Both the position numbers and the translations under genes were made by a program. Below, in pieces: positions 1 through 64,000 of a stretch of DNA of 64,000 nucleotides. This DNA is from Idiomarinaceae bacterium HL-53 (GTDB lineage Bacteria > Pseudomonadota > Gammaproteobacteria > Enterobacterales > Alteromonadaceae): contig LN899469.1 of the NCBI GenBank assembly GCA_001458075.1, positions 2,144,659 through 2,208,658 on the forward strand, given 5' to 3'. The number at the start of each line of letters is the position of its first letter. Position 1 is the stretch's first letter. The notes beneath the pieces were generated by a model that searched no databases, had not been told where the DNA came from, and saw nothing but the letters and a program-made list of their open reading frames with translations.

Positions 1-231
1 CGCAGAATATATACCGCAAACTGCCTTTCCTTGATAATGAACCTTCAACATCACATCGGTCGCTGACTCTTGATCAAGTTTAAAAAATCTCATGAGCACC
101 TCGATGACAAAGTCCATCGGGGTATAATCGTCGTTGTTCAACATCACCTGATACTGTGAGGGTGGTGTAATACCCACCACCGTATCTTCGTCTAAATGAT
201 GCTCAGGTATTGAATCACTGTACTTACTCAT
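1..231 (-). CDS. clpS: ClpS, ClpAP adaptor (3' part cut by window edge)
   Basis: ClpS binds N-degron substrates and hands them to the ClpA unfoldase of the ClpAP protease in the cytosol. The minus strand from position 231 reads [12 protein letters not shown] and continues through an [15 protein letters not shown] stretch, the conserved ClpS core that contacts ClpA, and then [15 protein letters not shown]. The first 77 codons are present and the C-terminus lies beyond base 1. The short acidic N-terminal extension fits the family. The gene is divergent from cspD, the arrangement known in many gammaproteobacteria; clpA would be expected just outside the window. Identity is confident although the gene is incomplete. 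Confidence 0.93.
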
Positions 232-320
232 ATCATTAACTATAGCCGTTTCCTGGCAATATAAAGCCGTATTACATAAATTTTTTGTTAAATAAATGTA
301 CAAAAAAGTCGATAAATGCC

Positions 321-348
321 TTGACTATTAATTAACCTACTCTAGAGT
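321..348 (+). promoter_or_regulatory. possible sigma-70 promoter for cspD
   Basis: TTGACT (321-326) is followed after 16 bases by TAGAGT (343-348), which matches the -10 consensus at four of six positions. It lies 136 bases upstream of cspD, so it would give a long leader. It is the best candidate in the 252-bp clpS-cspD gap, but the -10 is weak. Confidence 0.35.
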
Positions 349-367
349 TAGAGATGGTATCGATATA

Positions 368-384
368 TACGGTTTTCAACCGTA
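368..384 (+). promoter_or_regulatory. small hairpin in the cspD leader
   Basis: A 7-bp perfect inverted repeat, TACGGTT then TTC then AACCGTA, sits in the region that would be transcribed as the cspD 5' leader. It is not followed by a T-run, so it is not a terminator. A role in leader folding is only an inference. Confidence 0.35.
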
Positions 385-483
385 GACGGTTCCACGCTAT
401 TAATAATTGGCACACCAATTATAACTAAATGTGCCTCTGACAGCTAAATTAAGTTCGCACGACACAAAGAAGGAAGTAGAAGT

Positions 484-699
484 ATGGCTACCGGTAAGGT
501 GAAATGGTTCAATAATTCCAAAGGGTTCGGGTTTATTGAAAGCGAAGAACGTAGTGGTGACATTTTCGCACACTATTCCACAATTCAAATGGACGGATAT
601 CGTACACTTAAAGCGGGCCAAGAAGTTGAATTTGAACTTCAAGAAGGCCCCAAAGGGTTACATGCTGTTCAAATTGTTCCAGCTTCCGGAGAAAATTAA
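484..699 (+). CDS. cspD: cold-shock-domain protein CspD
   Basis: A 71-residue single cold-shock domain that binds single-stranded nucleic acid. RNP1 (KGFGFIE, residues 13-19) and RNP2 (DIFAHYS, residues 26-32) are intact. Length and the position divergent from clpS point to CspD rather than to CspA. In E. coli, CspD is a stationary-phase inhibitor of DNA replication; that role is family knowledge and is not visible here. The ATG at 484 follows the purine-rich stretch GAAGGAAG at a good distance. A strong hairpin terminator follows the gene. Confidence 0.92.
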   Translation: MATGKVKWFNNSKGFGFIESEERSGDIFAHYSTIQMDGYRTLKAGQEVEFELQEGPKGLHAVQIVPASGEN

Positions 700-732
700 T
701 TACAAGAAGTTGCTAGAGAACAAGAAGCTATA

Positions 733-770
733 AAATGCCAGTGTGAGTTTCCACTGGCATTTTTAATTTT
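733..770 (+). terminator. rho-independent terminator of cspD
   Basis: AAATGCCAGTG (733-743) pairs with CACTGGCATTT (752-762) across an 8-base loop and is followed by a T-rich run. It sits 33 bases after the cspD stop and just before the 3' end of the convergent yejK gene. Confidence 0.85.
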
Positions 771-774
771 CTCT

Positions 775-1842
775 TCAGTCATTCTGTCCGTAATAGCGGC
801 GAAGTTGATCACGTAAATTAGGGGGGGTACCGACAATCGTAAGCGTATCGGTCTCCGGGTTATATTGAATTCTCTCTCCTAACATTTTCTGGTCGAAACC
901 AACACTCAGGCCACCACCCTGCCCTTGAAACTTAATGAGTGTTCGAAGCGCTGTTTTATCTGCGGGAAACTCTTCTGGTAACGGTGCCTCTGTCTCTGCA
1001 CTAAAAGCTTTTAATGAAGGCGCCCCTTGCGCTTGAAAACGCTCGTCGATGTCCGTAACACGAATGTTTTCTCCCTGCTGCCATCGCTCTCCGCAATAAT
1101 CAAACACTTCCCTTTGGAGCGCACTCGCGACGTCACGTGGCATTTCATTCTCGGCGACAAAAGACTGTACGGTTTTCACTAAAGCTTCTGTCGTCTTTTT
1201 TGCACTGACTTGCTCGGCACACCCAAGAAAATCTAAGAAAAAATCAGAAACCTTGCGGCCAGCGCGCCCACGAATAAACGAAATGTAATCCATTCCATTT
1301 GTGTTCGCTTGTAATTCTGTCAGGTTAATACGGGCCGCCAATTGCAGTTTGTTCACATCTAACTGTGCGCTGCGGTCGACCGACAAGTCGGGTTGAACCA
1401 TGACACCTTCACGCACGGGAATAAAACTGACTAACAAGAATCGGTCTGCCGTTTGTTGGTAATCAGCCATCAGAAGGAAGCCACTCTCAAACACCCCATA
1501 CTGACCGATTTCATTTTTTAATAAACGTGCGGCTTCTTGAGAAAAGTTTAAGAAATCACTTTCTTCGCGCAACCACGCTTCCATCAGTTTCTGAAACGGT
1601 AGTTTTTGTTCATCTAGGGTGTCTTCTGTTACCGGTTGGGTTTCACTACCTTCTGGTGCGGCCTCCACAAATCGAGCATACCCCTTTGCAGGCTTAGCGT
1701 TGTAAACGCGAGTCAGCTCTTCCAGTAAGCCCAACACGTCTCCGGTTTCAGCCAATAATTGTGGTGACAACCGTAAGCCAAATTGTCCTTCATTGTCTTG
1801 AAATAAATGGTGAACTACACTGGAGGTAATACTCAGTTTCAT
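775..1842 (-). CDS. yejK: nucleoid-associated protein YejK (NdpA)
   Basis: A protein of the YejK/NdpA family, cytosolic and nucleoid-associated, of uncertain molecular role. The chosen start gives 355 residues beginning MKLSITSSVVHHLFQ, close to the E. coli length of about 335. An in-frame upstream ATG at 1929 would add 29 residues but runs into the divergent yejL gene. The chosen ATG is preceded on the minus strand by GAGAGG. The conserved central stretch with FIRGRAGRKVSDFFLDFLGC is typical of the family. It is divergent from yejL-yejM with a 75-bp shared promoter region, the same neighbourhood as in E. coli. Confidence 0.9.
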   Translation of the reverse strand: MKLSITSSVVHHLFQDNEGQFGLRLSPQLLAETGDVLGLLEELTRVYNAKPAKGYARFVEAAPEGSETQPVTEDTLDEQKLPFQKLMEAWLREESDFLNFSQEAARLLKNEIGQYGVFESGFLLMADYQQTADRFLLVSFIPVREGVMVQPDLSVDRSAQLDVNKLQLAARINLTELQANTNGMDYISFIRGRAGRKVSDFFLDFLGCAEQVSAKKTTEALVKTVQSFVAENEMPRDVASALQREVFDYCGERWQQGENIRVTDIDERFQAQGAPSLKAFSAETEAPLPEEFPADKTALRTLIKFQGQGGGLSVGFDQKMLGERIQYNPETDTLTIVGTPPNLRDQLRRYYGQND

Positions 1843-1917
1843 GCGGCCTCTCGCTATGCAAGCATTGTAATTATGATAAACTCTGCTGAATTCTAACACG
1901 GAGCGGTAAGGAACCTC

Positions 1918-2130
1918 ATGCCTGTTCAATCGAAATATTCAAAGCAACAACAAGAAGCCTTATTTGACAAGCTTCTGAACGCGCTTACAGAGGAGCCGGT
2001 AAACAAAGATTTAGCTTTAATGACACTAGGGAATCTAGTAACTCACGTAATTCAACAAGAATCACAAGCACAAAAGCGTGAGCAACTAGCGGAGCAATTC
2101 GGTCGTATTTTAATGCAATCGATCAAGTAG
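1918..2130 (+). CDS. yejL: YejL family protein (DUF1414)
   Basis: A 70-residue protein matching the small YejL family: it starts MPVQSKYSKQQ and has the conserved EEPVNKDLALMTLGNLVTHVI stretch. The function is not known. It probably forms a helical dimer, since the sequence is almost entirely amphipathic helix. A ribosome-binding sequence AAGGAA lies ahead of the ATG. It sits 41 bases before yejM and is likely cotranscribed with it, as in enteric bacteria. Confidence 0.9.
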   Translation: MPVQSKYSKQQQEALFDKLLNALTEEPVNKDLALMTLGNLVTHVIQQESQAQKREQLAEQFGRILMQSIK

Positions 2131-2171
2131 CTCGCCAACAGCCACGAAGATAACAAAAAGAATGAGTGCGT

Positions 2172-3782
2172 ATGTCCAAACACCAGCATCGTGATCGAAT
2201 CGCAACCGCCATCAGTTGGGGCCATTGGTTCACCCTCACTAATATCTTTTTGGCACTTCTCATCGGCACGTTGTATCTCGATTCAGCAGAACCTACCCGA
2301 AGCATCATCGGCTTATTTTATCTGTTTGTAAGTTGGGTTGGTCACTTTGCTTTTCTTCCTTTTGTTTTCTTTATTATTTTTATTTTCCCACTTTGCATCT
2401 TGTTTCCATACTCGCGATTTTTACGCGGCGTGAGTGCGGTTCTGTCATCCTTTGCACTATTTATATTGCTCATTGATGCATTGTTTTTCCAACATTACAG
2501 CTTCCACTTAAATTCATATGCACTCTCAACCCTAGCAGCCGACGCAGAGCAATGGTTTAGTGGTGGTAGTTTTGTTCTATTAATCGCTTTTATGATGGTT
2601 TTTCTATTAATCTTTACGGTTCAGCTCCTCTTAGCAAACCTCACCTGGAAAAAATTAGAGCAACTGCGCAGTCTGCGCACTGCAAAGCCATTGCCGGCTA
2701 TTTTTATCGCATGCTTTTTTCTGAGTCATTCGATCCACATTTGGGCTGACGCAACACTTTATCGCCCAATTACACAACAAGATGACTTATTCCCGGCATC
2801 TTACCCAACCACAGCGAAAACATTAATGACGCGCCAAGGGTGGATATCCATTGCAACCTATGACAATCAGCGCAGTGCGCTGGCAGATATTTCCATTGAG
2901 AATCTGCGCTACCCAACGCAAGCTATGTTGTGTGCACCCAAAGAAAATACGCAACGCGCGCTGCTTGTCGCGTTCGACGAAATATCACCGAGCGCCCGCC
3001 TACAAATTGAGCAAGCACTCCCTTCCCTTACGCAGTTCCAAGGCGCTCATGTTGTTCACCCAGTATTGAAATCTAGTACCTTTCAGCTTGCTTATGGCAT
3101 TCCAGACCGTTTGTTACCCGCAATTGAGACTCGCGGCGATACTCCGGCCTACCTTCAGTCAATGTCACGTGCAGGATATCCCGTGCAATGGCTGCGCAGC
3201 GAACAATGGTCAATAACTTGGTTACCTATGCCTTTGCGTGAATTGACGCAATCGATGGACGCGCTCGACGCTTCTGCGGCTCCTGTTTCAATTCTTTGGG
3301 CCAGTGTCGCGGATATCCACGCTGTATTAACCTCGGTGGCAGCGTTTTATGAAGCGCATCCAACCGCTCAAATTATCATTACAGGGCTTACGCCTCATAC
3401 AGAAGCAGCAAGCAAAGTTGCACAAAGGCTCAGTGCGCCCCTATGGATGGCTAACGTCGAGCCACAGCCGGATCGTGTATTAAGCAAACTGGAAGACTTA
3501 ATGCCAAGCTTCTTTAGTCAATATTTGTCTTGCGCCGAGAGTTTCAAAACCTTTACGAATGGCATTCCGTTACAGCGAATCCATAGTAGTTTCCCTCGCG
3601 TCATTAGCATACAGCCCTCTATTTACATATTTGAAAACCAAAAGAGCAGTATTCTTCATGCGGACGGTGATGTTGAGGTATTTGACAACGAAGGAAATCC
3701 GCTTGTGAACGAAGAGCCGAGTCCTGCCGCTGTAGTCGACGCACTTAAAGAACTTCAGAGATTTACAGTAAAGTCGAATTAG
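2172..3782 (+). CDS. yejM: inner-membrane LPS regulator YejM/PbgA-like protein
   Basis: YejM (PbgA/LapC) is an inner-membrane protein that senses lipopolysaccharide and controls LpxC turnover in E. coli. The first 190 residues carry the family hallmark, about five transmembrane segments starting with ISWGHWFTLTNIFLALLIG, and then HSIHIWADATLYRPITQQDDLFPASYP. The periplasmic part is shorter (536 residues in total against 586) and much diverged. The nucleophile-region aspartate is kept (LLVAFDEI), but I cannot find the Asp-His pair of the sulfatase-like fold. An in-frame GTG at 2166 is an alternative start. Family membership is secure from the membrane domain; exact function is inferred. Confidence 0.85.
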   Translation: MSKHQHRDRIATAISWGHWFTLTNIFLALLIGTLYLDSAEPTRSIIGLFYLFVSWVGHFAFLPFVFFIIFIFPLCILFPYSRFLRGVSAVLSSFALFILLIDALFFQHYSFHLNSYALSTLAADAEQWFSGGSFVLLIAFMMVFLLIFTVQLLLANLTWKKLEQLRSLRTAKPLPAIFIACFFLSHSIHIWADATLYRPITQQDDLFPASYPTTAKTLMTRQGWISIATYDNQRSALADISIENLRYPTQAMLCAPKENTQRALLVAFDEISPSARLQIEQALPSLTQFQGAHVVHPVLKSSTFQLAYGIPDRLLPAIETRGDTPAYLQSMSRAGYPVQWLRSEQWSITWLPMPLRELTQSMDALDASAAPVSILWASVADIHAVLTSVAAFYEAHPTAQIIITGLTPHTEAASKVAQRLSAPLWMANVEPQPDRVLSKLEDLMPSFFSQYLSCAESFKTFTNGIPLQRIHSSFPRVISIQPSIYIFENQKSSILHADGDVEVFDNEGNPLVNEEPSPAAVVDALKELQRFTVKSN

Positions 3783-3826
3783 TTGCACAAAAATTCAACT
3801 GTTAGAGCAACTTTGCTTCGATTTGC

Positions 3827-3854
3827 TTGCGATTCTCCGTTAAATACGTAAGAT
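3827..3854 (+). promoter_or_regulatory. likely tRNA-Pro promoter
   Basis: TTGCGA (3827-3832), a 16-base spacer and TAAGAT (3849-3854) place transcription start a few bases ahead of the tRNA. Both hexamers match consensus at four of six positions. Confidence 0.45.
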
Positions 3855-3866
3855 ACGCATCTCGGT

Positions 3867-3943
3867 CGGCGTGTAGCGCAGCTTGGTAGCGCACTGTCAT
3901 GGGGTGTCAGGGGTCGGAGGTTCAAATCCTCTCACGCCGACCA
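3867..3943 (+). tRNA. tRNA-Pro, anticodon GGG
   Basis: This 77-base gene folds as a full cloverleaf. Acceptor strands CGGCGTG and CACGCCG pair, followed by discriminator A and encoded CCA. The D arm reads GCGCAGCTTGGTAGCGC, the anticodon loop is ATGGGGT, and the T loop is TTCAAAT. The anticodon stem carries the same T-T mismatch as E. coli proL. The 3' part from base 3891 is duplicated at 9361-9416, so the intact gene lies at the left junction of the integrated island. Confidence 0.96.
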
Positions 3944-3946
3944 ATT
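3891..3946 (+). repeat. attL, 56-bp direct repeat within tRNA-Pro
   Basis: Bases 3891-3946 are identical to 9361-9416. They run from the anticodon stem through the T arm and CCA into the next three bases. The flanking bases differ on both sides, so the repeat ends are well defined. This is the left attachment-site product of integrase action. Confidence 0.95.
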
Positions 3947-4028
3947 CTCTACAACCCTCTACACTATTGACTTTTATGGTCATACCCTTTAAAAATACAT
4001 CCATTCTAAACTGCTGAGAACCCCGATC

Positions 4029-4060
4029 TGGGTCACTTTCTGGGTCACCTTTTGGGTCAC
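4029..4060 (+). repeat. three TGGGTCAC repeats at 12-bp period (left arm sites)
   Basis: TGGGTCAC occurs at 4029-4036, 4041-4048 and 4053-4060, exactly 12 bases apart, between attL and the integrase gene. The same motif with the same period is found just inside attR. The location and pairing suggest arm-type binding sites for the integrase or an accessory protein; they could also regulate the integrase promoter, which must lie here. Confidence 0.7.
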
Positions 4061-4100
4061 TATCAGCTCTATTTGCATCAAACTTTATCTAGACAAGAGA

Positions 4101-5507
4101 ATGGATAAGAAATACCTCAAACAAGCGTCATCAGGCTTATGGCTGTACAGACGAAAAACCCCTGTCCTGCTGAAAGATAAGTACGAATCACCATACATTC
4201 AGTACACACTGCACACGCACAGTCATCATGAAGCAATCATCAAGCGCAACAAGATTAACGCTGATATTGACATGGAGCTACACCACGCGAAGCATGGGAG
4301 CACAGACAAGTCTAAGTTCTATTATTACTACACCCCTTGGAGACGAGAGCGGCTAGCGCGTGCTGACGAACCGTACATTGAAGAAATAGAACAAGGCGTG
4401 GGCGTTAGAAAGTTCCACCCAATGGAGGAAGCTGACGTAGAATCCGTAATCGATAACCCCGAAGACAAGAACAACCCAACCGTATACGCTGCGTGGTCTG
4501 CTGCAAAGACAGGGAACATTCCCGATGAATTCCAGCCAACAATCAAAGAGCTAGCCGATGAATGGTCTGTTTGGGCTGAAGACAAGAAGAACTCAAAGTA
4601 CATCTCAGCTATGAGCACCTATGTGAAGGCGCTAGTCGCTTACTTGGGAGGTGACGAGTTGCCATTCAATGCATCTTCAGGTAAAGCTCAGCTATTCATT
4701 GATGAACTACTCACTCAAGGTAAATCAGCGAATACCGTTACCCATTACAAGAGCAAGCTTCAGGAGCTTTGGCGCTGGTCTCTAACGAGAGAGAAAACTA
4801 AAGGTGAAAATCCTTGGTTGAATACTAAGGTCGAAGCCAGTCGCAAGCAGAGCAAGCCTAACCATTACAGAAACTTCAGTGACTCTGAGCTAGCGCACAT
4901 ACTCAATGAGACGCAGTACGACAAACTACAGGCTTCCTCTTGGACTTATCCGTACGCTTTACACGTACTGCCCCGACTACTTCCCTTTCTTGGTACACGC
5001 CTCAGCGAGCTTGCCAAGGCTAAAACCGAACAGTTCGTAGAGGTTGACGGTCGGCTTTTCTTTGAGGTCAGAGGAGGTAAAACTGTCAACGCTGAACGCA
5101 TAGTACCTGTATGCCCAGCTATTACGAGCTTTGTACAGGAGGTCATTCGCAGTGCTGGAGATTCACCTTGGCTATTCCCTGAGATTGCTAATGCTGAGAT
5201 AGGCGCAGATAAAGCCGTAAACAGCATATCCTCGAAGTTCGGCAAAATAACCAAAGGCTTCGGCAAGGTCGAAGGCTACAAGACAGGGCTGCATTCATTC
5301 AGAGGACACTTCGCTACCGCACTTGAGCAAATAGGTTGCCCTGAAGACGTAGCAAGCAAGTTAGCAGGACACAAAGGCCTCACATTGACATACAGCCTTT
5401 ACAGCAAACACAAAGACGAGGACAAGCTTTGGCGGTACATCGAAAGGATGCATGAAGCTGACTGTTTGAGACCGCTAGTACCGCTTCAGGATAGCGCTGC
5501 TGCTTAA
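4101..5507 (+). CDS. int: tyrosine recombinase / island integrase
   Basis: A 468-residue site-specific recombinase that would integrate and excise the island at tRNA-Pro. The C-terminal catalytic domain shows R300 (LGTRLSELA), K327 (RGGKTVN), H398 and R401 (LHSFRGHF), H424 (LAGHKG) and the likely nucleophile Y434 (TYSLYSK). A SAM-like core-binding region lies around residues 145-235. The N-terminal 60 residues (LYRRKTPVLLKDKY) resemble the arm-type domain of integrases that recognise outer sites. All catalytic residues are present, so it may be active. The ATG at 4101 follows a weak ribosome-binding sequence, AAGAGA. It is transcribed away from attL. No excisionase gene is recognisable nearby. 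Confidence 0.93.
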   Translation: MDKKYLKQASSGLWLYRRKTPVLLKDKYESPYIQYTLHTHSHHEAIIKRNKINADIDMELHHAKHGSTDKSKFYYYYTPWRRERLARADEPYIEEIEQGVGVRKFHPMEEADVESVIDNPEDKNNPTVYAAWSAAKTGNIPDEFQPTIKELADEWSVWAEDKKNSKYISAMSTYVKALVAYLGGDELPFNASSGKAQLFIDELLTQGKSANTVTHYKSKLQELWRWSLTREKTKGENPWLNTKVEASRKQSKPNHYRNFSDSELAHILNETQYDKLQASSWTYPYALHVLPRLLPFLGTRLSELAKAKTEQFVEVDGRLFFEVRGGKTVNAERIVPVCPAITSFVQEVIRSAGDSPWLFPEIANAEIGADKAVNSISSKFGKITKGFGKVEGYKTGLHSFRGHFATALEQIGCPEDVASKLAGHKGLTLTYSLYSKHKDEDKLWRYIERMHEADCLRPLVPLQDSAAA

Positions 5508-5527
5508 AGTCACTCGTGTTGACCTGA

Positions 5528-5595
5528 AAGCATTTTACTCAAAAAAATCTGTGGGGGTTCTCGATACAAGGAAACGCTGAGTTCCCCCCCCATGT
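5528..5595. other. short gap with imperfect G/C-run hairpin
   Basis: Between the convergent integrase and the minus-strand cargo operon, GGGGGTTCTC (near 5554) can pair imperfectly with GAGTTCCCCC (near 5579). No clear T-run follows on either strand. It may act as a weak bidirectional transcription barrier; nothing else is seen in this 116-bp gap. Confidence 0.3.
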
Positions 5596-5623
5596 GGTAC
5601 CGTTGTAAGACTTAACGAAATGC

Positions 5624-6244
5624 CTATGATGAGCTTTTGTTGAAAGCCGCCTTCAAGTCCCTCGCTACCTCAGAGGGTTCTATGTGCCCAGATTTCTCTA
5701 TCGCGCTTATCACCGTAGACAAAAAGGCCTGTTTGCTCTGTTCACTAGAGTCCTTGAGGAGCTTTCCCACTTGAGCCGTCAGTTTTTCGTTATCGACTTT
5801 CGCCCTCTCCTGTCTGTCTTGTTCTACCATCCCTCTCTGCCAGCTAACTGTGCTGAGTACTGAATATATAGCTGCGTCAGTTAGTTTACCCTCAACCTTT
5901 AGCTGCTTCGACATTTCTCCGTAAATCAGCGAGTGCTCAACGAAAACCATTTCTCGACTTGGCCGCTTACCACTAATTCCCTCTGAGACCATTCTATTCA
6001 AAACAGACCATGCTTCGTCGTTACGCTTCGCTAATAACAAATACTGAGGAAGCTTTAAGTATGCAGCTGATGCCAGCACTACGTCTTCGACAACCGCTGA
6101 TTCGTGTGCCTTACTAATGGCTTGGATGGCTTCATCAAGCTTGCCCTCCGACTTTAATTTTGTCGCCTGCTTTAACCATTCAGAACTTGACCGCGCTTCT
6201 GTCTGTCGCTTGCTGTTCAAGCCCAAGAGTTTACCAAAAACCAT
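5624..6244 (-). CDS. unrecognised helical-repeat-like protein (island cargo)
   Basis: I do not recognise this 206-residue protein. It is predicted soluble, with no signal peptide or membrane segment. Residues 20-75 (EWLKQATKLKSEGKLDEAIQ, then a second helix pair with YLKLPQYLLLAKRNDEAWSVL) have the spacing of TPR-like helical hairpins. Residues 140-205 are lysine- and glutamate-rich helix, probably coiled coil. It is the second gene of a minus-strand pair with the lipoprotein, 10 bases downstream, with its own strong ribosome-binding sequence (AAGGAGGGG). The ATG at 6244 fits that sequence. As island cargo it could serve the element or modify the host; no function is assigned. Confidence 0.75.
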   Translation of the reverse strand: MVFGKLLGLNSKRQTEARSSSEWLKQATKLKSEGKLDEAIQAISKAHESAVVEDVVLASAAYLKLPQYLLLAKRNDEAWSVLNRMVSEGISGKRPSREMVFVEHSLIYGEMSKQLKVEGKLTDAAIYSVLSTVSWQRGMVEQDRQERAKVDNEKLTAQVGKLLKDSSEQSKQAFLSTVISAIEKSGHIEPSEVARDLKAAFNKSSS

Positions 6245-6254
6245 TTACCCCTCC

Positions 6255-6599
6255 TTAATCAAGACCTTTGAGCGAACTACAGGCACTCTCACCTTTCGAC
6301 AGCAACAGGACATTTCTGTGCTGACAAAGCTCAACCCAACCAGATAGATTCCCATCTTGTACAGATGAGGCAAAACCCTCCGCTTCGTTAGTCGCACTAG
6401 AAGCGTTTTCGTAAAGATAAACCTCTACTCGGTCACTTGCCCAGTGACCACTCCAGCCATCAGTAGCATTCACCATTTGATACAGTTGCTGCTGGTCTTT
6501 TTGAAAACCATTAGCTTCTAATTCGGATAATGTTAGTTGGCTCTCTGATGAGCATCCTGCGAGTAAGACCACTAGTCCCAACATTACTGTGCGTTTCAT
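6255..6599 (-). CDS. small predicted lipoprotein (island cargo)
   Basis: A 114-residue protein starting MKRTVMLGLVVLLAGCSSES: a basic N-terminus, a hydrophobic stretch and lipobox LAGC with Cys16, so it is predicted to be lipidated and exported. Serines after the cysteine would allow sorting to the outer membrane. The mature part has no domain I recognise; it contains several aromatic residues and two further cysteines near the C-terminus that could form a disulfide. AGGAG precedes the ATG on the minus strand. It is the first gene of a two-gene operon with the helical-repeat-like protein and diverges from the serine recombinase across a motif-rich 216-bp region. Confidence 0.78.
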   Translation of the reverse strand: MKRTVMLGLVVLLAGCSSESQLTLSELEANGFQKDQQQLYQMVNATDGWSGHWASDRVEVYLYENASSATNEAEGFASSVQDGNLSGWVELCQHRNVLLLSKGESACSSLKGLD

Positions 6600-6625
6600 T
6601 CCCTTGCTCCTGTGTTTGTATGCGC

Positions 6626-6801
6626 GTGTATCCTTGACTTGTTTAAGCTACTCGCTCTTGAATGGTTAGTAAAGGCAGAGAGCGCACCAACAGAGTACGC
6701 TTGGTGATACACGCTGAATGGAACACAAAAAGTGTATCAATAGCATTGATTTTTAATAATGATACACATAATATATATGACTCTAGAACTGATTGGTACA
6801 C
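6626..6801. promoter_or_regulatory. five GTGTATC/GATACAC motifs between divergent genes
   Basis: TGATACAC occurs at 6705-6712 and 6760-6767, its complement GTGTATCA at 6732-6739, and near copies GTGTATC at 6626-6632 and TGGTACAC at 6794-6801. The pair 6705-6739 forms a 35-bp inverted repeat. The copy at 6760-6767 falls between the probable -35 and -10 of the recombinase promoter. The set could be operators for both divergent units, or recombination subsites bound by the serine recombinase itself. Confidence 0.6.
6746..6774 (+). promoter_or_regulatory. probable promoter of the serine recombinase
   Basis: TTGATT (6746-6751), a 17-base spacer and TAATAT (6769-6774) lie 42 bases ahead of the start codon. 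A TGATACAC motif occupies the end of the spacer, as expected for a repressed or self-regulated promoter. Confidence 0.5.
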
Positions 6802-6815
6802 TTTAAGGAGTCATT

Positions 6816-7385
6816 ATGGAGAGAATCGGTTACATTCGTGTGTCATCTGTAGGTCAGAACACAGAGCGCCAGCTAAGCGGCTTAGAGTTTGACCGTGTGT
6901 TCACTGATAAATGCTCAGGGTCAACGGTAGACCGCCCAGAGTTGAAGCGTTTACTTGACCATGTACGCGAGGGAGACGCTGTGTATGTCCATAGCATTGA
7001 CCGTATGGCTCGTGACTTAAAGAACCTGCTAGAGCTTATCGACTACTTCAAGTCCAAAGGCGTAGACATTCACTTCGTTAAGGAGGGGCTGAGCTACACG
7101 CCTAATCATTCAAACCCTATGCAAGACATGATGCTACAGGTAATGGGCGCTGTGAGTCAGTTTGAGCGTGCTCTGATACGTGAGCGCCAGCGAGAAGGCA
7201 TTGAACAAGCCAAAGCTAAAGGCGTTTACAAGGGCAGTAAGAAGACGATAGATCGGGAGAAGGTCTTGGAGATGCTCAATCAGGGCATTAAGAAGGCTGA
7301 GATAGCCCGTAAGCTGGGCATAGGCCGTGTCTCAGTGTATCGCGTGATTGATGAACTGAAAGACCAAGGCAAGATTGTAGCGTAG
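6816..7385 (+). CDS. serine recombinase, resolvase/invertase family
   Basis: A 189-residue small serine recombinase of the Pin/Tn3-resolvase type. The N-terminal catalytic domain begins ERIGYIRVSS with R8 and nucleophile S10; R63 and R66 occur in DRMARDL; a long E-helix region follows (residues 103-130). The C-terminal part (about 145-185) is a helix-turn-helix, AEIARKLGIGRVSVYRV. Length and domain order are normal, so it may be active. AAGGAG precedes the ATG. Its target sites are unknown; the motif cluster immediately upstream is the best candidate. In this element it could resolve multimers, invert a segment or act as a regulator; only the family assignment is firm. Confidence 0.93.
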   Translation: MERIGYIRVSSVGQNTERQLSGLEFDRVFTDKCSGSTVDRPELKRLLDHVREGDAVYVHSIDRMARDLKNLLELIDYFKSKGVDIHFVKEGLSYTPNHSNPMQDMMLQVMGAVSQFERALIRERQREGIEQAKAKGVYKGSKKTIDREKVLEMLNQGIKKAEIARKLGIGRVSVYRVIDELKDQGKIVA

Positions 7386-7669
7386 AACGATCTGAGACGA
7401 TCTGTATGAGGCTCTGAGAGCGCAACCAATACCATCGTTAATACAAGAGCTTACAGAGCCTCTGAGAGACGCACTGGCGTCCTACCCTGCTATTTTCTTA
7501 TTACAACTAAACACTCTCTGAGTGAGTACAACAAGGCAAATAATTTACCTTTGAGAACCACATAACCAATACGCCTGAAACCCTTGGTACACAAGGCCTT
7601 CGCAGGTCACGCACCTCAAGAGGGAAACGAAAAGACAATGAAAAGAAAACTTTAAGATAACACTAGATA

Positions 7670-7778
7670 CTATAAGTCTTCTTTAAGTCATCTCTAAGCC
7701 TACTTTAAGTTATCTATAAGTAGACTATAAGTCTTATCTATTATTAATTAATAACAATAAGTAAAGACTATAAGTCTT
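7670..7778 (+). repeat. 11-bp iteron-like tandem array
   Basis: Six head-to-tail 11-bp units start at 7670, 7681, 7692, 7703, 7714 and 7725, with consensus CTWTAAGTCWT. Units 1 and 6 are identical (CTATAAGTCTT), and a further exact copy lies at 7768-7778 after a 25-bp AT-rich tract. A related CTTTAAGATAA is at 7650-7660. An 11-bp period places every unit on about the same face of the helix. This is the form of a plasmid-type iteron origin or of a cooperative repressor site. Confidence 0.75.
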
Positions 7779-7779
7779 A

Positions 7780-7842
7780 CTACTGGTAGACCTAAAGCCA
7801 GTACTGAGTGCCTTAAAGCTGATACTTTAGGTAGTCCAGTAG
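7780..7842. repeat. 18-bp imperfect inverted repeat
   Basis: CTACTGGTAGACCTAAAG (7780-7797) pairs with CTTTAGGTAGTCCAGTAG (7825-7842) at 15 of 18 positions. The three mismatches are grouped in the middle, and the loop is 27 bases. It begins two bases after the last iteron copy. It could form a DNA cruciform or an RNA stem with an internal bulge. Confidence 0.6.
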
Positions 7843-7995
7843 CTGCCTGTAATCGACCTCTCAAGGTAGGTTGTACTGATTAGACGACACACACTACAAC
7901 ACCAGCTTAGCGTGTATCTTAGCGCCAGCTCGAAGTGCTCATTTCGTCTGTAATTTAATCAGTGTTACCTCCCCTATGACCTCCTAAGAATACTA

Positions 7996-8043
7996 AGCCC
8001 TGACACCGCGTCTGACATGATGCCGTGTTGGGGCTTTTTTTTT
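7996..8043 (+). terminator. strong rho-independent terminator without an upstream gene
   Basis: AGCCCTGACAC (7996-8006) pairs with GTGTTGGGGCT (8025-8035), with G-T wobbles, and is followed by nine T residues. The nearest upstream plus-strand gene ends 610 bases earlier. It either ends the recombinase transcript after a very long trailer or ends a non-coding RNA made from this segment. Confidence 0.75.
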
Positions 8044-8130
8044 CGCTCCTGTATAAAAAACGTACATTCACACTAGCTACTCATTAATGATTTATACTCA
8101 TAAGTCACTGTATTTAAAAGATTAAATGTA

Positions 8131-8158
8131 TTGACTGTATGTGAGTCATGTAGATAAT
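8131..8158 (+). promoter_or_regulatory. promoter of the 67-residue protein gene
   Basis: TTGACT (8131-8136), a 16-base spacer and GATAAT (8153-8158) match consensus at four or five of six positions each, 39 bases ahead of the ATG. The spacer holds TGAGTCAT (8142-8149), a near match to the TGGGTCAC end repeats. Confidence 0.6.
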
Positions 8159-8197
8159 TAATCGTCTCTATCATAACAACGAACTAAAGAGGCACCC

Positions 8198-8401
8198 ATG
8201 AGTTCACAGCTACACCATCTTAACGCCACCATTGATGACTTAATGACCGCTTATGATTATGACTACAAAGCCTTAGCGCGTGAATACAGCGAACAACCTG
8301 AAGCACTTGAAGACCTGCTACGCGCAATGGATGACTTACAACAAGTTGTCGATGCGGCCAAGACTACGTTCAGCTTTGAGACGATCTGTAGGCCGCTATA
8401 A
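8198..8401 (+). CDS. small acidic protein of unknown function
   Basis: I do not recognise this 67-residue protein. It is acidic and predicted almost wholly helical, with no signal peptide or membrane segment (MSSQLHHLNATIDDLMTAYD at the start). A good promoter sits upstream and AAAGAGG precedes the ATG, so expression is plausible. It is followed by a hairpin and then the KilA-N gene. Small acidic proteins at this position in mobile elements are often regulators or inhibitors, but nothing in the sequence proves that. The last 24 bases of the gene include a 14-bp sequence shared with the region just after the serine recombinase gene. Confidence 0.6.
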   Translation: MSSQLHHLNATIDDLMTAYDYDYKALAREYSEQPEALEDLLRAMDDLQQVVDAAKTTFSFETICRPL

Positions 8402-8422
8402 GACCACTCAGAACTAAAACAC

Positions 8423-8458
8423 GCCTCAGTGACTCAAAGTGGTTACTGGGGCTTCTCT
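8423..8458 (+). terminator. hairpin between small gene and KilA-N gene
   Basis: GCCTCAGTGAC (8423-8433) pairs, with wobbles, with GTTACTGGGGC (8442-8452), followed by TTCTCT. The T-run is poor, so it probably attenuates rather than stops transcription. Confidence 0.45.
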
Positions 8459-8492
8459 AATTGCCTCCTTGTCCAGCATAAGGAGTAACAAC

Positions 8493-9071
8493 ATGAAATT
8501 AGAAGTCACTATAACCTTTGAAGGTACTACCGCAACTATCACCTCTAACGATGACGGAATGTTCGATCTGAATGACATCTGGCGTGATTTTGATTTACGC
8601 GCAACGCAAGCGCCTAGCCAGTGGCGTGACAAGGTAAAAGCTCATCTGGTTAGCTCTGCAAATTTGCAGACCATAAATGGACGAGGCGGTAAGACGTTAG
8701 CAACACTGGATGCGCTCTACGCATACGCCATGTGGGTAGACGTTAAATTCTATATGGTAGTTGTCGCTGCGTTTTCTGCGTTAACACGCGGTGACACTGA
8801 GGAAGCGCAACGTATCGCTAATATGTGTGTGGACTTACGAGAGTCACTACGCGCCACGCACGAAGAAACTACTGACCAGATACGTGTCTCTGCTCGCTCA
8901 GGTAAGTTAGGTATGCACGAGCAACACGGCCATACCAATATCATGCGGCTTATCTGTAAACGTGCCACTGGCTTGAACCCTAACGAGTTCCAGAAGAAGT
9001 ACGGCCTGCGCCCACGTGACGCTATGGCGTTCGTACAAAACTTGAGCGCTATGGAAATATCCATACCGTAA
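8493..9071 (+). CDS. KilA-N domain protein (probably frameshifted)
   Basis: A 192-residue protein with an N-terminal KilA-N domain (about residues 22-95): LNDIWRDF, APSQWRDKVKAHL, and then LQTINGRGGKTLATLDALYAYAMWVD. KilA-N is a DNA-binding module of phage regulators and antirepressors. The ATG at 8493 follows AAGGAG; an upstream in-frame ATG at 8439 has none. The frame stops at 9071, but the -1 frame continues to 9175 with a second copy of the same KilA-N core, so the intact gene probably encoded two KilA-N modules. As it stands the product keeps only the first. A role in controlling the island is inferred from the family. Confidence 0.75.
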   Translation: MKLEVTITFEGTTATITSNDDGMFDLNDIWRDFDLRATQAPSQWRDKVKAHLVSSANLQTINGRGGKTLATLDALYAYAMWVDVKFYMVVVAAFSALTRGDTEEAQRIANMCVDLRESLRATHEETTDQIRVSARSGKLGMHEQHGHTNIMRLICKRATGLNPNEFQKKYGLRPRDAMAFVQNLSAMEISIP

Positions 9072-9175
9072 ACGGTGACGGTGGTTCAACGTACGGCAAC
9101 AAGAAGGCTCTCTACAACTACGCCGCTTGGGTTGACTACGAGTTCCACGATGCGATGTTCTCAATAGTCTTTTAA
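9035..9175 (+). pseudogene. out-of-frame second KilA-N module
   Basis: Reading the -1 frame from about 9035 gives KLERYGNIHTVNGDGGSTY, then ALYNYAAWVDYEFHDAMF, ending at a TAA at 9173-9175. It aligns with the first module (NLQTINGRGGKT, ALYAYAMWVDVKFY). The frames meet at a run of four A residues in GTACAAAACTTG, so one gained or lost base would join them. No start codon or ribosome-binding site serves this part alone. Confidence 0.6.
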
Positions 9176-9201
9176 TTCACCTCAAACGAACACTTCACAT
9201 T

Positions 9202-9229
9202 AAGGCTCGTTTCGGTAGAGCCTTCTTGC
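9202..9229 (+). terminator. hairpin after the KilA-N region
   Basis: AAGGCTC (9202-9208) pairs with GAGCCTT (9218-9224) across nine bases. The following TCTTGC is only weakly T-rich. It is the likely transcription end of the rightmost island genes. Confidence 0.5.
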
Positions 9230-9268
9230 TCCCTGTATTAAAAAATTTAGCCCATATACAGTTATAAA

Positions 9269-9300
9269 TGAGTCATTGTCTGGGTCACTTTTAGGGTCAC
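9269..9300 (+). repeat. TGGGTCAC repeats at 12-bp period (right arm sites)
   Basis: TGGGTCAC at 9281-9288 and AGGGTCAC at 9293-9300 are 12 bases apart, and a weaker TGAGTCAT sits 12 bases earlier at 9269-9276. This mirrors the triple array at the left end in motif, period and orientation. Confidence 0.65.
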
Positions 9301-9360
9301 CTTATCGCTATTCACTTCTTCTACACCCCGTATTTATTGGCTTTAGCCTGCATCCAGACT

Positions 9361-9416
9361 GCACTGTCATGGGGTGTCAGGGGTCGGAGGTTCAAATCCT
9401 CTCACGCCGACCAATT
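9361..9416 (+). repeat. attR, 56-bp copy of the tRNA-Pro 3' part
   Basis: Identical to 3891-3946. It lacks the acceptor 5' strand and D arm, so it is not a functional tRNA. It marks the right boundary of the island; chromosomal sequence resumes at 9417. Confidence 0.95.
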
Positions 9417-9474
9417 TTTCCACTTCCAGATTTTATCTGCTATTCTCTGCTTTTATTTTTCAATAGAGCGATTC

Positions 9475-9759
9475 ATGAATAACGCCTTTTTCCGCAGACA
9501 ATTCAGTTTTGTTCAGAACAAACTCAAAGAAGCCAATCGCCAAGGTATTTTTCAGCGTGCATTGGCGTGGTTGTTACTTGGATTTATGCTGGTGATCGGA
9601 CTGACGATCTTTGTGTTTATGCTGCTGCTAAGTTGGTTGCTTATTCCGCTTTATCTCTGGCGCCAGCGTCAATTTATAAAACGGTCACAAGCAAGAACAA
9701 CGCAAAGCAGCGAAGGGCAAACAATTGAAGCGGAAGTTATTAGTAAACGCGAAGACTAA
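9475..9759 (+). CDS. small membrane protein of unknown function
   Basis: A 94-residue protein starting MNNAFFRRQFSFVQNKLKEA. Residues 27-62 form one long or two short hydrophobic segments (LLLGFMLVIGLTIFVFMLLL, then LLIPLYLW), followed by a basic stretch and a charged tail. It is predicted to be an inner-membrane protein with no family I recognise. An open frame extends upstream to 9337, but that part crosses attR and reads tRNA sequence, so the ATG at 9475 is chosen. It is the first chromosomal gene after the island, and before integration it lay directly behind tRNA-Pro. Its 3' end overlaps the convergent gene by three bases. Confidence 0.65.
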   Translation: MNNAFFRRQFSFVQNKLKEANRQGIFQRALAWLLLGFMLVIGLTIFVFMLLLSWLLIPLYLWRQRQFIKRSQARTTQSSEGQTIEAEVISKRED

Positions 9760-9977
9760 CGGTCGCGTAAGCCGTCGATTTCATTGCGTAGCTGATAAGT
9801 TTTATCGGTAACGAGGGTTTCGAGTGTTTTTACCCGTTCTTTCAGAGCCTGTACTTCCGACTCTAAACGCTCAACCTCAGGTTGATACCCTTCATTTTTG
9901 CTCTTTTTATGCGCCTTAAACATTTCGCCTAATATTGCTGCAATCACAATAACGGCGATCATCGTAAATAAATCCAT
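9756..9977 (-). CDS. small membrane/coiled-coil protein, PspB-like layout
   Basis: A 73-residue protein starting MDLFTMIAVIVIAAILGEMF: an N-terminal transmembrane segment, a short basic linker and a C-terminal coiled coil (VERLESEVQALKERVKTLET). The layout, and a short stretch (ALKERVKTLETLV), resemble the PspB gene at 39488-39730 (RLKDRVRTLERIL). It may be a PspB paralogue, but similarity is limited to the coiled coil. The upstream in-frame ATG at 10043 falls inside the ltaE gene, so the internal ATG at 9977 is preferred. Confidence 0.6.
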   Translation of the reverse strand: MDLFTMIAVIVIAAILGEMFKAHKKSKNEGYQPEVERLESEVQALKERVKTLETLVTDKTYQLRNEIDGLRDR

Positions 9978-10008
9978 CAATCCCCCCAAAACAATGTCGC
10001 TTTCTAGT

Positions 10009-11028
10009 TTAACTGATCTCGCCCAGACTAGACTGTATGACATTGATTATACGCTCAATATGCGTCGGCTCGATATTCAGATGTGTAACTAATCGTTTCC
10101 GAATACCCTGCTGAGGAATAAGGATCCCCTCCCTCAGGCATGCATTAGCAACACGATGTGCACTCTCTTCGTCGGCAAACTCTACATACACCATATTCGT
10201 ACCTGTGTACTCAACAGACAACGTAGGCGTTTGTTGCAAGCCCTCAAAAAGCGCGAATGCGTGCGCATGATCAACTTCAAGACGCTCAACATGAGCGTCT
10301 AATGCATGGTTCATAGCTGCAGCCAAAATTCCAGCTTGGCGCATGCCGCCGCCTGTCATTTTACGCCATCTGCGTGCTTTTCTAATAAAGCCTTCGTTGC
10401 CCACCAGCACAGAGCCCACCGGGCAACCTAAACCTTTTGAGAAACACACACTAACCGAATCTGCGTGTGCTGTGAGTTCCTCAACAGTATGCCCGCTCGC
10501 AACGCTTGCGTTAAAAATGCGTGCGCCATCAATATGCAAACTAAGTTGACTCGACCGCGCAACCTCAGCAACTTCCTTTTGCCAGGATAGAGGCACCACT
10601 TTACCTACATGTGTATTCTCGAGCGCAATTAGTTTTGATACCGGGAAGTGAGGATCGTCGGGTTTAATTCTTTTCTTAAGTAATGCAAGAGAAAAGGTAC
10701 CGTCCCTATCGAGTTCGATCGTTTGCGGTACGATTCCGCCAAGCGCAGCAGCCCCGCCTGCCTCATAGCGATAGGTGTGATACTCCTGACCAACAATGTA
10801 CTCCTCCCCACGCCCACAATGAGCTAACAAGGCGCACAAATTGCTTTGCGTTCCAGTTGGAAAGAGAAGTGCTGCGTCCTTTTTAAAGCGCTCTGCAACG
10901 CGCTCTTCTAAGCGATTGATACTAGGATCGTCGCCAAACACATCATCGCCAACTTCTGCGCGCGACATTATTTCGCGCATTTGAGCGGTGGGGTGAGTGA
11001 CCGTATCACTCCTAAGATCTATGTACAT
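10009..11028 (-). CDS. ltaE: low-specificity L-threonine aldolase
   Basis: A PLP-dependent cytosolic enzyme that cleaves L-threonine and L-allo-threonine to glycine and acetaldehyde. The 339-residue form starts MYIDLRSDTVTHPT, the usual N-terminus of the family; the longer frame from 11082 would overlap the preceding gene. Visible motifs are GDDVFGDDPSINRLEE, LFPTGTQSNLCAL, the aspartate-containing HIDGARIFNA, and the PLP lysine in SVCFSKGLGCPVGS. Length matches the family (E. coli 333). It lies 19 bases after the TraF-like gene on the same strand and may be cotranscribed, although no functional link is evident. Confidence 0.93.
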   Translation of the reverse strand: MYIDLRSDTVTHPTAQMREIMSRAEVGDDVFGDDPSINRLEERVAERFKKDAALLFPTGTQSNLCALLAHCGRGEEYIVGQEYHTYRYEAGGAAALGGIVPQTIELDRDGTFSLALLKKRIKPDDPHFPVSKLIALENTHVGKVVPLSWQKEVAEVARSSQLSLHIDGARIFNASVASGHTVEELTAHADSVSVCFSKGLGCPVGSVLVGNEGFIRKARRWRKMTGGGMRQAGILAAAMNHALDAHVERLEVDHAHAFALFEGLQQTPTLSVEYTGTNMVYVEFADEESAHRVANACLREGILIPQQGIRKRLVTHLNIEPTHIERIINVIQSSLGEIS

Positions 11029-11047
11029 ATAACATCCCAATTCCAAC

Positions 11048-12265
11048 TTAGAACGTAAACGCGAACTGCAAACCTGCGCCAAAATTATTCTCGTCGGTAT
11101 ACACAGCGTTTATATTTAAATGAACCCGACCGAACGGCGACAAGCCAATGCCCGCGGTGTAAGCATCATCAAACGTCCCTTCTAAATCATGCCGGTAACC
11201 AATGCGGAGTTGTGCATTACGAAACAAATCAAATTCGATACCAGCGCGCGCGAACTGATGCTCGATTTCTTCTCCAAATAATTGTTGTTGGCTGGCCTCG
11301 CTTAATTGTAAATAACGGGTTGGGGTCAGATCTACATCAAGCGCAAAGGCAAAAAATCGGCTGTTGAATCCGAAGCCAGCCGTGGCACTCGGTTCAAATT
11401 CATATTCAAGCGTGAGCGGAACACCGGGATTAAAGAGCTGAATAGGCCCTGCACTCAGCTCTTGCGAAATTAAATTTCGCGCCACTAAGCCAACGCTCCA
11501 ACGTGCGTTGGAGTAAGTTACGCCCACATCCACATTCGAAAAACTATCGTCGTTCGAATAGTTTTGTGAATCGTAGTCATCCTCATCGAAGTCATCAATA
11601 GTGGCAGCGTAGGCAAAGGTGTCAACACGCTGTAATTTAGGCGTCACCCCCAAGGCAAGCTCATTACCTGCAAGTTCAAAACGCTTTGCCAACACAAGCC
11701 CGAAATCCGTCACTGCATTCCCAATCACAAGTGCCGTACTCGCAAGGCCATCAAGCGCATCTATCGAGGTCGCATTGGCGATTAACGCCAAATCTGACTC
11801 ATTGAGCCGAGGTCCGGTAAGAAGATTTACGCGAGAATTTACGTAAATAGCAGAAGAAAGAAACGAGGTCGGGATCGCAAGTTTGGCGTATACGGTTCCG
11901 TCAAGCGTGAGGTCACCCTCGATATTGACAAATGAAGCAGTAAGATTCGCCCGAGCTTGTTCAAGTGTTGCCGCATCTACACTATTTTCCAATGCCTGCT
12001 CAAACGCATCATAATCGGCTTGAAACTGATCAAGACTATCCACGAGATCGTCACTATCAGCGACTTCAATGCCTAACGAAGGAAATACGATGCCAATATG
12101 GTCTCTATCTTCAAACCGAGCCATTAACGCAGGATTCAAAAAACCAGCTTGCGTGTAATTACCATTCGCCACCCCCGCGCCGCCCATTGCTAGACTCCGC
12201 GTTTCCGCATGCGCGGTACCCACCAAACTCAACGCCACCGCGAGCGCCACCAAATGTTTTTTCAT
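11048..12265 (-). CDS. TraF-like outer-membrane protein (TraF_2 family)
   Basis: A 405-residue exported protein with signal peptide MKKHLVALAVALSLVGTAHA. The mature N-terminus reads ETRSLAMGGAGVANGNYTQAGFLNPALMA, the signature of the conjugal-transfer TraF_2 family. The alternation of polar and hydrophobic residues through the C-terminal half, ending in a phenylalanine (LQFAFTF), indicates an outer-membrane beta-barrel. The name comes from homology to a plasmid protein; no conjugation genes are nearby, and chromosomal members are common in marine gammaproteobacteria. GAGGG precedes the ATG at 12265, and an upstream ATG at 12286 would only add seven residues. Function is not known. Confidence 0.8.
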   Translation of the reverse strand: MKKHLVALAVALSLVGTAHAETRSLAMGGAGVANGNYTQAGFLNPALMARFEDRDHIGIVFPSLGIEVADSDDLVDSLDQFQADYDAFEQALENSVDAATLEQARANLTASFVNIEGDLTLDGTVYAKLAIPTSFLSSAIYVNSRVNLLTGPRLNESDLALIANATSIDALDGLASTALVIGNAVTDFGLVLAKRFELAGNELALGVTPKLQRVDTFAYAATIDDFDEDDYDSQNYSNDDSFSNVDVGVTYSNARWSVGLVARNLISQELSAGPIQLFNPGVPLTLEYEFEPSATAGFGFNSRFFAFALDVDLTPTRYLQLSEASQQQLFGEEIEHQFARAGIEFDLFRNAQLRIGYRHDLEGTFDDAYTAGIGLSPFGRVHLNINAVYTDENNFGAGLQFAFTF

Positions 12266-12287
12266 AATCCCTCGCTTAGCAAACAAC

Positions 12288-12803
12288 TCACTGGTTGAGC
12301 CTTGCCGTCTTTTTTGATTCTTGAACTAATTTCACCACAATACTGGTGAGATTTGAGATGTTAAACAGCACCCCAAATACACTTCCAACGAGCGCTGCAT
12401 AAATAAGGCCTAATAACTCTGCAACGATAAACCACTTGCGAATGGCCTCAGCGCTTTTGAGCACAATCGTACCCACCGTAAAAACGAGTGCAGATGCATA
12501 GGCTATAAACAGAATAGCTGGGCTTTCAAGTACGAGCCATTCCCATATACAAAATGCGACATTTATAAACACAAAACCAACTAATACAGGCGTTTGTGTG
12601 TAGCGCAATGAAACAATATTACGGATACTTCCAATGGCTAGTCCGATACCACCCGCGAGTGCGCCTTGCATAAAGAAATGCGCACTCAACAGGCCAAGAG
12701 CTAGAGCGGAAATAATACGGTAATTATTCGCGGTTTCTGCGCGATATGCGATAAAGTTAACAATAAGGGCGCCAGCGCCCAATAGATATACCCAAACGTC
12801 CAT
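12288..12803 (-). CDS. YgjV family inner-membrane protein
   Basis: A 171-residue protein with about six hydrophobic segments and almost no soluble part, beginning MDVWVYLLGAGALIVNFIAYRAE. The short internal motif GGIGLAIGSIRNIVSLRY and the size fit the YgjV inner-membrane family, whose function is unknown. It ends 22 bases before the TraF-like gene on the same strand, so the two may share a transcript. The start codon is well placed; the 42 bases before it separate it from the lipoprotein gene. Confidence 0.75.
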   Translation of the reverse strand: MDVWVYLLGAGALIVNFIAYRAETANNYRIISALALGLLSAHFFMQGALAGGIGLAIGSIRNIVSLRYTQTPVLVGFVFINVAFCIWEWLVLESPAILFIAYASALVFTVGTIVLKSAEAIRKWFIVAELLGLIYAALVGSVFGVLFNISNLTSIVVKLVQESKKTARLNQ

Positions 12804-12845
12804 ATGCTTCTCTGGTCAAAAAAAGGAGCGAACTATAGCAACTCG

Positions 12846-13214
12846 CTAAGAATCGGAAAAGTGTCGCACCTGAAAATCGTAATCCACCACTATTTGTGCA
12901 CGGTCGAACACCACATTCAAGATCGCAAGTCCATTGCGCCCGTCTTCTCGCTGGTAGCGTTCGATATAATGCCAGTAGATATAATCACCACTTTGACTCA
13001 TGCCACGTGGCTGACCAAATCTCGCGGTAATCATACTTTGTGTCGTGGCTCCTCGAACGAGGAATTGCTCAATTTGACTATCAGAATAATCAAAAAGCGA
13101 TTGAGATATTTGAGAATTTTGACGTTGGCTTGGGCGCTCCTCAGGCGTGCTAGTGCAAGCAGTAATACTCAACACGGCAACAAGAGCAAGAAACCAGGAT
13201 AATTTAATGCGCAT
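12846..13214 (-). CDS. small lipoprotein, BamE/SmpA-like domain
   Basis: A 122-residue protein with lipoprotein signal MRIKLSWFLALVAVLSITACTS (lipobox ITAC). The mature region contains GATTQSMITARFGQP and YIYWHYIE, reminiscent of the SmpA/OmlA (BamE-like) fold in which a helix-turn region precedes a small sheet. It is probably periplasmic or anchored to the outer membrane. The ATG at 13214 overlaps the end of the DUF192 gene by 11 bases and has AGGAG upstream, so the two are translationally linked. An upstream ATG at 13250 lies deeper in that gene and would spoil the signal peptide. Confidence 0.72.
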   Translation of the reverse strand: MRIKLSWFLALVAVLSITACTSTPEERPSQRQNSQISQSLFDYSDSQIEQFLVRGATTQSMITARFGQPRGMSQSGDYIYWHYIERYQREDGRNGLAILNVVFDRAQIVVDYDFQVRHFSDS

Positions 13215-13692
13215 GACAGGCTCCTGCAACGAGTTGATCACCAACTTCAATGCCTAATCTCGCGAATTCGCCCGCCGCCATTTCTAATGCCTGATTCACC
13301 AAGTGCTCAGACCGATACGCGGGGCAACTCTGACGTTCACAAGGTTGCATTTGACCTATTTGTCGAATTTCCCCCCGTGTATCAAGATAGGCAATATCAA
13401 GCGGGATAAGCGTGTTGAGCATCCAAAAACCGAGGTAACGCGGGCGCTCATAGATAAATAACATACCTTGGTTTGCCGCCACCGATTCTCGATACATGAG
13501 GCCACGCGCACGTTGCTCTGGTGTGATTGCTAATTCTAACTCTAGATCTACCGATTGCTGTGCTTTCACTAAACAATACGGAAATTGTTCGCCTGAATGA
13601 ACATCGGCTAACTCCTCTGCTTGAGCGAATGAGTTAAAAGAGATACCAAGCGAGAGCCCGACGGCTAGAATGAAACGCAAGATTGACGGCAT
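13204..13692 (-). CDS. exported DUF192 family protein
   Basis: A 162-residue protein with an N-terminal signal sequence (ILRFILAVGLSLGISFNSFAQA). The mature part matches the DUF192 family: ELELAITPEQRARGLMYRESV, then GMLFIYERPRYLGFWMLNTLIPLDIAYLD. Family members are small periplasmic proteins of unknown function. It is the first gene of a pair with the BamE-like lipoprotein, which overlaps its 3' end by 11 bases. The divergent lipoprotein gene at 13807 shares its upstream region. The start at 13692 gives the only sensible signal peptide. Confidence 0.85.
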   Translation of the reverse strand: MPSILRFILAVGLSLGISFNSFAQAEELADVHSGEQFPYCLVKAQQSVDLELELAITPEQRARGLMYRESVAANQGMLFIYERPRYLGFWMLNTLIPLDIAYLDTRGEIRQIGQMQPCERQSCPAYRSEHLVNQALEMAAGEFARLGIEVGDQLVAGACHAH

Positions 13693-13806
13693 ACTGAATT
13701 TACAATCCTCTTCATTAACTGTATTTTTTCAAAGTAGCTTGTGTACACTAACAACGGAACAGCTACAATAGCACAATCATTAAGCGCCTTCGCAAGGATA
13801 ATTATT

Positions 13807-14223
13807 ATGCCAAAGACATGTCCACTCACGCTTTCAAGACCAACGAAAATATTGCTTAGTGGGCTTGTAGTTTGGGGTTTAACAGCATGTGTAGCAACCG
13901 AAGTGCCACAGCGTCCAATTGCAGACACACGCCCCACTGTTCAGTTCCTCGGCGCAGAACAGCCACCAGAACAGATTCGCGTGTACGTGAATGGTTTGGA
14001 GTTTGGCATGGTAAGCGATTTTGATGAACCCGATGAATATCTGAGACTCTTGGCAGGCGCGCAAGCGGTCGAATTAAAGTTTGAAGGCGAGACAATCTTT
14101 TCTACCGAGCTCGAACTAGTGAATGGAGCGCATGAAGTAGTTTATCTCTCTAATCCAACTATCAGTGTTCCTAGTGCTGAAGTAACGGCTCCTGCTTCTA
14201 CTCTTCCTTCTGATAAGCAGTAA
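13807..14223 (+). CDS. predicted lipoprotein of unknown function
   Basis: A 138-residue protein with signal MPKTCPLTLSRPTKILLSGL followed by lipobox LTAC. The mature region is about 100 residues with repeated beta-type stretches (IRVYVNGLEFGMVSDF and VELKFEGETIFSTELEL) and may form a small beta-sandwich; no family is recognised. A low-complexity serine, threonine and proline tail ends it. AAGGAT precedes the ATG at 13807. The 3' end overlaps the convergent kdkA gene by 26 bases. Confidence 0.65.
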   Translation: MPKTCPLTLSRPTKILLSGLVVWGLTACVATEVPQRPIADTRPTVQFLGAEQPPEQIRVYVNGLEFGMVSDFDEPDEYLRLLAGAQAVELKFEGETIFSTELELVNGAHEVVYLSNPTISVPSAEVTAPASTLPSDKQ

Positions 14224-14917
14224 TCAGCGCTTCCCAATCGTTTTCCTGCCAGTGAAACGACTGCTTCTCTTTTTGCGCAAGCCCTAACTCTTTTCTAAAT
14301 GAACGTAATAAACGCGCTATCTGTACTCTTTGCCAACTTGGTTGTGGGCGTCGTCGTGAACACCGATCAAAATCGATCAACCAGGGTTGCTGAGTTTCTT
14401 GTTGCCACAGAATATTCTTACAGTTCAAATCGACATGGCTAATACCTAAGTCGTGGAAACGTCGAAGCATGCGTCCAATCTTCTTCCAAACCGCAGTATC
14501 TAACCTTTGCGTTAGCAAAAGACGACCCAAATCAATGGCGTTTGGGATACGCTCAATAAGTAGATCCGCGCGATAAAACAAACCTACGCGCGCAACATGA
14601 GCGGCAACAGGAACAGGCACCGGTAAACCCTGCTCGTTCATCCACATTAACAACTGATACTCTCGAATAGCGCGTGTGAACCGCAATCCAACAAACAAGA
14701 ACTGATCGGCCAACACCTTGCCGGGTACTCCGCCACGGTAATAGTGTCGAAGTACCCATTCCTGACCAGATAATTCGCTCGGGGGGCTTACAAAATACAC
14801 TTTGTTTCTCCCACCCGAGGTCCCCGTTATGGCATGTTGGCTGTGCCAATAGCTCGATGTAAAAAGCTCGGCGTGAAGCTCTGGTATTTCAGTTTCGATA
14901 TGATGATAAACAAACAT
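14198..14917 (-). CDS. kdkA: 3-deoxy-D-manno-octulosonic acid kinase
   Basis: KdkA phosphorylates the Kdo residue of lipid A-core at O-4, at the cytoplasmic face of the inner membrane. The 239-residue protein has the kinase-like fold of the family: GGRNKVYFV glycine-rich start, VLRHYYRGG with a basic residue for ATP, the catalytic loop GISHVDLNCKNILW with D and N, and LIDFDRCSRR as the metal-binding aspartate segment. Length equals family members (236-240). It lies four bases after waaA, so Kdo transfer and Kdo phosphorylation are encoded by one unit. A single phosphorylated Kdo is usual in organisms carrying this gene. Confidence 0.92.
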   Translation of the reverse strand: MFVYHHIETEIPELHAELFTSSYWHSQHAITGTSGGRNKVYFVSPPSELSGQEWVLRHYYRGGVPGKVLADQFLFVGLRFTRAIREYQLLMWMNEQGLPVPVPVAAHVARVGLFYRADLLIERIPNAIDLGRLLLTQRLDTAVWKKIGRMLRRFHDLGISHVDLNCKNILWQQETQQPWLIDFDRCSRRRPQPSWQRVQIARLLRSFRKELGLAQKEKQSFHWQENDWEALITAYQKEE

Positions 14918-14921
14918 CTAA

Positions 14922-16220
14922 CTACGCTCCCCGACCCGCTGCACACTGATGCAATGCGGCAAGTGTTCGCGCTGTCGCCCCTCGATGTAAAGCAAACAGA
15001 CTCTTTGCTTGAACACCGATTCGTTGCGCTGTCTCAGTGGTTGTTAATAACCCAAGCAAAGTATCATGCAAACTCGCCTCGTCGCTCACCCAACGCACCG
15101 CTTGTTGTTTGTCTAGCTGCTGATACACTTCTTCAAAATTGAACACGTGACGACCCGATATGATCGGAATCCCAAAGGTCATAGGCTCTATCGGATTGTG
15201 GCCGCCACGAGGAATCAAGCTTCCTCCAACAAACGCGATTTCGGCAGCGCCGTACCATAATAATAACTCTCCCATGGTATCCACTAACAACACTTGAGTT
15301 GTATCTACGATGGGTCGCCCTGTACTTCGCTTAACGTATCTAAACCCTTTTGCTTCGATTAATTTTTCCACTTCTGCAAAACGCTCTTGATGGCGCGGCG
15401 CGATTACTAACAGCGCTTGCTTTCGAACTCGGCTTAATTTTTTGTAGGCGCTCAGTAGTAACGCTTCCTCGCCTTCATGTGTGCTGCCTGCGGTAATTAA
15501 CTGGCGATGGCTTAATAAGCTCTTTGTCTCTTCGATATCTGTGGCGAGTCCTGAGGGAATACTGATATCAAACTTGAGATTCCCGAGTACCTGAATACGA
15601 TTTAACTGAACGCCGAGGGTTTCAAACCTTGATCCATAACGTTCATTTTGTACTGCACACAAAGCGATACGCTGCCAAGTGGGTAACAAGAAGAAACTCA
15701 GTTTCTGATAACCACGAAAGGACTTCTCAGACAATCGAGCGTTAATCAGTGCAACGGGGACTCGGCGACGTTCTGCGCTCAACACAAGATTCGGCCAAAC
15801 TTCAGTTTCCATTAACACCACCACAGCTGGATCTACGCTATCTAAAAAGCGCTTCATACTACTCAATAAGTCGGTAGGTAAATAGGTGTGGTAAACCGCT
15901 TCACCAAAACTCTCTTGAATCATCTTTGAAGCGGTGGGGGTTGTACAGGTAATCCAAACCGGTGTCTCGCCCGCCACTAATTTATGCAGCAAGGGTTTGG
16001 CAGCTAGGAATTCACCTACGGACGCGCAATGAACGAGAAATGGGCGTCCTGATGGCGCTTTCGCACGAGCTTTTCTTTTCTTCACAAACCCAAAACGTTC
16101 ACGCCAGCGAGAACGATAATCAGGGTTCTGACTTCCTTGACGCCACATATTGAACAAAGCAATCGGCAAATAGAAACATAGAAGGAGACTATATCCGAGA
16201 CGAACTATCCTCTCGCGCAT
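14922..16220 (-). CDS. waaA: Kdo transferase WaaA (KdtA)
   Basis: A membrane-associated glycosyltransferase that adds Kdo from CMP-Kdo to lipid IVA. The 432-residue form begins MRERIVRLGYSLLLCFYLPI, one N-terminal membrane anchor. The GT-B fold shows FLVHCASVGEFLAAKPLL in the N-terminal domain, VLMETEVWPNLVL, LITAGSTHEGEEALLL, and the C-terminal IAFVGGSLIPRGGHNPIEP motif for nucleotide-sugar binding. GGAGAG precedes the ATG at 16220; the longer frame to 16259 has no such site. It is followed at once by kdkA. Whether it adds one or two Kdo units cannot be read from sequence, but the partner kinase suggests one. Confidence 0.94.
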   Translation of the reverse strand: MRERIVRLGYSLLLCFYLPIALFNMWRQGSQNPDYRSRWRERFGFVKKRKARAKAPSGRPFLVHCASVGEFLAAKPLLHKLVAGETPVWITCTTPTASKMIQESFGEAVYHTYLPTDLLSSMKRFLDSVDPAVVVLMETEVWPNLVLSAERRRVPVALINARLSEKSFRGYQKLSFFLLPTWQRIALCAVQNERYGSRFETLGVQLNRIQVLGNLKFDISIPSGLATDIEETKSLLSHRQLITAGSTHEGEEALLLSAYKKLSRVRKQALLVIAPRHQERFAEVEKLIEAKGFRYVKRSTGRPIVDTTQVLLVDTMGELLLWYGAAEIAFVGGSLIPRGGHNPIEPMTFGIPIISGRHVFNFEEVYQQLDKQQAVRWVSDEASLHDTLLGLLTTTETAQRIGVQAKSLFALHRGATARTLAALHQCAAGRGA

Positions 16221-16361
16221 GCAATTCTCTCCGTTATTTTTGAATGCGTAGTGTGCCAAAAAATGCTAACAATAGCCATGTAGAGAAGGTGCTCATGGCA
16301 CAGAATGACATCCGCTGATATAGTCACAAAAGAGCAATAAGAAGAAATTCGGGGAAATTTT

Positions 16362-17327
16362 GTGGAAAGTTTTACACAGCAAGCCCATGCAAGCCAATAT
16401 TTGAGTCAGTTAAACAGAATTACAGCCATTGGCGGCGGACACGGTTTAGGTCGACTCATGTCGACCTTAAGCTTTATGAAGCGCAAGCTCGTTGGGGTGG
16501 TCACTACCACCGACAATGGCGGTGCCACCGGCAAGCTCAGAGACAGTCATCAATGCATTGCCTGGGGCGATATTCGCAATTGCCTCTCACAGCTGGCAAG
16601 CCAACCGTTAGCAGCAGATTTGCTAAATTACCGATTTGCGCCAGGCACAACGCTCGAAGGCCATAACTTTGGCAATCTTTTACTTTATACACTCGACGAA
16701 TTGTCGGCTCGCCCGATTGATGGCATTCAATTACTGAGCCGATTATTGAAGGTGGGGAATAGAATTCTTCCGATGTCGGAAACACCCACAGATCTTGTTG
16801 CAGAAACGCTCGAAAATATGACTTGTTTTGGTGAGATACGTATTGATGCTCTCTCCCACATGCCGAAGAGTCTTAGCTTGAGCCCGAAAGTGAGCGCAAC
16901 GCCGGAAGTAATTGAACATATTCTGGCAAGTGAGCTAGTTATTTTAGGCCCGGGGAGTCTGCTGACTTCAGTGCTCCCGCCGCTGCTCGTCGAAGATATT
17001 CAGCGTGCAATCGCACAAACAAAAGCCTCTGTTATATTTGTTGATAATCTGCTTCCGGAGCAAAGCCCCGCAGGGCACTTGAGCTGTGCTGAGAGGCTTG
17101 CATTTGTTGAGCGTTTTATCGGCAATAATAGAGTAAATGCAGTAATTTCTAACGATTCCCGCAAGGGTCTTCAAATTCCCAAGATTGGCACAGTTAAAGC
17201 GGATATTGAAGCACCTCATCGCCATGAATCAAGTAGTTTACTCATAGCGCTCGCTAATGCACATCAACATACGAATCAACCGCAACAAGAATATTGGCCA
17301 CACGAGCCACAACGAGGATTAGCATGA
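16362..17327 (+). CDS. yvcK: YvcK/CofD-like gluconeogenesis factor
   Basis: A 321-residue protein of the YvcK family (CofD-like fold), which in other bacteria binds UDP-sugars and affects cell-wall and central metabolism. The N-terminal glycine motif ITAIGGGHGLGRLMSTL, the TTTDNGGATGKLRD stretch, WGDIRNCLSQLA, and LVILGPGSLLTSVLPPLL are all conserved. It starts with GTG at 16362, after a GGGG-containing purine run. The stop overlaps the start of the next gene by four bases (ATGA), which suggests coupled translation with the M14 peptidase. The biochemical role here is inferred from the family. Confidence 0.87.
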   Translation: MESFTQQAHASQYLSQLNRITAIGGGHGLGRLMSTLSFMKRKLVGVVTTTDNGGATGKLRDSHQCIAWGDIRNCLSQLASQPLAADLLNYRFAPGTTLEGHNFGNLLLYTLDELSARPIDGIQLLSRLLKVGNRILPMSETPTDLVAETLENMTCFGEIRIDALSHMPKSLSLSPKVSATPEVIEHILASELVILGPGSLLTSVLPPLLVEDIQRAIAQTKASVIFVDNLLPEQSPAGHLSCAERLAFVERFIGNNRVNAVISNDSRKGLQIPKIGTVKADIEAPHRHESSSLLIALANAHQHTNQPQQEYWPHEPQRGLA

Positions 17328-20026
17328 AACAGAAAGGTCTTTCTTTGGGAATTGCCCTGGCACTAGGTGTTGCTTCTTTCAGTCTTCCAATGTCGAATGC
17401 CGCAGCAGAGCCAGTTGTACCAGAATGGCGCGCGGCCCAAACATATAAAGCCAGCGTTCCCACCATAGAACAAGTGCTTGGCTACCCTGCAGGAAGTCGA
17501 ATTTCTTCGCCGCAAGCGATTGAGGAATATTTCCAAGCGCTCGCAAGTGCTTTTCCAAATCAAGTCGTCATACGCGAGTACGCCAAAAGTTGGGAAGGTC
17601 GTTCCCTGTTCTCTGTCGCGATTGGTAGTGAAGAAAATATTAGAAAACTAGCAGAAATTGAAGCGAATATGCGCGCACTCGCAGATCCACGCGTTACTAG
17701 CGAGCGCCAAGCAGAAGCGATCAGCGCATCACAACCTTCCTCTATTTGGATTGCGAGCTCTGTACACGGCAATGAAATCTCGCCTGCAGAATCTGCCATG
17801 GTCACAGCTTACCACCTCCTCGCAGATACGTCTGAGAGCACTCAAGAGCTTCTCGCCGATACCGTGGTTTATTTCGATCCGATGCAAAACCCAGATGGTC
17901 GTGCGCGGTTTGTTTCACGCTATTATGCAACCATCGGTCTTGAGGCCTCTGCAGACCGGATCAGTGCAGAGCACAATGAACCTTGGCCGAATGGGCGCAC
18001 AAATCACTATTTATTCGACATGAACAGAGACTGGATCGCACTGACTCAACCTGAGACACAGGGCCGGATAGCAGCGCATTTACAATCATACCCACTTATA
18101 TTTGTTGATTCACACGAAATGGGCGGTGATCTAGGCTACTACTTCACCCCTGAAGCACATCCTTTCAACCCGTTCATTACAGCGACCCAGCGGGAAGGAC
18201 TCAATTGGGTTGGCGAACATAATGCCGAGCGCTTCGACGAATACGGATTCCATTATTTTACTCGTGAAATCTTTGATGCTTTTTATCCAGGTTACGGTGC
18301 TAGTTGGCCGCTATATCATGGGTCGTTAGCCATGACTTATGAAGTAGGCTCAGCGAGGGGGCATCACTTTCGCACTGAAGACGGCGAAATAAAGACTTAC
18401 GCGAATACAGTGCAGCAGAACTTTGTTGCTTATATGGCGACTATCGAGACCGCCAGTCGTCAACGCGAAGCACTCCTAAATCGCTTCTATGAGTACCGTC
18501 AACTTGCGATCGAAGACGGTTCAGAGCGAGAGAACCGCAGTTTCATTTTCGCCAACCAGCGCGATCATGCGGGTCATCAGAAGCTCATGAGCATACTTTC
18601 AGAGCAAGGTATCGAAGTGCAGCGAGCACAAGGCGATTTCCGTGCTTGCGGTGAACGTTATCAAGAAGGCGCGTTTATTATCGATTCAGCACAGCCTAGT
18701 TACCGCTTAATTCGCACACTACTGGATCGCGAAGTTCCTATGGACGCTGATTTTCTAGCAGAGCAAGAACGCTTACGAGCCAATAACTTGCCTGATCAAA
18801 TCTATGACGTAACCGCTTGGTCACTTCCCCTTCTGTTTAACCTAGACATGGATGTGTGTACCAGTCTACCGCGTGTCGATCTTGTTACTTTTACCCCTGA
18901 TCGCATTGCGAGCGGAGAACTACATGGCACGACCAGCGACTTTGGTTACGCCGTTGCTTGGGGTGATATGAATGCAACACGCTTCCTGACGGCTGCCTTA
19001 CGCAGCGGTATTGTGTTGAAAAGTAGTGATTTGAAGTTCACCACAAAAGACGGTAAAGAGTACCCCGCGGGTAGCTTAATTATCCCACGCGCGGACAACT
19101 CATCAGAATTGGAGACGCAACTCGCGACGCTCGCTGAATCAACAGGTGCACATGTCTACCCACTCACTAGCAGCTTCATGCAATCGGGTCCCAATCCTGG
19201 CTCTGCAAATGTGCAAACCATGCATGCGCCCAACATTGCAATGCTCTGGGATGAACCTACGAGTGTTCTGAGTGCAGGTTCAACACGCTTTATTATTGAA
19301 CGTGAATTCAATTATCCAGTAACGGCTGTTCGTGCGGAGCAAATGCGCTCGGCAAACCTCTCGAATTATCAAGTTATTATTCTTCCAGGCTCTGGTTGGG
19401 GTGGTTATGAAAGCGCATTGGGTAATTCAGGTCGAGAGAATTTGCGTGAGTGGGTAAACAACGGCGGTGTGCTTATTACGCTAGGCAACGCCACGCGATT
19501 CGCGATAGGTGGTGACTCACCACTACTGAATAGCGTTTTAGAGAAGAAAGCGCAGGTCAGTGAAATCGCCGATATCCCGGCCGATGGCCACGTTGACGGT
19601 GTGATTATTGAAGATACCGATGAGCACCAACGCTACATTGGCAATCCAAACGCCTCGCCAGACTGGGTATCAGGGGTGATTGTGAAAGCAAATGTTGATC
19701 AAGAGCATTGGTTAACAGCTGGAATCGCGAGCACACTACACAGTATGTTTATTGGTACCGATATCTATCGTCCACTACGTATTAACCATGGTCGTAACGT
19801 AGTGAATATGGCCAGCAAGGAAGAAGTGCTGGCAAGTGGCTACCTGTGGCAAGAGAATCATGAACAGATCGCACACAAACCCTTGCTAATGATAGAGGAG
19901 TCAGGTCGTGGCATGGTGATTAGCTTCACCCAAGAGCCCAACTATCGCGCCTACGTTGAAGGGATGCATGTGCTGTTTGCGAATGCAATCTATCGTGGCG
20001 CAGCACACGCGCAACCGCTCCGATAA
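17324..20026 (+). CDS. secreted M14 family metallocarboxypeptidase
   Basis: A 900-residue exported zinc peptidase. The signal peptide is MKQKGLSLGIALALGVASFS, ending near NAAAEP. The M14 catalytic domain fills about residues 40-350: zinc ligands are in SSVHGNEISPAE (H and E) and FVDSHEMGGD (H), and the arginine-asparagine substrate-binding segment is DMNRDW. The C-terminal half includes a ThuA/class I glutamine-amidotransferase-like region (QVIILPGSGWGGYE, GGVLITLGNATRF), as in other large M14 proteins. The ATG at 17324 overlaps the yvcK stop. It is probably periplasmic or released, for peptide scavenging. Confidence 0.85.
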   Translation: MKQKGLSLGIALALGVASFSLPMSNAAAEPVVPEWRAAQTYKASVPTIEQVLGYPAGSRISSPQAIEEYFQALASAFPNQVVIREYAKSWEGRSLFSVAIGSEENIRKLAEIEANMRALADPRVTSERQAEAISASQPSSIWIASSVHGNEISPAESAMVTAYHLLADTSESTQELLADTVVYFDPMQNPDGRARFVSRYYATIGLEASADRISAEHNEPWPNGRTNHYLFDMNRDWIALTQPETQGRIAAHLQSYPLIFVDSHEMGGDLGYYFTPEAHPFNPFITATQREGLNWVGEHNAERFDEYGFHYFTREIFDAFYPGYGASWPLYHGSLAMTYEVGSARGHHFRTEDGEIKTYANTVQQNFVAYMATIETASRQREALLNRFYEYRQLAIEDGSERENRSFIFANQRDHAGHQKLMSILSEQGIEVQRAQGDFRACGERYQEGAFIIDSAQPSYRLIRTLLDREVPMDADFLAEQERLRANNLPDQIYDVTAWSLPLLFNLDMDVCTSLPRVDLVTFTPDRIASGELHGTTSDFGYAVAWGDMNATRFLTAALRSGIVLKSSDLKFTTKDGKEYPAGSLIIPRADNSSELETQLATLAESTGAHVYPLTSSFMQSGPNPGSANVQTMHAPNIAMLWDEPTSVLSAGSTRFIIEREFNYPVTAVRAEQMRSANLSNYQVIILPGSGWGGYESALGNSGRENLREWVNNGGVLITLGNATRFAIGGDSPLLNSVLEKKAQVSEIADIPADGHVDGVIIEDTDEHQRYIGNPNASPDWVSGVIVKANVDQEHWLTAGIASTLHSMFIGTDIYRPLRINHGRNVVNMASKEEVLASGYLWQENHEQIAHKPLLMIEESGRGMVISFTQEPNYRAYVEGMHVLFANAIYRGAAHAQPLR

Positions 20027-20039
20027 TCGGAGCGGTTTC
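20015..20039 (+). terminator. terminator after the M14 peptidase gene
   Basis: CCGCTCCG (20015-20022) pairs with CGGAGCGG (20028-20035) around a five-base loop, followed by TTTC. The hairpin overlaps the stop codon. The T-run is short, but the stem is very stable. Confidence 0.65.
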
Positions 20040-20049
20040 TCAACACTCG

Positions 20050-20640
20050 TTATTGCTCATCATCGTTCGCAATTCGGCTTGCAGTCGCGCCCCTCTGCCC
20101 TTTGTACTTGGCATCAACGCGCTGACTGTAGGGCCGTTCGCACGGTTCTGACAGTACCTCAAAACTGAGTGCACCTATTTTCATGAGAGGTTTCAACGCC
20201 AACGGTAATTTACCACCGTTATAAAACTCTAAGACAATTTGTCCAGACCAACCGGGATCAATGCGATGCGCGGTCACGTGAACCATCAAGCCTAAACGCG
20301 CAAGAGAAGAGCGACCATCTAACCACCCTACAATGTGCGAAGGTAAGGTAACGGCCTCATGAGTCACTGCTAAGGCAAATTCTCCAGGGTGAATAAAGAA
20401 AGGATCATCAGGCCCAAGTAGAATCTCATCACTCATAACCCGTTGAATAGCTTTATCTATTTCCTCACGTGGACCACTCAAATCGATATAGGGCGCAGCA
20501 TGATCTTGTATGACTCGAAAACTATTCCCCAGATGAATATCAACGGTTACTCCGGAGATATTCTTGACATCGGGTGCGGGTTCTATCGCAATAATTTGCT
20601 CGGCTAAATATTCTTCAATCTGTCGATCCGTCAAGCGCAT
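20050..20640 (-). CDS. dcd: dCTP deaminase
   Basis: Converts dCTP to dUTP and ammonia for thymidylate synthesis, as a cytosolic trimer. The 196-residue form begins [15 protein letters not shown]. Motifs include [30 protein letters not shown], and the catalytic segment [17 protein letters not shown] with the essential glutamate. Length is near the E. coli enzyme (193). The ATG at 20640 overlaps the mrp stop by one base (TAATG), so dcd is coupled to mrp; this mrp-dcd order is common in gammaproteobacteria. An upstream ATG at 20679 would lie inside mrp and adds non-conserved residues. Confidence 0.95.
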
Positions 20641-21680
20641 TAGTTCATTTCCTCTGCGTTTGCACTGCTCAATAACCAAGCGTTTGCGACCAAGCGCGAC
20701 GCGGTCTCTCGAAAGTAATCGTGAACTGGATCCTCAGGTTTATGCACCAAACTGGGCTTCCCCGCGTCGAAACAGGCGCGAACCCATGAATTCAAAGGCC
20801 ACTCTCCTAGTAGGGGAATACAATGTTTGGCAGCAAGCCTGTTGCCGCCCCCTTCACCAAAAATAAAATCCTTGTTACCGCAACCCGAGCACTGATAAAA
20901 ACTCATGTTTTCTAAGACACCAAACACCGGTACATCCACTTTATTAAACATTGAAATGGCCTTCCGTGCATCAGCTAAGGCTACTTCTTGCGGCGTAGTC
21001 ACCACGAGCGCGCCTGTAACTGGCAACTTTTGCGCGAGTGTTAGCTGAATATCACCGGTTCCTGGAGGCAGATCGACCAGCAAATAGTCGAGTTGAGGCC
21101 AACGTGTATCGAAACACAACTGCTCAAGTGCTCTGCTTGCCATCGGCCCGCGCCAAACGGTCGCATCATCTGGAGCCGTTAAATATCCTAACGAGTTAAT
21201 TGCCACACCATAACGTAATACTGGATTCATTTTACGTGTTTGCGGCTGGTCTGGAGATTCTTCCACCATGTCATCTTCTGGTTCTGCGGCGCCGAACAAA
21301 GTTGGCATAGAGGGACCAAATATATCCGCATCAAGAATTCCAACACGAGCCCCACGCTCAGCAAGTGCAAGGGCTAAGCTAGCGGTGACTGAGCTCTTCC
21401 CTACCCCTCCTTTTCCTGAGGCAATGGCAATCACGTTTCGTGCGGAAACTGCCTTTCTGTCGGCATTCCGAGGCAAGGTTTCCACTTGAAAACTCACATT
21501 CCATGAGTAACGAGACAATGTTGTATCGGCGGCAATCAATGCTTCAGCCTCTGTAACCGCCGGAAAAGGCAATACTAACTTTATAAGGTTTTGTTCTGGA
21601 TGCAGCCAAGCGGTTGCAAAGCCATTCGGAAACACATCACTACGTAAGGCTTTCGCGGCTTGAATAATCTCTAAATTCAT
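20640..21680 (-). CDS. mrp: Fe-S cluster carrier ATPase Mrp (ApbC)
   Basis: A P-loop ATPase that carries and transfers iron-sulfur clusters in the cytosol. The 346-residue form starts [17 protein letters not shown] short N-terminal MIP18-like domain (residues 1-85) precedes the deviant Walker [17 protein letters not shown], the switch segment [14 protein letters not shown], and the cluster-binding pair CSGC in [23 protein letters not shown] precedes the ATG at 21680. It is divergent from metG, the usual neighbour, with a 198-bp gap that must hold both promoters, and is coupled to dcd downstream. Confidence 0.94.
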
Positions 21681-21878
21681 AGGGTCCTTGCGGAAACGCT
21701 CCAATAATCGCCTGAACACACTTCAGATTCCTTCGTTTGAGCACTGAAATACGGATGAAAATGCGCATAATTTTAGGTACTATGGCACCCTCGGTACAGG
21801 GTACTTAAAAGCGCTGATATACGCAAGGCGTCCTATGAATACAACAAGCAATCGCACAATGGTTGAGTGAGAAATTGA

Positions 21879-23903
21879 ATGACAGAAAGTAAACGCGATA
21901 TTCTAGTAACCAATGCACTGCCTTATGCCAATGGCCCCATACATATAGGTCACCTTCTTGGCTACATTCAAGCCGATATCTGGGTGCGTTTTCAGCGGCT
22001 TCGCGGTCATCATTGCCATTTCGTTTGTGCTGACGATGCGCATGGAACCCCCATTATGCTCAAAGCAAATGAGCTTGGCATCTCACCTGAAGCAATGATT
22101 GCAGACATGAATATTGCACACCAAGCTGATTTCAAAGCCTTTGGTGTCTCATTCGACCATTATCACTCAACGCATAGTGATGAGAACCGTGAATTAGCAG
22201 AGCTTATTTACACTCGGCTACGTGATAACGGCTTCATTCAAACGCGCGTGATCGAGCAGTTGTTCGACCCAGAGCGCGAAATGTTCCTTCCCGACCGTTT
22301 TGTGAAAGGAACGTGCCCAGAATGCAAAGCGGAAGATCAGTATGGTGATAATTGTGACGTATGCGGCGCAACTTATGCACCGACCGATTTAATTGACCCT
22401 AAATCCGCAGTGTCTGGTGCTACGCCCGTCATTCGTGAATCTGAGCATTACTTTTTTGACTTGCCCGCATTTGAAGACATGTTAAAAGCTTGGACTCGGT
22501 CAGGCTCTTTACAACCTGAAATGGCAAACAAACTCAATGAATGGTTTGAGCAAGGTTTACAACAATGGGATATCAGCCGCGATGCCCCCTATTTTGGCTT
22601 TGAGATACCGGATGCTCCGGGCAAATATTTCTATGTTTGGCTAGACGCTCCCATTGGATACATGAGCTCGTTTAAAGCCTTCGCAGCGCTTCAGCCAGAG
22701 ATATCTTTCGATCATTTTTGGCAAGAAAATAGTACTGCCGAGGTCTACCATTTTATCGGCAAAGATATTATCTACTTCCACAGCCTGTTCTGGCCTGCCA
22801 TGCTGAAAGGCGCGCAGTTCCGGCAACCAACGAACGTGTGGGCACATGGGTTCATTACCGTAAACGGCAAGAAGATGTCAAAATCTAAAGGTACGTTCAT
22901 CATGGCACGTACGTTTTTAGAGCATCTCGACCCTGAAGCACTCCGTTATTACTTTGCGGCGAAATTGAGTAGCCGCATTGACGACTTAGACTTGAATCTT
23001 ACCGATTTTGTACAACGCGTGAATTCCGACTTGGTGGGCAAGGTTGTCAACATCGCGAGTCGATGCGCTGGATTTATTACCAAGAAGTTCGCCGGAAAAC
23101 TCTCTGCAAATATAGAGGCCCCCGATCTCCTTGCCGAGTTTCAAGGTGCCGAAAAACTGATTGCCGAAGCCTATGAAGCACGTGATTTTGGCAAAGCAAT
23201 GCGTGAAATTATGCGTTTAGCAGATCGCGCCAACGAGTACATTGCAGACAAAGAGCCATGGCAACTTGCGAAACATGAGTCAGCATCGCAGCAAGTCCAA
23301 GACATCTGTTCCATGGGTATCCATTTATTTAGGCTGCTCATGATTTACTTGAAACCCGTGGTTCCTGAACTCACCCAAAAAGCCGAAGCATTCTTAAATG
23401 ATGAGTTCAATTGGGAAAGCATTCAACGCGTGCTTACCACCCATGAAATTAATAAGTTCAGTGCATTAATGCAGCGTATTGAGCCTGAAAAAGTGGACGC
23501 GATGCTTGCTGCATCGAAAACCGTTAGCCCGGCGGCTAAGAAAGAGGAAAAGACATTGAGTGAAGCTATTGCCCCAGAGATCGAATTTGAAGATTTCGCA
23601 AAAATTGATTTACGAGTCGCTCTCATTGTGAATGCTGAACATGTAGAAGGTGCTGATAAGCTCTTAAAACTTACGCTCGATATCGGTGAAGAGAGCACGC
23701 GTCAGGTATTTGCTGGGATCAAATCGGCGTATCCACCAGAACAACTTATTGGACAACATACAGTCATGGTCGCAAATCTGAAGGCTCGAAAAATGCGCTT
23801 TGGCTTGTCTGAAGGAATGGTACTGGCCGCGGGACCGGGCGGCAGTGAACTGTATATACTTAACCCGCACGAGGGAGCACAACCGGGAATGCGAGTTAAG
23901 TAA
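21879..23903 (+). CDS. metG: methionyl-tRNA synthetase
   Basis: Charges tRNA-Met in the cytosol. The 674-residue class I synthetase has the HIGH motif in [14 protein letters not shown] (residues 22-25), a four-cysteine zinc knuckle ([20 protein letters not shown], about residues 146-165), the KMSKS loop ([10 protein letters not shown], near 332) and a C-terminal tRNA-binding domain from about residue 570 ([21 protein letters not shown]). Length and order match the long, dimeric E. coli form. A purine stretch, GAGTGAGAAA, precedes the ATG. It is divergent from mrp and ends in a strong terminator. Confidence 0.97.
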
Positions 23904-23910
23904 TTCAATC

Positions 23911-23940
23911 AAAGAGCTGCTTCGGCAGCTCTTTTTTATT
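23911..23940 (+). terminator. rho-independent terminator of metG
   Basis: AGAGCTGC, a TTCG tetraloop and GCAGCTCT (23913-23932) are followed by TTTTTATT. The stable tetraloop and T-run make this a very clear terminator. It overlaps the last codons of the convergent PilZ gene. Confidence 0.93.
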
Positions 23941-24229
23941 GCAGAATCTCTATAATTTTCCCACCCATCTCGTAATAACCTGTTTCGCGCTCATAGTCGC
24001 TTCGAACTACGTTTACACGTGCCTCAAGTGGCGGTAAAACACCACCTGCCGAAATTGATATTTGCACTTCCTGCCCTATCACAAATTCATGCTTCGAAGC
24101 GAAAGCTAAGCCCGTTGCACTTAAATCTCTACAAACTCCATCCTCTGGCTCTTTGCCGTCAACAAGAATGCGAATAGGTACCTCTATCTGCATACGACGA
24201 AAGTCTCGTTTATCATCTTGTGTGATCAT
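23936..24229 (-). CDS. PilZ domain protein (c-di-GMP binding)
   Basis: A 97-residue single PilZ domain. The c-di-GMP binding residues are present: RDFRR in the N-terminal loop (residues 8-12) and DLSATGLAF for the second motif (D-x-S-x-x-G type). It is expected to be a cytosolic receptor that changes partner binding on c-di-GMP, with motility or surface-growth outputs known for the family. GAGGAGAAAGC precedes the ATG at 24229; an upstream ATG at 24256 lacks this. No functional partner is adjacent. The last codons overlap the metG terminator. Confidence 0.85.
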   Translation of the reverse strand: MITQDDKRDFRRMQIEVPIRILVDGKEPEDGVCRDLSATGLAFASKHEFVIGQEVQISISAGGVLPPLEARVNVVRSDYERETGYYEMGGKIIEILQ

Positions 24230-24410
24230 GCTTTCTCCTCGAGTGATATCTCGCACTGAATCGTTTCGCTCAACACTGCACTAGTTATATCGGAGTCGTT
24301 GTCAGGGGTCAAAGGCTCGAAAAAAAATTTACAACTTTTAGTTAAGCCATTCGTGCGGCGGTCGATACAAAGTGAGCATAAGATGTATAAAATGACGAGA
24401 GGAAAGCCTT

Positions 24411-24722
24411 ATGGTGCGAGCCAAATTTTCGATTGGCCAGGTGGTAACCCATAGTCTGTACGGATACCGGGGGGTCATTATTGACGCAGACCCACAGTTC
24501 TCATTATCATCTGATTGGTATGAACGCATGGCGCAGTCTCGACCTGATAAAGAACAGCCGTGGTATCACATACTAGTGAACAATTCGAACATTCAAACCT
24601 ATGTTGCAGAGAAAAGTTTGAACGCAGACTATCGAGACGTCGCCATTCAGCATCCCAAAATCGAGAGCCATTTTAGAAGCTTAGATAACGGCAGTTACGA
24701 GCGACAAGAGGCCCTAAATTAG
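24411..24722 (+). CDS. hspQ: heat-shock protein HspQ
   Basis: A 103-residue member of the HspQ (YccV-like) family; in enteric bacteria HspQ binds hemimethylated DNA and modulates the Lon protease. The conserved part is AKFSIGQVVTHSLYGYRGVI, then IDADPQFSL and PWYHILVNN, covering almost the whole protein. GAGAGGAAA precedes the ATG. It lies 11 bases before the HIT gene and is likely cotranscribed with it. A TATAAA at 24386-24391 could be a -10, but I see no clear sigma-70 or heat-shock -35. Confidence 0.9.
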   Translation: MVRAKFSIGQVVTHSLYGYRGVIIDADPQFSLSSDWYERMAQSRPDKEQPWYHILVNNSNIQTYVAEKSLNADYRDVAIQHPKIESHFRSLDNGSYERQEALN

Positions 24723-24733
24723 GAATTTACGAC

Positions 24734-25102
24734 ATGGCGCAAGACACACTATTTACCAAAATTATTCAGCGGGAAATCCCCGCTGAAATTGTTTATGAAG
24801 ACGACCTGGCGCTCGCGTTTAAAGATATTAATCCGCAAGCGCCTGTACATCTTCTCATTATTCCCAAAGAACCGATTGCTACCACAAATGACATTCAGCA
24901 AACGCAAAGAGAGCTTGTTGGCCATTTATTTTGGGTTGCGGGTCAAATAGCGAGAGAGCAAGGCTTTGCAGAGGATGGTTATCGGACCGTGATGAACTGT
25001 AATGAGCATGGAGGGCAGACCGTTTACCACATTCACGTTCATTTACTGGCTGGCAAACCGCTTGGGTGGCCGCCCTACCAAGAGCGACTCAAAACGTCTT
25101 AA
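24734..25102 (+). CDS. hinT: HIT family purine nucleoside phosphoramidase
   Basis: A 122-residue histidine-triad protein that hydrolyses adenosine phosphoramidates in the cytosol. The triad HIHVH is at residues 99-103, preceded by the GGQTVYH motif, and IIQREIPAEIVYEDD gives the typical N-terminus. Length matches HinT of E. coli (119). It follows hspQ by 11 bases, which suggests a shared transcript, and its stop abuts the end of the convergent lipoprotein gene with no terminator visible between them. Confidence 0.92.
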   Translation: MAQDTLFTKIIQREIPAEIVYEDDLALAFKDINPQAPVHLLIIPKEPIATTNDIQQTQRELVGHLFWVAGQIAREQGFAEDGYRTVMNCNEHGGQTVYHIHVHLLAGKPLGWPPYQERLKTS

Positions 25103-25528
25103 TTACATATAGGGCGAATCTAGTACGCGCTCTAAGCGCCATTCGCCCGCCTCTTCTATCATCACGACTTCTCTGAGCTCATCGACACGGCTGGTGCCAT
25201 TGAAACCGGTAAATGCGACTTGAATCCGAACGGTATTGTTTCTATTCATATAAACAATACCCGTGGGTCGTTCTGCGCTCACTTGAACCTGATCGAAGCT
25301 CATATTGTACATGTAACGCGCTACGCTTGAAGCATTGCCATAATGTTCAATTAACTCCTTATTGCGTTGACTGGAAAGTGCCATCATTTTCTCCAGATCA
25401 CGCTCGTTATAAAGCGCTTCGAAATAGTCAGCCGCTATTTCATGCGGCCCTTTCTTCATAATACGAGACTCTTTGTTGCATCCAGTCAGCAAAATGAGCG
25501 CACATATAATCAGTAATAGTCTTTTCAT
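25103..25528 (-). CDS. predicted lipoprotein, NTF2/DUF4878-like
   Basis: A 141-residue protein with lipoprotein signal MKRLLLIICALILLTGCNKE (lipobox LTGC). The mature part looks like a single alpha-plus-beta domain: GPHEIAADYFEALYNERDLEKMM, then TGIVYMNRNNTVRIQVAFTGF and VVMIEEAGEWRLERV. This pattern resembles NTF2-like lumazine-type folds in DUF4878 proteins, but the match is by eye only. Its start overlaps the ggt stop by four bases (ATGA), so it is coupled to gamma-glutamyltransferase. Confidence 0.7.
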   Translation of the reverse strand: MKRLLLIICALILLTGCNKESRIMKKGPHEIAADYFEALYNERDLEKMMALSSQRNKELIEHYGNASSVARYMYNMSFDQVQVSAERPTGIVYMNRNNTVRIQVAFTGFNGTSRVDELREVVMIEEAGEWRLERVLDSPYM

Positions 25529-27273
25529 TTTCCGCTCGCTAAACCTTCTCTTCTCGGGTCAACTCCAGCTTCAAGCATAGCATCCTCCCGTAAAAATATG
25601 CCGTGCACCCCGCTTGTCATATCTCGCTTTACAATCTCATGCCCGCTTGTTTGTAGGCTCTGTATCCATGTCTCGGGCGCTCGTCCCTGCTCAATCACTG
25701 TTGCCGAATTCAAATTGCTCACATGCGGCATTTCAATTGCTTGCTGCAAGGTCATGTCCCAATCCACAATGCCAAGAACAACCTTCGCCACATAATTGAT
25801 AATATGAGAGCCACCGGGCGAGCCCAGTGCATAAACGGGATGACCTCCTTCGTCAAATATAATCGTCGGGGTCATCGAGCTTCTTGGCCTTTTACCCGGT
25901 TGCACTCGGTTCGCCACCAAATCGCCATTCTTTTCTGGGATCAAGGAGAAATCGGTGAGTTGGTTGTTGAGTAAAAAACCACCGGCCATCACCGTGGAGC
26001 CAAACCCCATTTCAATACTCGTTGTCATCGAAACAATATTGCCGTTGCTATCTACAATAGAAAAGTGAGACGTACTCGGTAACTCCATCATGGTTGGCTC
26101 AGCATAGCTAAGCGCCTCGCTGGGTGAGCCTGCTGCGGCTTTATCCATATCGTTCGCACCGATAAGCGCCGCCCTTTGACGCAAATACGTAGGGTGGAGC
26201 ATTTCTTCCACGGGAACGTCAACAAAGTCACTATCGGCTAAGTATTGATTACGATCGGCAAATGCCAAACGCGACGCCTGTGTAAAAAAATGTAGCCCTT
26301 CCTCAATGGAGCGTGAAGATAGCTCAAACCCTTCAAGCATCCCCAAGGTCTGTAGTAATGTAATTCCGCCAGAGCTCGGTAGCCCCATACTGCATACCGT
26401 ATAGTCATGATATCCACCACAAACTGGCTCTCTCCATTTCACTTCATAATGAGCCATGTCTTCCATACTGAGCAGCCCTGGGGCAATGGGTGCGTTTTGC
26501 ACTGCATCTACTATTGCTTGTGCAATTTCCCCCTCATAAAAGGCCTCAGCCCCGCCCTTGGCTATTCTAGAGAGCGATAGAGCCAGCGCTTCGTTTTTTA
26601 ACAAGTCTCCCTCTGCAAGCGGCTCATTATTTGGGTAGAAGTAATCTTGAATTACTGGCATTTTTCGAAGCCCTGGATTCATCTCGGTAGCGACCAAATG
26701 CGCAAGTCGTGGAGATACTTGAAAACCACGACTCGCAAGCTCAATCGTGTCAGTAAAAAGAGTTTCCCAAGGACTTTCTCCAAATCGTTGGTGAGCCGCT
26801 TCCAATCCTTTTACAACTCCGGGAACGCCAACGGAACGGCCACCAATCACGGCGTCAATCCAACGAGGAGATTCACCAGCAGCATTTAGAAATAGCTCTG
26901 GTGTAGCAACGCTCGGCGCTGTTTCACGTGCATCTAGGGTATAAAGCTTTCGTTCTTCAGCATGCCAAAAGAGGAGGAATGCTCCCCCACCAATACCAGA
27001 GGATTGCGGTTCCACAAGTGTTAGCATCGCTTGAATCGCCACCGCAGCGTCGATAGCGTTCCCCCCAGCCGCAAGCACTCGCTCTCCAGCGCGCGTTGCA
27101 TGAGGGTTTGCTGTCACCACTAAATATTCATGAGCAAGTACTGGGGCAACCGTTCGAAAGCCCGACGCGACCTCTGGATTCTCTGTCGAGGTCACCACAG
27201 AAGTAGTCGGTGTAGCGTCACGCTCGCAAGCGCTCAGTACGGTTACTAAAAAAAGAGATATTAAGAAACGCAT
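25525..27273 (-). CDS. ggt: gamma-glutamyltransferase, lipoprotein form
   Basis: Cleaves and transfers the gamma-glutamyl group of glutathione in the periplasm. The 582-residue precursor starts MRFLISLFLVTVLSACERD, with lipobox LSAC, so this copy is predicted to be membrane-anchored. Autoprocessing would occur before T401 in STSHFSIVDSNGN, the nucleophile of the mature small subunit. The substrate loop SSGIGGGAFLLFW, DARETAP with the binding arginine, and the C-terminal GSPGGSHIINYV are present, so it should be active. It is coupled by overlap to a small downstream lipoprotein. It is divergent from the rhombosortase gene. Confidence 0.93.
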   Translation of the reverse strand: MRFLISLFLVTVLSACERDATPTTSVVTSTENPEVASGFRTVAPVLAHEYLVVTANPHATRAGERVLAAGGNAIDAAVAIQAMLTLVEPQSSGIGGGAFLLFWHAEERKLYTLDARETAPSVATPELFLNAAGESPRWIDAVIGGRSVGVPGVVKGLEAAHQRFGESPWETLFTDTIELASRGFQVSPRLAHLVATEMNPGLRKMPVIQDYFYPNNEPLAEGDLLKNEALALSLSRIAKGGAEAFYEGEIAQAIVDAVQNAPIAPGLLSMEDMAHYEVKWREPVCGGYHDYTVCSMGLPSSGGITLLQTLGMLEGFELSSRSIEEGLHFFTQASRLAFADRNQYLADSDFVDVPVEEMLHPTYLRQRAALIGANDMDKAAAGSPSEALSYAEPTMMELPSTSHFSIVDSNGNIVSMTTSIEMGFGSTVMAGGFLLNNQLTDFSLIPEKNGDLVANRVQPGKRPRSSMTPTIIFDEGGHPVYALGSPGGSHIINYVAKVVLGIVDWDMTLQQAIEMPHVSNLNSATVIEQGRAPETWIQSLQTSGHEIVKRDMTSGVHGIFLREDAMLEAGVDPRREGLASGK

Positions 27274-27351
27274 GACAAATGATTTTTTGGAGTTTAAGTT
27301 CGTAAAACTCTATCATATTGTCCACCCTACAAGAAACATAACGAGGTTGAT

Positions 27352-27936
27352 GTGAGTCTTTTTCAATCAGTCAAACCCCTCCTTGGTGCGTTTTTGCTTG
27401 CGCTTGTGAGTGTCATTATTTTTTATGGACAATTCGACTACCAAGGACTACAAATCGAACCGGTCACCTGGCCTGAGCAACCTTGGACCCTTGTGACAAC
27501 GCATTTGGTTCACCTCAATATGCAACATTTATGGGTAAACGTTGCTGCGCTACTCATAATTTCGATCATTTTCAGCAGCTATTACAGCACCAGAATCTTT
27601 CTCAATGTGTTTATCATCTGCGCGATCTGCGCTTCAGCCTTCCCTCTTTTTCTTGGTACGCCTATCAGTTTCGTTGGTCTTTCGGGGTTACTCCATGGAC
27701 TCTATGCATATGGTGCAGTACACACCTTGAAAACGAATCGGTACTTTGGCGCCCTTATGCTCGCACTCTTAGTATTTAAACTCGCTTGGGATCTGTACAA
27801 CGCGAATCAATCTGTTGCTTGGCTTGATGGCGCTACAGTTGCTTATTGGGCGCATATTGGAGGAGCTTTTGGAGGGGTACTTGCCATTCCTTTACTCAAA
27901 AGAAAGGCCTTAGAGCTACTTTCTAAAGAGGAGTAA
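27352..27936 (+). CDS. rrtA: rhombosortase (rhomboid-family protease)
   Basis: A 194-residue intramembrane serine protease with about six membrane segments. The catalytic serine lies in FVGLSGLLHG (S111) and the histidine in AHIGGAFGG (H168). The short length, and the spacing of QHLWVNVAALL, fit the rhombosortase subfamily, which cleaves proteins carrying a GlyGly-CTERM tail at the inner membrane. No protein with such a tail is seen in this window, so substrates would be elsewhere in the genome. It starts with GTG, after GAGG. An inverted repeat with A and T runs separates it from the convergent S9 gene. Confidence 0.85.
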   Translation: MSLFQSVKPLLGAFLLALVSVIIFYGQFDYQGLQIEPVTWPEQPWTLVTTHLVHLNMQHLWVNVAALLIISIIFSSYYSTRIFLNVFIICAICASAFPLFLGTPISFVGLSGLLHGLYAYGAVHTLKTNRYFGALMLALLVFKLAWDLYNANQSVAWLDGATVAYWAHIGGAFGGVLAIPLLKRKALELLSKEE

Positions 27937-27966
27937 AAAAGGCGTGAGTTTCTTCACGCCCTTTCC
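27935..27966 (-). terminator. terminator between rrtA and the S9 peptidase
   Basis: GGCGTGA (27941-27947) pairs with TCACGCC (27954-27960). On the minus strand it is followed by six T residues, so it best serves the S9 peptidase gene; on the plus strand CTTTCC gives weaker termination for rrtA. Confidence 0.8.
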
Positions 27967-27973
27967 TAAAAGC

Positions 27974-30460
27974 TTATTTCAAGTTTTCTTCAAATAGCTT
28001 GTATATTCTTCGATATTGGTCAAGCCAACTTGATGGCTGCACAAATCCATGTGGCTCCACCGGAAATATGGCCGTTTCAAAGTTCTCTTTTTCCAACTCA
28101 ATCAAACGCTGTACTAAACGCACAGAGTCTTGGAAAAACACGTTATCATCAACCATTGGTGAATTAATTAACAGCGCATCCTCTAAGCCCTCAGCAAAGT
28201 ATATTGGTGAGCTTCTGCGATACGCGATTGGATCGTCTTGCGGCAGATTCAAAATATTTGATGTATAACCCGTGTTGTAATGAGCCCAATCTGAAACGGG
28301 GCGGAGTGCAGCTCCAGCTTGGAAAAGGCCCGGCTCTTTAAATAGCGCCATGAAGGTCAAGAATCCACCATATGAGCCGCCATACGTACCGACACGTTCT
28401 ACGTCAACGTTATAGTTCTCGCCCATATACTTCACGACATCAACCAAGTCTTCAACCTCTGGTGTTCCCATCTGACGATAAACCGCCGTGCGCCAATCTC
28501 TGCCATAACCACGGGAACCACGAAAATCAAGATCGAAGACAACGTAGCCTTGCTCCGTTAACAAATTATGAAACATGTATTCGCGGAAGTAACCGGACCA
28601 ACCCGCATGGGCATTTTGTAAGTAACCTGCACCATGGATAAAAACGACGGCAGGATATTGCTCTGCACGTTCCGCATCAAATCCTTCAGGTACATAAACT
28701 CGATTATAAATTGGATGCGCATCATGGCTCGACGGTACCGCGACAATTTCAGGTGCTTGCCAAGCGATCTGCTTAAACGCATCTGAGACCGTTTGCGTGA
28801 TCTGTCGAGCCTCAGCACCCACCGCATTCTCTTGTACGAATAGCTCGGTCGGCCGCGTTGCTAGTGAGTTCGAGACAAGTATCTTACTTTCATCTGGGCT
28901 CAACACGAACGTATTAATACCACCCAGTTCAGTGAGTTGCTCCATTTCGCCACCCGCCGTAGGAACCCGATATACCTCGTAAACTCCCGGGTGCGGTTTA
29001 TTCGCGTGGAAATAAAAGAATTCAGCCGCTTGATCAAGAACAACGCCATCAACAACAAAGTTGCCGCTCGTAATCGCTCGTGTACTGCCATTTTCTAAGT
29101 TCTTAGTATATAGGTGACCGTAACCCGATTCTTCAGAGCTAAACCAAAGTGTATTTGAGTTAGGTAACCAACCAAGATCGTTAAAAGTACGGTTAATCCA
29201 TGCTTCATCGTATAAACGATGCTGAGACGTAAGTTTATTCTCAGTAAAATTCACCGTAGCGATCCAGCGATCTTTATTATCCCAAGCGCGCAGCATCACA
29301 GCCACTTTCTCACCATCTCGTGTCCAAGCGACATTGCCTTGCGCTGCAGACCAACCCGGCATCATGGTGATGGCGCGTGGCGTACGTTTTGATTCATAAC
29401 GCTCGCCGCGTGCCGCATAATTCTCTTCACGAACGGCCTTCAATACATCTTCATCATAGCCCGGCAATGTTTCATAACTCAGGCTATGAACCGTTTGTGT
29501 ATTTAAATCAACCCAATGCAAGTCATGATGCACAGGCTGCGCGTCTGCGACACGGCGTCGAACGTCTTGCATCACAATCCGACCGGTTTCTGTAACAAAA
29601 CGAGGCATCAAGTCAGACTCACCTCGCCAGCTTTGTGGTGTTGTAGTCGCCACAATTAAACGGTCACCTGCCGGAGATAAACTCACGTCTGCAATCTGTT
29701 TATTTTTCCCTAAATAAATAGGCTTAGGAGCGGTCATGGAATTTTCTGTTGCGAGCGCTTCTTGGTAATCGGCACGTTGCTGACGCTCTCTACGTTGAAC
29801 TTGGTTGTAAAGCATAAGTTCAACTTCTTCTTGCGCCAAATAATCACTAGGCGAACGAACTGCTTCTGGCGCGTCATCGAGCACGAGGCTCACCAACAAA
29901 CTAAGGCGCCCGGTTTCAGGTTCAACTGCGTAGAAGTCATTACCACTACGAAAACTAATGCGTCCATCGAGCAGGAATTTCAAATCTGTTTTACGGTTTC
30001 GATCTTGCGTCAGTTGCTGGTATTCGCGCTTGCCTAAGTTGTAAGTGAAAATGTTCCCTTCAAACACATAAGCGGCGAGTGAGCGGTCTGCATTGAAAAT
30101 CGCGTTGCGATGCGCATGTCTGTGCAAATGAGCCAGTGGAACCGTCATTTCATGGTGTTCACGATCTAAACCAATGTGTTGTAACCGACGGACTGGACTC
30201 CCCTGCTCTTTTTGCTCGAATAACACCATATTTGAGTGGAATGACCAAAATGGATTTTCCGGCGCGTTACCGAGCCAATCAGGATCTGCCATAATCTGCT
30301 CAAGCGACAACATGAGTTCGCTCTCAGCTTGTGTACTGACTGGTTGTGTTGCATAACGCTCAATAACAGGACTTGAGCTAACCGCTGTATTGTCAGAAGT
30401 TACAGCGCAAGAGGTCGTGAATAATGCGGTTGCAATTGCAATTGAAATAGCTCTTTTCAT
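27974..30460 (-). CDS. S9 prolyl oligopeptidase / DPP4-like lipoprotein
   Basis: An 828-residue exported peptidase. The N-terminus MKRAISIAIATALFTTSCAV carries a lipobox-like TTSC. Residues 60-580 form a beta-propeller like dipeptidyl peptidase IV. The C-terminal alpha/beta-hydrolase domain has the catalytic serine in TYGGSYGGF (S696), an aspartate in VDDNVFF (771 or 772) and histidine in EPHGF (H804). It should remove dipeptides with proline or act on small peptides outside the cytoplasm. It has its own terminator; the gene stands alone between the rhombosortase and the tyrosine cluster. Confidence 0.88.
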   Translation of the reverse strand: MKRAISIAIATALFTTSCAVTSDNTAVSSSPVIERYATQPVSTQAESELMLSLEQIMADPDWLGNAPENPFWSFHSNMVLFEQKEQGSPVRRLQHIGLDREHHEMTVPLAHLHRHAHRNAIFNADRSLAAYVFEGNIFTYNLGKREYQQLTQDRNRKTDLKFLLDGRISFRSGNDFYAVEPETGRLSLLVSLVLDDAPEAVRSPSDYLAQEEVELMLYNQVQRRERQQRADYQEALATENSMTAPKPIYLGKNKQIADVSLSPAGDRLIVATTTPQSWRGESDLMPRFVTETGRIVMQDVRRRVADAQPVHHDLHWVDLNTQTVHSLSYETLPGYDEDVLKAVREENYAARGERYESKRTPRAITMMPGWSAAQGNVAWTRDGEKVAVMLRAWDNKDRWIATVNFTENKLTSQHRLYDEAWINRTFNDLGWLPNSNTLWFSSEESGYGHLYTKNLENGSTRAITSGNFVVDGVVLDQAAEFFYFHANKPHPGVYEVYRVPTAGGEMEQLTELGGINTFVLSPDESKILVSNSLATRPTELFVQENAVGAEARQITQTVSDAFKQIAWQAPEIVAVPSSHDAHPIYNRVYVPEGFDAERAEQYPAVVFIHGAGYLQNAHAGWSGYFREYMFHNLLTEQGYVVFDLDFRGSRGYGRDWRTAVYRQMGTPEVEDLVDVVKYMGENYNVDVERVGTYGGSYGGFLTFMALFKEPGLFQAGAALRPVSDWAHYNTGYTSNILNLPQDDPIAYRRSSPIYFAEGLEDALLINSPMVDDNVFFQDSVRLVQRLIELEKENFETAIFPVEPHGFVQPSSWLDQYRRIYKLFEENLK

Positions 30461-30497
30461 GCGTACATTCCACTTCTATTAAATAATTCTTACCATT

Positions 30498-30527
30498 AAA
30501 ACAAAAGCGCTCGCAATGTGCGAGCGC
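30498..30527 (-). terminator. terminator of the hpd-hmgA-fahA-maiA operon
   Basis: GCGCTCGCA (30507-30515) pairs with TGCGAGCGC (30519-30527) around a three-base loop. On the minus strand the stem is followed by TTTTGTTTT. It lies 19 bases after maiA. Confidence 0.9.
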
Positions 30528-30545
30528 CACTGCGTTTAATGGCAA

Positions 30546-31184
30546 TTACTGCGCGTCAGGTTGAGCTTCCGGGCGTGCGCTAGCAAAAGCAGGTATCGAA
30601 AACAGGTAATCATAAATTGCCATCGTCTTCGGAAAGTTACTCAGGTCAACGCCAAATCGCTGAGCGTTATAAACTTGAGGCACTAAACAAATGTCGGCCA
30701 ATGACACTTCGTTACCCACACAACAGGTGCCGCCGAATAATTTCACTCGAGTTTCAAAGGCTTGAAAGGCAGTTTTCACCCAGTGATGAATCCAGTCCAA
30801 TTTCGCCTCTTCATTCACTTCTAATGTGCCGGTTAAATACTTCAAAACACGCAAATTTGTAATCGGCTGTAAATCTGCAGTCATATCGAGGGCTAACATT
30901 CTCACACGAGCCGCAAGCACTGGGTCGGAAGGAATCAGACGAGTTTCCGGATAGACTTGATCAAGATACTCGATAATCGCCAGTGATTGGTTTAATCGCA
31001 CATCACCGTCTTCGAGCGTTGGAACGAGCTTTGCGGGATTAAGCGCTGTATAGGCAGGGAGTTTATGCTCCCCGCCATCTCTTACTAAGTGCACTGCATG
31101 ATACTCGTACGGTATATCTTTTAGCGCGAGTGCAATGCGCACTCGATAACTTGCCGACGAGCGCCAATAACCATAAAGCTTCAT
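30546..31184 (-). CDS. maiA: maleylacetoacetate isomerase
   Basis: A glutathione-dependent zeta-class GST that isomerises 4-maleylacetoacetate to fumarylacetoacetate in tyrosine breakdown. The 212-residue protein begins MKLYGYWRSSASYRVRIALA, with the family SSxS/C-type active-site motif (WRSSASYR), and LNPAKLVPTLEDGDVRLNQSLAIIEYL for glutathione binding. Length matches known MaiA (about 212). It is last in the four-gene operon; its start overlaps the fahA stop by four bases (ATGA). Confidence 0.94.
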   Translation of the reverse strand: MKLYGYWRSSASYRVRIALALKDIPYEYHAVHLVRDGGEHKLPAYTALNPAKLVPTLEDGDVRLNQSLAIIEYLDQVYPETRLIPSDPVLAARVRMLALDMTADLQPITNLRVLKYLTGTLEVNEEAKLDWIHHWVKTAFQAFETRVKLFGGTCCVGNEVSLADICLVPQVYNAQRFGVDLSNFPKTMAIYDYLFSIPAFASARPEAQPDAQ

Positions 31185-32206
31185 GCGTTCGGACCTTCGT
31201 ATTTCACCATTTTCTGATCAATAGCACCAAAAATCGAATGTCCTTCGTCATCTAACATTTCAATCCGAATGCGATCTCCAAACGACATGAATGGTGTGCT
31301 TGGCTTACCATCGCGAATGGTTTCGATCATTCTAATTTCCGCGATACAACTGTAGCCTACTCCGCCCTCGTCTATCGCACTACCGTGATCTGTCCCTTGT
31401 TTATTAGACACGGTTCCAGAACCAATGATGGTGCCTGTGCACAACGGACGTGACTTTGCAGCATGCGCAATCAATTGACCAAAATTAAAGGTCATATCTT
31501 GTCCTGCATTCGGTTTGCCAAATAACTTTTCGTTGTAAGTTGAAAGCAACGGTAAATGCACCTTTGCATCTTCCCAGCGCTCACCTAACTCGTCTGGCGT
31601 AACCGCCACCGGAGAAAATACTGACGATGGCTTTGATTGATAAAAGCCGAAACCTTTTGCAAGTTCGCCTGGAATCAGGCCTCGCAAGGAAACGTCATTC
31701 ACTAACATCAGTAGCTTAATGTGTTCAACTGCACTTGCGGCATCAATTCCCATCGGCACGTCACCGGTCACGACGGCCACCTCAGCTTCAAAGTCGATAC
31801 CCCAGTCGTCGCTTGGTAACGGCACATTTTCACGTGGACCAATAAAAGCGTCGGAGCCCCCTTGGTACATGAGCGGATCTTCCCAAAAACTAGGTGGCAT
31901 TTCTGCACCACGCGCTTTTCTCACGAGTTCAACGTGGTTCACGTAAGCGCTACCATCGGCCCAATGGTATGCGCGGGGTAGAGGCGATGCACACTTTACT
32001 TCATCAAATGCAAAATCGTCCTCTAATTTGCCATGATTGAGGGCAATATAGACTTCTTTCAATTTCGGCGCACAGGTGTTCCAATCATCGAGTGCTTTTT
32101 GCATGGTAACAGCAATTTCCGGTACCGCTACCGCACGAGACAAATCTTTGCTCACTACCACTAAGTGGCCATCGCGCGTACCATCACGATAGGTCGCTAA
32201 TTTCAT
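31181..32206 (-). CDS. fahA: fumarylacetoacetate hydrolase family protein
   Basis: Final step of tyrosine degradation: fumarylacetoacetate to fumarate and acetoacetate, in the cytosol. The 341-residue protein starts MKLATYRDGTRDGHL. The metal-binding motif of the family appears as WGIDFEAEVAVV, and VNDVSLRGLIP and GSGTVSNKQGTDHGSAIDE complete the active site. It is shorter than mammalian FAH (about 420) but equals the bacterial form encoded with hmgA. The ATG at 32206 overlaps the hmgA stop by one base. Its place between hmgA and maiA supports the assignment. Confidence 0.92.
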   Translation of the reverse strand: MKLATYRDGTRDGHLVVVSKDLSRAVAVPEIAVTMQKALDDWNTCAPKLKEVYIALNHGKLEDDFAFDEVKCASPLPRAYHWADGSAYVNHVELVRKARGAEMPPSFWEDPLMYQGGSDAFIGPRENVPLPSDDWGIDFEAEVAVVTGDVPMGIDAASAVEHIKLLMLVNDVSLRGLIPGELAKGFGFYQSKPSSVFSPVAVTPDELGERWEDAKVHLPLLSTYNEKLFGKPNAGQDMTFNFGQLIAHAAKSRPLCTGTIIGSGTVSNKQGTDHGSAIDEGGVGYSCIAEIRMIETIRDGKPSTPFMSFGDRIRIEMLDDEGHSIFGAIDQKMVKYEGPNA

Positions 32207-33339
32207 TATTTTTTCTCCTGCCAACTGTTGACGTACTCAGGGTTTTCCACACCACTGGCAACCTCGCCAACCTGAAGTGAATCGCGGGTATCAAGCATCA
32301 CCGCCACTTCATCAGTAAACTTCTTCTTGTGCTCCAAACCCGCCTTAAAGGCTTTCGGGTGAGGCCCATGGGTAAACCCTGCTGGGTGGAATGTCACCAT
32401 ACCACGCTCAATATTATCGCGACTAAAGAAGTCACCAGCGTGATAGAAGAGCACTTCATCATAATCATCATTATTGTGATAAAACGGTACTTTCAATGCG
32501 CCCGGATCGCTCTCAATCGGACGCGGCACAAAGGTACATACCACGAAGCGTTCAGCCACAAATGTTGTGTGTGCTGATGGTGGCAAATGATAACGATGGC
32601 TCATTAATGGCCTAAAATCACGCCAGTTCACACGAACCGGTGCCAAATCGCCATGCCAACCAACTGCGTCTAATGGGTTGTGTGGAAAGGTAACAACCGA
32701 CACTTCACCATGACGCTTTACTTCCACCTGCCAGGTGTCTTCGCTGTATTGTGCTTTGAATGCATCATCAATCTCGGGAACATCTAAACATGCCGGGTCA
32801 AAAATTGCATGATTCCCTACCAACCCTTTCTCCGGCAGTTGATACGCACCGTTAGTCGCTTCAATCATCACCAAGCGTATAGGCGAGCTCGGCTCAATGC
32901 GCCAATTGGTTGAACGTGGAATAACGATGTAATCCCCATCGCGAATGCTTAAATGACCGTAATCACAGAACAATTCACCCGCACCTTCATGAACAAACAA
33001 CAAATCATCGCCATCACCATTTCGGGCGAGGCGTTTCATGGGCTCTGTTAAATCCCATAAACGAAATTTGCAGTGCGCATTAAAGAGCAAGTTCGGTGCT
33101 TGCCATGGCGAGGTTGTACCTAAACCATCTAACTCATGGAAGTTAAATGCCCGCGGCCGCAGTGGGCCCTGCCAATCACTCCACCCAGTAGGTGCATGCG
33201 TGTGGTGAAAGTGGGTAGCGGGACCAAAAAACCCGCTACGTCCTGCTTCTCGTTCATAAATCGCTTCTTCCGGAAAATCGGCATGTGCTTGCTTAGAAGC
33301 CGTACCTATTTGTTTCGGAAAACTGATCCATTTACGCAT
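32206..33339 (-). CDS. hmgA: homogentisate 1,2-dioxygenase
   Basis: Opens the ring of homogentisate to 4-maleylacetoacetate, with Fe(II), in the cytosol. The 377-residue protein has the bacterial short form of the family. The iron ligands fall in HNNDDYDEVLFY (glutamate) and HPAGFTHGPHP (histidine), in the C-terminal cupin. FVHEGAGELFCDYG and IVIPRSTNWRI mark the N-terminal cupin. The start at 33339 overlaps the hpd stop by eight bases; fahA overlaps its own stop by one. Loss of this gene gives brown pyomelanin in many bacteria, which is family knowledge. Confidence 0.94.
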   Translation of the reverse strand: MRKWISFPKQIGTASKQAHADFPEEAIYEREAGRSGFFGPATHFHHTHAPTGWSDWQGPLRPRAFNFHELDGLGTTSPWQAPNLLFNAHCKFRLWDLTEPMKRLARNGDGDDLLFVHEGAGELFCDYGHLSIRDGDYIVIPRSTNWRIEPSSPIRLVMIEATNGAYQLPEKGLVGNHAIFDPACLDVPEIDDAFKAQYSEDTWQVEVKRHGEVSVVTFPHNPLDAVGWHGDLAPVRVNWRDFRPLMSHRYHLPPSAHTTFVAERFVVCTFVPRPIESDPGALKVPFYHNNDDYDEVLFYHAGDFFSRDNIERGMVTFHPAGFTHGPHPKAFKAGLEHKKKFTDEVAVMLDTRDSLQVGEVASGVENPEYVNSWQEKK

Positions 33340-34408
33340 CGCTTAATACTCCACGGCGTATTTGATCTTCTTCAATCGACTCAAATAACGCTTTAAAGTT
33401 ACCCTCGCCAAATCCTTCATTACCCTTTCTTTGGATAATTTCGAAGAATACTGGCCCAATGACTGTTTTTGTAAAGATTTGCAACAAAATACCGTCTTTC
33501 ATCGGTGCACCATCGATCAAAATACGTAAGTCACGCAAATCATCGACACTCTCAGTATGCCCTTCCACACGCTCGTCTATTTTGTCGTAATAAGTGTCTG
33601 GTGTTGGCATGAATTCCATACCACCTTCACGGAGTGTACGAACTGTTTTATAGATATCATCAGAGCTCATGGCGATATGCTGAATGCCTTCACCATTGTA
33701 TTCCCGCAAATACTCTTCAATTTGAGATTTGTCGTCGTGCGACTCATTGATCGGAATCCGAATCTTGCCACAAGGCGAGGTCATTGCACGGCTTAGTAGC
33801 CCGGTGAGCTTACCTTCAATGTCAAAATACCGCACTTCACGGAAGTTCCCAATACGCTCATAGAAGCCAGCCCATAAGTCCATGTTGCCGCGGAATACGT
33901 TATGCGTCAGGTGGTCCACATAATCCATACCCACTTCATTTTTCTTCATATCGGCTTCCCAGTTGTCATAGAACTCGAAGTCGATATCGTAAATTGTCTT
34001 TTGCCCATAGCGATCAACAAAATAGAGCGCACTCTCGCCGATGCCAAAAACCGCTGGAATATTGATTTCCATCATACCAACGTCAGATTTGAATTCCTTC
34101 GCACCGTTGGCAACCGCATGATTAAATGCGTGCTCCGCATCTTTTACACGAAATGCCATACCACAAACGCTCGCACCGTGTGAAGAAGCAAATTTCTCTG
34201 CTTGAGAACCCGGCTGCGCATTCACGATAAAGTTAATATCGTTCTGCTTATAAAGCCATACTTGCTTGCGACGATGTTTTGCCACCTCGGTAAAACCGAG
34301 CATGATGAAAAGGTTTTTCAGTGCATTAATCCCTTTCTCATCCGGCGCAGTGTATTCAACAAATTCAAAACCATCGGTTCCTAGTGGATTTATATTCTGG
34401 TCAGTCAT
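33332..34408 (-). CDS. hpd: 4-hydroxyphenylpyruvate dioxygenase
   Basis: Converts 4-hydroxyphenylpyruvate to homogentisate with Fe(II) and oxygen. The 358-residue form begins MTDQNINPLGTDGFEFVEYTA. The iron ligands are visible in MDYVDHLTHNV (first histidine), GIQHIAMSSDD (second histidine) and FFEIIQRKG (glutamate). GGAGGAGATAAAC before the ATG at 34408 is a very strong ribosome-binding site, better than that of the ATG five codons upstream. It is the first gene of the catabolic operon, preceded by three TyrR-box-like sequences and by the divergent end of the tyrR gene. Confidence 0.95.
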   Translation of the reverse strand: MTDQNINPLGTDGFEFVEYTAPDEKGINALKNLFIMLGFTEVAKHRRKQVWLYKQNDINFIVNAQPGSQAEKFASSHGASVCGMAFRVKDAEHAFNHAVANGAKEFKSDVGMMEINIPAVFGIGESALYFVDRYGQKTIYDIDFEFYDNWEADMKKNEVGMDYVDHLTHNVFRGNMDLWAGFYERIGNFREVRYFDIEGKLTGLLSRAMTSPCGKIRIPINESHDDKSQIEEYLREYNGEGIQHIAMSSDDIYKTVRTLREGGMEFMPTPDTYYDKIDERVEGHTESVDDLRDLRILIDGAPMKDGILLQIFTKTVIGPVFFEIIQRKGNEGFGEGNFKALFESIEEDQIRRGVLSDA

Positions 34409-34536
34409 GTTTATCTCCTCCATTCAGTGCTACTCAGTGCAACTTAATTTATTTTGTTGTGCACTGTTTTAGCTTGCGGCACTTCATTTGACCAGTTACC
34501 ACTAAAAACAGCTTCCTCGTTCAGAAAACAAACGGG

Positions 34537-34636
34537 TGTAAACAAATGAGTACAAATGCTTCATAAACAAACAATTCGCAAAATAAACGCAAACTTTACT
34601 TTACAAAGCCCATTCAAATGTAAAGTATGGGTTACA
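34537..34636. promoter_or_regulatory. three TyrR-box-like sites upstream of hpd
   Basis: The known TyrR box is TGTAAA-N6-TTTACA with an essential G-N14-C. TGTAAAGTATGGGTTACA (34619-34636) matches 11 of 12; CGCAAACTTTACTTTACA (34588-34605) matches 10 of 12; TGTAAACAAATGAGTACA (34537-34554) matches 10 of 12. All three keep the G-N14-C pair. The first two are 31 bases apart, about three helical turns, suitable for cooperative binding. Confidence 0.75.
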
Positions 34637-36187
34637 TCATTTTGTTCGACGCTGTTTCCCGATTCCATACTCGCGTAACTTATTCGCGATCGCGGTATGA
34701 CTCAAACCCAATTTCCCTGCAAGCTGCCTTGTACTCGGATAACTCGGATATAGCCGCTTTAACAGTGAACTTTCGAATCGCTTCACTGCACTTTCAAGCG
34801 TTTCTTCGTCTAAATCAATCGCCAATGAATCCACAGTGTTCGATAATTCAGGTAAACGAATATGCTCTGGCTCGAGTGTATCGCCCTCAAGCATTGAAAT
34901 AGCACGATATAAGGTATTTTCGAGCTGACGAATGTTGCCAGGCCAATGGTACTGATTTAGATAATCTGCGCAGCGTTTTGAAATTTTGGCTAACGGCCGC
35001 TGTAGCTGCTGACAAAAACGATGCACAAAATGTTCTGACAACAACAGAACGTCCCCTTTTCGCTCACGCAAAGGAAGTAAATAGAGGCTCAAAACATTCA
35101 GACGATAGTAAAGATCTTCCCGGAACGAGCCTTGCTCTACGCGCTCAAGTAATTCACCGCGTGCCAAACAAATAAGCCTGACATCAACTGAAATCATTTG
35201 CTCTTCGCCAATACGACGAAACTCACCGTTCTCAAGGAAGCGCAGAAGTTTCGCTTGCAGCTCTGCCGACATGTCTCCGACTGAATCAAGTAATACGGTG
35301 CCACCATTGGCTTGTTCGAAAATTCCTTTCTTGCCTTGTGGATGATGAGAGAAGCTGCCCGCGCCGTAGCCGAAGAGTTCTCCTTCCGCTACGTTGTCTG
35401 GGAGCGCGCCGCAATTCACGGCTAAAAATGGCTTGTCCGCTCTACAACTTGCTTCATGACATGCTCGCGCAATTAACTCTTTGCCCACCCCTGTTTCGCC
35501 CTCAATCAGTAAGGGAGCGTCTAACTGCGCCATACGACTTGCGTCACGAACGACCCGTTTTACACCATTGTGCTGCGACAACACCCGTGCAAACGGGGAC
35601 TCTTCACTCTTTTGATTGCGATGCGCGGGGAGCGGTTCTGACTGTCCATGAATGACCGCTCCTGCAAATGCGAGCTCGTTGTCAGCATCATTTACCCACA
35701 CGGGCAGTAGCTGTGATAAAAACCACTGACCACCGATCTGTAATGGCTCATGAATTGGGTCTTTAGGTTGTTTTTCTAGCCACCGTGCCGGCAAGCCCTG
35801 CACTAAATCACGGACATCAAGGCCTTTCAACTCGTCCTTTTCTTTCTTCAGGAGCGACTCTGCTGCGCTATTCGTAATATCAATCCGCCCTTTATCATCC
35901 ATACTAATCACTGGATTCGGTAATGTACTTAGTAACAAATTGAATTCGAAATGTTCGCGCTCGAAGGGCAGATAAGAAACGGTCTTCACATCTACAACAT
36001 TCGGGATTCGTCTAATTTTCGGCATCAGTAATTGAAACTGACTGAATTCGAGCGACGGAAAACTCAAAAATATTTTACCGACGGGATCAACTTCAATACC
36101 TCTCAAATCAATTTCGTATTCACGCAAAATTGTGAGGACTTCTTGGCAAATTCCCAATCGATCTGTACACGTAATTTCCAATCGCAT
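34637..36187 (-). CDS. tyrR: aromatic amino acid regulator TyrR (PhhR)
   Basis: A cytosolic regulator of aromatic amino acid metabolism. The 516-residue form starts MRLEITCTDRLGICQEV with an ACT domain (1-70), followed by a PAS domain (about 78-190), an AAA+ domain (Walker A GETGVGKE near 226) and a C-terminal Fis-type helix-turn-helix (TRQLAGKLGLSHTAIANKL). The GAFTGA loop needed for sigma-54 activation is replaced by GAGSFSHH, as in E. coli TyrR, so it should act on sigma-70 promoters. Length is close to E. coli TyrR (513). An upstream ATG at 36271 would overlap the phhAB terminator. It sits amid the genes it probably controls. Confidence 0.93.
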   Translation of the reverse strand: MRLEITCTDRLGICQEVLTILREYEIDLRGIEVDPVGKIFLSFPSLEFSQFQLLMPKIRRIPNVVDVKTVSYLPFEREHFEFNLLLSTLPNPVISMDDKGRIDITNSAAESLLKKEKDELKGLDVRDLVQGLPARWLEKQPKDPIHEPLQIGGQWFLSQLLPVWVNDADNELAFAGAVIHGQSEPLPAHRNQKSEESPFARVLSQHNGVKRVVRDASRMAQLDAPLLIEGETGVGKELIARACHEASCRADKPFLAVNCGALPDNVAEGELFGYGAGSFSHHPQGKKGIFEQANGGTVLLDSVGDMSAELQAKLLRFLENGEFRRIGEEQMISVDVRLICLARGELLERVEQGSFREDLYYRLNVLSLYLLPLRERKGDVLLLSEHFVHRFCQQLQRPLAKISKRCADYLNQYHWPGNIRQLENTLYRAISMLEGDTLEPEHIRLPELSNTVDSLAIDLDEETLESAVKRFESSLLKRLYPSYPSTRQLAGKLGLSHTAIANKLREYGIGKQRRTK

Positions 36188-36210
36188 AATTGCACTGCCC
36201 TTAAACTGTC

Positions 36211-36228
36211 TGTAAATAAAATTATACA
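36211..36228. promoter_or_regulatory. TyrR-box-like site at the tyrR promoter
   Basis: TGTAAATAAAATTATACA matches TGTAAA-N6-TTTACA at 11 of 12 and keeps the G-N14-C pair. It lies 24 bases upstream of the tyrR start, so it suggests self-regulation. The palindrome extends outward to GTCTGTA and TACAGAC. Confidence 0.75.
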
Positions 36229-36270
36229 GACGTACGAATTGAAATACAGCTTTACGCTCTCTAACGGCCA

Positions 36271-36304
36271 TAAAAAAACGCCGAATAACGAGTTATACGG
36301 CGTT
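36271..36304 (-). terminator. terminator of phhA-phhB
   Basis: AACGCCG (36277-36283) pairs with CGGCGTT (36298-36304), with a further AATAAC/GTTAT pairing in the loop. On the minus strand it is followed by seven T residues. It isolates tyrR from the phh operon. Confidence 0.85.
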
Positions 36305-36358
36305 TCATGCTTCTTAGTTCAACTCTTTTGGCTATGCCTTTTTACGAAACCCTTGTTC

Positions 36359-36697
36359 TCAATCGAGCAATGCGTCTGTTTTTGCAGCCATAATGAAGTC
36401 ATTTTTGTGAAGCCCCTCAATCGCGTGGGTCCACCAAGTCACGGTCAATTTACCCCACTCTAGCGTGAGCGTAGGGTGATGAAACTCATCTTCCGCGAGT
36501 TGAGCTACCTTATTGCAAAAGGCCCATGCAAGCTTGAAGTTTTTAAACTTGTATTCACGCTCAAGCTGCATCACGCCGTCACGCGCGACAGGAACCCAAT
36601 CAGGGATTTCTTTCATCAAGGTACCCAGCTCTTCATCCGAAACTTTTGGAGCACCTGCTTGGCAAGCTTCACATTCTTGGTTCTTTAATTCACTCAT
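36359..36697 (-). CDS. phhB: pterin-4a-carbinolamine dehydratase
   Basis: Recycles the 4a-hydroxy-tetrahydropterin made by phenylalanine hydroxylase. The 112-residue protein has the conserved active-site pair in [14 protein letters not shown] and the later [16 protein letters not shown] histidine. Length is normal for bacterial PhhB (about 118). It lies 44 bases after phhA on the same strand, so both are made together, and a terminator follows. A short extension with two cysteines (CEACQAG) precedes the fold and is typical for gammaproteobacterial forms. Confidence 0.94.
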
Positions 36698-36741
36698 GCT
36701 AATTCCGTTTTACTTCTCGTTAATGGATTAAATTCAAAAAT

Positions 36742-37545
36742 CTACGCAGCGTCTTTCTCTTTGGGTGGGAACTTAGGTTCGAACAACCCCAACTCCATGG
36801 CTTCATGCACCAACGCCATAATATCCATATCAGAAATTTCGAACAGTTGATTCACATCGCGCAAGGTATAGTAAATCGGCTGCATAATGTCGATACGATA
36901 TGGTGTACGCAAGGCATCTAGAGGCTTCAATGGCACGCGCTCGGGCTTGTCGCTCTCTAATGCATAAACCGTTTCTCCGGGCGAAGAAAGAATACCCCCT
37001 CCGTATATACGCAGCCCCTTCTCGGTCTCTAACAACCCAAATTCAACTGTGAACCAATATAAACGCGCTAAATAGACGCGTTCCTTTGGTGATGCGGCGT
37101 AGCCAAGGCGACCGTACTGGTGCGTAAAGTGCGCAAACGCTGGGTTTGTAAGTAACGGGCAATGGCCAAAAATCTCATGAAAAATATCCGGCTCTTGCAG
37201 ATAATCGAATTCCTCACGCGTTCTAATAAATGTCGCAACAGGAAACTCTTTATTCGCTAACAAGCGAAAGAACTCATCGAAAGGGATCAAAGCTGGAACG
37301 CGTGCGACTTGCCAACCTGTGGTTTCACTCAAAACCTTATTTATTTCACCCAACTGTGGAATGCTATCCTTTGGTAGATCAAGCAACTCCAAACCACGCA
37401 TATATTCGTCGCAGGCCTTTCCCGGAATAATCTCAAGCTGTCGTGCAACTAAATCGTGCCAAACTTGGTTATCGTCATTACTCCAGTGAATAATCCCATG
37501 CTCGTCTGGCGTTTTCGAAACATATTTGCTCTCTTTCTTCGCCAT
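36742..37545 (-). CDS. phhA: phenylalanine 4-monooxygenase
   Basis: Hydroxylates phenylalanine to tyrosine with Fe(II), oxygen and tetrahydropterin. The 267-residue enzyme has the two-histidine-one-glutamate iron site: H123 and H128 in FHEIFGHCPLL and E168 in WFTVEFGLL. FIRTREEFDYLQEPD lies before it, and it lacks the regulatory domain of animal enzymes, as usual in bacteria. The ATG at 37545 has AGGAG six bases upstream; the adjacent GTG at 37548 is an alternative. It is first in an operon with phhB, and a TyrR-box-like site lies 120 bases upstream. Confidence 0.95.
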   Translation of the reverse strand: MAKKESKYVSKTPDEHGIIHWSNDDNQVWHDLVARQLEIIPGKACDEYMRGLELLDLPKDSIPQLGEINKVLSETTGWQVARVPALIPFDEFFRLLANKEFPVATFIRTREEFDYLQEPDIFHEIFGHCPLLTNPAFAHFTHQYGRLGYAASPKERVYLARLYWFTVEFGLLETEKGLRIYGGGILSSPGETVYALESDKPERVPLKPLDALRTPYRIDIMQPIYYTLRDVNQLFEISDMDIMALVHEAMELGLFEPKFPPKEKDAA

Positions 37546-37664
37546 CACGGACTCCTCATATGTTGTTTTATGAGCGCATTTTTATACGCTTATTTGTAAC
37601 TTTAGCTTACTAAATTAACCTTGGGGTCGGATACTGGTTCACGCGTCTCACCGCTCTGTATCAG

Positions 37665-37682
37665 TGTAAATATATATTTACT
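37665..37682. promoter_or_regulatory. TyrR-box-like site upstream of phhA
   Basis: TGTAAATATATATTTACT matches TGTAAA-N6-TTTACA at 11 of 12 and keeps the G-N14-C pair. It lies 120 bases upstream of phhA, a distance fitting an activator site. Confidence 0.7.
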
Positions 37683-37689
37683 CGAGAAC

Positions 37690-38904
37690 TTACCCCCTAC
37701 GCGCTGCCTTCTCGAACGCATGTTCCAAGTCAATAATAATATCGCTTGGATGCTCTAAGCCCACTGAAATTCGAATCAAGCCCTCACCAATACCAGCCTT
37801 TTCCCGCGCCTCCGGTGTCAGTGGCGAGTGCGTCATCGACGCAGGGTGTTGAATCAGCGTTTCTGCGTCGCCGAGGCTCACTGCTAACCGAATCATTTTT
37901 AACTCATTGAGCATTTTAGTGGCTGTGCCATAGCCCCCCTTGATATCAAAGGCAATGACCGCTCCAGCCGCTTTCATCTGTTTGTCGTCGCCAATTAACT
38001 GCGCACCTTTTTTATCTTGGAAACCAGGAAAATAGAGCCGCTGTACCATGTCATGCTCTGCTAAATAAGAAACCACTTGGAGCGCGCTGTTGCAGTGACG
38101 TTCCATACGAATCGGCAAGGTTTTCAATCCGCGTGTGATAAGCCAAGCATCGTGTGGCGATATCGTGGCTCCCATATCCTTTAAGGTCGTCAATTTAATG
38201 AGTTCTATATCATCTTGGCTGCCCGTCACAATACCCGCAACTACGTCACCATGACCGTTTAAATACTTGGTCGCGCTATGAATCACTAAATCAGCACCAT
38301 ACGCGCCAGGCTTTTGCAGAAGTGGTGTCATAAATGTGTTATCGACAATGAATTTCAGTGCGTGCTGGTTACAAAACTCGCCAACTGGAGTGAGATCAAT
38401 CAATTTCAAATGAGGATTTGCAGGTGTTTCTAAAAACAACATTTTCGTACTGGGTTTCAACGCCGCTTTGAGCGCCTGATGGTCTTCAATGTCGACAAAA
38501 GTCACTTCAATACCAAAACGACTAAATAAATGAGAGAACAAAGCAAAACTACATCCATAAATACAATCAGATGCAATCACATGGTCACCCGACTTTAGAA
38601 ACGCCATCGTACTTGCCGCAACCGCCCCCATGCCGGTTGCACTCGCGGCTGCATCTTCCATTCCTTCGAGCGCAGCAACACGTTGTTCGAGTTGGCGCAC
38701 GGTGGGGTTTCCTAACCGAGAATAAATGTAACCGTCTGCTTCACCTGCAAATCGAGCTCCACCCGTTTCCGCATTCGGAAAGACAAAGGTTGAAGTTTGA
38801 TACAACGGTGGCACTAATGCGCCGTGCGGATCTTGCTGAGCGTCTCCGCCATGAATAGCAAGTGTTTCAGGATGCAACGTGCTGTTTGAGCCATGCTGGG
38901 GCAT
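37690..38904 (-). CDS. mdeA: methionine gamma-lyase
   Basis: A PLP-dependent enzyme of the Cys/Met metabolism family that splits methionine into methanethiol, 2-oxobutyrate and ammonia. The 404-residue protein has the PLP lysine in HSATKYLNGHGD and YSRLGNPTVRQLE for cofactor phosphate. The cysteine that marks gamma-lyases rather than synthases is found in DCIYGCSFALFSHLF. GMGAVAAST and LIRISVGLEHPSDII also fit. A related activity (cystathionine gamma-lyase) cannot be excluded from sequence. It is monocistronic between phhA and pspC, with no MetJ-like tandem site seen. Confidence 0.85.
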   Translation of the reverse strand: MPQHGSNSTLHPETLAIHGGDAQQDPHGALVPPLYQTSTFVFPNAETGGARFAGEADGYIYSRLGNPTVRQLEQRVAALEGMEDAAASATGMGAVAASTMAFLKSGDHVIASDCIYGCSFALFSHLFSRFGIEVTFVDIEDHQALKAALKPSTKMLFLETPANPHLKLIDLTPVGEFCNQHALKFIVDNTFMTPLLQKPGAYGADLVIHSATKYLNGHGDVVAGIVTGSQDDIELIKLTTLKDMGATISPHDAWLITRGLKTLPIRMERHCNSALQVVSYLAEHDMVQRLYFPGFQDKKGAQLIGDDKQMKAAGAVIAFDIKGGYGTATKMLNELKMIRLAVSLGDAETLIQHPASMTHSPLTPEAREKAGIGEGLIRISVGLEHPSDIIIDLEHAFEKAARRG

Positions 38905-39045
38905 ATAAAACTTCCTTTATTGTTATCGTTTTTGCAGGAAGCTTAAGGGGGACTTGGCAGCGCGGCAATGATCAGAGAGACCTCTGACCACTCACCGCTT
39001 GTAACGAAAATTTGCCAAAACTAAAAGATGAGTGATCCATTCCGT

Positions 39046-39477
39046 TTATAAACGACTGATTTCTTGTTTTACCCGATACTCGCTCGAAGTCACGTAACGC
39101 TCAATACTTCCCACGTCACGCTCTAATTCGCGAAACTCGTTCACAATGTCGCTTAATGCTTGCTTTGGTGGCTTGCCCGCCTCCCAAACGCGTGTTTTCA
39201 CTTCTATGGTGCGCCCATCACTGCGCTTTTCAAAGCGCGTTTCCTCTCGCACAGTGGGATTCACCGAAGTGTGCTTACCACCTTCCTTTTTGTCGATGAC
39301 AAACCAGGCAACCACATAGGCGATAAAAGCAACCTGTTGAGTTACTACGAGTGCAGTCACTGCAACAATGCGCACAACCCAAAGCTCCCAACCGAAGTAC
39401 TCGGCAATGCCGGCGCATACACCGGCTATCTTGCCATTCTTCGTGTCACGATAAAGTTGTTTTTTCCGCTCAACCAT
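39046..39477 (-). CDS. pspC: phage-shock protein PspC
   Basis: An inner-membrane component of the phage-shock response; with PspB it senses membrane stress and binds PspA. The 143-residue protein has an N-terminal PspC domain (RDTKNGKIAGVCAGIAEYFG, residues 10-29), two hydrophobic stretches (about 33-62), a charged linker and a C-terminal coiled-coil region. Length is slightly above E. coli PspC (119) because of the longer tail. It is last of pspABC, 10 bases after pspB. The start codon is preceded by AAGGAG. Confidence 0.9.
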   Translation of the reverse strand: MVERKKQLYRDTKNGKIAGVCAGIAEYFGWELWVVRIVAVTALVVTQQVAFIAYVVAWFVIDKKEGGKHTSVNPTVREETRFEKRSDGRTIEVKTRVWEAGKPPKQALSDIVNEFRELERDVGSIERYVTSSEYRVKQEISRL

Positions 39478-39487
39478 AATGTACTCC

Positions 39488-39730
39488 TTACTCGTATCGA
39501 CGCCAGTTAGGATTCTCTTGGTCGAGAATGCGCTCTAGTGTGCGAACACGGTCTTTGAGTCGCTCTGCAGATTCAACAAGTTCTTGAATTTGCGAAGCGT
39601 CATCGGAACTCAATCCTTCACTAATCTTTTTCTTACTCCGATAGTGAAGGATGATCCAGATGGGCGCGACAAATATCAGAAATACGATAATTGGTGCGAT
39701 TGCCATTCCCATCATTGCTTCTGCGTCCAT
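39488..39730 (-). CDS. pspB: phage-shock protein PspB
   Basis: An 80-residue inner-membrane protein: one N-terminal transmembrane segment (MAIAPIIVFLIFVAPIWIIL), the HYRSKKK basic patch and a C-terminal coiled coil ending RTLERILDQENPNWRRYE, the PspB family ending. It works with PspC to relieve PspA inhibition of PspF. It lies 11 bases after pspA and 10 bases before pspC in a compact operon. A shorter protein with similar layout lies at 9756-9977. Confidence 0.92.
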   Translation of the reverse strand: MDAEAMMGMAIAPIIVFLIFVAPIWIILHYRSKKKISEGLSSDDASQIQELVESAERLKDRVRTLERILDQENPNWRRYE

Positions 39731-39741
39731 GACTCTTCTCC

Positions 39742-40449
39742 TTATTCAGCAGATTTGTCCGCTTTCTCTGATTTCTTCGAAGAAGCTTTGGTATCACCGC
39801 TTACGCGAGCCTTCAGTGCTTCCAATTCGTCATCTACTTTAGACTCGTTCTCTAGAGTACGGAATTCATCTGCTAACGAACGTTTACCTAAATCGTAAGC
39901 ATCTACCTGCGACTCTAAATCATCGATTTTCGCTTCATAACGATCGAACTTTTGCAACGCATCATCAATCTTTGAGCTGTCGAGCGTACGCTTTACGTTT
40001 AAACGCGAGCTCACCGTACGTTCACGCATCAGAATCGACTTTTGACGTGCTTTCGCGTCAGTCAACTTCTCTTGTAACTGCGCAATTTCACCAGACAAAC
40101 GCTCGATATGATCGTCAGTACGCTCAATTTCGCGTTGTAAGCTGTCTAACGTATCTTGAATCTTACTTTTCTCGATCAATGCAGAGCGAGCTAAATCGTC
40201 ACGACCTTTGCTAATCGCAAGTTCCGCACGCTTTTCCCATTCCACAACTTCGTCTTCAAGGCGCGTCAGTTGACGGGTGAGCTCTTTTTTCTCTGCTAAA
40301 GTTTTAGCAGAAACAGAGCGCACTTCAACTAGCGTGTCTTCCATTTCTTGTATAATTAACCGCACCATTTTCTGCGGATCTTCAGCTTTATCCAATAATG
40401 CATTCAAATTTGCATTTACGATATCTGAGAAGCGTGAAAAAATACCCAT
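39742..40449 (-). CDS. pspA: phage-shock protein PspA
   Basis: The central effector of the phage-shock system: it binds and inhibits PspF, and under stress assembles on the inner membrane to limit proton leakage. The 235-residue protein starts MGIFSRFSDIVNANLNALLD, with the amphipathic membrane-binding helix, and continues as a long coiled coil (RQLTRLEDEVVEWEKRAELA). Length is normal (222 in E. coli); the added C-terminus is lysine- and serine-rich. It is first in pspABC with a sigma-54 type promoter about 50 bases upstream. Confidence 0.95.
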   Translation of the reverse strand: MGIFSRFSDIVNANLNALLDKAEDPQKMVRLIIQEMEDTLVEVRSVSAKTLAEKKELTRQLTRLEDEVVEWEKRAELAISKGRDDLARSALIEKSKIQDTLDSLQREIERTDDHIERLSGEIAQLQEKLTDAKARQKSILMRERTVSSRLNVKRTLDSSKIDDALQKFDRYEAKIDDLESQVDAYDLGKRSLADEFRTLENESKVDDELEALKARVSGDTKASSKKSEKADKSAE

Positions 40450-40496
40450 CTTAAATTACCTCTATTAAGTTTCAGATGTCCTGGCACAAGTACATA

Positions 40497-40512
40497 TACA
40501 AGATGCTTGCCA
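40497..40512 (-). promoter_or_regulatory. sigma-54 promoter of pspABC
   Basis: On the minus strand TGGCAAGCATCTTGTA fits the -24/-12 consensus TGGCACRNNNNTTGCW at all but two defined positions, with correct GG-to-TG spacing. It lies about 48 bases before the pspA start, and the divergent pspF gene encodes the expected activator. The AT-rich DNA to its right (40520-40620) is where upstream activator sites would be. Confidence 0.82.
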
Positions 40513-40650
40513 GTTTTTCACAAATACTAAATGCATTAAATAACAATAAGTTAAAATAATTACTAGAAAATTGGTGCAGTTTCTACGATAAAGAAATACA
40601 CTAATATTTAGCAAAATTAACCAACTTGTTGACTAAAAAGAGACTCGGCT

Positions 40651-41745
40651 ATGAACCGTTTCCGCGATAACGAAAATTTGATTGGCGAATCCAACAGTTT
40701 TCTCTCTGTATTAGAGCATGTCTCACAGGCCGCACCGCTTGACAAGCCTGTGCTCATTATCGGCGAACGCGGTACGGGCAAGGAGCTTATCGCGCAGAGG
40801 CTCCACTACTTGTCGAAACGATGGGACCAACCTTACTTAAAACTCAATTGTGCTGCGCTCAATGACAATCTACTTGAAAGTGAACTGTTTGGACATGAAG
40901 CCGGGGCGTTTACGGGCGCGAGTAAAAAGCACGAAGGACGATTTGAGCGGGCAGATAACGGTACCCTATTTCTTGACGAATTAGCTAACACCTCTGCGCT
41001 TGTGCAAGAGAAACTCTTGCGAGTTATTGAATACGGTGAGTTTGAGCGTGTGGGTGGCAGCAAATCTGTGAAGGTTGATGTTCGTCTTATCGCGGCTACA
41101 AATGAGGATTTACCTTCTTTGGCGGCAAACAATAAGTTTCGTGCCGACCTACTCGATCGACTCGCTTTTGATGTCATCACGCTCCCGCCATTGCGAGAGC
41201 GGCCCGAAGATATTCTCATTCTGGCAGAACACTTTGCTATTCAAATGGCGCGAGAGCTCAAATTGAGTTGCTTTGCGGGTTTCACCACGAAAGCCAAGCA
41301 AGTACTACAAGACCATCTCTGGCCTGGAAATATTCGGGAATTGAAGAATGTTGTCGAACGCAGTGTTTATCGTTTGAATAACGACCAGTTGCCGGTTCAC
41401 GATATTATCTTAGATCCTTTCCACAGCCCTTGGCGGCCCGCGCAATCGATAGAATATGCCTCTGCTCCTCAAAGCCAAGGGCCCACAACAACATCCGTTG
41501 CGTCCGCAAACGACAGTGTTGAAGTCGCGCCAGTTACCGCGAAAGCTACACCAATCGATTTCAAACAAGGCATCGATTTCAAAACCTTGAGTCAAGACTT
41601 TGAGGTTCAGTTGCTAGAGCAAGCACTCGCAGAATGCCAATTTAATCAGAAAAAGACGGCGGAAGCCTTAGGTTTAACCTATCATCAACTGCGTGGATAC
41701 TTAAAAAAATATCAGTTACTCGAGGGGATACAGCGTGAAGACTAA
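40651..41745 (+). CDS. pspF: phage-shock activator PspF
   Basis: A sigma-54 dependent transcription activator without a receiver domain. The 364-residue protein is an AAA+ domain: Walker A GERGTGKE (38-45), the sigma-54 contact loop GAFTGA (85-90), DGTLFLDEL Walker B, and then a proline/serine linker (about 255-305) and a C-terminal Fis-type helix-turn-helix (QKKTAEALGLTYHQLRGYL). It drives the divergent pspABC operon and is held off by PspA. Its 3' end overlaps sapA by 11 bases, so it heads an unbroken six-gene run. The linker is longer than in E. coli (325 residues in all). Confidence 0.94.
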   Translation: MNRFRDNENLIGESNSFLSVLEHVSQAAPLDKPVLIIGERGTGKELIAQRLHYLSKRWDQPYLKLNCAALNDNLLESELFGHEAGAFTGASKKHEGRFERADNGTLFLDELANTSALVQEKLLRVIEYGEFERVGGSKSVKVDVRLIAATNEDLPSLAANNKFRADLLDRLAFDVITLPPLRERPEDILILAEHFAIQMARELKLSCFAGFTTKAKQVLQDHLWPGNIRELKNVVERSVYRLNNDQLPVHDIILDPFHSPWRPAQSIEYASAPQSQGPTTTSVASANDSVEVAPVTAKATPIDFKQGIDFKTLSQDFEVQLLEQALAECQFNQKKTAEALGLTYHQLRGYLKKYQLLEGIQRED

Positions 41746-43366
41746 GCAACTTTATTGCTCGTTTTCGCTTCTTTTAATTTTCTTATTAGCGGGTTGCTCT
41801 CGAGCGTTGCCACCACATGCGCAAGGAATTCTTTATTGTGCGGAGGGAAACCCCGAGTCGTTTAATCCACAACTTGTAACCTCAGGTACCACGCTAGACA
41901 TGACCTCATCACAACTTTACGATCGGCTTTTAGAGTACGATGAGGGAACAAAGGAATTCAAACCTGCATTGGCGACCCGATGGCGAGTAAGCCAAGACGG
42001 GCTCACTTATCGTTTTTTTCTCCGAGAAGACGTCACATTTCACACAACTTCTTATTTTACGCCCACACGCACCTTAAACGCGCAAGATGTGGTCTTCACC
42101 ATGACGCGCTGGTTAGACTCTAACCATCCCTATCACCAAGTGAGTGGAGGGCAATACCCGTTTTTTACTGCCACTAAACTCGATCAGTTAATCACAGAAG
42201 TGCGAGCCGTTGGCCCTTTCGAGGTAGAAATCACCTTAGAACAACCCGACAGTTCCTTCCTGTCGATTATGGCCTCCAACTTCGCTGTTATCATGTCTGC
42301 AGAATATGGCTATGCGCTCATTGAATCGAACCAACTGGAACTATTCGATGTACGCCCTATCGGCACAGGTCCGTTTGTTTATCGCTACTTTAGAAAAGAT
42401 GTTGCGGTTAACTACCGGCGTCATGATAGCTATTGGCAAGGGCCCGCGGCGAGCGAAACCCTAGTTTTCCGAATTGCACCGAACGATCATAAACGCATGC
42501 TTATGCTGTTAACGAAAGATTGTGATATTAGCCCTTATCCTCCCGCGCGTGACATAGAATGGATAGACGAACGTCCTGATATCCAACTACAAACCTCTAT
42601 GAGCCCTAACACTGCTTTTTGGGCATTTAATACGGATAAAGAGCCCTTTAATGACCCGCGCGTTCGGCGAGCACTTGCTCACGCAGTGGATCGAGACGCA
42701 CTGATTCACGCCGTTTACTTTAACCATGCCGTGAAGGCAGACTCTATCTTACCGAACACGAATTGGGCGCATTTACCCAACCCAGATGCTTTCGCTTATA
42801 ACCCAGAACTTGCGAGAGAATTACTCCGAGAAGCGGGGTACGAGAATGGCTTTGAAATGGATATCTGGGCACTGCCTGTGCAGCGCGCTTATAATCCAAA
42901 CGCAAAGCTTATGGCGGAGCTTATTCAGGCGAATTTGAATGACGTCGGTGTGCGAGCTGAAATTGTGAGTTATGAATGGAGCTCTTTCCGCCGCAGCCTT
43001 GCTGAAGGCGCTCATGACTCTGTTTTAATTGGCTGGTCAGCCGATCACGCAGACCCTGATAACTTCTTCCGCCCTTTGCTCACGTGCGCTGCTAAGGAGT
43101 CAGGTAACAACCGCGCAATGTGGTGTCATCCGGCCTTTGATACCCTTGTCAGTCAAGCAATCCGAACAACCGAGCGAAAAGAACGCGAAGCACTTTATCA
43201 AGCGGCTCAAGCAATGCTTATTGAGGAGGTTCCGATCCTACCGTTAGCGCATTCCATCCGTTTTCAAGCTGCACGCAGACACATACGAGGCCTCTACCCG
43301 CCGACCTACGGCGGAATTCGCTTACACTCTGTGCATCGTGCGATTTCTGCGGAGGAAACAGAATGA
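41735..43366 (+). CDS. sapA: Sap ABC transporter substrate-binding lipoprotein
   Basis: A peptide-binding protein of the OppA/SBP family 5, periplasmic. The 543-residue precursor has lipoprotein signal MKTKQLYCSFSLLLIFLLAGC. Conserved segments include CAEGNPESFNPQL, the substrate-cleft LATRWRVSQDGLTYRF and IGTGPFVYRYFRKD. Closest family is SapA of the antimicrobial-peptide resistance and putrescine-linked Sap transporter; the whole operon order supports this. It overlaps pspF by 11 bases and sapB by four. Confidence 0.88.
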   Translation: MKTKQLYCSFSLLLIFLLAGCSRALPPHAQGILYCAEGNPESFNPQLVTSGTTLDMTSSQLYDRLLEYDEGTKEFKPALATRWRVSQDGLTYRFFLREDVTFHTTSYFTPTRTLNAQDVVFTMTRWLDSNHPYHQVSGGQYPFFTATKLDQLITEVRAVGPFEVEITLEQPDSSFLSIMASNFAVIMSAEYGYALIESNQLELFDVRPIGTGPFVYRYFRKDVAVNYRRHDSYWQGPAASETLVFRIAPNDHKRMLMLLTKDCDISPYPPARDIEWIDERPDIQLQTSMSPNTAFWAFNTDKEPFNDPRVRRALAHAVDRDALIHAVYFNHAVKADSILPNTNWAHLPNPDAFAYNPELARELLREAGYENGFEMDIWALPVQRAYNPNAKLMAELIQANLNDVGVRAEIVSYEWSSFRRSLAEGAHDSVLIGWSADHADPDNFFRPLLTCAAKESGNNRAMWCHPAFDTLVSQAIRTTERKEREALYQAAQAMLIEEVPILPLAHSIRFQAARRHIRGLYPPTYGGIRLHSVHRAISAEETE

Positions 43367-44388
43367 GTCGCGTGATTCTTAGACAACTCAGTTTGTTACT
43401 GATTACCCTATTTTTGTTATCTCTCGTATCTTTCACGTTAAGCTATGGTTTTCCCGGCGATCCAGTCACTAATGTTTCAGGCATTCACACCGACCATGCA
43501 CGTTATGAGCAGGAGTTTAAAGCCCGTGGCTTTGAGGGACACGTCGGACAACAATACATTGCTTATTTACAGCATTTATTTGATGGTCAGTGGGGTTACT
43601 CACTGCAAGACGGAACGAGTATTGCCGAAGAACTCCGGCTACGACTCCCTGCGACACTCGAAGTGACATTCATCTCGCTCATAGTGGCGCTTGTTGTAGG
43701 GCCACCGCTGGGAATTATTGCTGCGATGAATCATCGCAAGCCACTAGACCAAGTGATTTCGTTCATTAGTCTTGCCGGTTACTCGATTCCAGTATTTTGG
43801 CTTGCTCAAATCTCCATTCTAATTTTTGCAGTGGTTTTTGATTGGGTTCCGATTGCTGGGCAAATAAACCCTCTTTTTGATATTCCGCCCGTGTCCGGCT
43901 CTATTCTTCTCGATATTCTTATTAGCGATAGTCAGCACAAAACAATCGCGTTGCAAAATGCGCTGCTCCATCTCTTACTTCCCACACTCGTGCTAGCTGC
44001 AGCACCCTGTGTGTTACTCATTCGTTTTACGCGCACTTCAGCGCTTCAAGTTTTACAGAAAAAATATATCAAGGGAGCATATGCTCGTGGCCTCTCTACC
44101 ACCGAAGTAATGCTGAAACACACCATTCCAAACACCATGCAACCCGTCACTCGAGAGCTCAGTACCGCATTCAGCATTCTTATAACTAATGTGCTCATTA
44201 CCGAGCTGATTTTCTCTTGGCCGGGCCTCGGAAACTGGCTGGTAAGAAGTATATACGAACGCGATTACCCCGTTATACAACATGGCTTGCTAGTGCTCGC
44301 CTCAATGATCCTTATCGCTAATGTCGCCGCAAATATTATTCAAGCATGGCGCTACCCTCAGGTTAGGCAGGAATTTTATGTCCGATAA
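43363..44388 (+). CDS. sapB: Sap ABC transporter permease SapB
   Basis: Inner-membrane permease, 341 residues with six predicted transmembrane segments, starting MSRVILRQLSLLLITLFLLSL. The EAA-type loop that docks to the ATPase is visible as GAYARGLSTTEVMLKHTIPN, and VTRELSTAFSILITNVLITE follows. It begins with ATGA overlapping the sapA stop. It pairs with SapC to form the channel. Confidence 0.9.
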   Translation: MSRVILRQLSLLLITLFLLSLVSFTLSYGFPGDPVTNVSGIHTDHARYEQEFKARGFEGHVGQQYIAYLQHLFDGQWGYSLQDGTSIAEELRLRLPATLEVTFISLIVALVVGPPLGIIAAMNHRKPLDQVISFISLAGYSIPVFWLAQISILIFAVVFDWVPIAGQINPLFDIPPVSGSILLDILISDSQHKTIALQNALLHLLLPTLVLAAAPCVLLIRFTRTSALQVLQKKYIKGAYARGLSTTEVMLKHTIPNTMQPVTRELSTAFSILITNVLITELIFSWPGLGNWLVRSIYERDYPVIQHGLLVLASMILIANVAANIIQAWRYPQVRQEFYVR

Positions 44389-45271
44389 GAGCCTTTATTT
44401 TGAAGCCAAGAACCCCTCACCTCTTGCTCTTGTATGGCAAGACTTGCGTGGCAACCCAGTGTCTATGGCAACCATTTATATTTTATCGGCGCTGCTGCTT
44501 ATTAGCCTTTTTGGACCTTTATTGGCACCTTATGGTGCCAATGAACAATTTACAGATGCGGTTTCTTTGCCACCCGCATGGTCACAAAAAGGCGATCTAC
44601 GCTTTCTTTTAGGCACCGACTCACTCGGCCGCGATATGATTTCAAGGCTAATGCATGGAGCACGCTATACCTTTGGCCTGCCGCTCTTAGTAATTCTCTC
44701 AGCTGCTTTTATTGGTTGTGGGTTAGGCGCGATCGCGGCCGTTTCTGTCGGTGTCAAAAGCTCCACCGTTAAGCATTTGCTCGATGTACTATTGTCGATC
44801 CCATCCTTACTGTTGGCGCTCGTTATCATCGCGATTATTGGCCCTGGTTTAACTAACGCAACGTTTGCCATCGGTTTGGTATTTATCCCTCAATTCCTTC
44901 ACATTACTAAGAATGCGATCGCCGACGAGCAGAAAAAGCCATATGTTTTGGCAAGCCGTTTAAACGGCGTGTCCGATCGATACATGTTCTTTTATGTGTT
45001 ACTCCCCAATGTGGTGAAAGCAATCATCGTGCACCTCACCATTGCACTCTCAGCCGCAATTCTTGATATTGCAGCACTCGGCTTTTTAGGGCTAGGTGCC
45101 CAAGCTCCAGCGCCTGAATGGGGGGCCATGCTGGCACAGAGTTTAGAAGTTGCTTACAACTCGCCTTGGGTGATGGCACTTCCGGGTCTCGCGCTTTTCA
45201 TTACACTCATGAGTGTCAGTATCCTCGGTGAGTCGATGCGTTCCGCATTGCAAAAACGGATAGGCCAATAA
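44378..45271 (+). CDS. sapC: Sap ABC transporter permease SapC
   Basis: Second inner-membrane permease, 297 residues, about six transmembrane segments; LLGTDSLGRDMISRLMHGARY is the DppC/OppC-type N-terminal signature, and a conserved loop with SRLNGVSDRYMFFYVLLPN precedes the last helices. The ATG at 44378, inside the sapB end (11-bp overlap), follows AGGCAGGAA; an earlier ATG at 44321 would add 19 unlikely residues. It is followed directly by sapD with no gap. Confidence 0.9.
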   Translation: MSDKSLYFEAKNPSPLALVWQDLRGNPVSMATIYILSALLLISLFGPLLAPYGANEQFTDAVSLPPAWSQKGDLRFLLGTDSLGRDMISRLMHGARYTFGLPLLVILSAAFIGCGLGAIAAVSVGVKSSTVKHLLDVLLSIPSLLLALVIIAIIGPGLTNATFAIGLVFIPQFLHITKNAIADEQKKPYVLASRLNGVSDRYMFFYVLLPNVVKAIIVHLTIALSAAILDIAALGFLGLGAQAPAPEWGAMLAQSLEVAYNSPWVMALPGLALFITLMSVSILGESMRSALQKRIGQ

Positions 45272-46282
45272 ATGTTGATTGATATTCGCAACCTTTCAAT
45301 TTACGCCGATACACCGACGGGTGAAGTTCGTGTTCTTGATCGCGTCTCACTACAAATTGAAGAAGGAGAAATACACACACTCGTGGGTGAAAGTGGTTCA
45401 GGTAAGAGCTTGATTGCACGAGCCATTATGGGGTTTGTGAATCCATTATGGCGAGTTCAAGCTGATCGGCTGTGGTTCCGAGGCATTGATCTACTTAATC
45501 TAACAGCAAAGCAACGGCGTGAAATCATTGGCGTGGACATTGCGATGATTTTCCAAGATGCTGCGCGCTATTTAGACCCAAATACGACAGTACTTGAACA
45601 ACTACGCGAAGCGATACTCGATGAAGACGTCAAAGCTAAATTTGGCCAACGAACCAAAGCGAAGAATGACTATGCTCGCAATCTTTTACTAAAAATGGGG
45701 GTGAAAAATTGGCAACAGGTACTCGAAAGCTATCCATTTGAACTATCGGACGGTGTAGCACAGAAGGCTATGATTGCGACCGCTATCGCACATAGGCCCT
45801 ACCTGCTGATCGCCGATGAGCCCACAACCGCTATGGAACCGACCACGCGAGCGCAAATCTATCGATTACTCGCGCAATTACATAGCAAGTTTGATATGTC
45901 GATATTACTGATCACTCAAGACTTGAACACCATCATGCAAGAAACGGATCGGATTACCACGATTTATTGCGGTCAGATCATGGAAACGGGAAGCAAGGAG
46001 CGTATGCTTTCAACCCCCATGCACCCCTATACCGATGCGCTTAATTACACTTCGTTGTTGCAAACAGAGGCTCTGCAACCACGCGCTAGGCTCACTACCT
46101 TGCCCGGTCTCGAGCCCACGTTACAAAGAATGCCAAAAGGATGTCGGTTGGGTCCGCGCTGTCCGTATGCTCGCAAACAATGTATCGATCGCCCCGAGAT
46201 TACAGTTGAGAAAGACTATGCATATTATTGTCACTTTCCGATGAGAGCCAACCAAAAAGCACAGAAGGAGTCTCAGTCGTGA
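45272..46282 (+). CDS. sapD: Sap ABC transporter ATP-binding protein SapD
   Basis: A 336-residue cytosolic ATPase of the oligopeptide type. Walker A is VGESGSGKSL, Walker B LLIADEPTTAME, and an Opp/Dpp-type C-terminal CRLGPRCPYARKQC stretch is present. The ABC signature is unusual (ELSDGVAQK instead of LSGGQ), a deviation also seen in E. coli SapD. It forms the ATPase pair with SapF. The ATG directly follows the sapC stop and the 3' end overlaps sapF by four bases. Confidence 0.9.
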   Translation: MLIDIRNLSIYADTPTGEVRVLDRVSLQIEEGEIHTLVGESGSGKSLIARAIMGFVNPLWRVQADRLWFRGIDLLNLTAKQRREIIGVDIAMIFQDAARYLDPNTTVLEQLREAILDEDVKAKFGQRTKAKNDYARNLLLKMGVKNWQQVLESYPFELSDGVAQKAMIATAIAHRPYLLIADEPTTAMEPTTRAQIYRLLAQLHSKFDMSILLITQDLNTIMQETDRITTIYCGQIMETGSKERMLSTPMHPYTDALNYTSLLQTEALQPRARLTTLPGLEPTLQRMPKGCRLGPRCPYARKQCIDRPEITVEKDYAYYCHFPMRANQKAQKESQS

Positions 46283-47055
46283 GTGCCGTGTTGCGTGTTG
46301 AGCAATTAAGCCGTGTTTTCCATCATCGAATCGGATGGTTTAAGACCTCTCCTAATTTTGCAGTTGAAGACGTTAGTTTTGCGATTGAAGCAGGTAAAAC
46401 ACTCGCGTTTATGGGGGCCAATGGCTCGGGCAAGTCAACACTCGCAGCATTGATTGGCGGCGCACTGCCACCTACACGAGGTAAAATTTATCTTGATGGA
46501 AAAGAGCTTGCTGATTCAGATATTCGCAGGCGAGCGCAATATATTCGAATGATTTTCCAAGATGCGGAAGGTTCTCTCAATCCCAATTTAACGATCGGTA
46601 AACAGTTACACGAGGTACTGCACTTCAATACAAAACTAACCGAGAAACAAGTGGATGACCTAATCTCTCGAACCTTAAAACGCGTCGGACTACTGAATGA
46701 GCATCGTCGCTTTTATCCTTACATGCTCACGAATAGCCAACGACAACGCGCTTGCATAGCTCGTGCTATTATTTTGAACCCTAAAGTGATTGTTTCAGAT
46801 GAAGCACTAGCAATCTTAGATACATCGGTTCGAGCACAAATATTGAACCTCTTAATGGATTTACAGGAAGAGTTAAATATTTCCTATATCTTCATGACCC
46901 ATAGTCCCGAAATCGCTCGACATATGGCAGACGATGTCGCCATTATGAAAGACGGCAAGATCATTGAGTTTGGCACAACAAAATCCGTATTAGAGTCACC
47001 GGAAAACCCGTACACAAGAAATTTGGTAAATGCGGCGCCTGAGCTGTCGACTTGA
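46279..47055 (+). CDS. sapF: Sap ABC transporter ATP-binding protein SapF
   Basis: A 258-residue ATPase, partner of SapD. Walker A GANGSGKSTL and Walker B KVIVSDEALAILD are present; the signature is degenerate (LTNSQRQR), as in the family. The start is a GTG at 46279 overlapping the sapD stop (GTGA) and preceded by AAGGAG; an open frame to 46228 lies inside sapD and adds no conserved residues. It ends the pspF-sap run, and no strong terminator is seen before putP. Confidence 0.9.
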   Translation: MSAVLRVEQLSRVFHHRIGWFKTSPNFAVEDVSFAIEAGKTLAFMGANGSGKSTLAALIGGALPPTRGKIYLDGKELADSDIRRRAQYIRMIFQDAEGSLNPNLTIGKQLHEVLHFNTKLTEKQVDDLISRTLKRVGLLNEHRRFYPYMLTNSQRQRACIARAIILNPKVIVSDEALAILDTSVRAQILNLLMDLQEELNISYIFMTHSPEIARHMADDVAIMKDGKIIEFGTTKSVLESPENPYTRNLVNAAPELST

Positions 47056-47157
47056 GAAAAAGCGAGACTTTTGTTAGGTTGAGGTGCTTTTCGATAACAA
47101 AATACTAAATACTTATCCCTTTATTCTTTTCATGCGCTACATAACAGGAGCCTAATT

Positions 47158-48687
47158 TTGGAAACTGGTACGCTAATATCTCTAGCAATTTACTTCCTTG
47201 CCATGCTCGGCATCGGTGTCTACGGTTACTACAAATCGACCAGCGATCTCTCCGACTACATGCTCGGTGGACGACGATTGGGTCCCGGTGTGACCGCATT
47301 ATCTGCAGGTGCATCTGATATGAGTGGTTGGATGCTCATGGGTCTTCCTGGTGCGTTCTTTGTCGCAGGGTTTTCAGAAGTATGGTTATCGGTTGGCCTT
47401 TTAATTGGCGCCTACATTAATTATCGAGTCGTCGCACCACGACTGCGTGTGTACACAGAGGTTGCGAAAGACTCAATTACCATTCCCGATTATTTTGAAA
47501 ATCGATTTCAAGATCAGTCTCGTTGGTTACGTCTGGTTTCAGCAGTCGTGATTATTATATTCTTCACGCTCTACACAGCCTCTGGTGTGTACGCAGGAGG
47601 AACGCTATTCGAGAACGCATTTGGTATGGATTATCATACAGGATTGGTCTTAACAGCCGCCGTCGTTGTGGCCTACACTCTGCTCGGTGGCTTCTTGGCG
47701 GTAAGCATGACCGACTTCGTGCAAGGTTGCATTATGTTCGTCGCACTGGTGCTGGTTCCTATCGTCGCATTCGGTAACCTCGGTGGTATTGAACCCGTGA
47801 CTGCGCAAGCGAAAGAATTGAGCCCAGCCATGTTGAATCCGTTCTACGGCATGACCTTTTTGGGAACCATATCTCTTCTCGCATGGGGGCTCGGCTATTT
47901 CGGTCAGCCACATATTATTGTGCGCTTCATGGCAATTCGCTCAATTAAAGACTTTAAAGCGGCGCGACGCATCGGTATGACTTGGATGACGGTTGCTATT
48001 GTGGGTGCCATGCTCACAGGGTTAGCCGGTGCTGCGTACATGTCGCTGAATGCAACAGACGTTGAAGTCGGGGCCTATGTTTCGAACGGTTCTTTGTATA
48101 ATCCAGAGACGATTTTTATCGTGATGTCTCAAATTCTCTTTAATCCGTTCATCGGAGGCTTTTTGCTGGCCGCCATTTTAGCCGCCATCATGAGTACCAT
48201 CTCATCACAACTGTTGGTAACTTCGAGCGCACTGACCCAAGACTTTTACAAAAGTTTCATGAACAAGAACGCAAGTGACAAGCTGCAAGTGCTAGTAGGA
48301 CGTATCTCAGTACTTCTTGTATCGCTCGTGGCAATCGCACTTGTTTGGGTTCCTCAAGGTACCATTCTTGACCAAGTTGGAAATGCGTGGGCCGGATTTG
48401 GCGCCGCGTTTGGGCCATTGATCATTATGAGCCTTTACTGGAAGCGAATGACGATGCAGGGTGCACTTTCTGGCATGCTGGTCGGTGCATTTACCGTTCT
48501 GTTCTGGATTTATGCCCCCGTGTTGTCAAATGGAAACACACTCAGCTCTATCGTTTATGAGATGGTTCCAGGTGTGTTGCTCTCTGCTATTACGATCTAC
48601 GTTGTAAGTTTAGCAACCGCATCGGGCAAACCTGAAATAGACAAAGAGTTCGAGCAAATGGAAGCATTAATGAAGAAAGACTCATAA
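47158..48687 (+). CDS. putP: sodium/proline symporter PutP
   Basis: An inner-membrane carrier that takes up proline with sodium. The 509-residue protein has about 13 transmembrane segments. The sodium-binding signature is DMSGWMLMGLPGAFF near residue 55, after YMLGGRRLGPGVTALSAGAS; MAIRSIKDFKAARRIGMTWM and ISSQLLVTSSALTQDFY match the solute:sodium symporter core. The start is TTG at 47158, with AGGAG seven bases upstream and no ATG nearby. A strong bidirectional terminator follows. Proline utilisation genes (putA) are not in the window. Confidence 0.93.
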   Translation: METGTLISLAIYFLAMLGIGVYGYYKSTSDLSDYMLGGRRLGPGVTALSAGASDMSGWMLMGLPGAFFVAGFSEVWLSVGLLIGAYINYRVVAPRLRVYTEVAKDSITIPDYFENRFQDQSRWLRLVSAVVIIIFFTLYTASGVYAGGTLFENAFGMDYHTGLVLTAAVVVAYTLLGGFLAVSMTDFVQGCIMFVALVLVPIVAFGNLGGIEPVTAQAKELSPAMLNPFYGMTFLGTISLLAWGLGYFGQPHIIVRFMAIRSIKDFKAARRIGMTWMTVAIVGAMLTGLAGAAYMSLNATDVEVGAYVSNGSLYNPETIFIVMSQILFNPFIGGFLLAAILAAIMSTISSQLLVTSSALTQDFYKSFMNKNASDKLQVLVGRISVLLVSLVAIALVWVPQGTILDQVGNAWAGFGAAFGPLIIMSLYWKRMTMQGALSGMLVGAFTVLFWIYAPVLSNGNTLSSIVYEMVPGVLLSAITIYVVSLATASGKPEIDKEFEQMEALMKKDS

Positions 48688-48730
48688 GGTTTGAGTCACT
48701 GCACTCAGCGAGACTGTCGCTCATAAAACA

Positions 48731-48773
48731 AAGGCTAGGTTTACTTAAAACGTACAACCTAGCCTTTTCTTTT
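48731..48773. terminator. bidirectional terminator of putP and the patatin gene
   Basis: AAGGCTAGGTT (48731-48741) pairs with AACCTAGCCTT (48756-48766), followed by TTCTTTT on the plus strand and, on the minus strand, by TTGTTTT. It separates the convergent genes. Confidence 0.88.
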
Positions 48774-49767
48774 AATTCGGCTGAGGCGCATTGGTTTGCC
48801 GTAAGGCTAAATGATACATCTCTTCTAGAATCAGGCGCTTCATCTTCATCGTCGTTTGATAACCAATTTCAATGGCCTTGTCTCCCGTTTCAAATTCAAG
48901 TAAACCAATATCCCCTACTTTCGGCTGTAAAAGAATATCTGCCGGGTCCCCTGCCATACGAGCCTTAGTAATACGCTCCTGCATAATATCAATCGAGCCA
49001 GCCATAACTCCAAATACGCCGGGCGAAGTTGGCTGACGAGTAAACTTATCTTTGACCTGTTCGAGGTAGTGCGAGCTTCTAGATAGAAACTGGTGGAACA
49101 GGTTTTTCTCCTTTTCTTTTTCCAAATCTTTTACTTTTTGCCTTGCATCTCCTTCTAGAGATTGCTCAACTGTTCCCGGAGCTTGGTCCATTGCAGAGAG
49201 TTCATCATCAATGTGAACCTGAGAGTTTAAATTTACCGCAATCACAAAATCAGCCTCTAGCGCTCTTGCCAATGATACCGGCACAGGGTTCACCAACGCA
49301 CCATCTACCAACCAACGACCATTCAAAAGTTTAGGCGCCAATAAACCCGGCATGGCACAGCTTGCTCTGGCAATTTCAGCTAAATCGCCTCTCTTTAACC
49401 AAACCTCGCGTCCCGTATATAAATCGGTTGCGACTGCAGCAAAAGGTTTTTGTAATTCCTCAACCTTTAATGCGCCAAAACGTTTACGTGCATTATTGAA
49501 AACTTTTTCCCCCGAAATAACACCGCCGTTACTCAAACCAAAATCTAGCAAGTTGAAAACTTTCCAGCGGTCCATATCTCGAACCCACGCTTCTACTTCA
49601 TCTAACCGACCTGCTGCATAGGCTCCGCCAATAAGGGAACCGATTGAGGTCCCGGTCACCACGTCTATTTCAATCCCCATCTCTTCAAGTGCTCGAATCA
49701 CTCCAATATGGGCCCATCCTCTTGCTGCTCCGGAGCCTAACGCTAAACCTACTTTAATTCGTTTCAC
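48772..49767 (-). CDS. rssA: patatin-like phospholipase RssA
   Basis: A 331-residue protein with the complete patatin dyad: oxyanion loop GSGAARGWAHIGV (11-23), nucleophile S41 in GTSIGS and aspartate in DGALVNPVPV (near 163). The family hydrolyses acyl lipids; RssA in E. coli is linked to RpoS control but its substrate is not known. The C-terminal part is basic and coiled (DARQKVKDLEKEKEKNLFHQ), without a membrane segment. It is convergent with putP and divergent from the EAL/HDOD gene. Confidence 0.87.
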   Translation of the reverse strand: MKRIKVGLALGSGAARGWAHIGVIRALEEMGIEIDVVTGTSIGSLIGGAYAAGRLDEVEAWVRDMDRWKVFNLLDFGLSNGGVISGEKVFNNARKRFGALKVEELQKPFAAVATDLYTGREVWLKRGDLAEIARASCAMPGLLAPKLLNGRWLVDGALVNPVPVSLARALEADFVIAVNLNSQVHIDDELSAMDQAPGTVEQSLEGDARQKVKDLEKEKEKNLFHQFLSRSSHYLEQVKDKFTRQPTSPGVFGVMAGSIDIMQERITKARMAGDPADILLQPKVGDIGLLEFETGDKAIEIGYQTTMKMKRLILEEMYHLALRQTNAPQPN

Positions 49768-49853
49768 ATGCTCTCCTTCTTTTATTGCGCCACTGCCAGA
49801 TAAGTAATATTATCGTATTCTTAACTAACAAGTTTTCTCATATTAGGCGTGGT

Positions 49854-51065
49854 ATGTTTTTTTACATTGCTCGGCAGCCCATTCTAGATCGAAATAAAGC
49901 GCTTTTTGCTTACGAGCTCTTGTTTCGAAACGGCACCAACAACGCATTTCCCGACATCTCTGTAGAAGTTGCTACCGCTAGCTTAATCGAAAATAGCCAG
50001 TTACAACATAGTGTCAATGAGATCACAGACCAGCACCACGCGTTCATCAACTTCTCCGAGCAAGCTATTTTGCAAGACTTGCCTAGCTTTATGCCCAAAG
50101 AGCATGTCGTAATTGAAGTTCTTGAAACGGTCACGCCAAGCCCTACCGTATTCGAAGCCTTAAAAAGTTTAAAAGCACGCGGTTACAAAATTGCGCTTGA
50201 CGACTACGACTTCAATCCTGAGTGGGAAAAGATTTTAGCAATTGTCGACATCATCAAAGTTGACTTAAAAGCAAGCACAAGAGCACAAATACTGGCGCTA
50301 TTTAAACTCGCTAAGCAACATACATTTAAGCTTCTCGCGGAAAAAGTTGAAACCTATGAAGAGTTTCAGCAGTGTTTAGACGACGGTTTCGATTATTTTC
50401 AAGGTTATTTTTTCGCCAAGCCAGAAATAGTGACAAAACGCTCCCTCACGCCGAATCAACTGATATATACGCAATTACTACAAGCCTGCGCACGTCCTGA
50501 GATTGATTTTGATTCGGTAAACCAACTCATGTCGAGAGATGTCGGCATTACATATAAGCTTTTAAGATACGTAAATGCACCTGTGCATGGCTTGACTGAG
50601 CCGATAGAGTCACTCAAACAAGCGATTGTTTACCTGGGTGAACAGCAAATAAAAAAGTTCATCGCGGTGATCTCTGCGGCTCAGCTCGGCGAGCATAAAC
50701 CTTCTGAACTCGTTCGCCTTTCAATCGTGCGTGCTCATATGTGTGAACAAATCGCGAGGGCCAGTGGTGTCGCAGTTGATCCGGAAAAGGCATTTCTCAC
50801 CGGTATGTTCTCACTGCTTGAGGCGATCCTCGACGAACCACTCACGGTGATCATGTCTCGTATAGAGCTCGGCGAAGATATTACCAAAGCACTCATTGAA
50901 AAGAAGGGCCCGCTCGCTTTCTGTCTTGGCCTAGTAACTTTCTACGAAAAGGCGAACTGGGAGAAAGTAAAAAGCGTTTCTAAGCGGCTTAGAGTCTCGG
51001 AGGACGACCTACCTACTTATTACTTAAACTCTCTAAATTGGGCAAACGCACTCAACGCACATTAA
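49854..51065 (+). CDS. degenerate EAL plus HDOD signalling protein
   Basis: A 403-residue cytosolic protein. Residues 1-190 form an EAL-like domain (IARQPILDRNKALFAYELLFR, ALDDYDF, AEKVET, FDYFQGYFFAKPE), but the catalytic EAL motif reads YELLFR and several metal-binding acids are absent, so phosphodiesterase activity is unlikely. Residues 200-400 are an HDOD domain (LMSRDVGITYKLLRYVN). This domain pair (YuxH type) is known in cyclic-di-GMP related regulators of motility. The ATG at 49854 begins the conserved region; the ATG at 49785 adds a non-conserved lead. Role here is unknown. Confidence 0.85.
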   Translation: MFFYIARQPILDRNKALFAYELLFRNGTNNAFPDISVEVATASLIENSQLQHSVNEITDQHHAFINFSEQAILQDLPSFMPKEHVVIEVLETVTPSPTVFEALKSLKARGYKIALDDYDFNPEWEKILAIVDIIKVDLKASTRAQILALFKLAKQHTFKLLAEKVETYEEFQQCLDDGFDYFQGYFFAKPEIVTKRSLTPNQLIYTQLLQACARPEIDFDSVNQLMSRDVGITYKLLRYVNAPVHGLTEPIESLKQAIVYLGEQQIKKFIAVISAAQLGEHKPSELVRLSIVRAHMCEQIARASGVAVDPEKAFLTGMFSLLEAILDEPLTVIMSRIELGEDITKALIEKKGPLAFCLGLVTFYEKANWEKVKSVSKRLRVSEDDLPTYYLNSLNWANALNAH

Positions 51066-51067
51066 GT

Positions 51068-52864
51068 TCAATTGGAACTTTGCGTCTCGACCCAATCTAC
51101 AATAATCTGCTCCAAAATCGTCAACGGAACTGAACCATGGCGCAATAATTCGTAATGAAATGCGCGCACATCAAATTCATCCCCTAAACGCTGCTCTGCA
51201 TAGCCTCGCAGCTCCAAAATCTTCAACTGCCCAATTTTATAGGCAAGCGCTTGACCGGGTAATGCCATAAAACGTTCAGCCTCTGAAACTGCTCTCGCCT
51301 CCTTTACCGGCGCATTTGCATACATATAATCCAACACTTGTTGACGGCTCCATGCAAACTCATGAAGACCCGTATCAACAACGAGGCGAATAGCGCGCCA
51401 AAGCTCAGCAACCAGCTGCCCGTATTGATCATACGGTTCAAAAACACCCAACTCGGAGCCGAGCTGCTCTGTATACAAGCCCCAACCTTCTGCATAAGCT
51501 ACGGCAATGCTGAAACGGCGAAAACGTGGAACGTTATCGAGCTCGCGCTGAATAGAGAGTTGATAATGATGGCCAGGGATTGCTTCATGTAATGTCAGCG
51601 CGCCCTTTGCCCAAGTTGGGCGAGCTTCTAGTCCATATGTATTGAGATAAAAAATACCGGGTCGACTCCCGTCTTCCGAGGCAACAGAGTAGCTTCCGGA
51701 GCTCGCTGAACGTTCACGAAATGGTTCCACTGCACGAATTTCATAATCCGCTTTCGGAATTACCTCAGGATCAAAGATAAGGTCTATCCGAGACTCAACC
51801 TGTTTAGCAAAAGCTCGATAGTCCTCGAGCATTGCCTCAGGCGATTCATAATGGAATTGGGGATCATCACGTGTGAACGCGAAAAACTCATCCAGGGTCC
51901 CTGAAAATCCAACCCGAGACATTATAGCTCTGATTTCTTCGTGAATCCGCGCAACTTCAGCCAGCCCTATTTCATGAATCTCTTGCGGCGTAAGCTGAGT
52001 CGTGGTTTGCCGTTCAACCTCAAAAGCATACCAATCACCCCCTCCAGGCAACGATCCCACACCGTAGCTATCGGTACGTGTAACGGGTAGATATTCCGAA
52101 ACCAAATATTCGTGTAGCGCCTGATATGCGGGCAAAACCTCATCTGTAATGACTCGCTCATAATCGAGCGTTATCTGTTCCTTCACTGAGTTGTCGAAAT
52201 TGTCGGGAAAAGCCACTAAAGGCCGGTAAAAAAGACTATCCTCAACACTCTCTACTAAGTGTGCTTCAATTTGAGTCACAACACGCTCCGCAAGCACTCG
52301 AGGCATCACAACATCTTCTTCTATGCCCTTTGCCAAGTTCATCTGTATTTGCTGGAATACATCCGGAATTTGCTGCATTCGCTGCAACCAATCAGAATAG
52401 TTTTCAACAGTGGCAAAAGGATGGAATGAACTACCCGCGCCTAATTGCGCATACTGATTTGCAATATTGTACATTTGATTAAGTGGTAACAGATGCGAAG
52501 GATAAGCCAATTGCTCAACCGAAACTTCACGCTCATATTTAAATATTTGATAACTCAGTTGATCCTGCTCAGACAAAGCGCTTTCGTCGATGGTTTCCAA
52601 CGCCATTAAAAACTCTTCTTCTAATAAACGAGCGCGCTCCCGATGTTCCTCAGTAAATGGATTACCCAAAATATGGTCGTAACCAGTGACACCAATGGCT
52701 GTTGCTTCCAAAGGATTCAAAGCTAAATTTGCCTGAAAATAATCTTCGAAAATTTCGTGCAAGGCCTGACTCTGCTCAACTTGTTGAACAGAAACTTCAT
52801 CAGTCTTTATGGGAGTACAGGAAATAACAGAAATTGAAATGAAGAGACTAATAAGTACGCGCAT
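51068..52864 (-). CDS. DUF885 family lipoprotein, probable metallopeptidase
   Basis: A 598-residue exported protein with lipoprotein signal MRVLISLFISISVISCTPIK (lipobox ISC). The DUF885 signature HEAIPGHHYQLSIQREL lies near residue 430, with a downstream glutamate in AYAEGWGLYTEQLG, the arrangement of a gluzincin-type zinc site (HExxH-like HEAxxGHH). The family is common in marine gammaproteobacteria; activity and substrate have rarely been shown. The gene stands alone, convergent with the HDOD gene with only two bases between stops. Confidence 0.82.
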   Translation of the reverse strand: MRVLISLFISISVISCTPIKTDEVSVQQVEQSQALHEIFEDYFQANLALNPLEATAIGVTGYDHILGNPFTEEHRERARLLEEEFLMALETIDESALSEQDQLSYQIFKYEREVSVEQLAYPSHLLPLNQMYNIANQYAQLGAGSSFHPFATVENYSDWLQRMQQIPDVFQQIQMNLAKGIEEDVVMPRVLAERVVTQIEAHLVESVEDSLFYRPLVAFPDNFDNSVKEQITLDYERVITDEVLPAYQALHEYLVSEYLPVTRTDSYGVGSLPGGGDWYAFEVERQTTTQLTPQEIHEIGLAEVARIHEEIRAIMSRVGFSGTLDEFFAFTRDDPQFHYESPEAMLEDYRAFAKQVESRIDLIFDPEVIPKADYEIRAVEPFRERSASSGSYSVASEDGSRPGIFYLNTYGLEARPTWAKGALTLHEAIPGHHYQLSIQRELDNVPRFRRFSIAVAYAEGWGLYTEQLGSELGVFEPYDQYGQLVAELWRAIRLVVDTGLHEFAWSRQQVLDYMYANAPVKEARAVSEAERFMALPGQALAYKIGQLKILELRGYAEQRLGDEFDVRAFHYELLRHGSVPLTILEQIIVDWVETQSSN

Positions 52865-52962
52865 GGAACTGACTCTCTTTATTTAATGGCAAGCAACAAG
52901 TGAGTCGATAAGCATACCCTAGAATCGAGTGACAGGAAATAGCATTACAAAAACCTTTCAAT

Positions 52963-53001
52963 ATATAAAAACGGCGGTCACTTATAAAAATGACCGCCGT
53001 T
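52963..53001 (-). terminator. rho-independent terminator of recA
   Basis: ACGGCGGTCA (52971-52980) pairs with TGACCGCCGT (52991-53000), followed on the minus strand by TTTTATAT. It lies 26 bases after the recA stop. Confidence 0.9.
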
Positions 53002-53026
53002 CATAAGCTATATTTTCGCAATGTAA

Positions 53027-54067
53027 TTAGTCGTTGCTCTCTTCACCCGAAGCGACGACTTCTTCAACAGCCTCTGTGGGCTTCAGAAGTAACATATCTC
53101 TTAATTTCTGCTCAATCTCTTGAGACACAGCAACATTTTCAGCAAGGAACTTCATAGAGTTCGCTTTACCTTGACCAATCTTATCGCCTTTATACGAGTA
53201 CCAAGCACCGGCCTTCTCGATTAATTTGTGTTTTACACCCAAGTCAATCAACTCGCCTTCTTTTGAAATACCAGCACCGTACATAATTTGGAAGAGCGCT
53301 TCTTTAAACGGCGGAGCAACTTTGTTTTTCACAACTTTCACGCGCGTTTCATTACCTACAACTTCATCACCTTCCTTCAACGAGCCGATACGACGGATAT
53401 CCAATCGAACCGATGCATAGAATTTTAGTGCGTTACCACCTGTTGTCGTTTCAGGACTTCCAAACATCACACCAATCTTCATTCGAATCTGATTGATAAA
53501 GATGCACATGGTGTTCGATTTCTTAATATTCGCAGTGAGCTTACGAAGTGCTTGTGACATAAGACGTGCTTGCAAGCCTACGTGACTATCGCCCATTTCA
53601 CCTTCAATCTCAGCTTTCGGGGTCAGCGCCGCAACCGAGTCAACAATAATGACGTCAACGGCAGCTGATCTTACTAGCATGTCGCAAATTTCAAGCGCTT
53701 GCTCTCCGGTATCCGGTTGCGATACAAGCAACTCATCAACATTCACGCCCAGCTTCTCTGCATAAACTGGATCAAGCGCATGTTCTGCATCCACGAACGC
53801 ACAAGTTTTACCCTTGCGCTGAGCTTCTGCAATCACCTGCAATGTCAGCGTTGTTTTACCACTTGATTCAGGACCATAAATTTCAACCACACGACCGCAA
53901 GGTAAACCACCAATTCCGAGCGCGATATCTAAACTTAAGGAGCCTGTAGAGATCGACTCGATATCCATTGCTCGGTTATCACCGAGGCGCATAATCGCAC
54001 CCTTACCGAACTGTCTCTCAATTTGGCCGAGCGCAGCAGCCAATGCTTTTTGCTTGTTATCGTTCAT
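53027..54067 (-). CDS. recA: recombinase RecA
   Basis: Strand-exchange ATPase and LexA co-protease. The 346-residue form begins [23 protein letters not shown]; Walker A is GPESSGKTT (65-73) and Walker B is [11 protein letters not shown], with [10 protein letters not shown] and [23 protein letters not shown] (the central DNA-binding loop region). The ATG at 54067 follows GGGAG; an ATG at 54082 has no such site. The acidic C-terminus is typical. A perfect SOS box lies 40 bases upstream, so the gene is LexA-controlled. Confidence 0.97.
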
Positions 54068-54106
54068 ATTCTTTGCTCCCAATTTGGTGTTGATATGCAG
54101 TAAGTA

Positions 54107-54126
54107 TACTGTTCATCTATACAGTA
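54107..54126 (-). promoter_or_regulatory. SOS (LexA) box of recA
   Basis: TACTGTTCATCTATACAGTA matches the gammaproteobacterial LexA consensus TACTGTATATATATACAGTA, with intact CTGT and ACAG half-sites eight bases apart. It sits 40 bases ahead of the recA start. Confidence 0.93.
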
Positions 54127-54227
54127 TCAAGCCTCTTCCGCAATATCCTTTCTATTTACACCTAATTCATTGTAATTAATATGAAAATAAAATCATTAAT
54201 TTTGCGAGAGTGCGTATTTATACAGTA

Positions 54228-54719
54228 CTAAGCGTGCATTTGTATGAGTGTAGTCAAACGCAGCAAACAATAACCTACCGCTTGTTGTCGAATAGACTCG
54301 CGATTACCTGCAAACAGCTTTGTATCGGTTACAACTTTGTCTTTCAGTGCCCAACCAAAACAAACGGTGCCCACCGGTTTGCCGGCTGTTCCGCCATCAG
54401 GCCCGGCGATCCCAGAAATCCCGAGCGTCACCTCGCAATTTAAAGCGAACTGTGCCCCTCTCACCATTTCTAAAACACATTCTTCCGACACCGCGCCATG
54501 GCTGTCTATGGTTTTCGGGTTCACATTGAGTAAATTTTCTTTAAGCTCATTGCTGTAACTCACAATGCCGCCCTCGAACCATCGCGAACTTCCAGGTAAA
54601 CTTGTGCAGACCGCAGCCACGGCCCCTCCGGTACAAGACTCCGCAGTCCCTAGCCGCCATTTTCGTTGCAATAATTGCTCTGCAATTTGGGCAACCCGAA
54701 TACGATCACTGGTAGCCAT
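54228..54719 (-). CDS. pncC: nicotinamide-nucleotide amidase PncC (CinA C-terminal)
   Basis: Deamidates NMN to nicotinate mononucleotide in NAD recycling. The 163-residue stand-alone CinA C-terminal domain shows GTAESCTGGAVAAVCTSLPGSSRWF with the catalytic serine, YSNELKENLL and GISGIAGPDGGTAGKPVGTV. This single-domain form, next to recA and mutS, matches E. coli PncC (165). The ATG at 54719 follows AGGAG; an in-frame ATG at 54743 would add eight residues. A 108-bp gap to the divergent mutS start holds both promoters. Confidence 0.93.
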   Translation of the reverse strand: MATSDRIRVAQIAEQLLQRKWRLGTAESCTGGAVAAVCTSLPGSSRWFEGGIVSYSNELKENLLNVNPKTIDSHGAVSEECVLEMVRGAQFALNCEVTLGISGIAGPDGGTAGKPVGTVCFGWALKDKVVTDTKLFAGNRESIRQQAVGYCLLRLTTLIQMHA

Positions 54720-54827
54720 AAAACCAATCTCCTGTGCTATCATGACACGCTAATTTACTTGTATTCACAAGTGAACGTGCAATGATCACTACAACATAAA
54801 AAACAACGATAAGAAACTGTCAACGCT

Positions 54828-57386
54828 ATGCCAATCGATTTATCACAGCATACACCGATGATGCGTCAATATCTGACAATAAAGGCAGAACACAAAGATA
54901 TTCTGCTTTTCTATCGCATGGGTGATTTTTACGAACTTTTTTACGAAGATGCGAAGAAAGCGGCGGAACTACTCGATATTTCGTTGACTCACCGAGGACA
55001 ATCGGCCGGGACACCTATTCCTATGGCCGGAGTTCCGTATCATGCCGTAGAAAATTATCTAGCACGACTCATACGCCTCGGTGAATCGATCGCGATTTGT
55101 GAGCAGATTGGCGACCCTGCCACTTCGAAAGGCCCGGTAGAGCGAAAAGTCGTTCGAATCCTGACACCCGGCACTGTAAGCGATGAGTCTTTACTTGAAG
55201 CCAAACAAAGTAATATTCTGCTTGCGCTCACGCAACACCCCAAGGGGTATTCGCTCGCAAGTCTAGAATTGAGTACTGCTTCTTTTAAACTCTATGAAAT
55301 TCAAAGTTTACAAGAGCTACTCAGCGAGTTCGAACGATTAAATCCGGCCGAAGTGCTTTACTCGGAAAATGACACACTTCCTCATGGAATCCAAAAACAT
55401 GCAGGACTAAGACGCAGACCCGCATGGGAATTTGAACAAAGCAGTGCTTACGAGTCATTATGCCGCCAATTTGCAGTGAATGACCTACTCGGCTTTGGTG
55501 TCGAAAAAACCCATCAAGGGCTTGCCGCTGCCGGCTGTATTTTACAATACGTAAAAGACACACAACGCTCCGCTCTTCCCCATCTCACTCATGTTCAAAT
55601 TGAGCACCAACAGGACTATATTGCACTCGATCGTGCAACCCGAAGAAATTTGGAGCTGACACAAAATCTAAGTGGCAACGAAACCAATACCTTGCTCTCT
55701 GTACTCGATAACACGCAAACAGCGATGGGCGGCAGGCTGTTGCGGGAATGGATTCACCGCCCATTACGGCGGATTTCTTTTGTGGAAACACGTCTCGATG
55801 CAGTCACTTTATGTCAACTCGAACATCGCTTCGAGGCTTTACAAGAGGGGTTGAAACAGGTTGGTGATGTAGAGCGAATCGTTTCTCGTATCGCACTACT
55901 TACGGCCCGTCCGCGCGATTTGTCACGACTTAAGCAGAGTTTAGAGCAAATTCCATATCTGCGAGCTTGCTTTAAGTCTGAGTCAGAGCGCTACCTACTG
56001 GAAGAGCCCGCTGAAGTTCATACTATAATTGCGCTTTTAGCTGGCGCTATTGTTGACAATCCGCCAGTAATTATTCGTGATGGTGGTGTCATTGCACCTG
56101 GTTATAACGAAGAGCTAGACCGCTTACGGGCGTTAGCCAAGGGAGGCGAAGACCAACTGTATGTACTTGAGCAAAGAGAACGTGACCGAACAGGCATAGC
56201 GCAATTAAAAATTGGCTACAATAAGGTCCACGGTTATTACATTGAGCTTAGTAGAAATGCTGCGTCTCAAGTACCGAGTGAATATCAACGCAGGCAAACC
56301 TTAAAAAATGTTGAGCGTTACATTATTCCTGAATTACAGGCGTTCGAAGAGAAAGTCTTAAAGAGTCAAAGCAAAGCGCTGGCGTTAGAGAAAACGCTTT
56401 ATATTCAGCTCTTGCAAACACTAGGCGACTCGCTGCCTTGCTTACAAAGAGTGTCTCGTCAACTTGCGATGCTTGATGTCTACGCAAATTTTGCTGAGCG
56501 TGCCGTTTCCTTTGATCTAGTTCGACCCGAGTTTACCGCTGAGCAAAACTTAAATATTGAACACGGACGCCACCTAGTTGTAGAGCAAGCACAGTCACAA
56601 CCCTTCATCGCCAATAGCGTTCATTTCAGCCCGAACCGCAAGTTACAAGTGATTACCGGCCCAAATATGGGGGGTAAATCTACATTTATGCGGCAAACAG
56701 CACTTATCGTACTCCTCGCCCACATTGGTAGCTTTGTACCTGCAAAGAGCGCAACGATTGGGCATATTGATCAGATATTTACCCGTGTTGGAGCAGCGGA
56801 CGATCTCGCATCAGGGCGTTCAACATTTATGGTTGAGATGACGGAAACTGCAAATATCCTTCATCATGCAACGGCTAAAAGCCTGGTTTTAATGGATGAG
56901 GTTGGCAGAGGAACCTCAACTTATGATGGATTGTCACTTGCATGGGCTTCTGCTCAAGCACTTGCAGAGATAGGTGCGTTTACTCTATTTGCAACTCATT
57001 ATTTTGAGCTTACAAAGCTTGCAGATTCACTTCCAAAAACGGTTAATTTACATTTCGATGCAATTGAAGAGAACGATGTCATTGCCTTCAAACATCAAGT
57101 TGAAGATGGTGCAGCGAGTAAGAGTTTTGGAATTCAAGTTGCTAAATTGGCGGGAGTTCCAGACCATGTATTACAGCTTGCAAAAAATAAATTACGCGCG
57201 CTTGAGACAAGTGCTCTCAAAGATTCTCACAAAGAAGTAATGCCAACCCAGCCAAATTTATTCGATGAGCCTTCCTCGCCCGATCTGCGCATTGAGAGAC
57301 TAGAGCACGTGAATCCCGATGAATTGAGCCCACGAGAAGCGCTCGAGTTTCTTTATGAACTTAAAAGCCTTAGCTCAAAGAAGTAA
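54828..57386 (+). CDS. mutS: DNA mismatch-repair protein MutS
   Basis: Recognises mismatches and starts methyl-directed repair. The 852-residue protein has the mismatch-contact [15 protein letters not shown] (with the Phe-x-Glu pair near residues 37-39), the core and clamp domains, and the ATPase: Walker [14 protein letters not shown] (near 611) and [13 protein letters not shown] helix-turn-helix and dimerisation tail follow. Length equals E. coli MutS (853). It is convergent with rpoS, with 13 bases between stops, the conserved mutS-rpoS arrangement. Confidence 0.97.
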
Positions 57387-57399
57387 CGATACGCAGGGG

Positions 57400-58392
57400 C
57401 TATTGAAGAGAAAAAATCGCTTCTAAACTCAGCCCTTGCTGTTGCAATATTTCTCGAAGGCGCCGCAATGACTCAACCTGGATTTGCCTGACACGCTCTC
57501 TTGTCAGGCCAATTTCTCGTCCCACGTCTTCAAGCGTCGATGGTTCATATCCAAGCAACCCAAATCGACGCGCAAGTACTTCTTTTTGCTTGGGGCTCAG
57601 CTCTTCAAGCCATTCAACAATGTGCTCATGCATATCGTCATCTTGTAGAATAGATTCAGGACCACCTGCTTTTTCGTCTGGGATAATGTCTAACAAGCCC
57701 TTGTCACTATCTCCCGCCAATGGAGTATCTACGGAGGATACGCGCTCATTTAAGCGCAGCATCTTATTTACGTCTGCAACCGGCTTCTCTAGACTTTTCG
57801 CAATATCTTCGGCCGTAGGCTCATGATCCAGTTTGTGCGCGAGTTCACGCGCAGCACGCAAATAAACATTCAGTTCTTTAACGACATGAATTGGTAACCG
57901 AATGGTCCGTGTTTGATTCATAATAGCTCGCTCGATGGTTTGGCGAATCCACCACGTAGCGTATGTTGAAAAGCGAAAACCGCGCTCAGGATCAAATTTC
58001 TCCACCGCACGAATCAATCCAAGATTTCCTTCTTCAATAAGATCAAGTAAGGCTAAGCCTCGATTGTTGTACCTACGGGCTATTTTGACCACAAGTCGCA
58101 AATTACTCTCGATCATGCGTTGGCGAGCTTTTACATCGCCTTTCAACGCCTTGCGTGCGAAATAAACTTCTTCTTCAGCGGTGAGTAAGGGAGAAAACCC
58201 GATCTCGCTCAAATACATCTGAGTGGCGTCGAGTTTACGTTGATATTTACCTTTATTCGCGATGGCCTCTTCTAGCTCACCATCGATTTCTTCGCGTGCA
58301 TCTTCCTCAAGGATTTCCTCATCTTCAGACATGACCTCATCCTCGTACATCTCATCATCAGACGATTTACCTACTCGTTCTTCACCGCTCAT
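57400..58392 (-). CDS. rpoS: stationary-phase sigma factor RpoS
   Basis: The general stress sigma factor. The 330-residue protein has a short acidic N-terminus, region 1.2 ([21 protein letters not shown]), region 2 ([21 protein letters not shown] and [35 protein letters not shown]), region 3 and region 4 ([20 protein letters not shown]). All match the RpoS subfamily rather than RpoD. It lies 29 bases after nlpD; in E. coli its main promoter is inside nlpD. The start [11 protein letters not shown] is preceded by AAGGAGG. Confidence 0.96.
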
Positions 58393-58421
58393 ACATCCTC
58401 CTTGCGCGCAGCTCGACTTTA

Positions 58422-59300
58422 TTAACGATTTCTTGGTAAGTAGTTCTCCGGGTTTATCGAGTTACCTCTAAATCGCATTTCAAACCGCAGTCGAACATCA
58501 CTTCTACCGCTACTACCCATTGTTGCTATTTGTTGACCCGCTTCGACCCATTGTTGCTCTTGCACCAAAATTTCGTCGTTGTGACCATATGCGGTTATAT
58601 AATCATCGTTATGTTTCATAATGATTAAACGACCGTAGCCACGCAACGCAGTGCCGGTATAAACAATTTTTCCAGCCTCTGCAGCCACCACAGGGTCACC
58701 ATGCTCACCTGCAAACTCAATTCCTTGTCCTGAGGGTGCTTGCGCAGAGAAACGTGACGTAACTCGACCTCTTGATGGCCACTGCCAGCGCAGGTCAGCG
58801 CTTCGAATCTGCCTTTCTTGACGACTGCTTGATGCAGTAATCGGCTGAATTGCTGAATCTTTTTCGCTGGCTACATTTTCACCATACTCCGCTTCCGCGG
58901 TTGCTGCAACTGCAGGGCTTAGATCATTTGATTGTGAACCGCTGGTATTGTTATTCCTATTTTGACTAACCAACGCATCTGCGTTTTCGCCAGCTCCACT
59001 CGCTTTGAGCTTCAATACTTGGCCTGGGAAAATAGTGAATGGTTCTTGCAGATTATTTAACTGAGTAATTTCACGCATGTCCATATTGGCGCGAAAAGCA
59101 ATGGAATAAAGCGTGTCACCTGGCCTCACTTCGTAAGTATCGGCTGACCACGAAGCTTGTTGGTAATCATGGTAGCTTGGACCTCGGTATACTTGTGTGA
59201 CGGGAGCCGGAGTATGCGGACTCATACAAGCACTGAGAAAAACAACAACACCGCATGAAATGAGAAACTGATTATGTTTTTTATTCATGCGGCGATCCAT
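58422..59300 (-). CDS. nlpD: murein hydrolase activator NlpD
   Basis: An outer-membrane lipoprotein that activates amidase AmiC for cell separation. Residues 1-26 include lipobox LSAC, followed by a LysM domain ([18 protein letters not shown], about 57-100) and a C-terminal M23-like domain ([18 protein letters not shown] and on). The zinc-binding histidines are replaced (GIEF and RLRFEMR), as in known inactive NlpD proteins, so it is an activator and not a hydrolase. The ATG at 59300 overlaps the pcm stop; an ATG four codons later (59288) is also possible. Confidence 0.92.
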
Positions 59301-59944
59301 TAACTCATCTTGCCTTGAACAAGCGGCACAAACCGAACTTCACCAAGTACCTGTACCTGATAATCATCACCACGACGCTCAATAATTCTTAACTCTTGTG
59401 TCTTTTCCCCGACAGGAATCACTAAACGCCCACCGTCTTCATGCAATTGAACCAGCAATGCATCAGGCACCCGACTGGCAGCCGCGGTAACAAGAATTCC
59501 ATCGAACGGACTCTTGCTGCTCCAACCTTGCCATCCATCACCATGCCTCATGCTGATATTGTGCAGATCGAGTGCCTTTAAACGACGCTTCGCCTGATAC
59601 TGTAAAGGCGCAATTCGCTCTACAGAAAAAGTCTGCTCAACCAATTGCGCGAGCACGGCCGTTTGATACCCAGAGCCGGTACCAATCTCAAGAACTCGAC
59701 GCATCGGTCGCTCTGCAGCAAGCAAAATAGACGTCATTTTTGCAACAATAAGTGGTTGCGAGATGGTTTGCCCATTCCCAATCGGCAACGCTGTATTCTC
59801 GTAAGCTTTGTGCGCGAGCGATTCTGGCATAAAGGCATGCCGAGGCGTGCGACCCATTACTTGTAAAACGGTTTCATCAGAAATGTCATGTTGACGGAGT
59901 AATTCGACCAGTTTTTTGGCTTGTCCCTGAAAATTCTTAAGCAT
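59300..59944 (-). CDS. pcm: protein-L-isoaspartate O-methyltransferase
   Basis: Repairs damaged aspartyl residues with SAM in the cytosol. The 214-residue enzyme shows the SAM motif [18 protein letters not shown], the substrate segment [20 protein letters not shown] and [21 protein letters not shown]. Length is close to E. coli Pcm (208). Its start overlaps the surE stop by eight bases, and nlpD overlaps its own stop, so the surE-pcm-nlpD chain is coupled. Confidence 0.95.
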
Positions 59945-60686
59945 ACTTCTCTAACCATGTCTCCATTGCTTGCCAATCTCTATGTGCAGTCATATCTACA
60001 GTCAGCGGTGTAACCGACACATACCCTTCATTCACCGCCGCGAAATCAGTCCCCGGACCATCATCGCGTTGATGCCCGACTGGGCCATACCAATAGATGT
60101 CGTGACCACGCGGGTCTTTTTGATGAATCATTCCTTCCGCTTTATGACGACGCCCTAAACGGGTTAACCGAATTCCTTTCACGTCCTCAAACGGAATATT
60201 CGGAACATTCACGTTCAACACAAAATCCGCCGTCAATGGTGATTCTTGTAACTGAGCGACCAACTTAGCAACAACTTTCGCGGCAGTTACATAATGCTTG
60301 TGGCCATAGCTGCCCATAGAAACTGCAATCGCCGGGAATCCCATATGTCGCCCTTCAGTTGCAGCAGCAACGGTACCCGAATAAATCACATCATCTCCCA
60401 TATTGGGTGCATCATTAATGCCAGACACCACTAAATCGGGTGTACCACTCATTGGAGAGTTGGTCCCAATATGAACACAATCTGTCGGAGTACCATTCAC
60501 AGAATAAAAGCCGTTCTCCAGTTGCTCAACCCGCAATGGGCTATGAAGCGTGAGAGAATTGCTCGCGCCACTACAATTTCGATCAGGTGCAATAACCCGC
60601 ACGTCTGCAAGGGGCTGAAGAGCATCAAAAAGTGCCTTTAAGCCGGGAGCACGAACGCCATCGTCATTACTCAATAGAATCTTCAT
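59937..60686 (-). CDS. surE: 5'/3'-nucleotidase SurE
   Basis: A metal-dependent nucleotidase of stationary-phase survival. The 249-residue protein begins [19 protein letters not shown] with the metal-binding acid pair D8-D9, and has [15 protein letters not shown] with the metal-ligand serine and [20 protein letters not shown]. Length matches E. coli (253). It directly follows truD with no gap and overlaps pcm by eight bases. Confidence 0.96.
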
Positions 60687-61724
60687 TTAATCAGTATCCT
60701 TCGTTTCGTCTATGGACACGATCTCGCGTAATACAGAGGTCGCATAGGCGCCTGGCTCAAGTTCGAAACTTAGCTCTAGATCGTTTTCATGCCATTGCCA
60801 TTGCATTTTCTCAGCGAATAACCATAAAGGCCTGTGTGCGTGCTCGACACCCAATCTTTTCAATCCCTGCAACCAATTGTCAAAAGCTGCAGTAAGGCTC
60901 TGTTCTAATGCTTCCGCCTCCTCCGCAACTGCGCGTGGCCCTTTACCAATAAGGGGGCCCGTAATGCGAATATCACGCGCTTTTATACGTTCGTTCAGCG
61001 TCTCTAAGTCGTGAACCTCAGCCGTAAAAACTGAATGCGATCCCATGAGCTGCATCACATCGCCTGTGAGAGGTTCTAACTGCCCCGCTATTTTCATGCG
61101 GGCACTCAGGTAATGATTGAAAACCCAAGAGCGTGCTGCAGAGAGCGCCATACTCTTTGCGTTTCGATTCTTTACCTTTTTTCCTGCAAAAATAGACTCT
61201 GCAATTGCCAAATTGTGCTGATCTCGACCGAATCGCTGTGGGCCAAAATAATTCGGAACTCCGTCAGCCGCCACTTTGGCTAAACGCTGCTCTAGGGCGA
61301 TTTTGTCGCCGACTACATCCGCTAATCGAATCATGAACGCATTTGCTTTGTGCGTACCTCGTTTTAATTTCCGAGTCGACTGCACCGCCCTAAGAATTTG
61401 TGTGTTCTCCATCTCGAATTGGGACCACTGCACGTCAGTCAGCGCAGAAAGCTCCACAGAAAACCATTGACTCGTAACAGCTTGTCGGTCTTTTAACCCT
61501 GAATAACTAACCTTGTTTGGTTCAACCCCTACAAATTTAGCGAGCGCACGTGCGATATAATCGGTGTTATGTTCCTTTTTCTGCAACCATAACCAATGGT
61601 GTTGCCCACGATCATTTATTTCTGGTTCGAACCCCAGCATCTCAGTTACAACAAAATCTTCAGGGCTCTTTTTAAACGTCGCGCTTGCTGCAGGTTCGCC
61701 ATAAGCATAAGAAAAATCACTCAC
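60687..61724 (-). CDS. truD: tRNA pseudouridine-13 synthase TruD
   Basis: Makes pseudouridine 13 in tRNA-Glu. The 345-residue protein has the catalytic aspartate in [17 protein letters not shown] (D near residue 77) and [14 protein letters not shown] and [17 protein letters not shown], all typical of TruD. Length is 349 in E. coli. Its start overlaps the ispF stop by four bases, as expected for this operon. Confidence 0.95.
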
Positions 61725-62197
61725 GATGCGGGTACCAATAAAACAGTTGCCATGGCTGCGATACCTTCCTTTCTGCCTAAAAATCCAAGCTTCTCGGTAG
61801 TGGTTGCTTTCACATTCACTTGCCTTTCATCGGTGGCTAGCAATTTCGCGATCCCCGCTTTAATGAGATCTCGATAAGGGTTCACCTTTGGTGTTTCGCA
61901 GATTACTGTACAATCTAAATTTCCGAGCACCCAACCCAACTCGTGAGCTCGTTGATACACTCGCGAGAGGAGTACCTTGCTATCGGCCCCCTTAAACTGC
62001 GGATCTGTGTCTGGGAACCAAACACCAATATCCCCCTCACCCAAAGCGCCTAGTAATGCGTCCGCAATCGCATGTAGCAAAACATCTCCGTCGGAATGAG
62101 CCAGCAATCCTTGTTCATGTGGAATTTCAATTCCGCCAAGCACTACAGGGCCTTCACCCCCAAATTTATGCACATCAAACCCTTGTCCAATTCGCAT
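61721..62197 (-). CDS. ispF: MEcPP synthase IspF
   Basis: Makes 2-C-methyl-erythritol 2,4-cyclodiphosphate in the non-mevalonate isoprenoid pathway. The 158-residue trimeric enzyme has its zinc ligands in [10 protein letters not shown] and [20 protein letters not shown], and [17 protein letters not shown] near the end. Length equals E. coli IspF (159). The start overlaps the ispD stop by one base (TAATG). Confidence 0.97.
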
Positions 62198-62895
62198 TAA
62201 TCCAAACTCTCCTCGGCTAAGAGCAGTGCACTTAGCATAATTAAATCATCTCTACAGGTCACTTTTCTTAACCGCTGACTTCCCTCTACAATACTTGGCT
62301 GCCATCGCATTCGTTCCATTGCAGACGCCTCATCGGTAATCGTAAACCCGTCGTTTTGCGCTGAATATAAAGCATGGTGGAGTGGCTGCAAGGGAAATAC
62401 CTGAGGGGTCTGCGCATGCCAAAGCTCACTTCGATCCATGGTTTCTAATGCGCGCATCGATGCCACACGTTTCATGGTGTCCCAAGCCGGGATTGCGACG
62501 AAGGCGCCTGCATTAGGCATTCTCGCCGCTTGGTCAAGCACACGATACAGCGTCGCTGAATCTAACCCCGGTCGCGCTGCGTCATGAACAGCAACCAGAG
62601 TGTCGGCGGGCCAACTCTGTGAGGCAACTTCCAGAGCGTTGAATACAGACTCGGCACGCGACGCGCCACCTTGCACACGAACGAGCTTCGGATGACGAGA
62701 CACATCGAGTTTAAAGAAATAAGCGTCATGTTCAGCTACTGCCACGTATACTTGCTGAATCAGTTCGCTATGCAACAGTACTTCGAGCGAGTGCTCTAAA
62801 ACTAATTTGCCATTGAGTGGCAAATACTGCTTTGGCTTATCTGCTCTCATACGACTGCCGATTCCGGCAGCCGGAACAATCGCAATCGTCTTCAC
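62197..62895 (-). CDS. ispD: MEP cytidylyltransferase IspD
   Basis: Activates 2-C-methyl-erythritol 4-phosphate with CTP. The 232-residue enzyme starts [25 protein letters not shown], the cytidylyltransferase glycine-rich loop with its arginine and lysines, and has [12 protein letters not shown] and [10 protein letters not shown]. Length is 236 in E. coli. It overlaps ftsB by four bases and ispF by one base, so three genes are coupled. Confidence 0.96.
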
Positions 62896-63197
62896 TCTTG
62901 AGGCTCTTGTTGAATCGGTGGAAGTTGTGCCGGGATCATTCGAAAAAAAGTTTCGTTCGCTTTCACTAAGCCAAGTTCGTTGCGAGCACGTTCTTCTATG
63001 GCTTCATGAGCATGCCTCAAATCTTCAATATCAGCGAACATCAGCTGGTTACGCTGCCTTACCGTTGCATTCGCCTCTTTTTGTCGCTCGACTTCTCGCG
63101 AAAGTTGACGAATGTCACGCGCCCCATATTCTCCAAACCAAACTCGGTATTGGAGCAGCAAGAGTAGAGTGAGCATTATCAAGGTCAATATTCGCAT
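62892..63197 (-). CDS. ftsB: cell-division protein FtsB
   Basis: A bitopic inner-membrane division protein that works with FtsL and FtsQ. The 101-residue protein has one transmembrane segment (ILTLIMLTLLLLLQYRVWFG, residues 3-22) and a coiled coil (DIRQLSREVERQKEANATVRQRN) before a periplasmic tail with ERARNELGLVKANETFF. The eno-ftsB-ispD order is standard in gammaproteobacteria, but here an extra gene lies between eno and ftsB. Confidence 0.93.
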   Translation of the reverse strand: MRILTLIMLTLLLLLQYRVWFGEYGARDIRQLSREVERQKEANATVRQRNQLMFADIEDLRHAHEAIEERARNELGLVKANETFFRMIPAQLPPIQQEPQE

Positions 63198-63246
63198 GCA
63201 TAAACCGCCTTGCTTTTATTATTGACCTATTATGACCCCTTTCGAA

Positions 63247-63894
63247 CTAATTAAAAAGCCCAGCAACAGAATCTTTTAATTGTCGTACTTGAGAGAAATT
63301 AGGCCAATCTAGCAATGTTGATAATAATAATTCTCTGAGCGACAGCGCTTGCGGGGCGAGTTTTCCGCTATCACTCCAAACATGCCCAGCGCAAGCCGCT
63401 CCCATGCTGCGCGCCGTCGGTTTTAGTAACATAGCACCGTCCTCGTAAGCATCAACTGTCTGCCCTTCAAAGCCAAACCATCCAAAACGATTCAAATGTA
63501 ATTTCTGTTGGGCGTAATCAATCCGATCAACGGCATCTAAATGAACAGAGGTACGGGTTTCATGAGTTAGTAAAACCGGTAGAGGTAAACCGGGCGCTGC
63601 GTGTTTGTCTATCCACTTTATGAAACTTGTTGCCGCCGTGGGTTTGGGTGGACGCCCGAATTGTTTAGTTTGCCAACTCGCATTTTGCGTGTCTAATGCC
63701 AAAGGGCTGTTGCTTAAAATAAGGCCCCAAGCCGCTTTTTGAATATAATATGGTAAGCTTCGAAGTCGATTCTTAAGTCTTGCAGGTTCTAAGTTGCCAT
63801 AACTCAATTGGGCAATTTCACGCTCATACAAGGCACAACATAGCTCCGCAAATGCAGTGCTATGTTGTGTTTGCGTGAAAATATCCGCTTGCAT
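63247..63894 (-). CDS. uncharacterised protein between eno and ftsB
   Basis: I do not recognise this 215-residue protein. It is predicted soluble, with no signal peptide or membrane segment. Tryptophans are frequent (KAAWGLILS, FIKWIDKH, GWFGFEG, HVWSDSG, LLDWPNF), and a stretch from 110 to 165 (THETRTSVHLDAVDRIDYAQ) looks beta-rich. It starts 12 bases after the eno stop and lacks a clear ribosome-binding sequence, which suggests translational coupling to enolase. It ends 49 bases before ftsB. The frame is long and intact, so the gene is likely real. Confidence 0.65.
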   Translation of the reverse strand: MQADIFTQTQHSTAFAELCCALYEREIAQLSYGNLEPARLKNRLRSLPYYIQKAAWGLILSNSPLALDTQNASWQTKQFGRPPKPTAATSFIKWIDKHAAPGLPLPVLLTHETRTSVHLDAVDRIDYAQQKLHLNRFGWFGFEGQTVDAYEDGAMLLKPTARSMGAACAGHVWSDSGKLAPQALSLRELLLSTLLDWPNFSQVRQLKDSVAGLFN

Positions 63895-63906
63895 CGTAAA
63901 TAAGCG

Positions 63907-64000
63907 TTACTGAGCTGCGCGAACTTCTTCACGGCCTCGGTAAGCAACCTGGCCGAGCTCTTGCTCTATACGCAGAAGCTGATTGTATTTAGCAACGCGA
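63907..64000 (-). CDS. eno: enolase, C-terminal end (cut by window edge)
   Basis: The last 31 codons of enolase: RVAKYNQLLRIEQELGQVAY, then RGREEVRAAQ and a TAA at 63907-63909. The RxAKYNQLLRIEEELG ending is a hallmark of enolase, which interconverts 2-phosphoglycerate and phosphoenolpyruvate. The rest lies beyond base 64000. Confidence 0.92.
   Translation of the reverse strand, partial: RVAKYNQLLRIEQELGQVAYRGREEVRAAQ

Follow-up and report, generated by a model that had tools for sequence, protein, structure and literature searches.

The array and the island that carries it

What does an array of short, tandem, closely spaced repeats do in a mobile element that encodes no recognizable replication protein? 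The question is raised by a small integrative island of Idiomarinaceae bacterium HL-53, which we analyzed within a stretch of 64,000 nucleotides (the window). The island is 5.47 kb long, lies at a tRNA-Pro gene, and is bounded by identical 56-bp direct repeats that are 5,470 bp apart. Its features, as read from the sequence and from Pfam and PHROGs scans, are as follows.

3891-3946, plus strand: left attachment repeat, a 56-bp direct repeat formed by the 3' end of tRNA-Pro GGG (3867-3943)
4027-4061, plus strand: 12-bp repeats TCTGGGTCACTT near the left end, putative integrase arm sites
4101-5507, plus strand: tyrosine integrase, 468 aa (Pfam PF00589, 5.2e-10; phrog_1, 3.2e-30)
5624-6244, minus strand: 206-aa protein, with no Pfam or PHROGs family reaching its cutoff
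6255-6599, minus strand: 114-aa putative lipoprotein, lipobox read by eye (phrog_1119, E = 0.0072)
6626-6801, no strand assigned: five half-site-like words (GTGTATC/GATACAC/GTACAC) upstream of the serine recombinase gene
6816-7385, plus strand: small serine recombinase (resolvase/invertase), 189 aa (PF00239, 2.4e-39; phrog_125, 2.1e-61)
8198-8401, plus strand: 67-aa open reading frame (ORF) (phrog_3550, E = 0.0046)
8493-9071, plus strand: KilA-N domain protein, 192 aa from the ATG at 8493 (phrog_129, 5.5e-10)
9269-9300, plus strand: copies of TGAGTCATTGTC, TGGGTCACTTTT, and AGGGTCAC near the right end, putative integrase arm sites
9361-9416, plus strand: right attachment repeat, 56-bp direct repeat

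The integrase additionally matches PF20172 at 1e-5, just under the cutoff of that family, and the KilA-N protein matches PF04383 at E = 0.001, likewise under the family cutoff; a frame-shifted remnant of a second KilA-N domain, listed as a second match, lies directly 3' of the KilA-N gene (9072-9174). The putative lipoprotein weakly resembles the Cor superinfection-exclusion family (the phrog_1119 match), and none of 195 other genomes of the family carries a match to the 206-aa protein. TGGGTCAC repeats at 12-bp spacing occur just inside both island ends (4027-4061 and 9269-9300), where they resemble integrase arm sites, and a 27-nt direct repeat (81% identity, with a 13-nt identical core) at 7393-7419 and 8377-8403 flanks the noncoding module together with the 67-residue ORF. 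The G+C content of the island is 45.6%, versus 46.5% in the rest of the window, and Rfam returned nothing above threshold on the island except the tRNA.

The combination of an integrase and attachment repeats with no capsid genes in the Pfam and PHROGs scans is that of phage satellites in general. The same scans recovered no Rep, primase, or helicase among the six island ORFs, as a preliminary description of this DNA had held, and hence no Rep gene adjoining the repeats of the kind that accompanies an iteron origin; the weak replication-type profile matches all fall on the helix-turn-helix part of the serine recombinase. The array itself lies in an 812-nt stretch that has no plus-strand ORF of at least 50 residues, between the serine recombinase gene and the 67-residue ORF. 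It comprises six gapless 11-bp units (7670-7735) and a seventh at 7768-7778.

7670, plus strand: unit 1, CTATAAGTCTT
7681, plus strand: unit 2, CTTTAAGTCAT
7692, plus strand: unit 3, CTCTAAGCCTA
7703, plus strand: unit 4, CTTTAAGTTAT
7714, plus strand: unit 5, CTATAAGTAGA
7725, plus strand: unit 6, CTATAAGTCTT, the same as unit 1
7736-7767, no strand assigned: AT-rich tract between units 6 and 7, read from the sequence
7768-7778, plus strand: unit 7, CTATAAGTCTT, identical to units 1 and 6
7779-8045, plus strand: strong predicted hairpins, with a terminator-like hairpin and T run at the end (-88.1 kcal/mol, z = -5.0)

A direct reading of the sequence confirmed what had been described before, namely, six tandem units plus one more, the same in sequence as units 1 and 6, beyond an AT-rich tract. 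CTnTAAG is strictly conserved in the units, while the remaining four bases vary. The repetition is real and beyond chance: 37 of 55 positions match at a lag of 11, versus at most 32 in 2,000 first-order Markov sequences with the composition of the 812-nt intergenic stretch and at most 36 in 5,000 with that of the AT-rich 151 nt, the best score of each control sequence being taken across lags 9 to 13. TRF also detects the array, with periods of 11 and 22. Units 6 and 7 are 43 bp, or about 4.1 helical turns, apart, so that the seventh copy is only roughly in phase with the others. A scan of the host genome (2.74 Mb) for four TAAG words at 11-bp steps gave three overlapping matches, all within the array, and no further run.

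Two local explanations were considered and rejected. The array is probably not the serine recombinase's own site, as the other half-site-like words, which may constitute the recombination site of that enzyme, lie upstream of its gene. Neither does a conserved structured RNA lie beside it: the hairpin stretch of the window (z = -5.0) is not common to the related island L350 described below, and 200-nt stretches gave z = +0.8 in L350 and z = -1.8 in a second relative, L351. A terminator-like site was found at 8011-8032, although the total number of such sites is not above that in shuffled sequences, and Rfam recovered nothing above threshold in the related islands L350, L351, and L402.

A noncoding module shared with related islands

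Searches of 16 other genomes of the genus with the integrase yielded no close relative (a single match at 28%), and those of 393 further genomes of the order yielded one, at 46%. The latter belongs to another tRNA-Pro island (L006, genome G063, at about 3.8 to 13.1 kb), which has an ORF that reads by eye as an HK97-type capsid protein and so is perhaps a capsid-forming satellite. Searches with the serine recombinase and the KilA-N protein led to five related islands, L350 (G563), L351 (G550), L402 (G052), L413 (G581), and L414 (G584), the first of which was found by both proteins. Four of the five adjoin a gene read by eye as groL. L413 and L414 carry genes read by eye as DNA cytosine methyltransferases, which suggests that the family may carry defense cargo.

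The integrase and the serine recombinase are present in all five related islands and are the only proteins of the window island of which this is true. KilA-N occurs in two (L350 and L414), and the 206-, 114-, and 67-aa proteins occur in none at E values of ≤0.01; a 28% alignment of the 67-aa ORF to a 64-aa ORF of L350 is not significant by tblastn. This distribution makes the KilA-N protein and the 67- and 206-residue products poor candidates for an initiator, contrary to the earlier suggestion that one of them serves the array.

Comparison of the noncoding DNA recovered two overlapping stretches in common with these islands.

7571-7633, plus strand: stretch just before the array, common to L351 (66 columns, 69.7%, E = 2.9e-4)
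7613-7746, plus strand: A-rich tract plus array, common to L350 (139 columns, 69.8%, E = 8e-10)

In L350, the A-rich tract is followed by four units at 12-bp spacing (CTATAAGACTAA, CTCTAAGACTGT, CTTTAAGACTAA, and CTCTAAGACTGT), and in L351, the 66-column match is followed by a degenerate run of the repeat. In shuffle tests run pair by pair, with 300 shuffles per island, none was as good as the match to L350 and one was as good as that to L351. L402 matches the module of the window in inverted orientation only (0 of 300 shuffles as good on any strand and 98 of 300 on the same strand). Three motifs lie within 60 bp of each other in L414, and L413 has no such cluster. Of 19 recombinase loci scanned on both strands, two, which are L351 and L350 themselves (as L331 and L335), have at least three motifs within 60 bp; in another 28 genome and 20 viral loci, such a cluster was found only in the window's own locus and in L402 (as L358), and eight other bacterial stretches (100.8 kb) had none. 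The word TAAG occurs about twice as often as expected in three of the modules, those of the window (12 versus 6.0), L350 (14 versus 7.3), and L351 (11 versus 5.6; P between 0.016 and 0.022 for each), but it is not enriched in the window island at 3947-7385 (14 versus 16.0 expected). An element similar to the 27-nt direct repeat mentioned above is present, inverted, in L350, and that copy matches Alteromonas phage PT11-V22 at 63197-63227.

By these comparisons, the array belongs to a module that has been kept, for which the case is best in three islands (those of the window, L350, and L351); KilA-N and the exact period both vary among the islands. The preliminary description had attached importance to an exact 11-bp phase. 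We reject such phasing as essential, because the related island L350 has the same element at 12 bp; the 12-bp version also recurs in T7-like viral loci (see below).

CTWTAAG arrays mark genome ends and origins of T7-like phages

A scan of the IMG/VR viral sequences for three CTWTAAG words at 11-bp steps recovered 39 stretches, and these, with a reversed-pattern control (18 stretches), were searched by tblastn with seven probes: the terL, terS, and RNA polymerase of T7, the terL of the viral locus L060, and the polymerase, helicase, and exonuclease of the viral locus L066. A T7-type probe matched 28 of the 39, 26 of them via terL or RNA polymerase, and none of the 18 controls; L066, one of the two without a terL or RNA polymerase match, is matched partly by its own proteins. 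The difference between 26 of 39 and 0 of 18 corresponds to a Fisher P value of 9.8e-7, although the loci are not independent and their relatedness inflates the counts. After clustering at 70% over 300 nt, any T7-type probe matched 12 of 20 clusters, versus 0 of 9 for the control (P = 0.0033), whose loci are shorter on average (6.9 versus 9.2 kb). In a further set of viral loci, retrieved for a different purpose, 1 of 20 matched, by a 43-bit terL match. The 12-bp version of the pattern gave 17 of 42 stretches with a probe match (6 of 18 clusters), 14 of them via terL or RNA polymerase, and the two periods pooled gave 15 of 35 clusters versus 0 of 9 (P = 0.018). A looser pattern of five TAAG words recovered 114 stretches, of which 20 matched the probes and many are plain tandem repeats.

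Most of these viral arrays sit shortly past terL or next to the RNA polymerase gene. Fourteen of the 39 11-bp arrays lie 100 to 325 nt beyond the end of the terL match, four lie 1.1 to 1.7 kb past it, and one lies 7.8 kb away; seven have the RNA polymerase match no more than 145 nt away, the array coming after it in five and before it in two. Among the 12-bp arrays, 10 of 42 lie 100 to 334 nt past the terL match. In the record of Escherichia coli phage ETEP21B, three CTTAAAG units follow the left terminal repeat (1-145) and lie between annotated promoters at 382-404 and 488-516, which we read as one phage and one host promoter, with TTGACT directly after the array. Phage T7 itself, which has no match to the 11-bp version, has TAAAG at 13-bp steps among its end repeats (177-334) and TTAAG at 5931, 5944, and 5953, just after promoter phi1.1B.

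The same pattern occurs in 115 stretches of the bacterial genome_contigs set, mostly as ordinary tandem repeats and many with identical units; among these there was one terL match and one match to what is apparently a host DNA polymerase. Variable spacers (0.5 or more), as in the island, characterize 18 of 28 arrays in the T7-like set versus 31 of 114 in bacterial contigs. The phage consensus CTWTAAG followed by A or T accommodates 88 of 96 units, and the island units fit it better than they fit the CTATAAGG repeats common in bacterial contigs. As a separate observation, 11-bp tandem repeats of CTATAAGGT(C/T) recur in Bacteroidetes contigs (e.g., L206, L209, and L222), often at several loci per genome.

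The island thus shares with T7-like phages (Autographiviridae) a CTWTAAG-like unit in tandem, at a spacing within 11 to 13 bp, in noncoding DNA. In the phages, CTWTAAG-type units repeat every 11 or 12 bp close to terL or to the RNA polymerase gene (in T7 itself, TAAAG every 13 bp). Unlike these phages, the island has no phage structural, terminase, or polymerase gene, and no sequence match beyond the repeat was found. As neither terL nor the RNA polymerase gene is present in the island by the Pfam and PHROGs scans, we describe its array as resembling the phage arrays and do not file it as one of them. A search with two core words, CACTATA and CACTAAAG, established no phage promoter-like sequence beside the island array: the one occurrence in the island is within the KilA-N gene, and L350 has one match just before its array.

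The preliminary description had proposed an origin served by a host, a helper phage, or an island protein. The helper-phage variant of that guess gains support, as T7-like phages carry this unit at this spacing in the regions of their genome ends and origins, but the helper itself was not found. No match in IMG/VR was obtained with a pattern drawn from the conserved stretch that precedes the array, and BLAST searches with three modules against 50,697 phage records gave chance-level matches only; one 31-nt stretch of the L350 module matches (93.5%, E = 0.007) Alteromonas phage PT11-V22, which is classed as Myoalterovirus and is not T7-like. Searches with the integrase and KilA-N proteins returned no relatives in IMG/VR, and those with the integrase returned none in genome_contigs. 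When the island was compared with phage and plasmid DNA, nothing matched except the tRNA end and parts of the recombinase gene, while the KilA-N protein matched two records of one Vibrio phage (33%) and no plasmid.

Other readings of the array

The strongest rival to a helper-dependent role is that the array is a promoter element, that is, either a phased, A/T-rich UP element that acts on a nearby promoter or an operator at which protein is bound side by side on one helix face. Direct repeats of 11 bp are bound by regulators of the OmpR/PhoB type, the ETEP21B array sits between two annotated promoters with TTGACT directly after it, and in two other genomes 11-bp TAAG runs lie immediately upstream of genes that read by eye as TonB-dependent receptors (L320, near 5870, and L321, near 8480). 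There is, however, no convincing sigma-70 site for the island array, with three promoter-like matches in 6600-8600 versus 3.3 expected; the period is not the same in the two islands (11 here and 12 in L350), each of which has A-rich DNA next to the array; and the lack of a second four-TAAG array in the host genome makes a host regulator with many such sites unlikely. On balance, we consider a promoter element rather unlikely.

Less probable again, and in our estimate improbable, is an iteron origin of the plasmid type that the host or an unrecognized island initiator would fire, with no phage involved. The repeats and the AT-rich tract in an island without a known Rep fit such an origin, and the PLE satellite of Vibrio cholerae offers the precedent of a noncoding iteron region bound by its RepA (PMC7145576). 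Against it, the integrase and the serine recombinase are the only proteins present in all five related islands, and both have other likely sites; the T7-like association would also be left unexplained. A neutral AT-rich tandem repeat with an accidental resemblance to phage arrays is very unlikely, for although the pattern does occur in bacterial genomes, in the 115 stretches noted above, L350 retains both the array and the A-rich tract, and within the units CTnTAAG stays fixed as the remaining bases change.

A satellite-like island that may use a T7-like helper

We tentatively favor, as the leading explanation but still with less than even confidence, the reading that the array is a cis-acting part of a satellite-like island that resembles the end/origin arrays of T7-like phages and serves replication or packaging by a helper. 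From the array, the island borders, the lack of a recognizable Rep, the module-bearing relatives, in which KilA-N is not constant and the 67- and 206-residue proteins were not found, and the T7-like association, we infer every step of the following mobilization route. (i) Upon infection by a T7-like phage, the island would be excised by its own integrase. (ii) The helper would copy the island, whose array, together with the AT-rich tract, would supply an origin or end region of the helper's type. (iii) The helper would package the island as concatemers, seven copies of which would amount to 38.3 kb, the size of a T7-like genome. (iv) In the next cell, the serine recombinase would resolve the concatemer into monomers; its presence in all five relatives fits such a role. 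(v) The resolved monomers would integrate at tRNA-Pro. The array may serve replication, packaging, or early transcription, as T7-like phages have such arrays in all three kinds of place.

Known satellites offer partial parallels. Like the PICMI satellites of Vibrionaceae (PMC10803314), the island is a very small integrative element of marine type without capsid genes; PICMI115 of Vibrio has 6,110 bp and is packaged as 8-copy concatemers in its virulent helper. Unlike PICMI, which has int, alpA, and a primase gene and sits beside fis (PMC10803314), the island lies at tRNA-Pro and not next to fis, and no match to alpA or a primase was found among its six ORFs by the Pfam and PHROGs scans. With PLE, the replication of which needs a noncoding repeat region together with phage functions (PMC7145576), we propose a likeness in kind; PLE, however, encodes its own RepA_N initiator (PMC7145576), and no such initiator was recognized in the island.

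A wider generalization, which we regard as possible but doubtful, is that minimal initiator-less islands of marine gammaproteobacteria are satellites of T7-like virulent phages, with a helper-type array as the sole replication or packaging signal and a serine recombinase that breaks the concatemers. Small islands and satellites are already known; a family of islands that lacks an initiator and carries a T7-like end array would be a further variety of them. No paper on satellites of such phages came up in the open-access literature searched, the coverage of which is partial and does not prove their absence.

The array suggests, short of proof, that the element borrows a T7-like virus for its copying or spread. 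If this is true, an integrative island would use the end repeats of T7-like phages as its mobilization signal, and T7-like phages would gain a group of satellites. The function of these end repeats is, to our knowledge, unsettled, and the island would then provide a natural test of what they do in T7-like phages.
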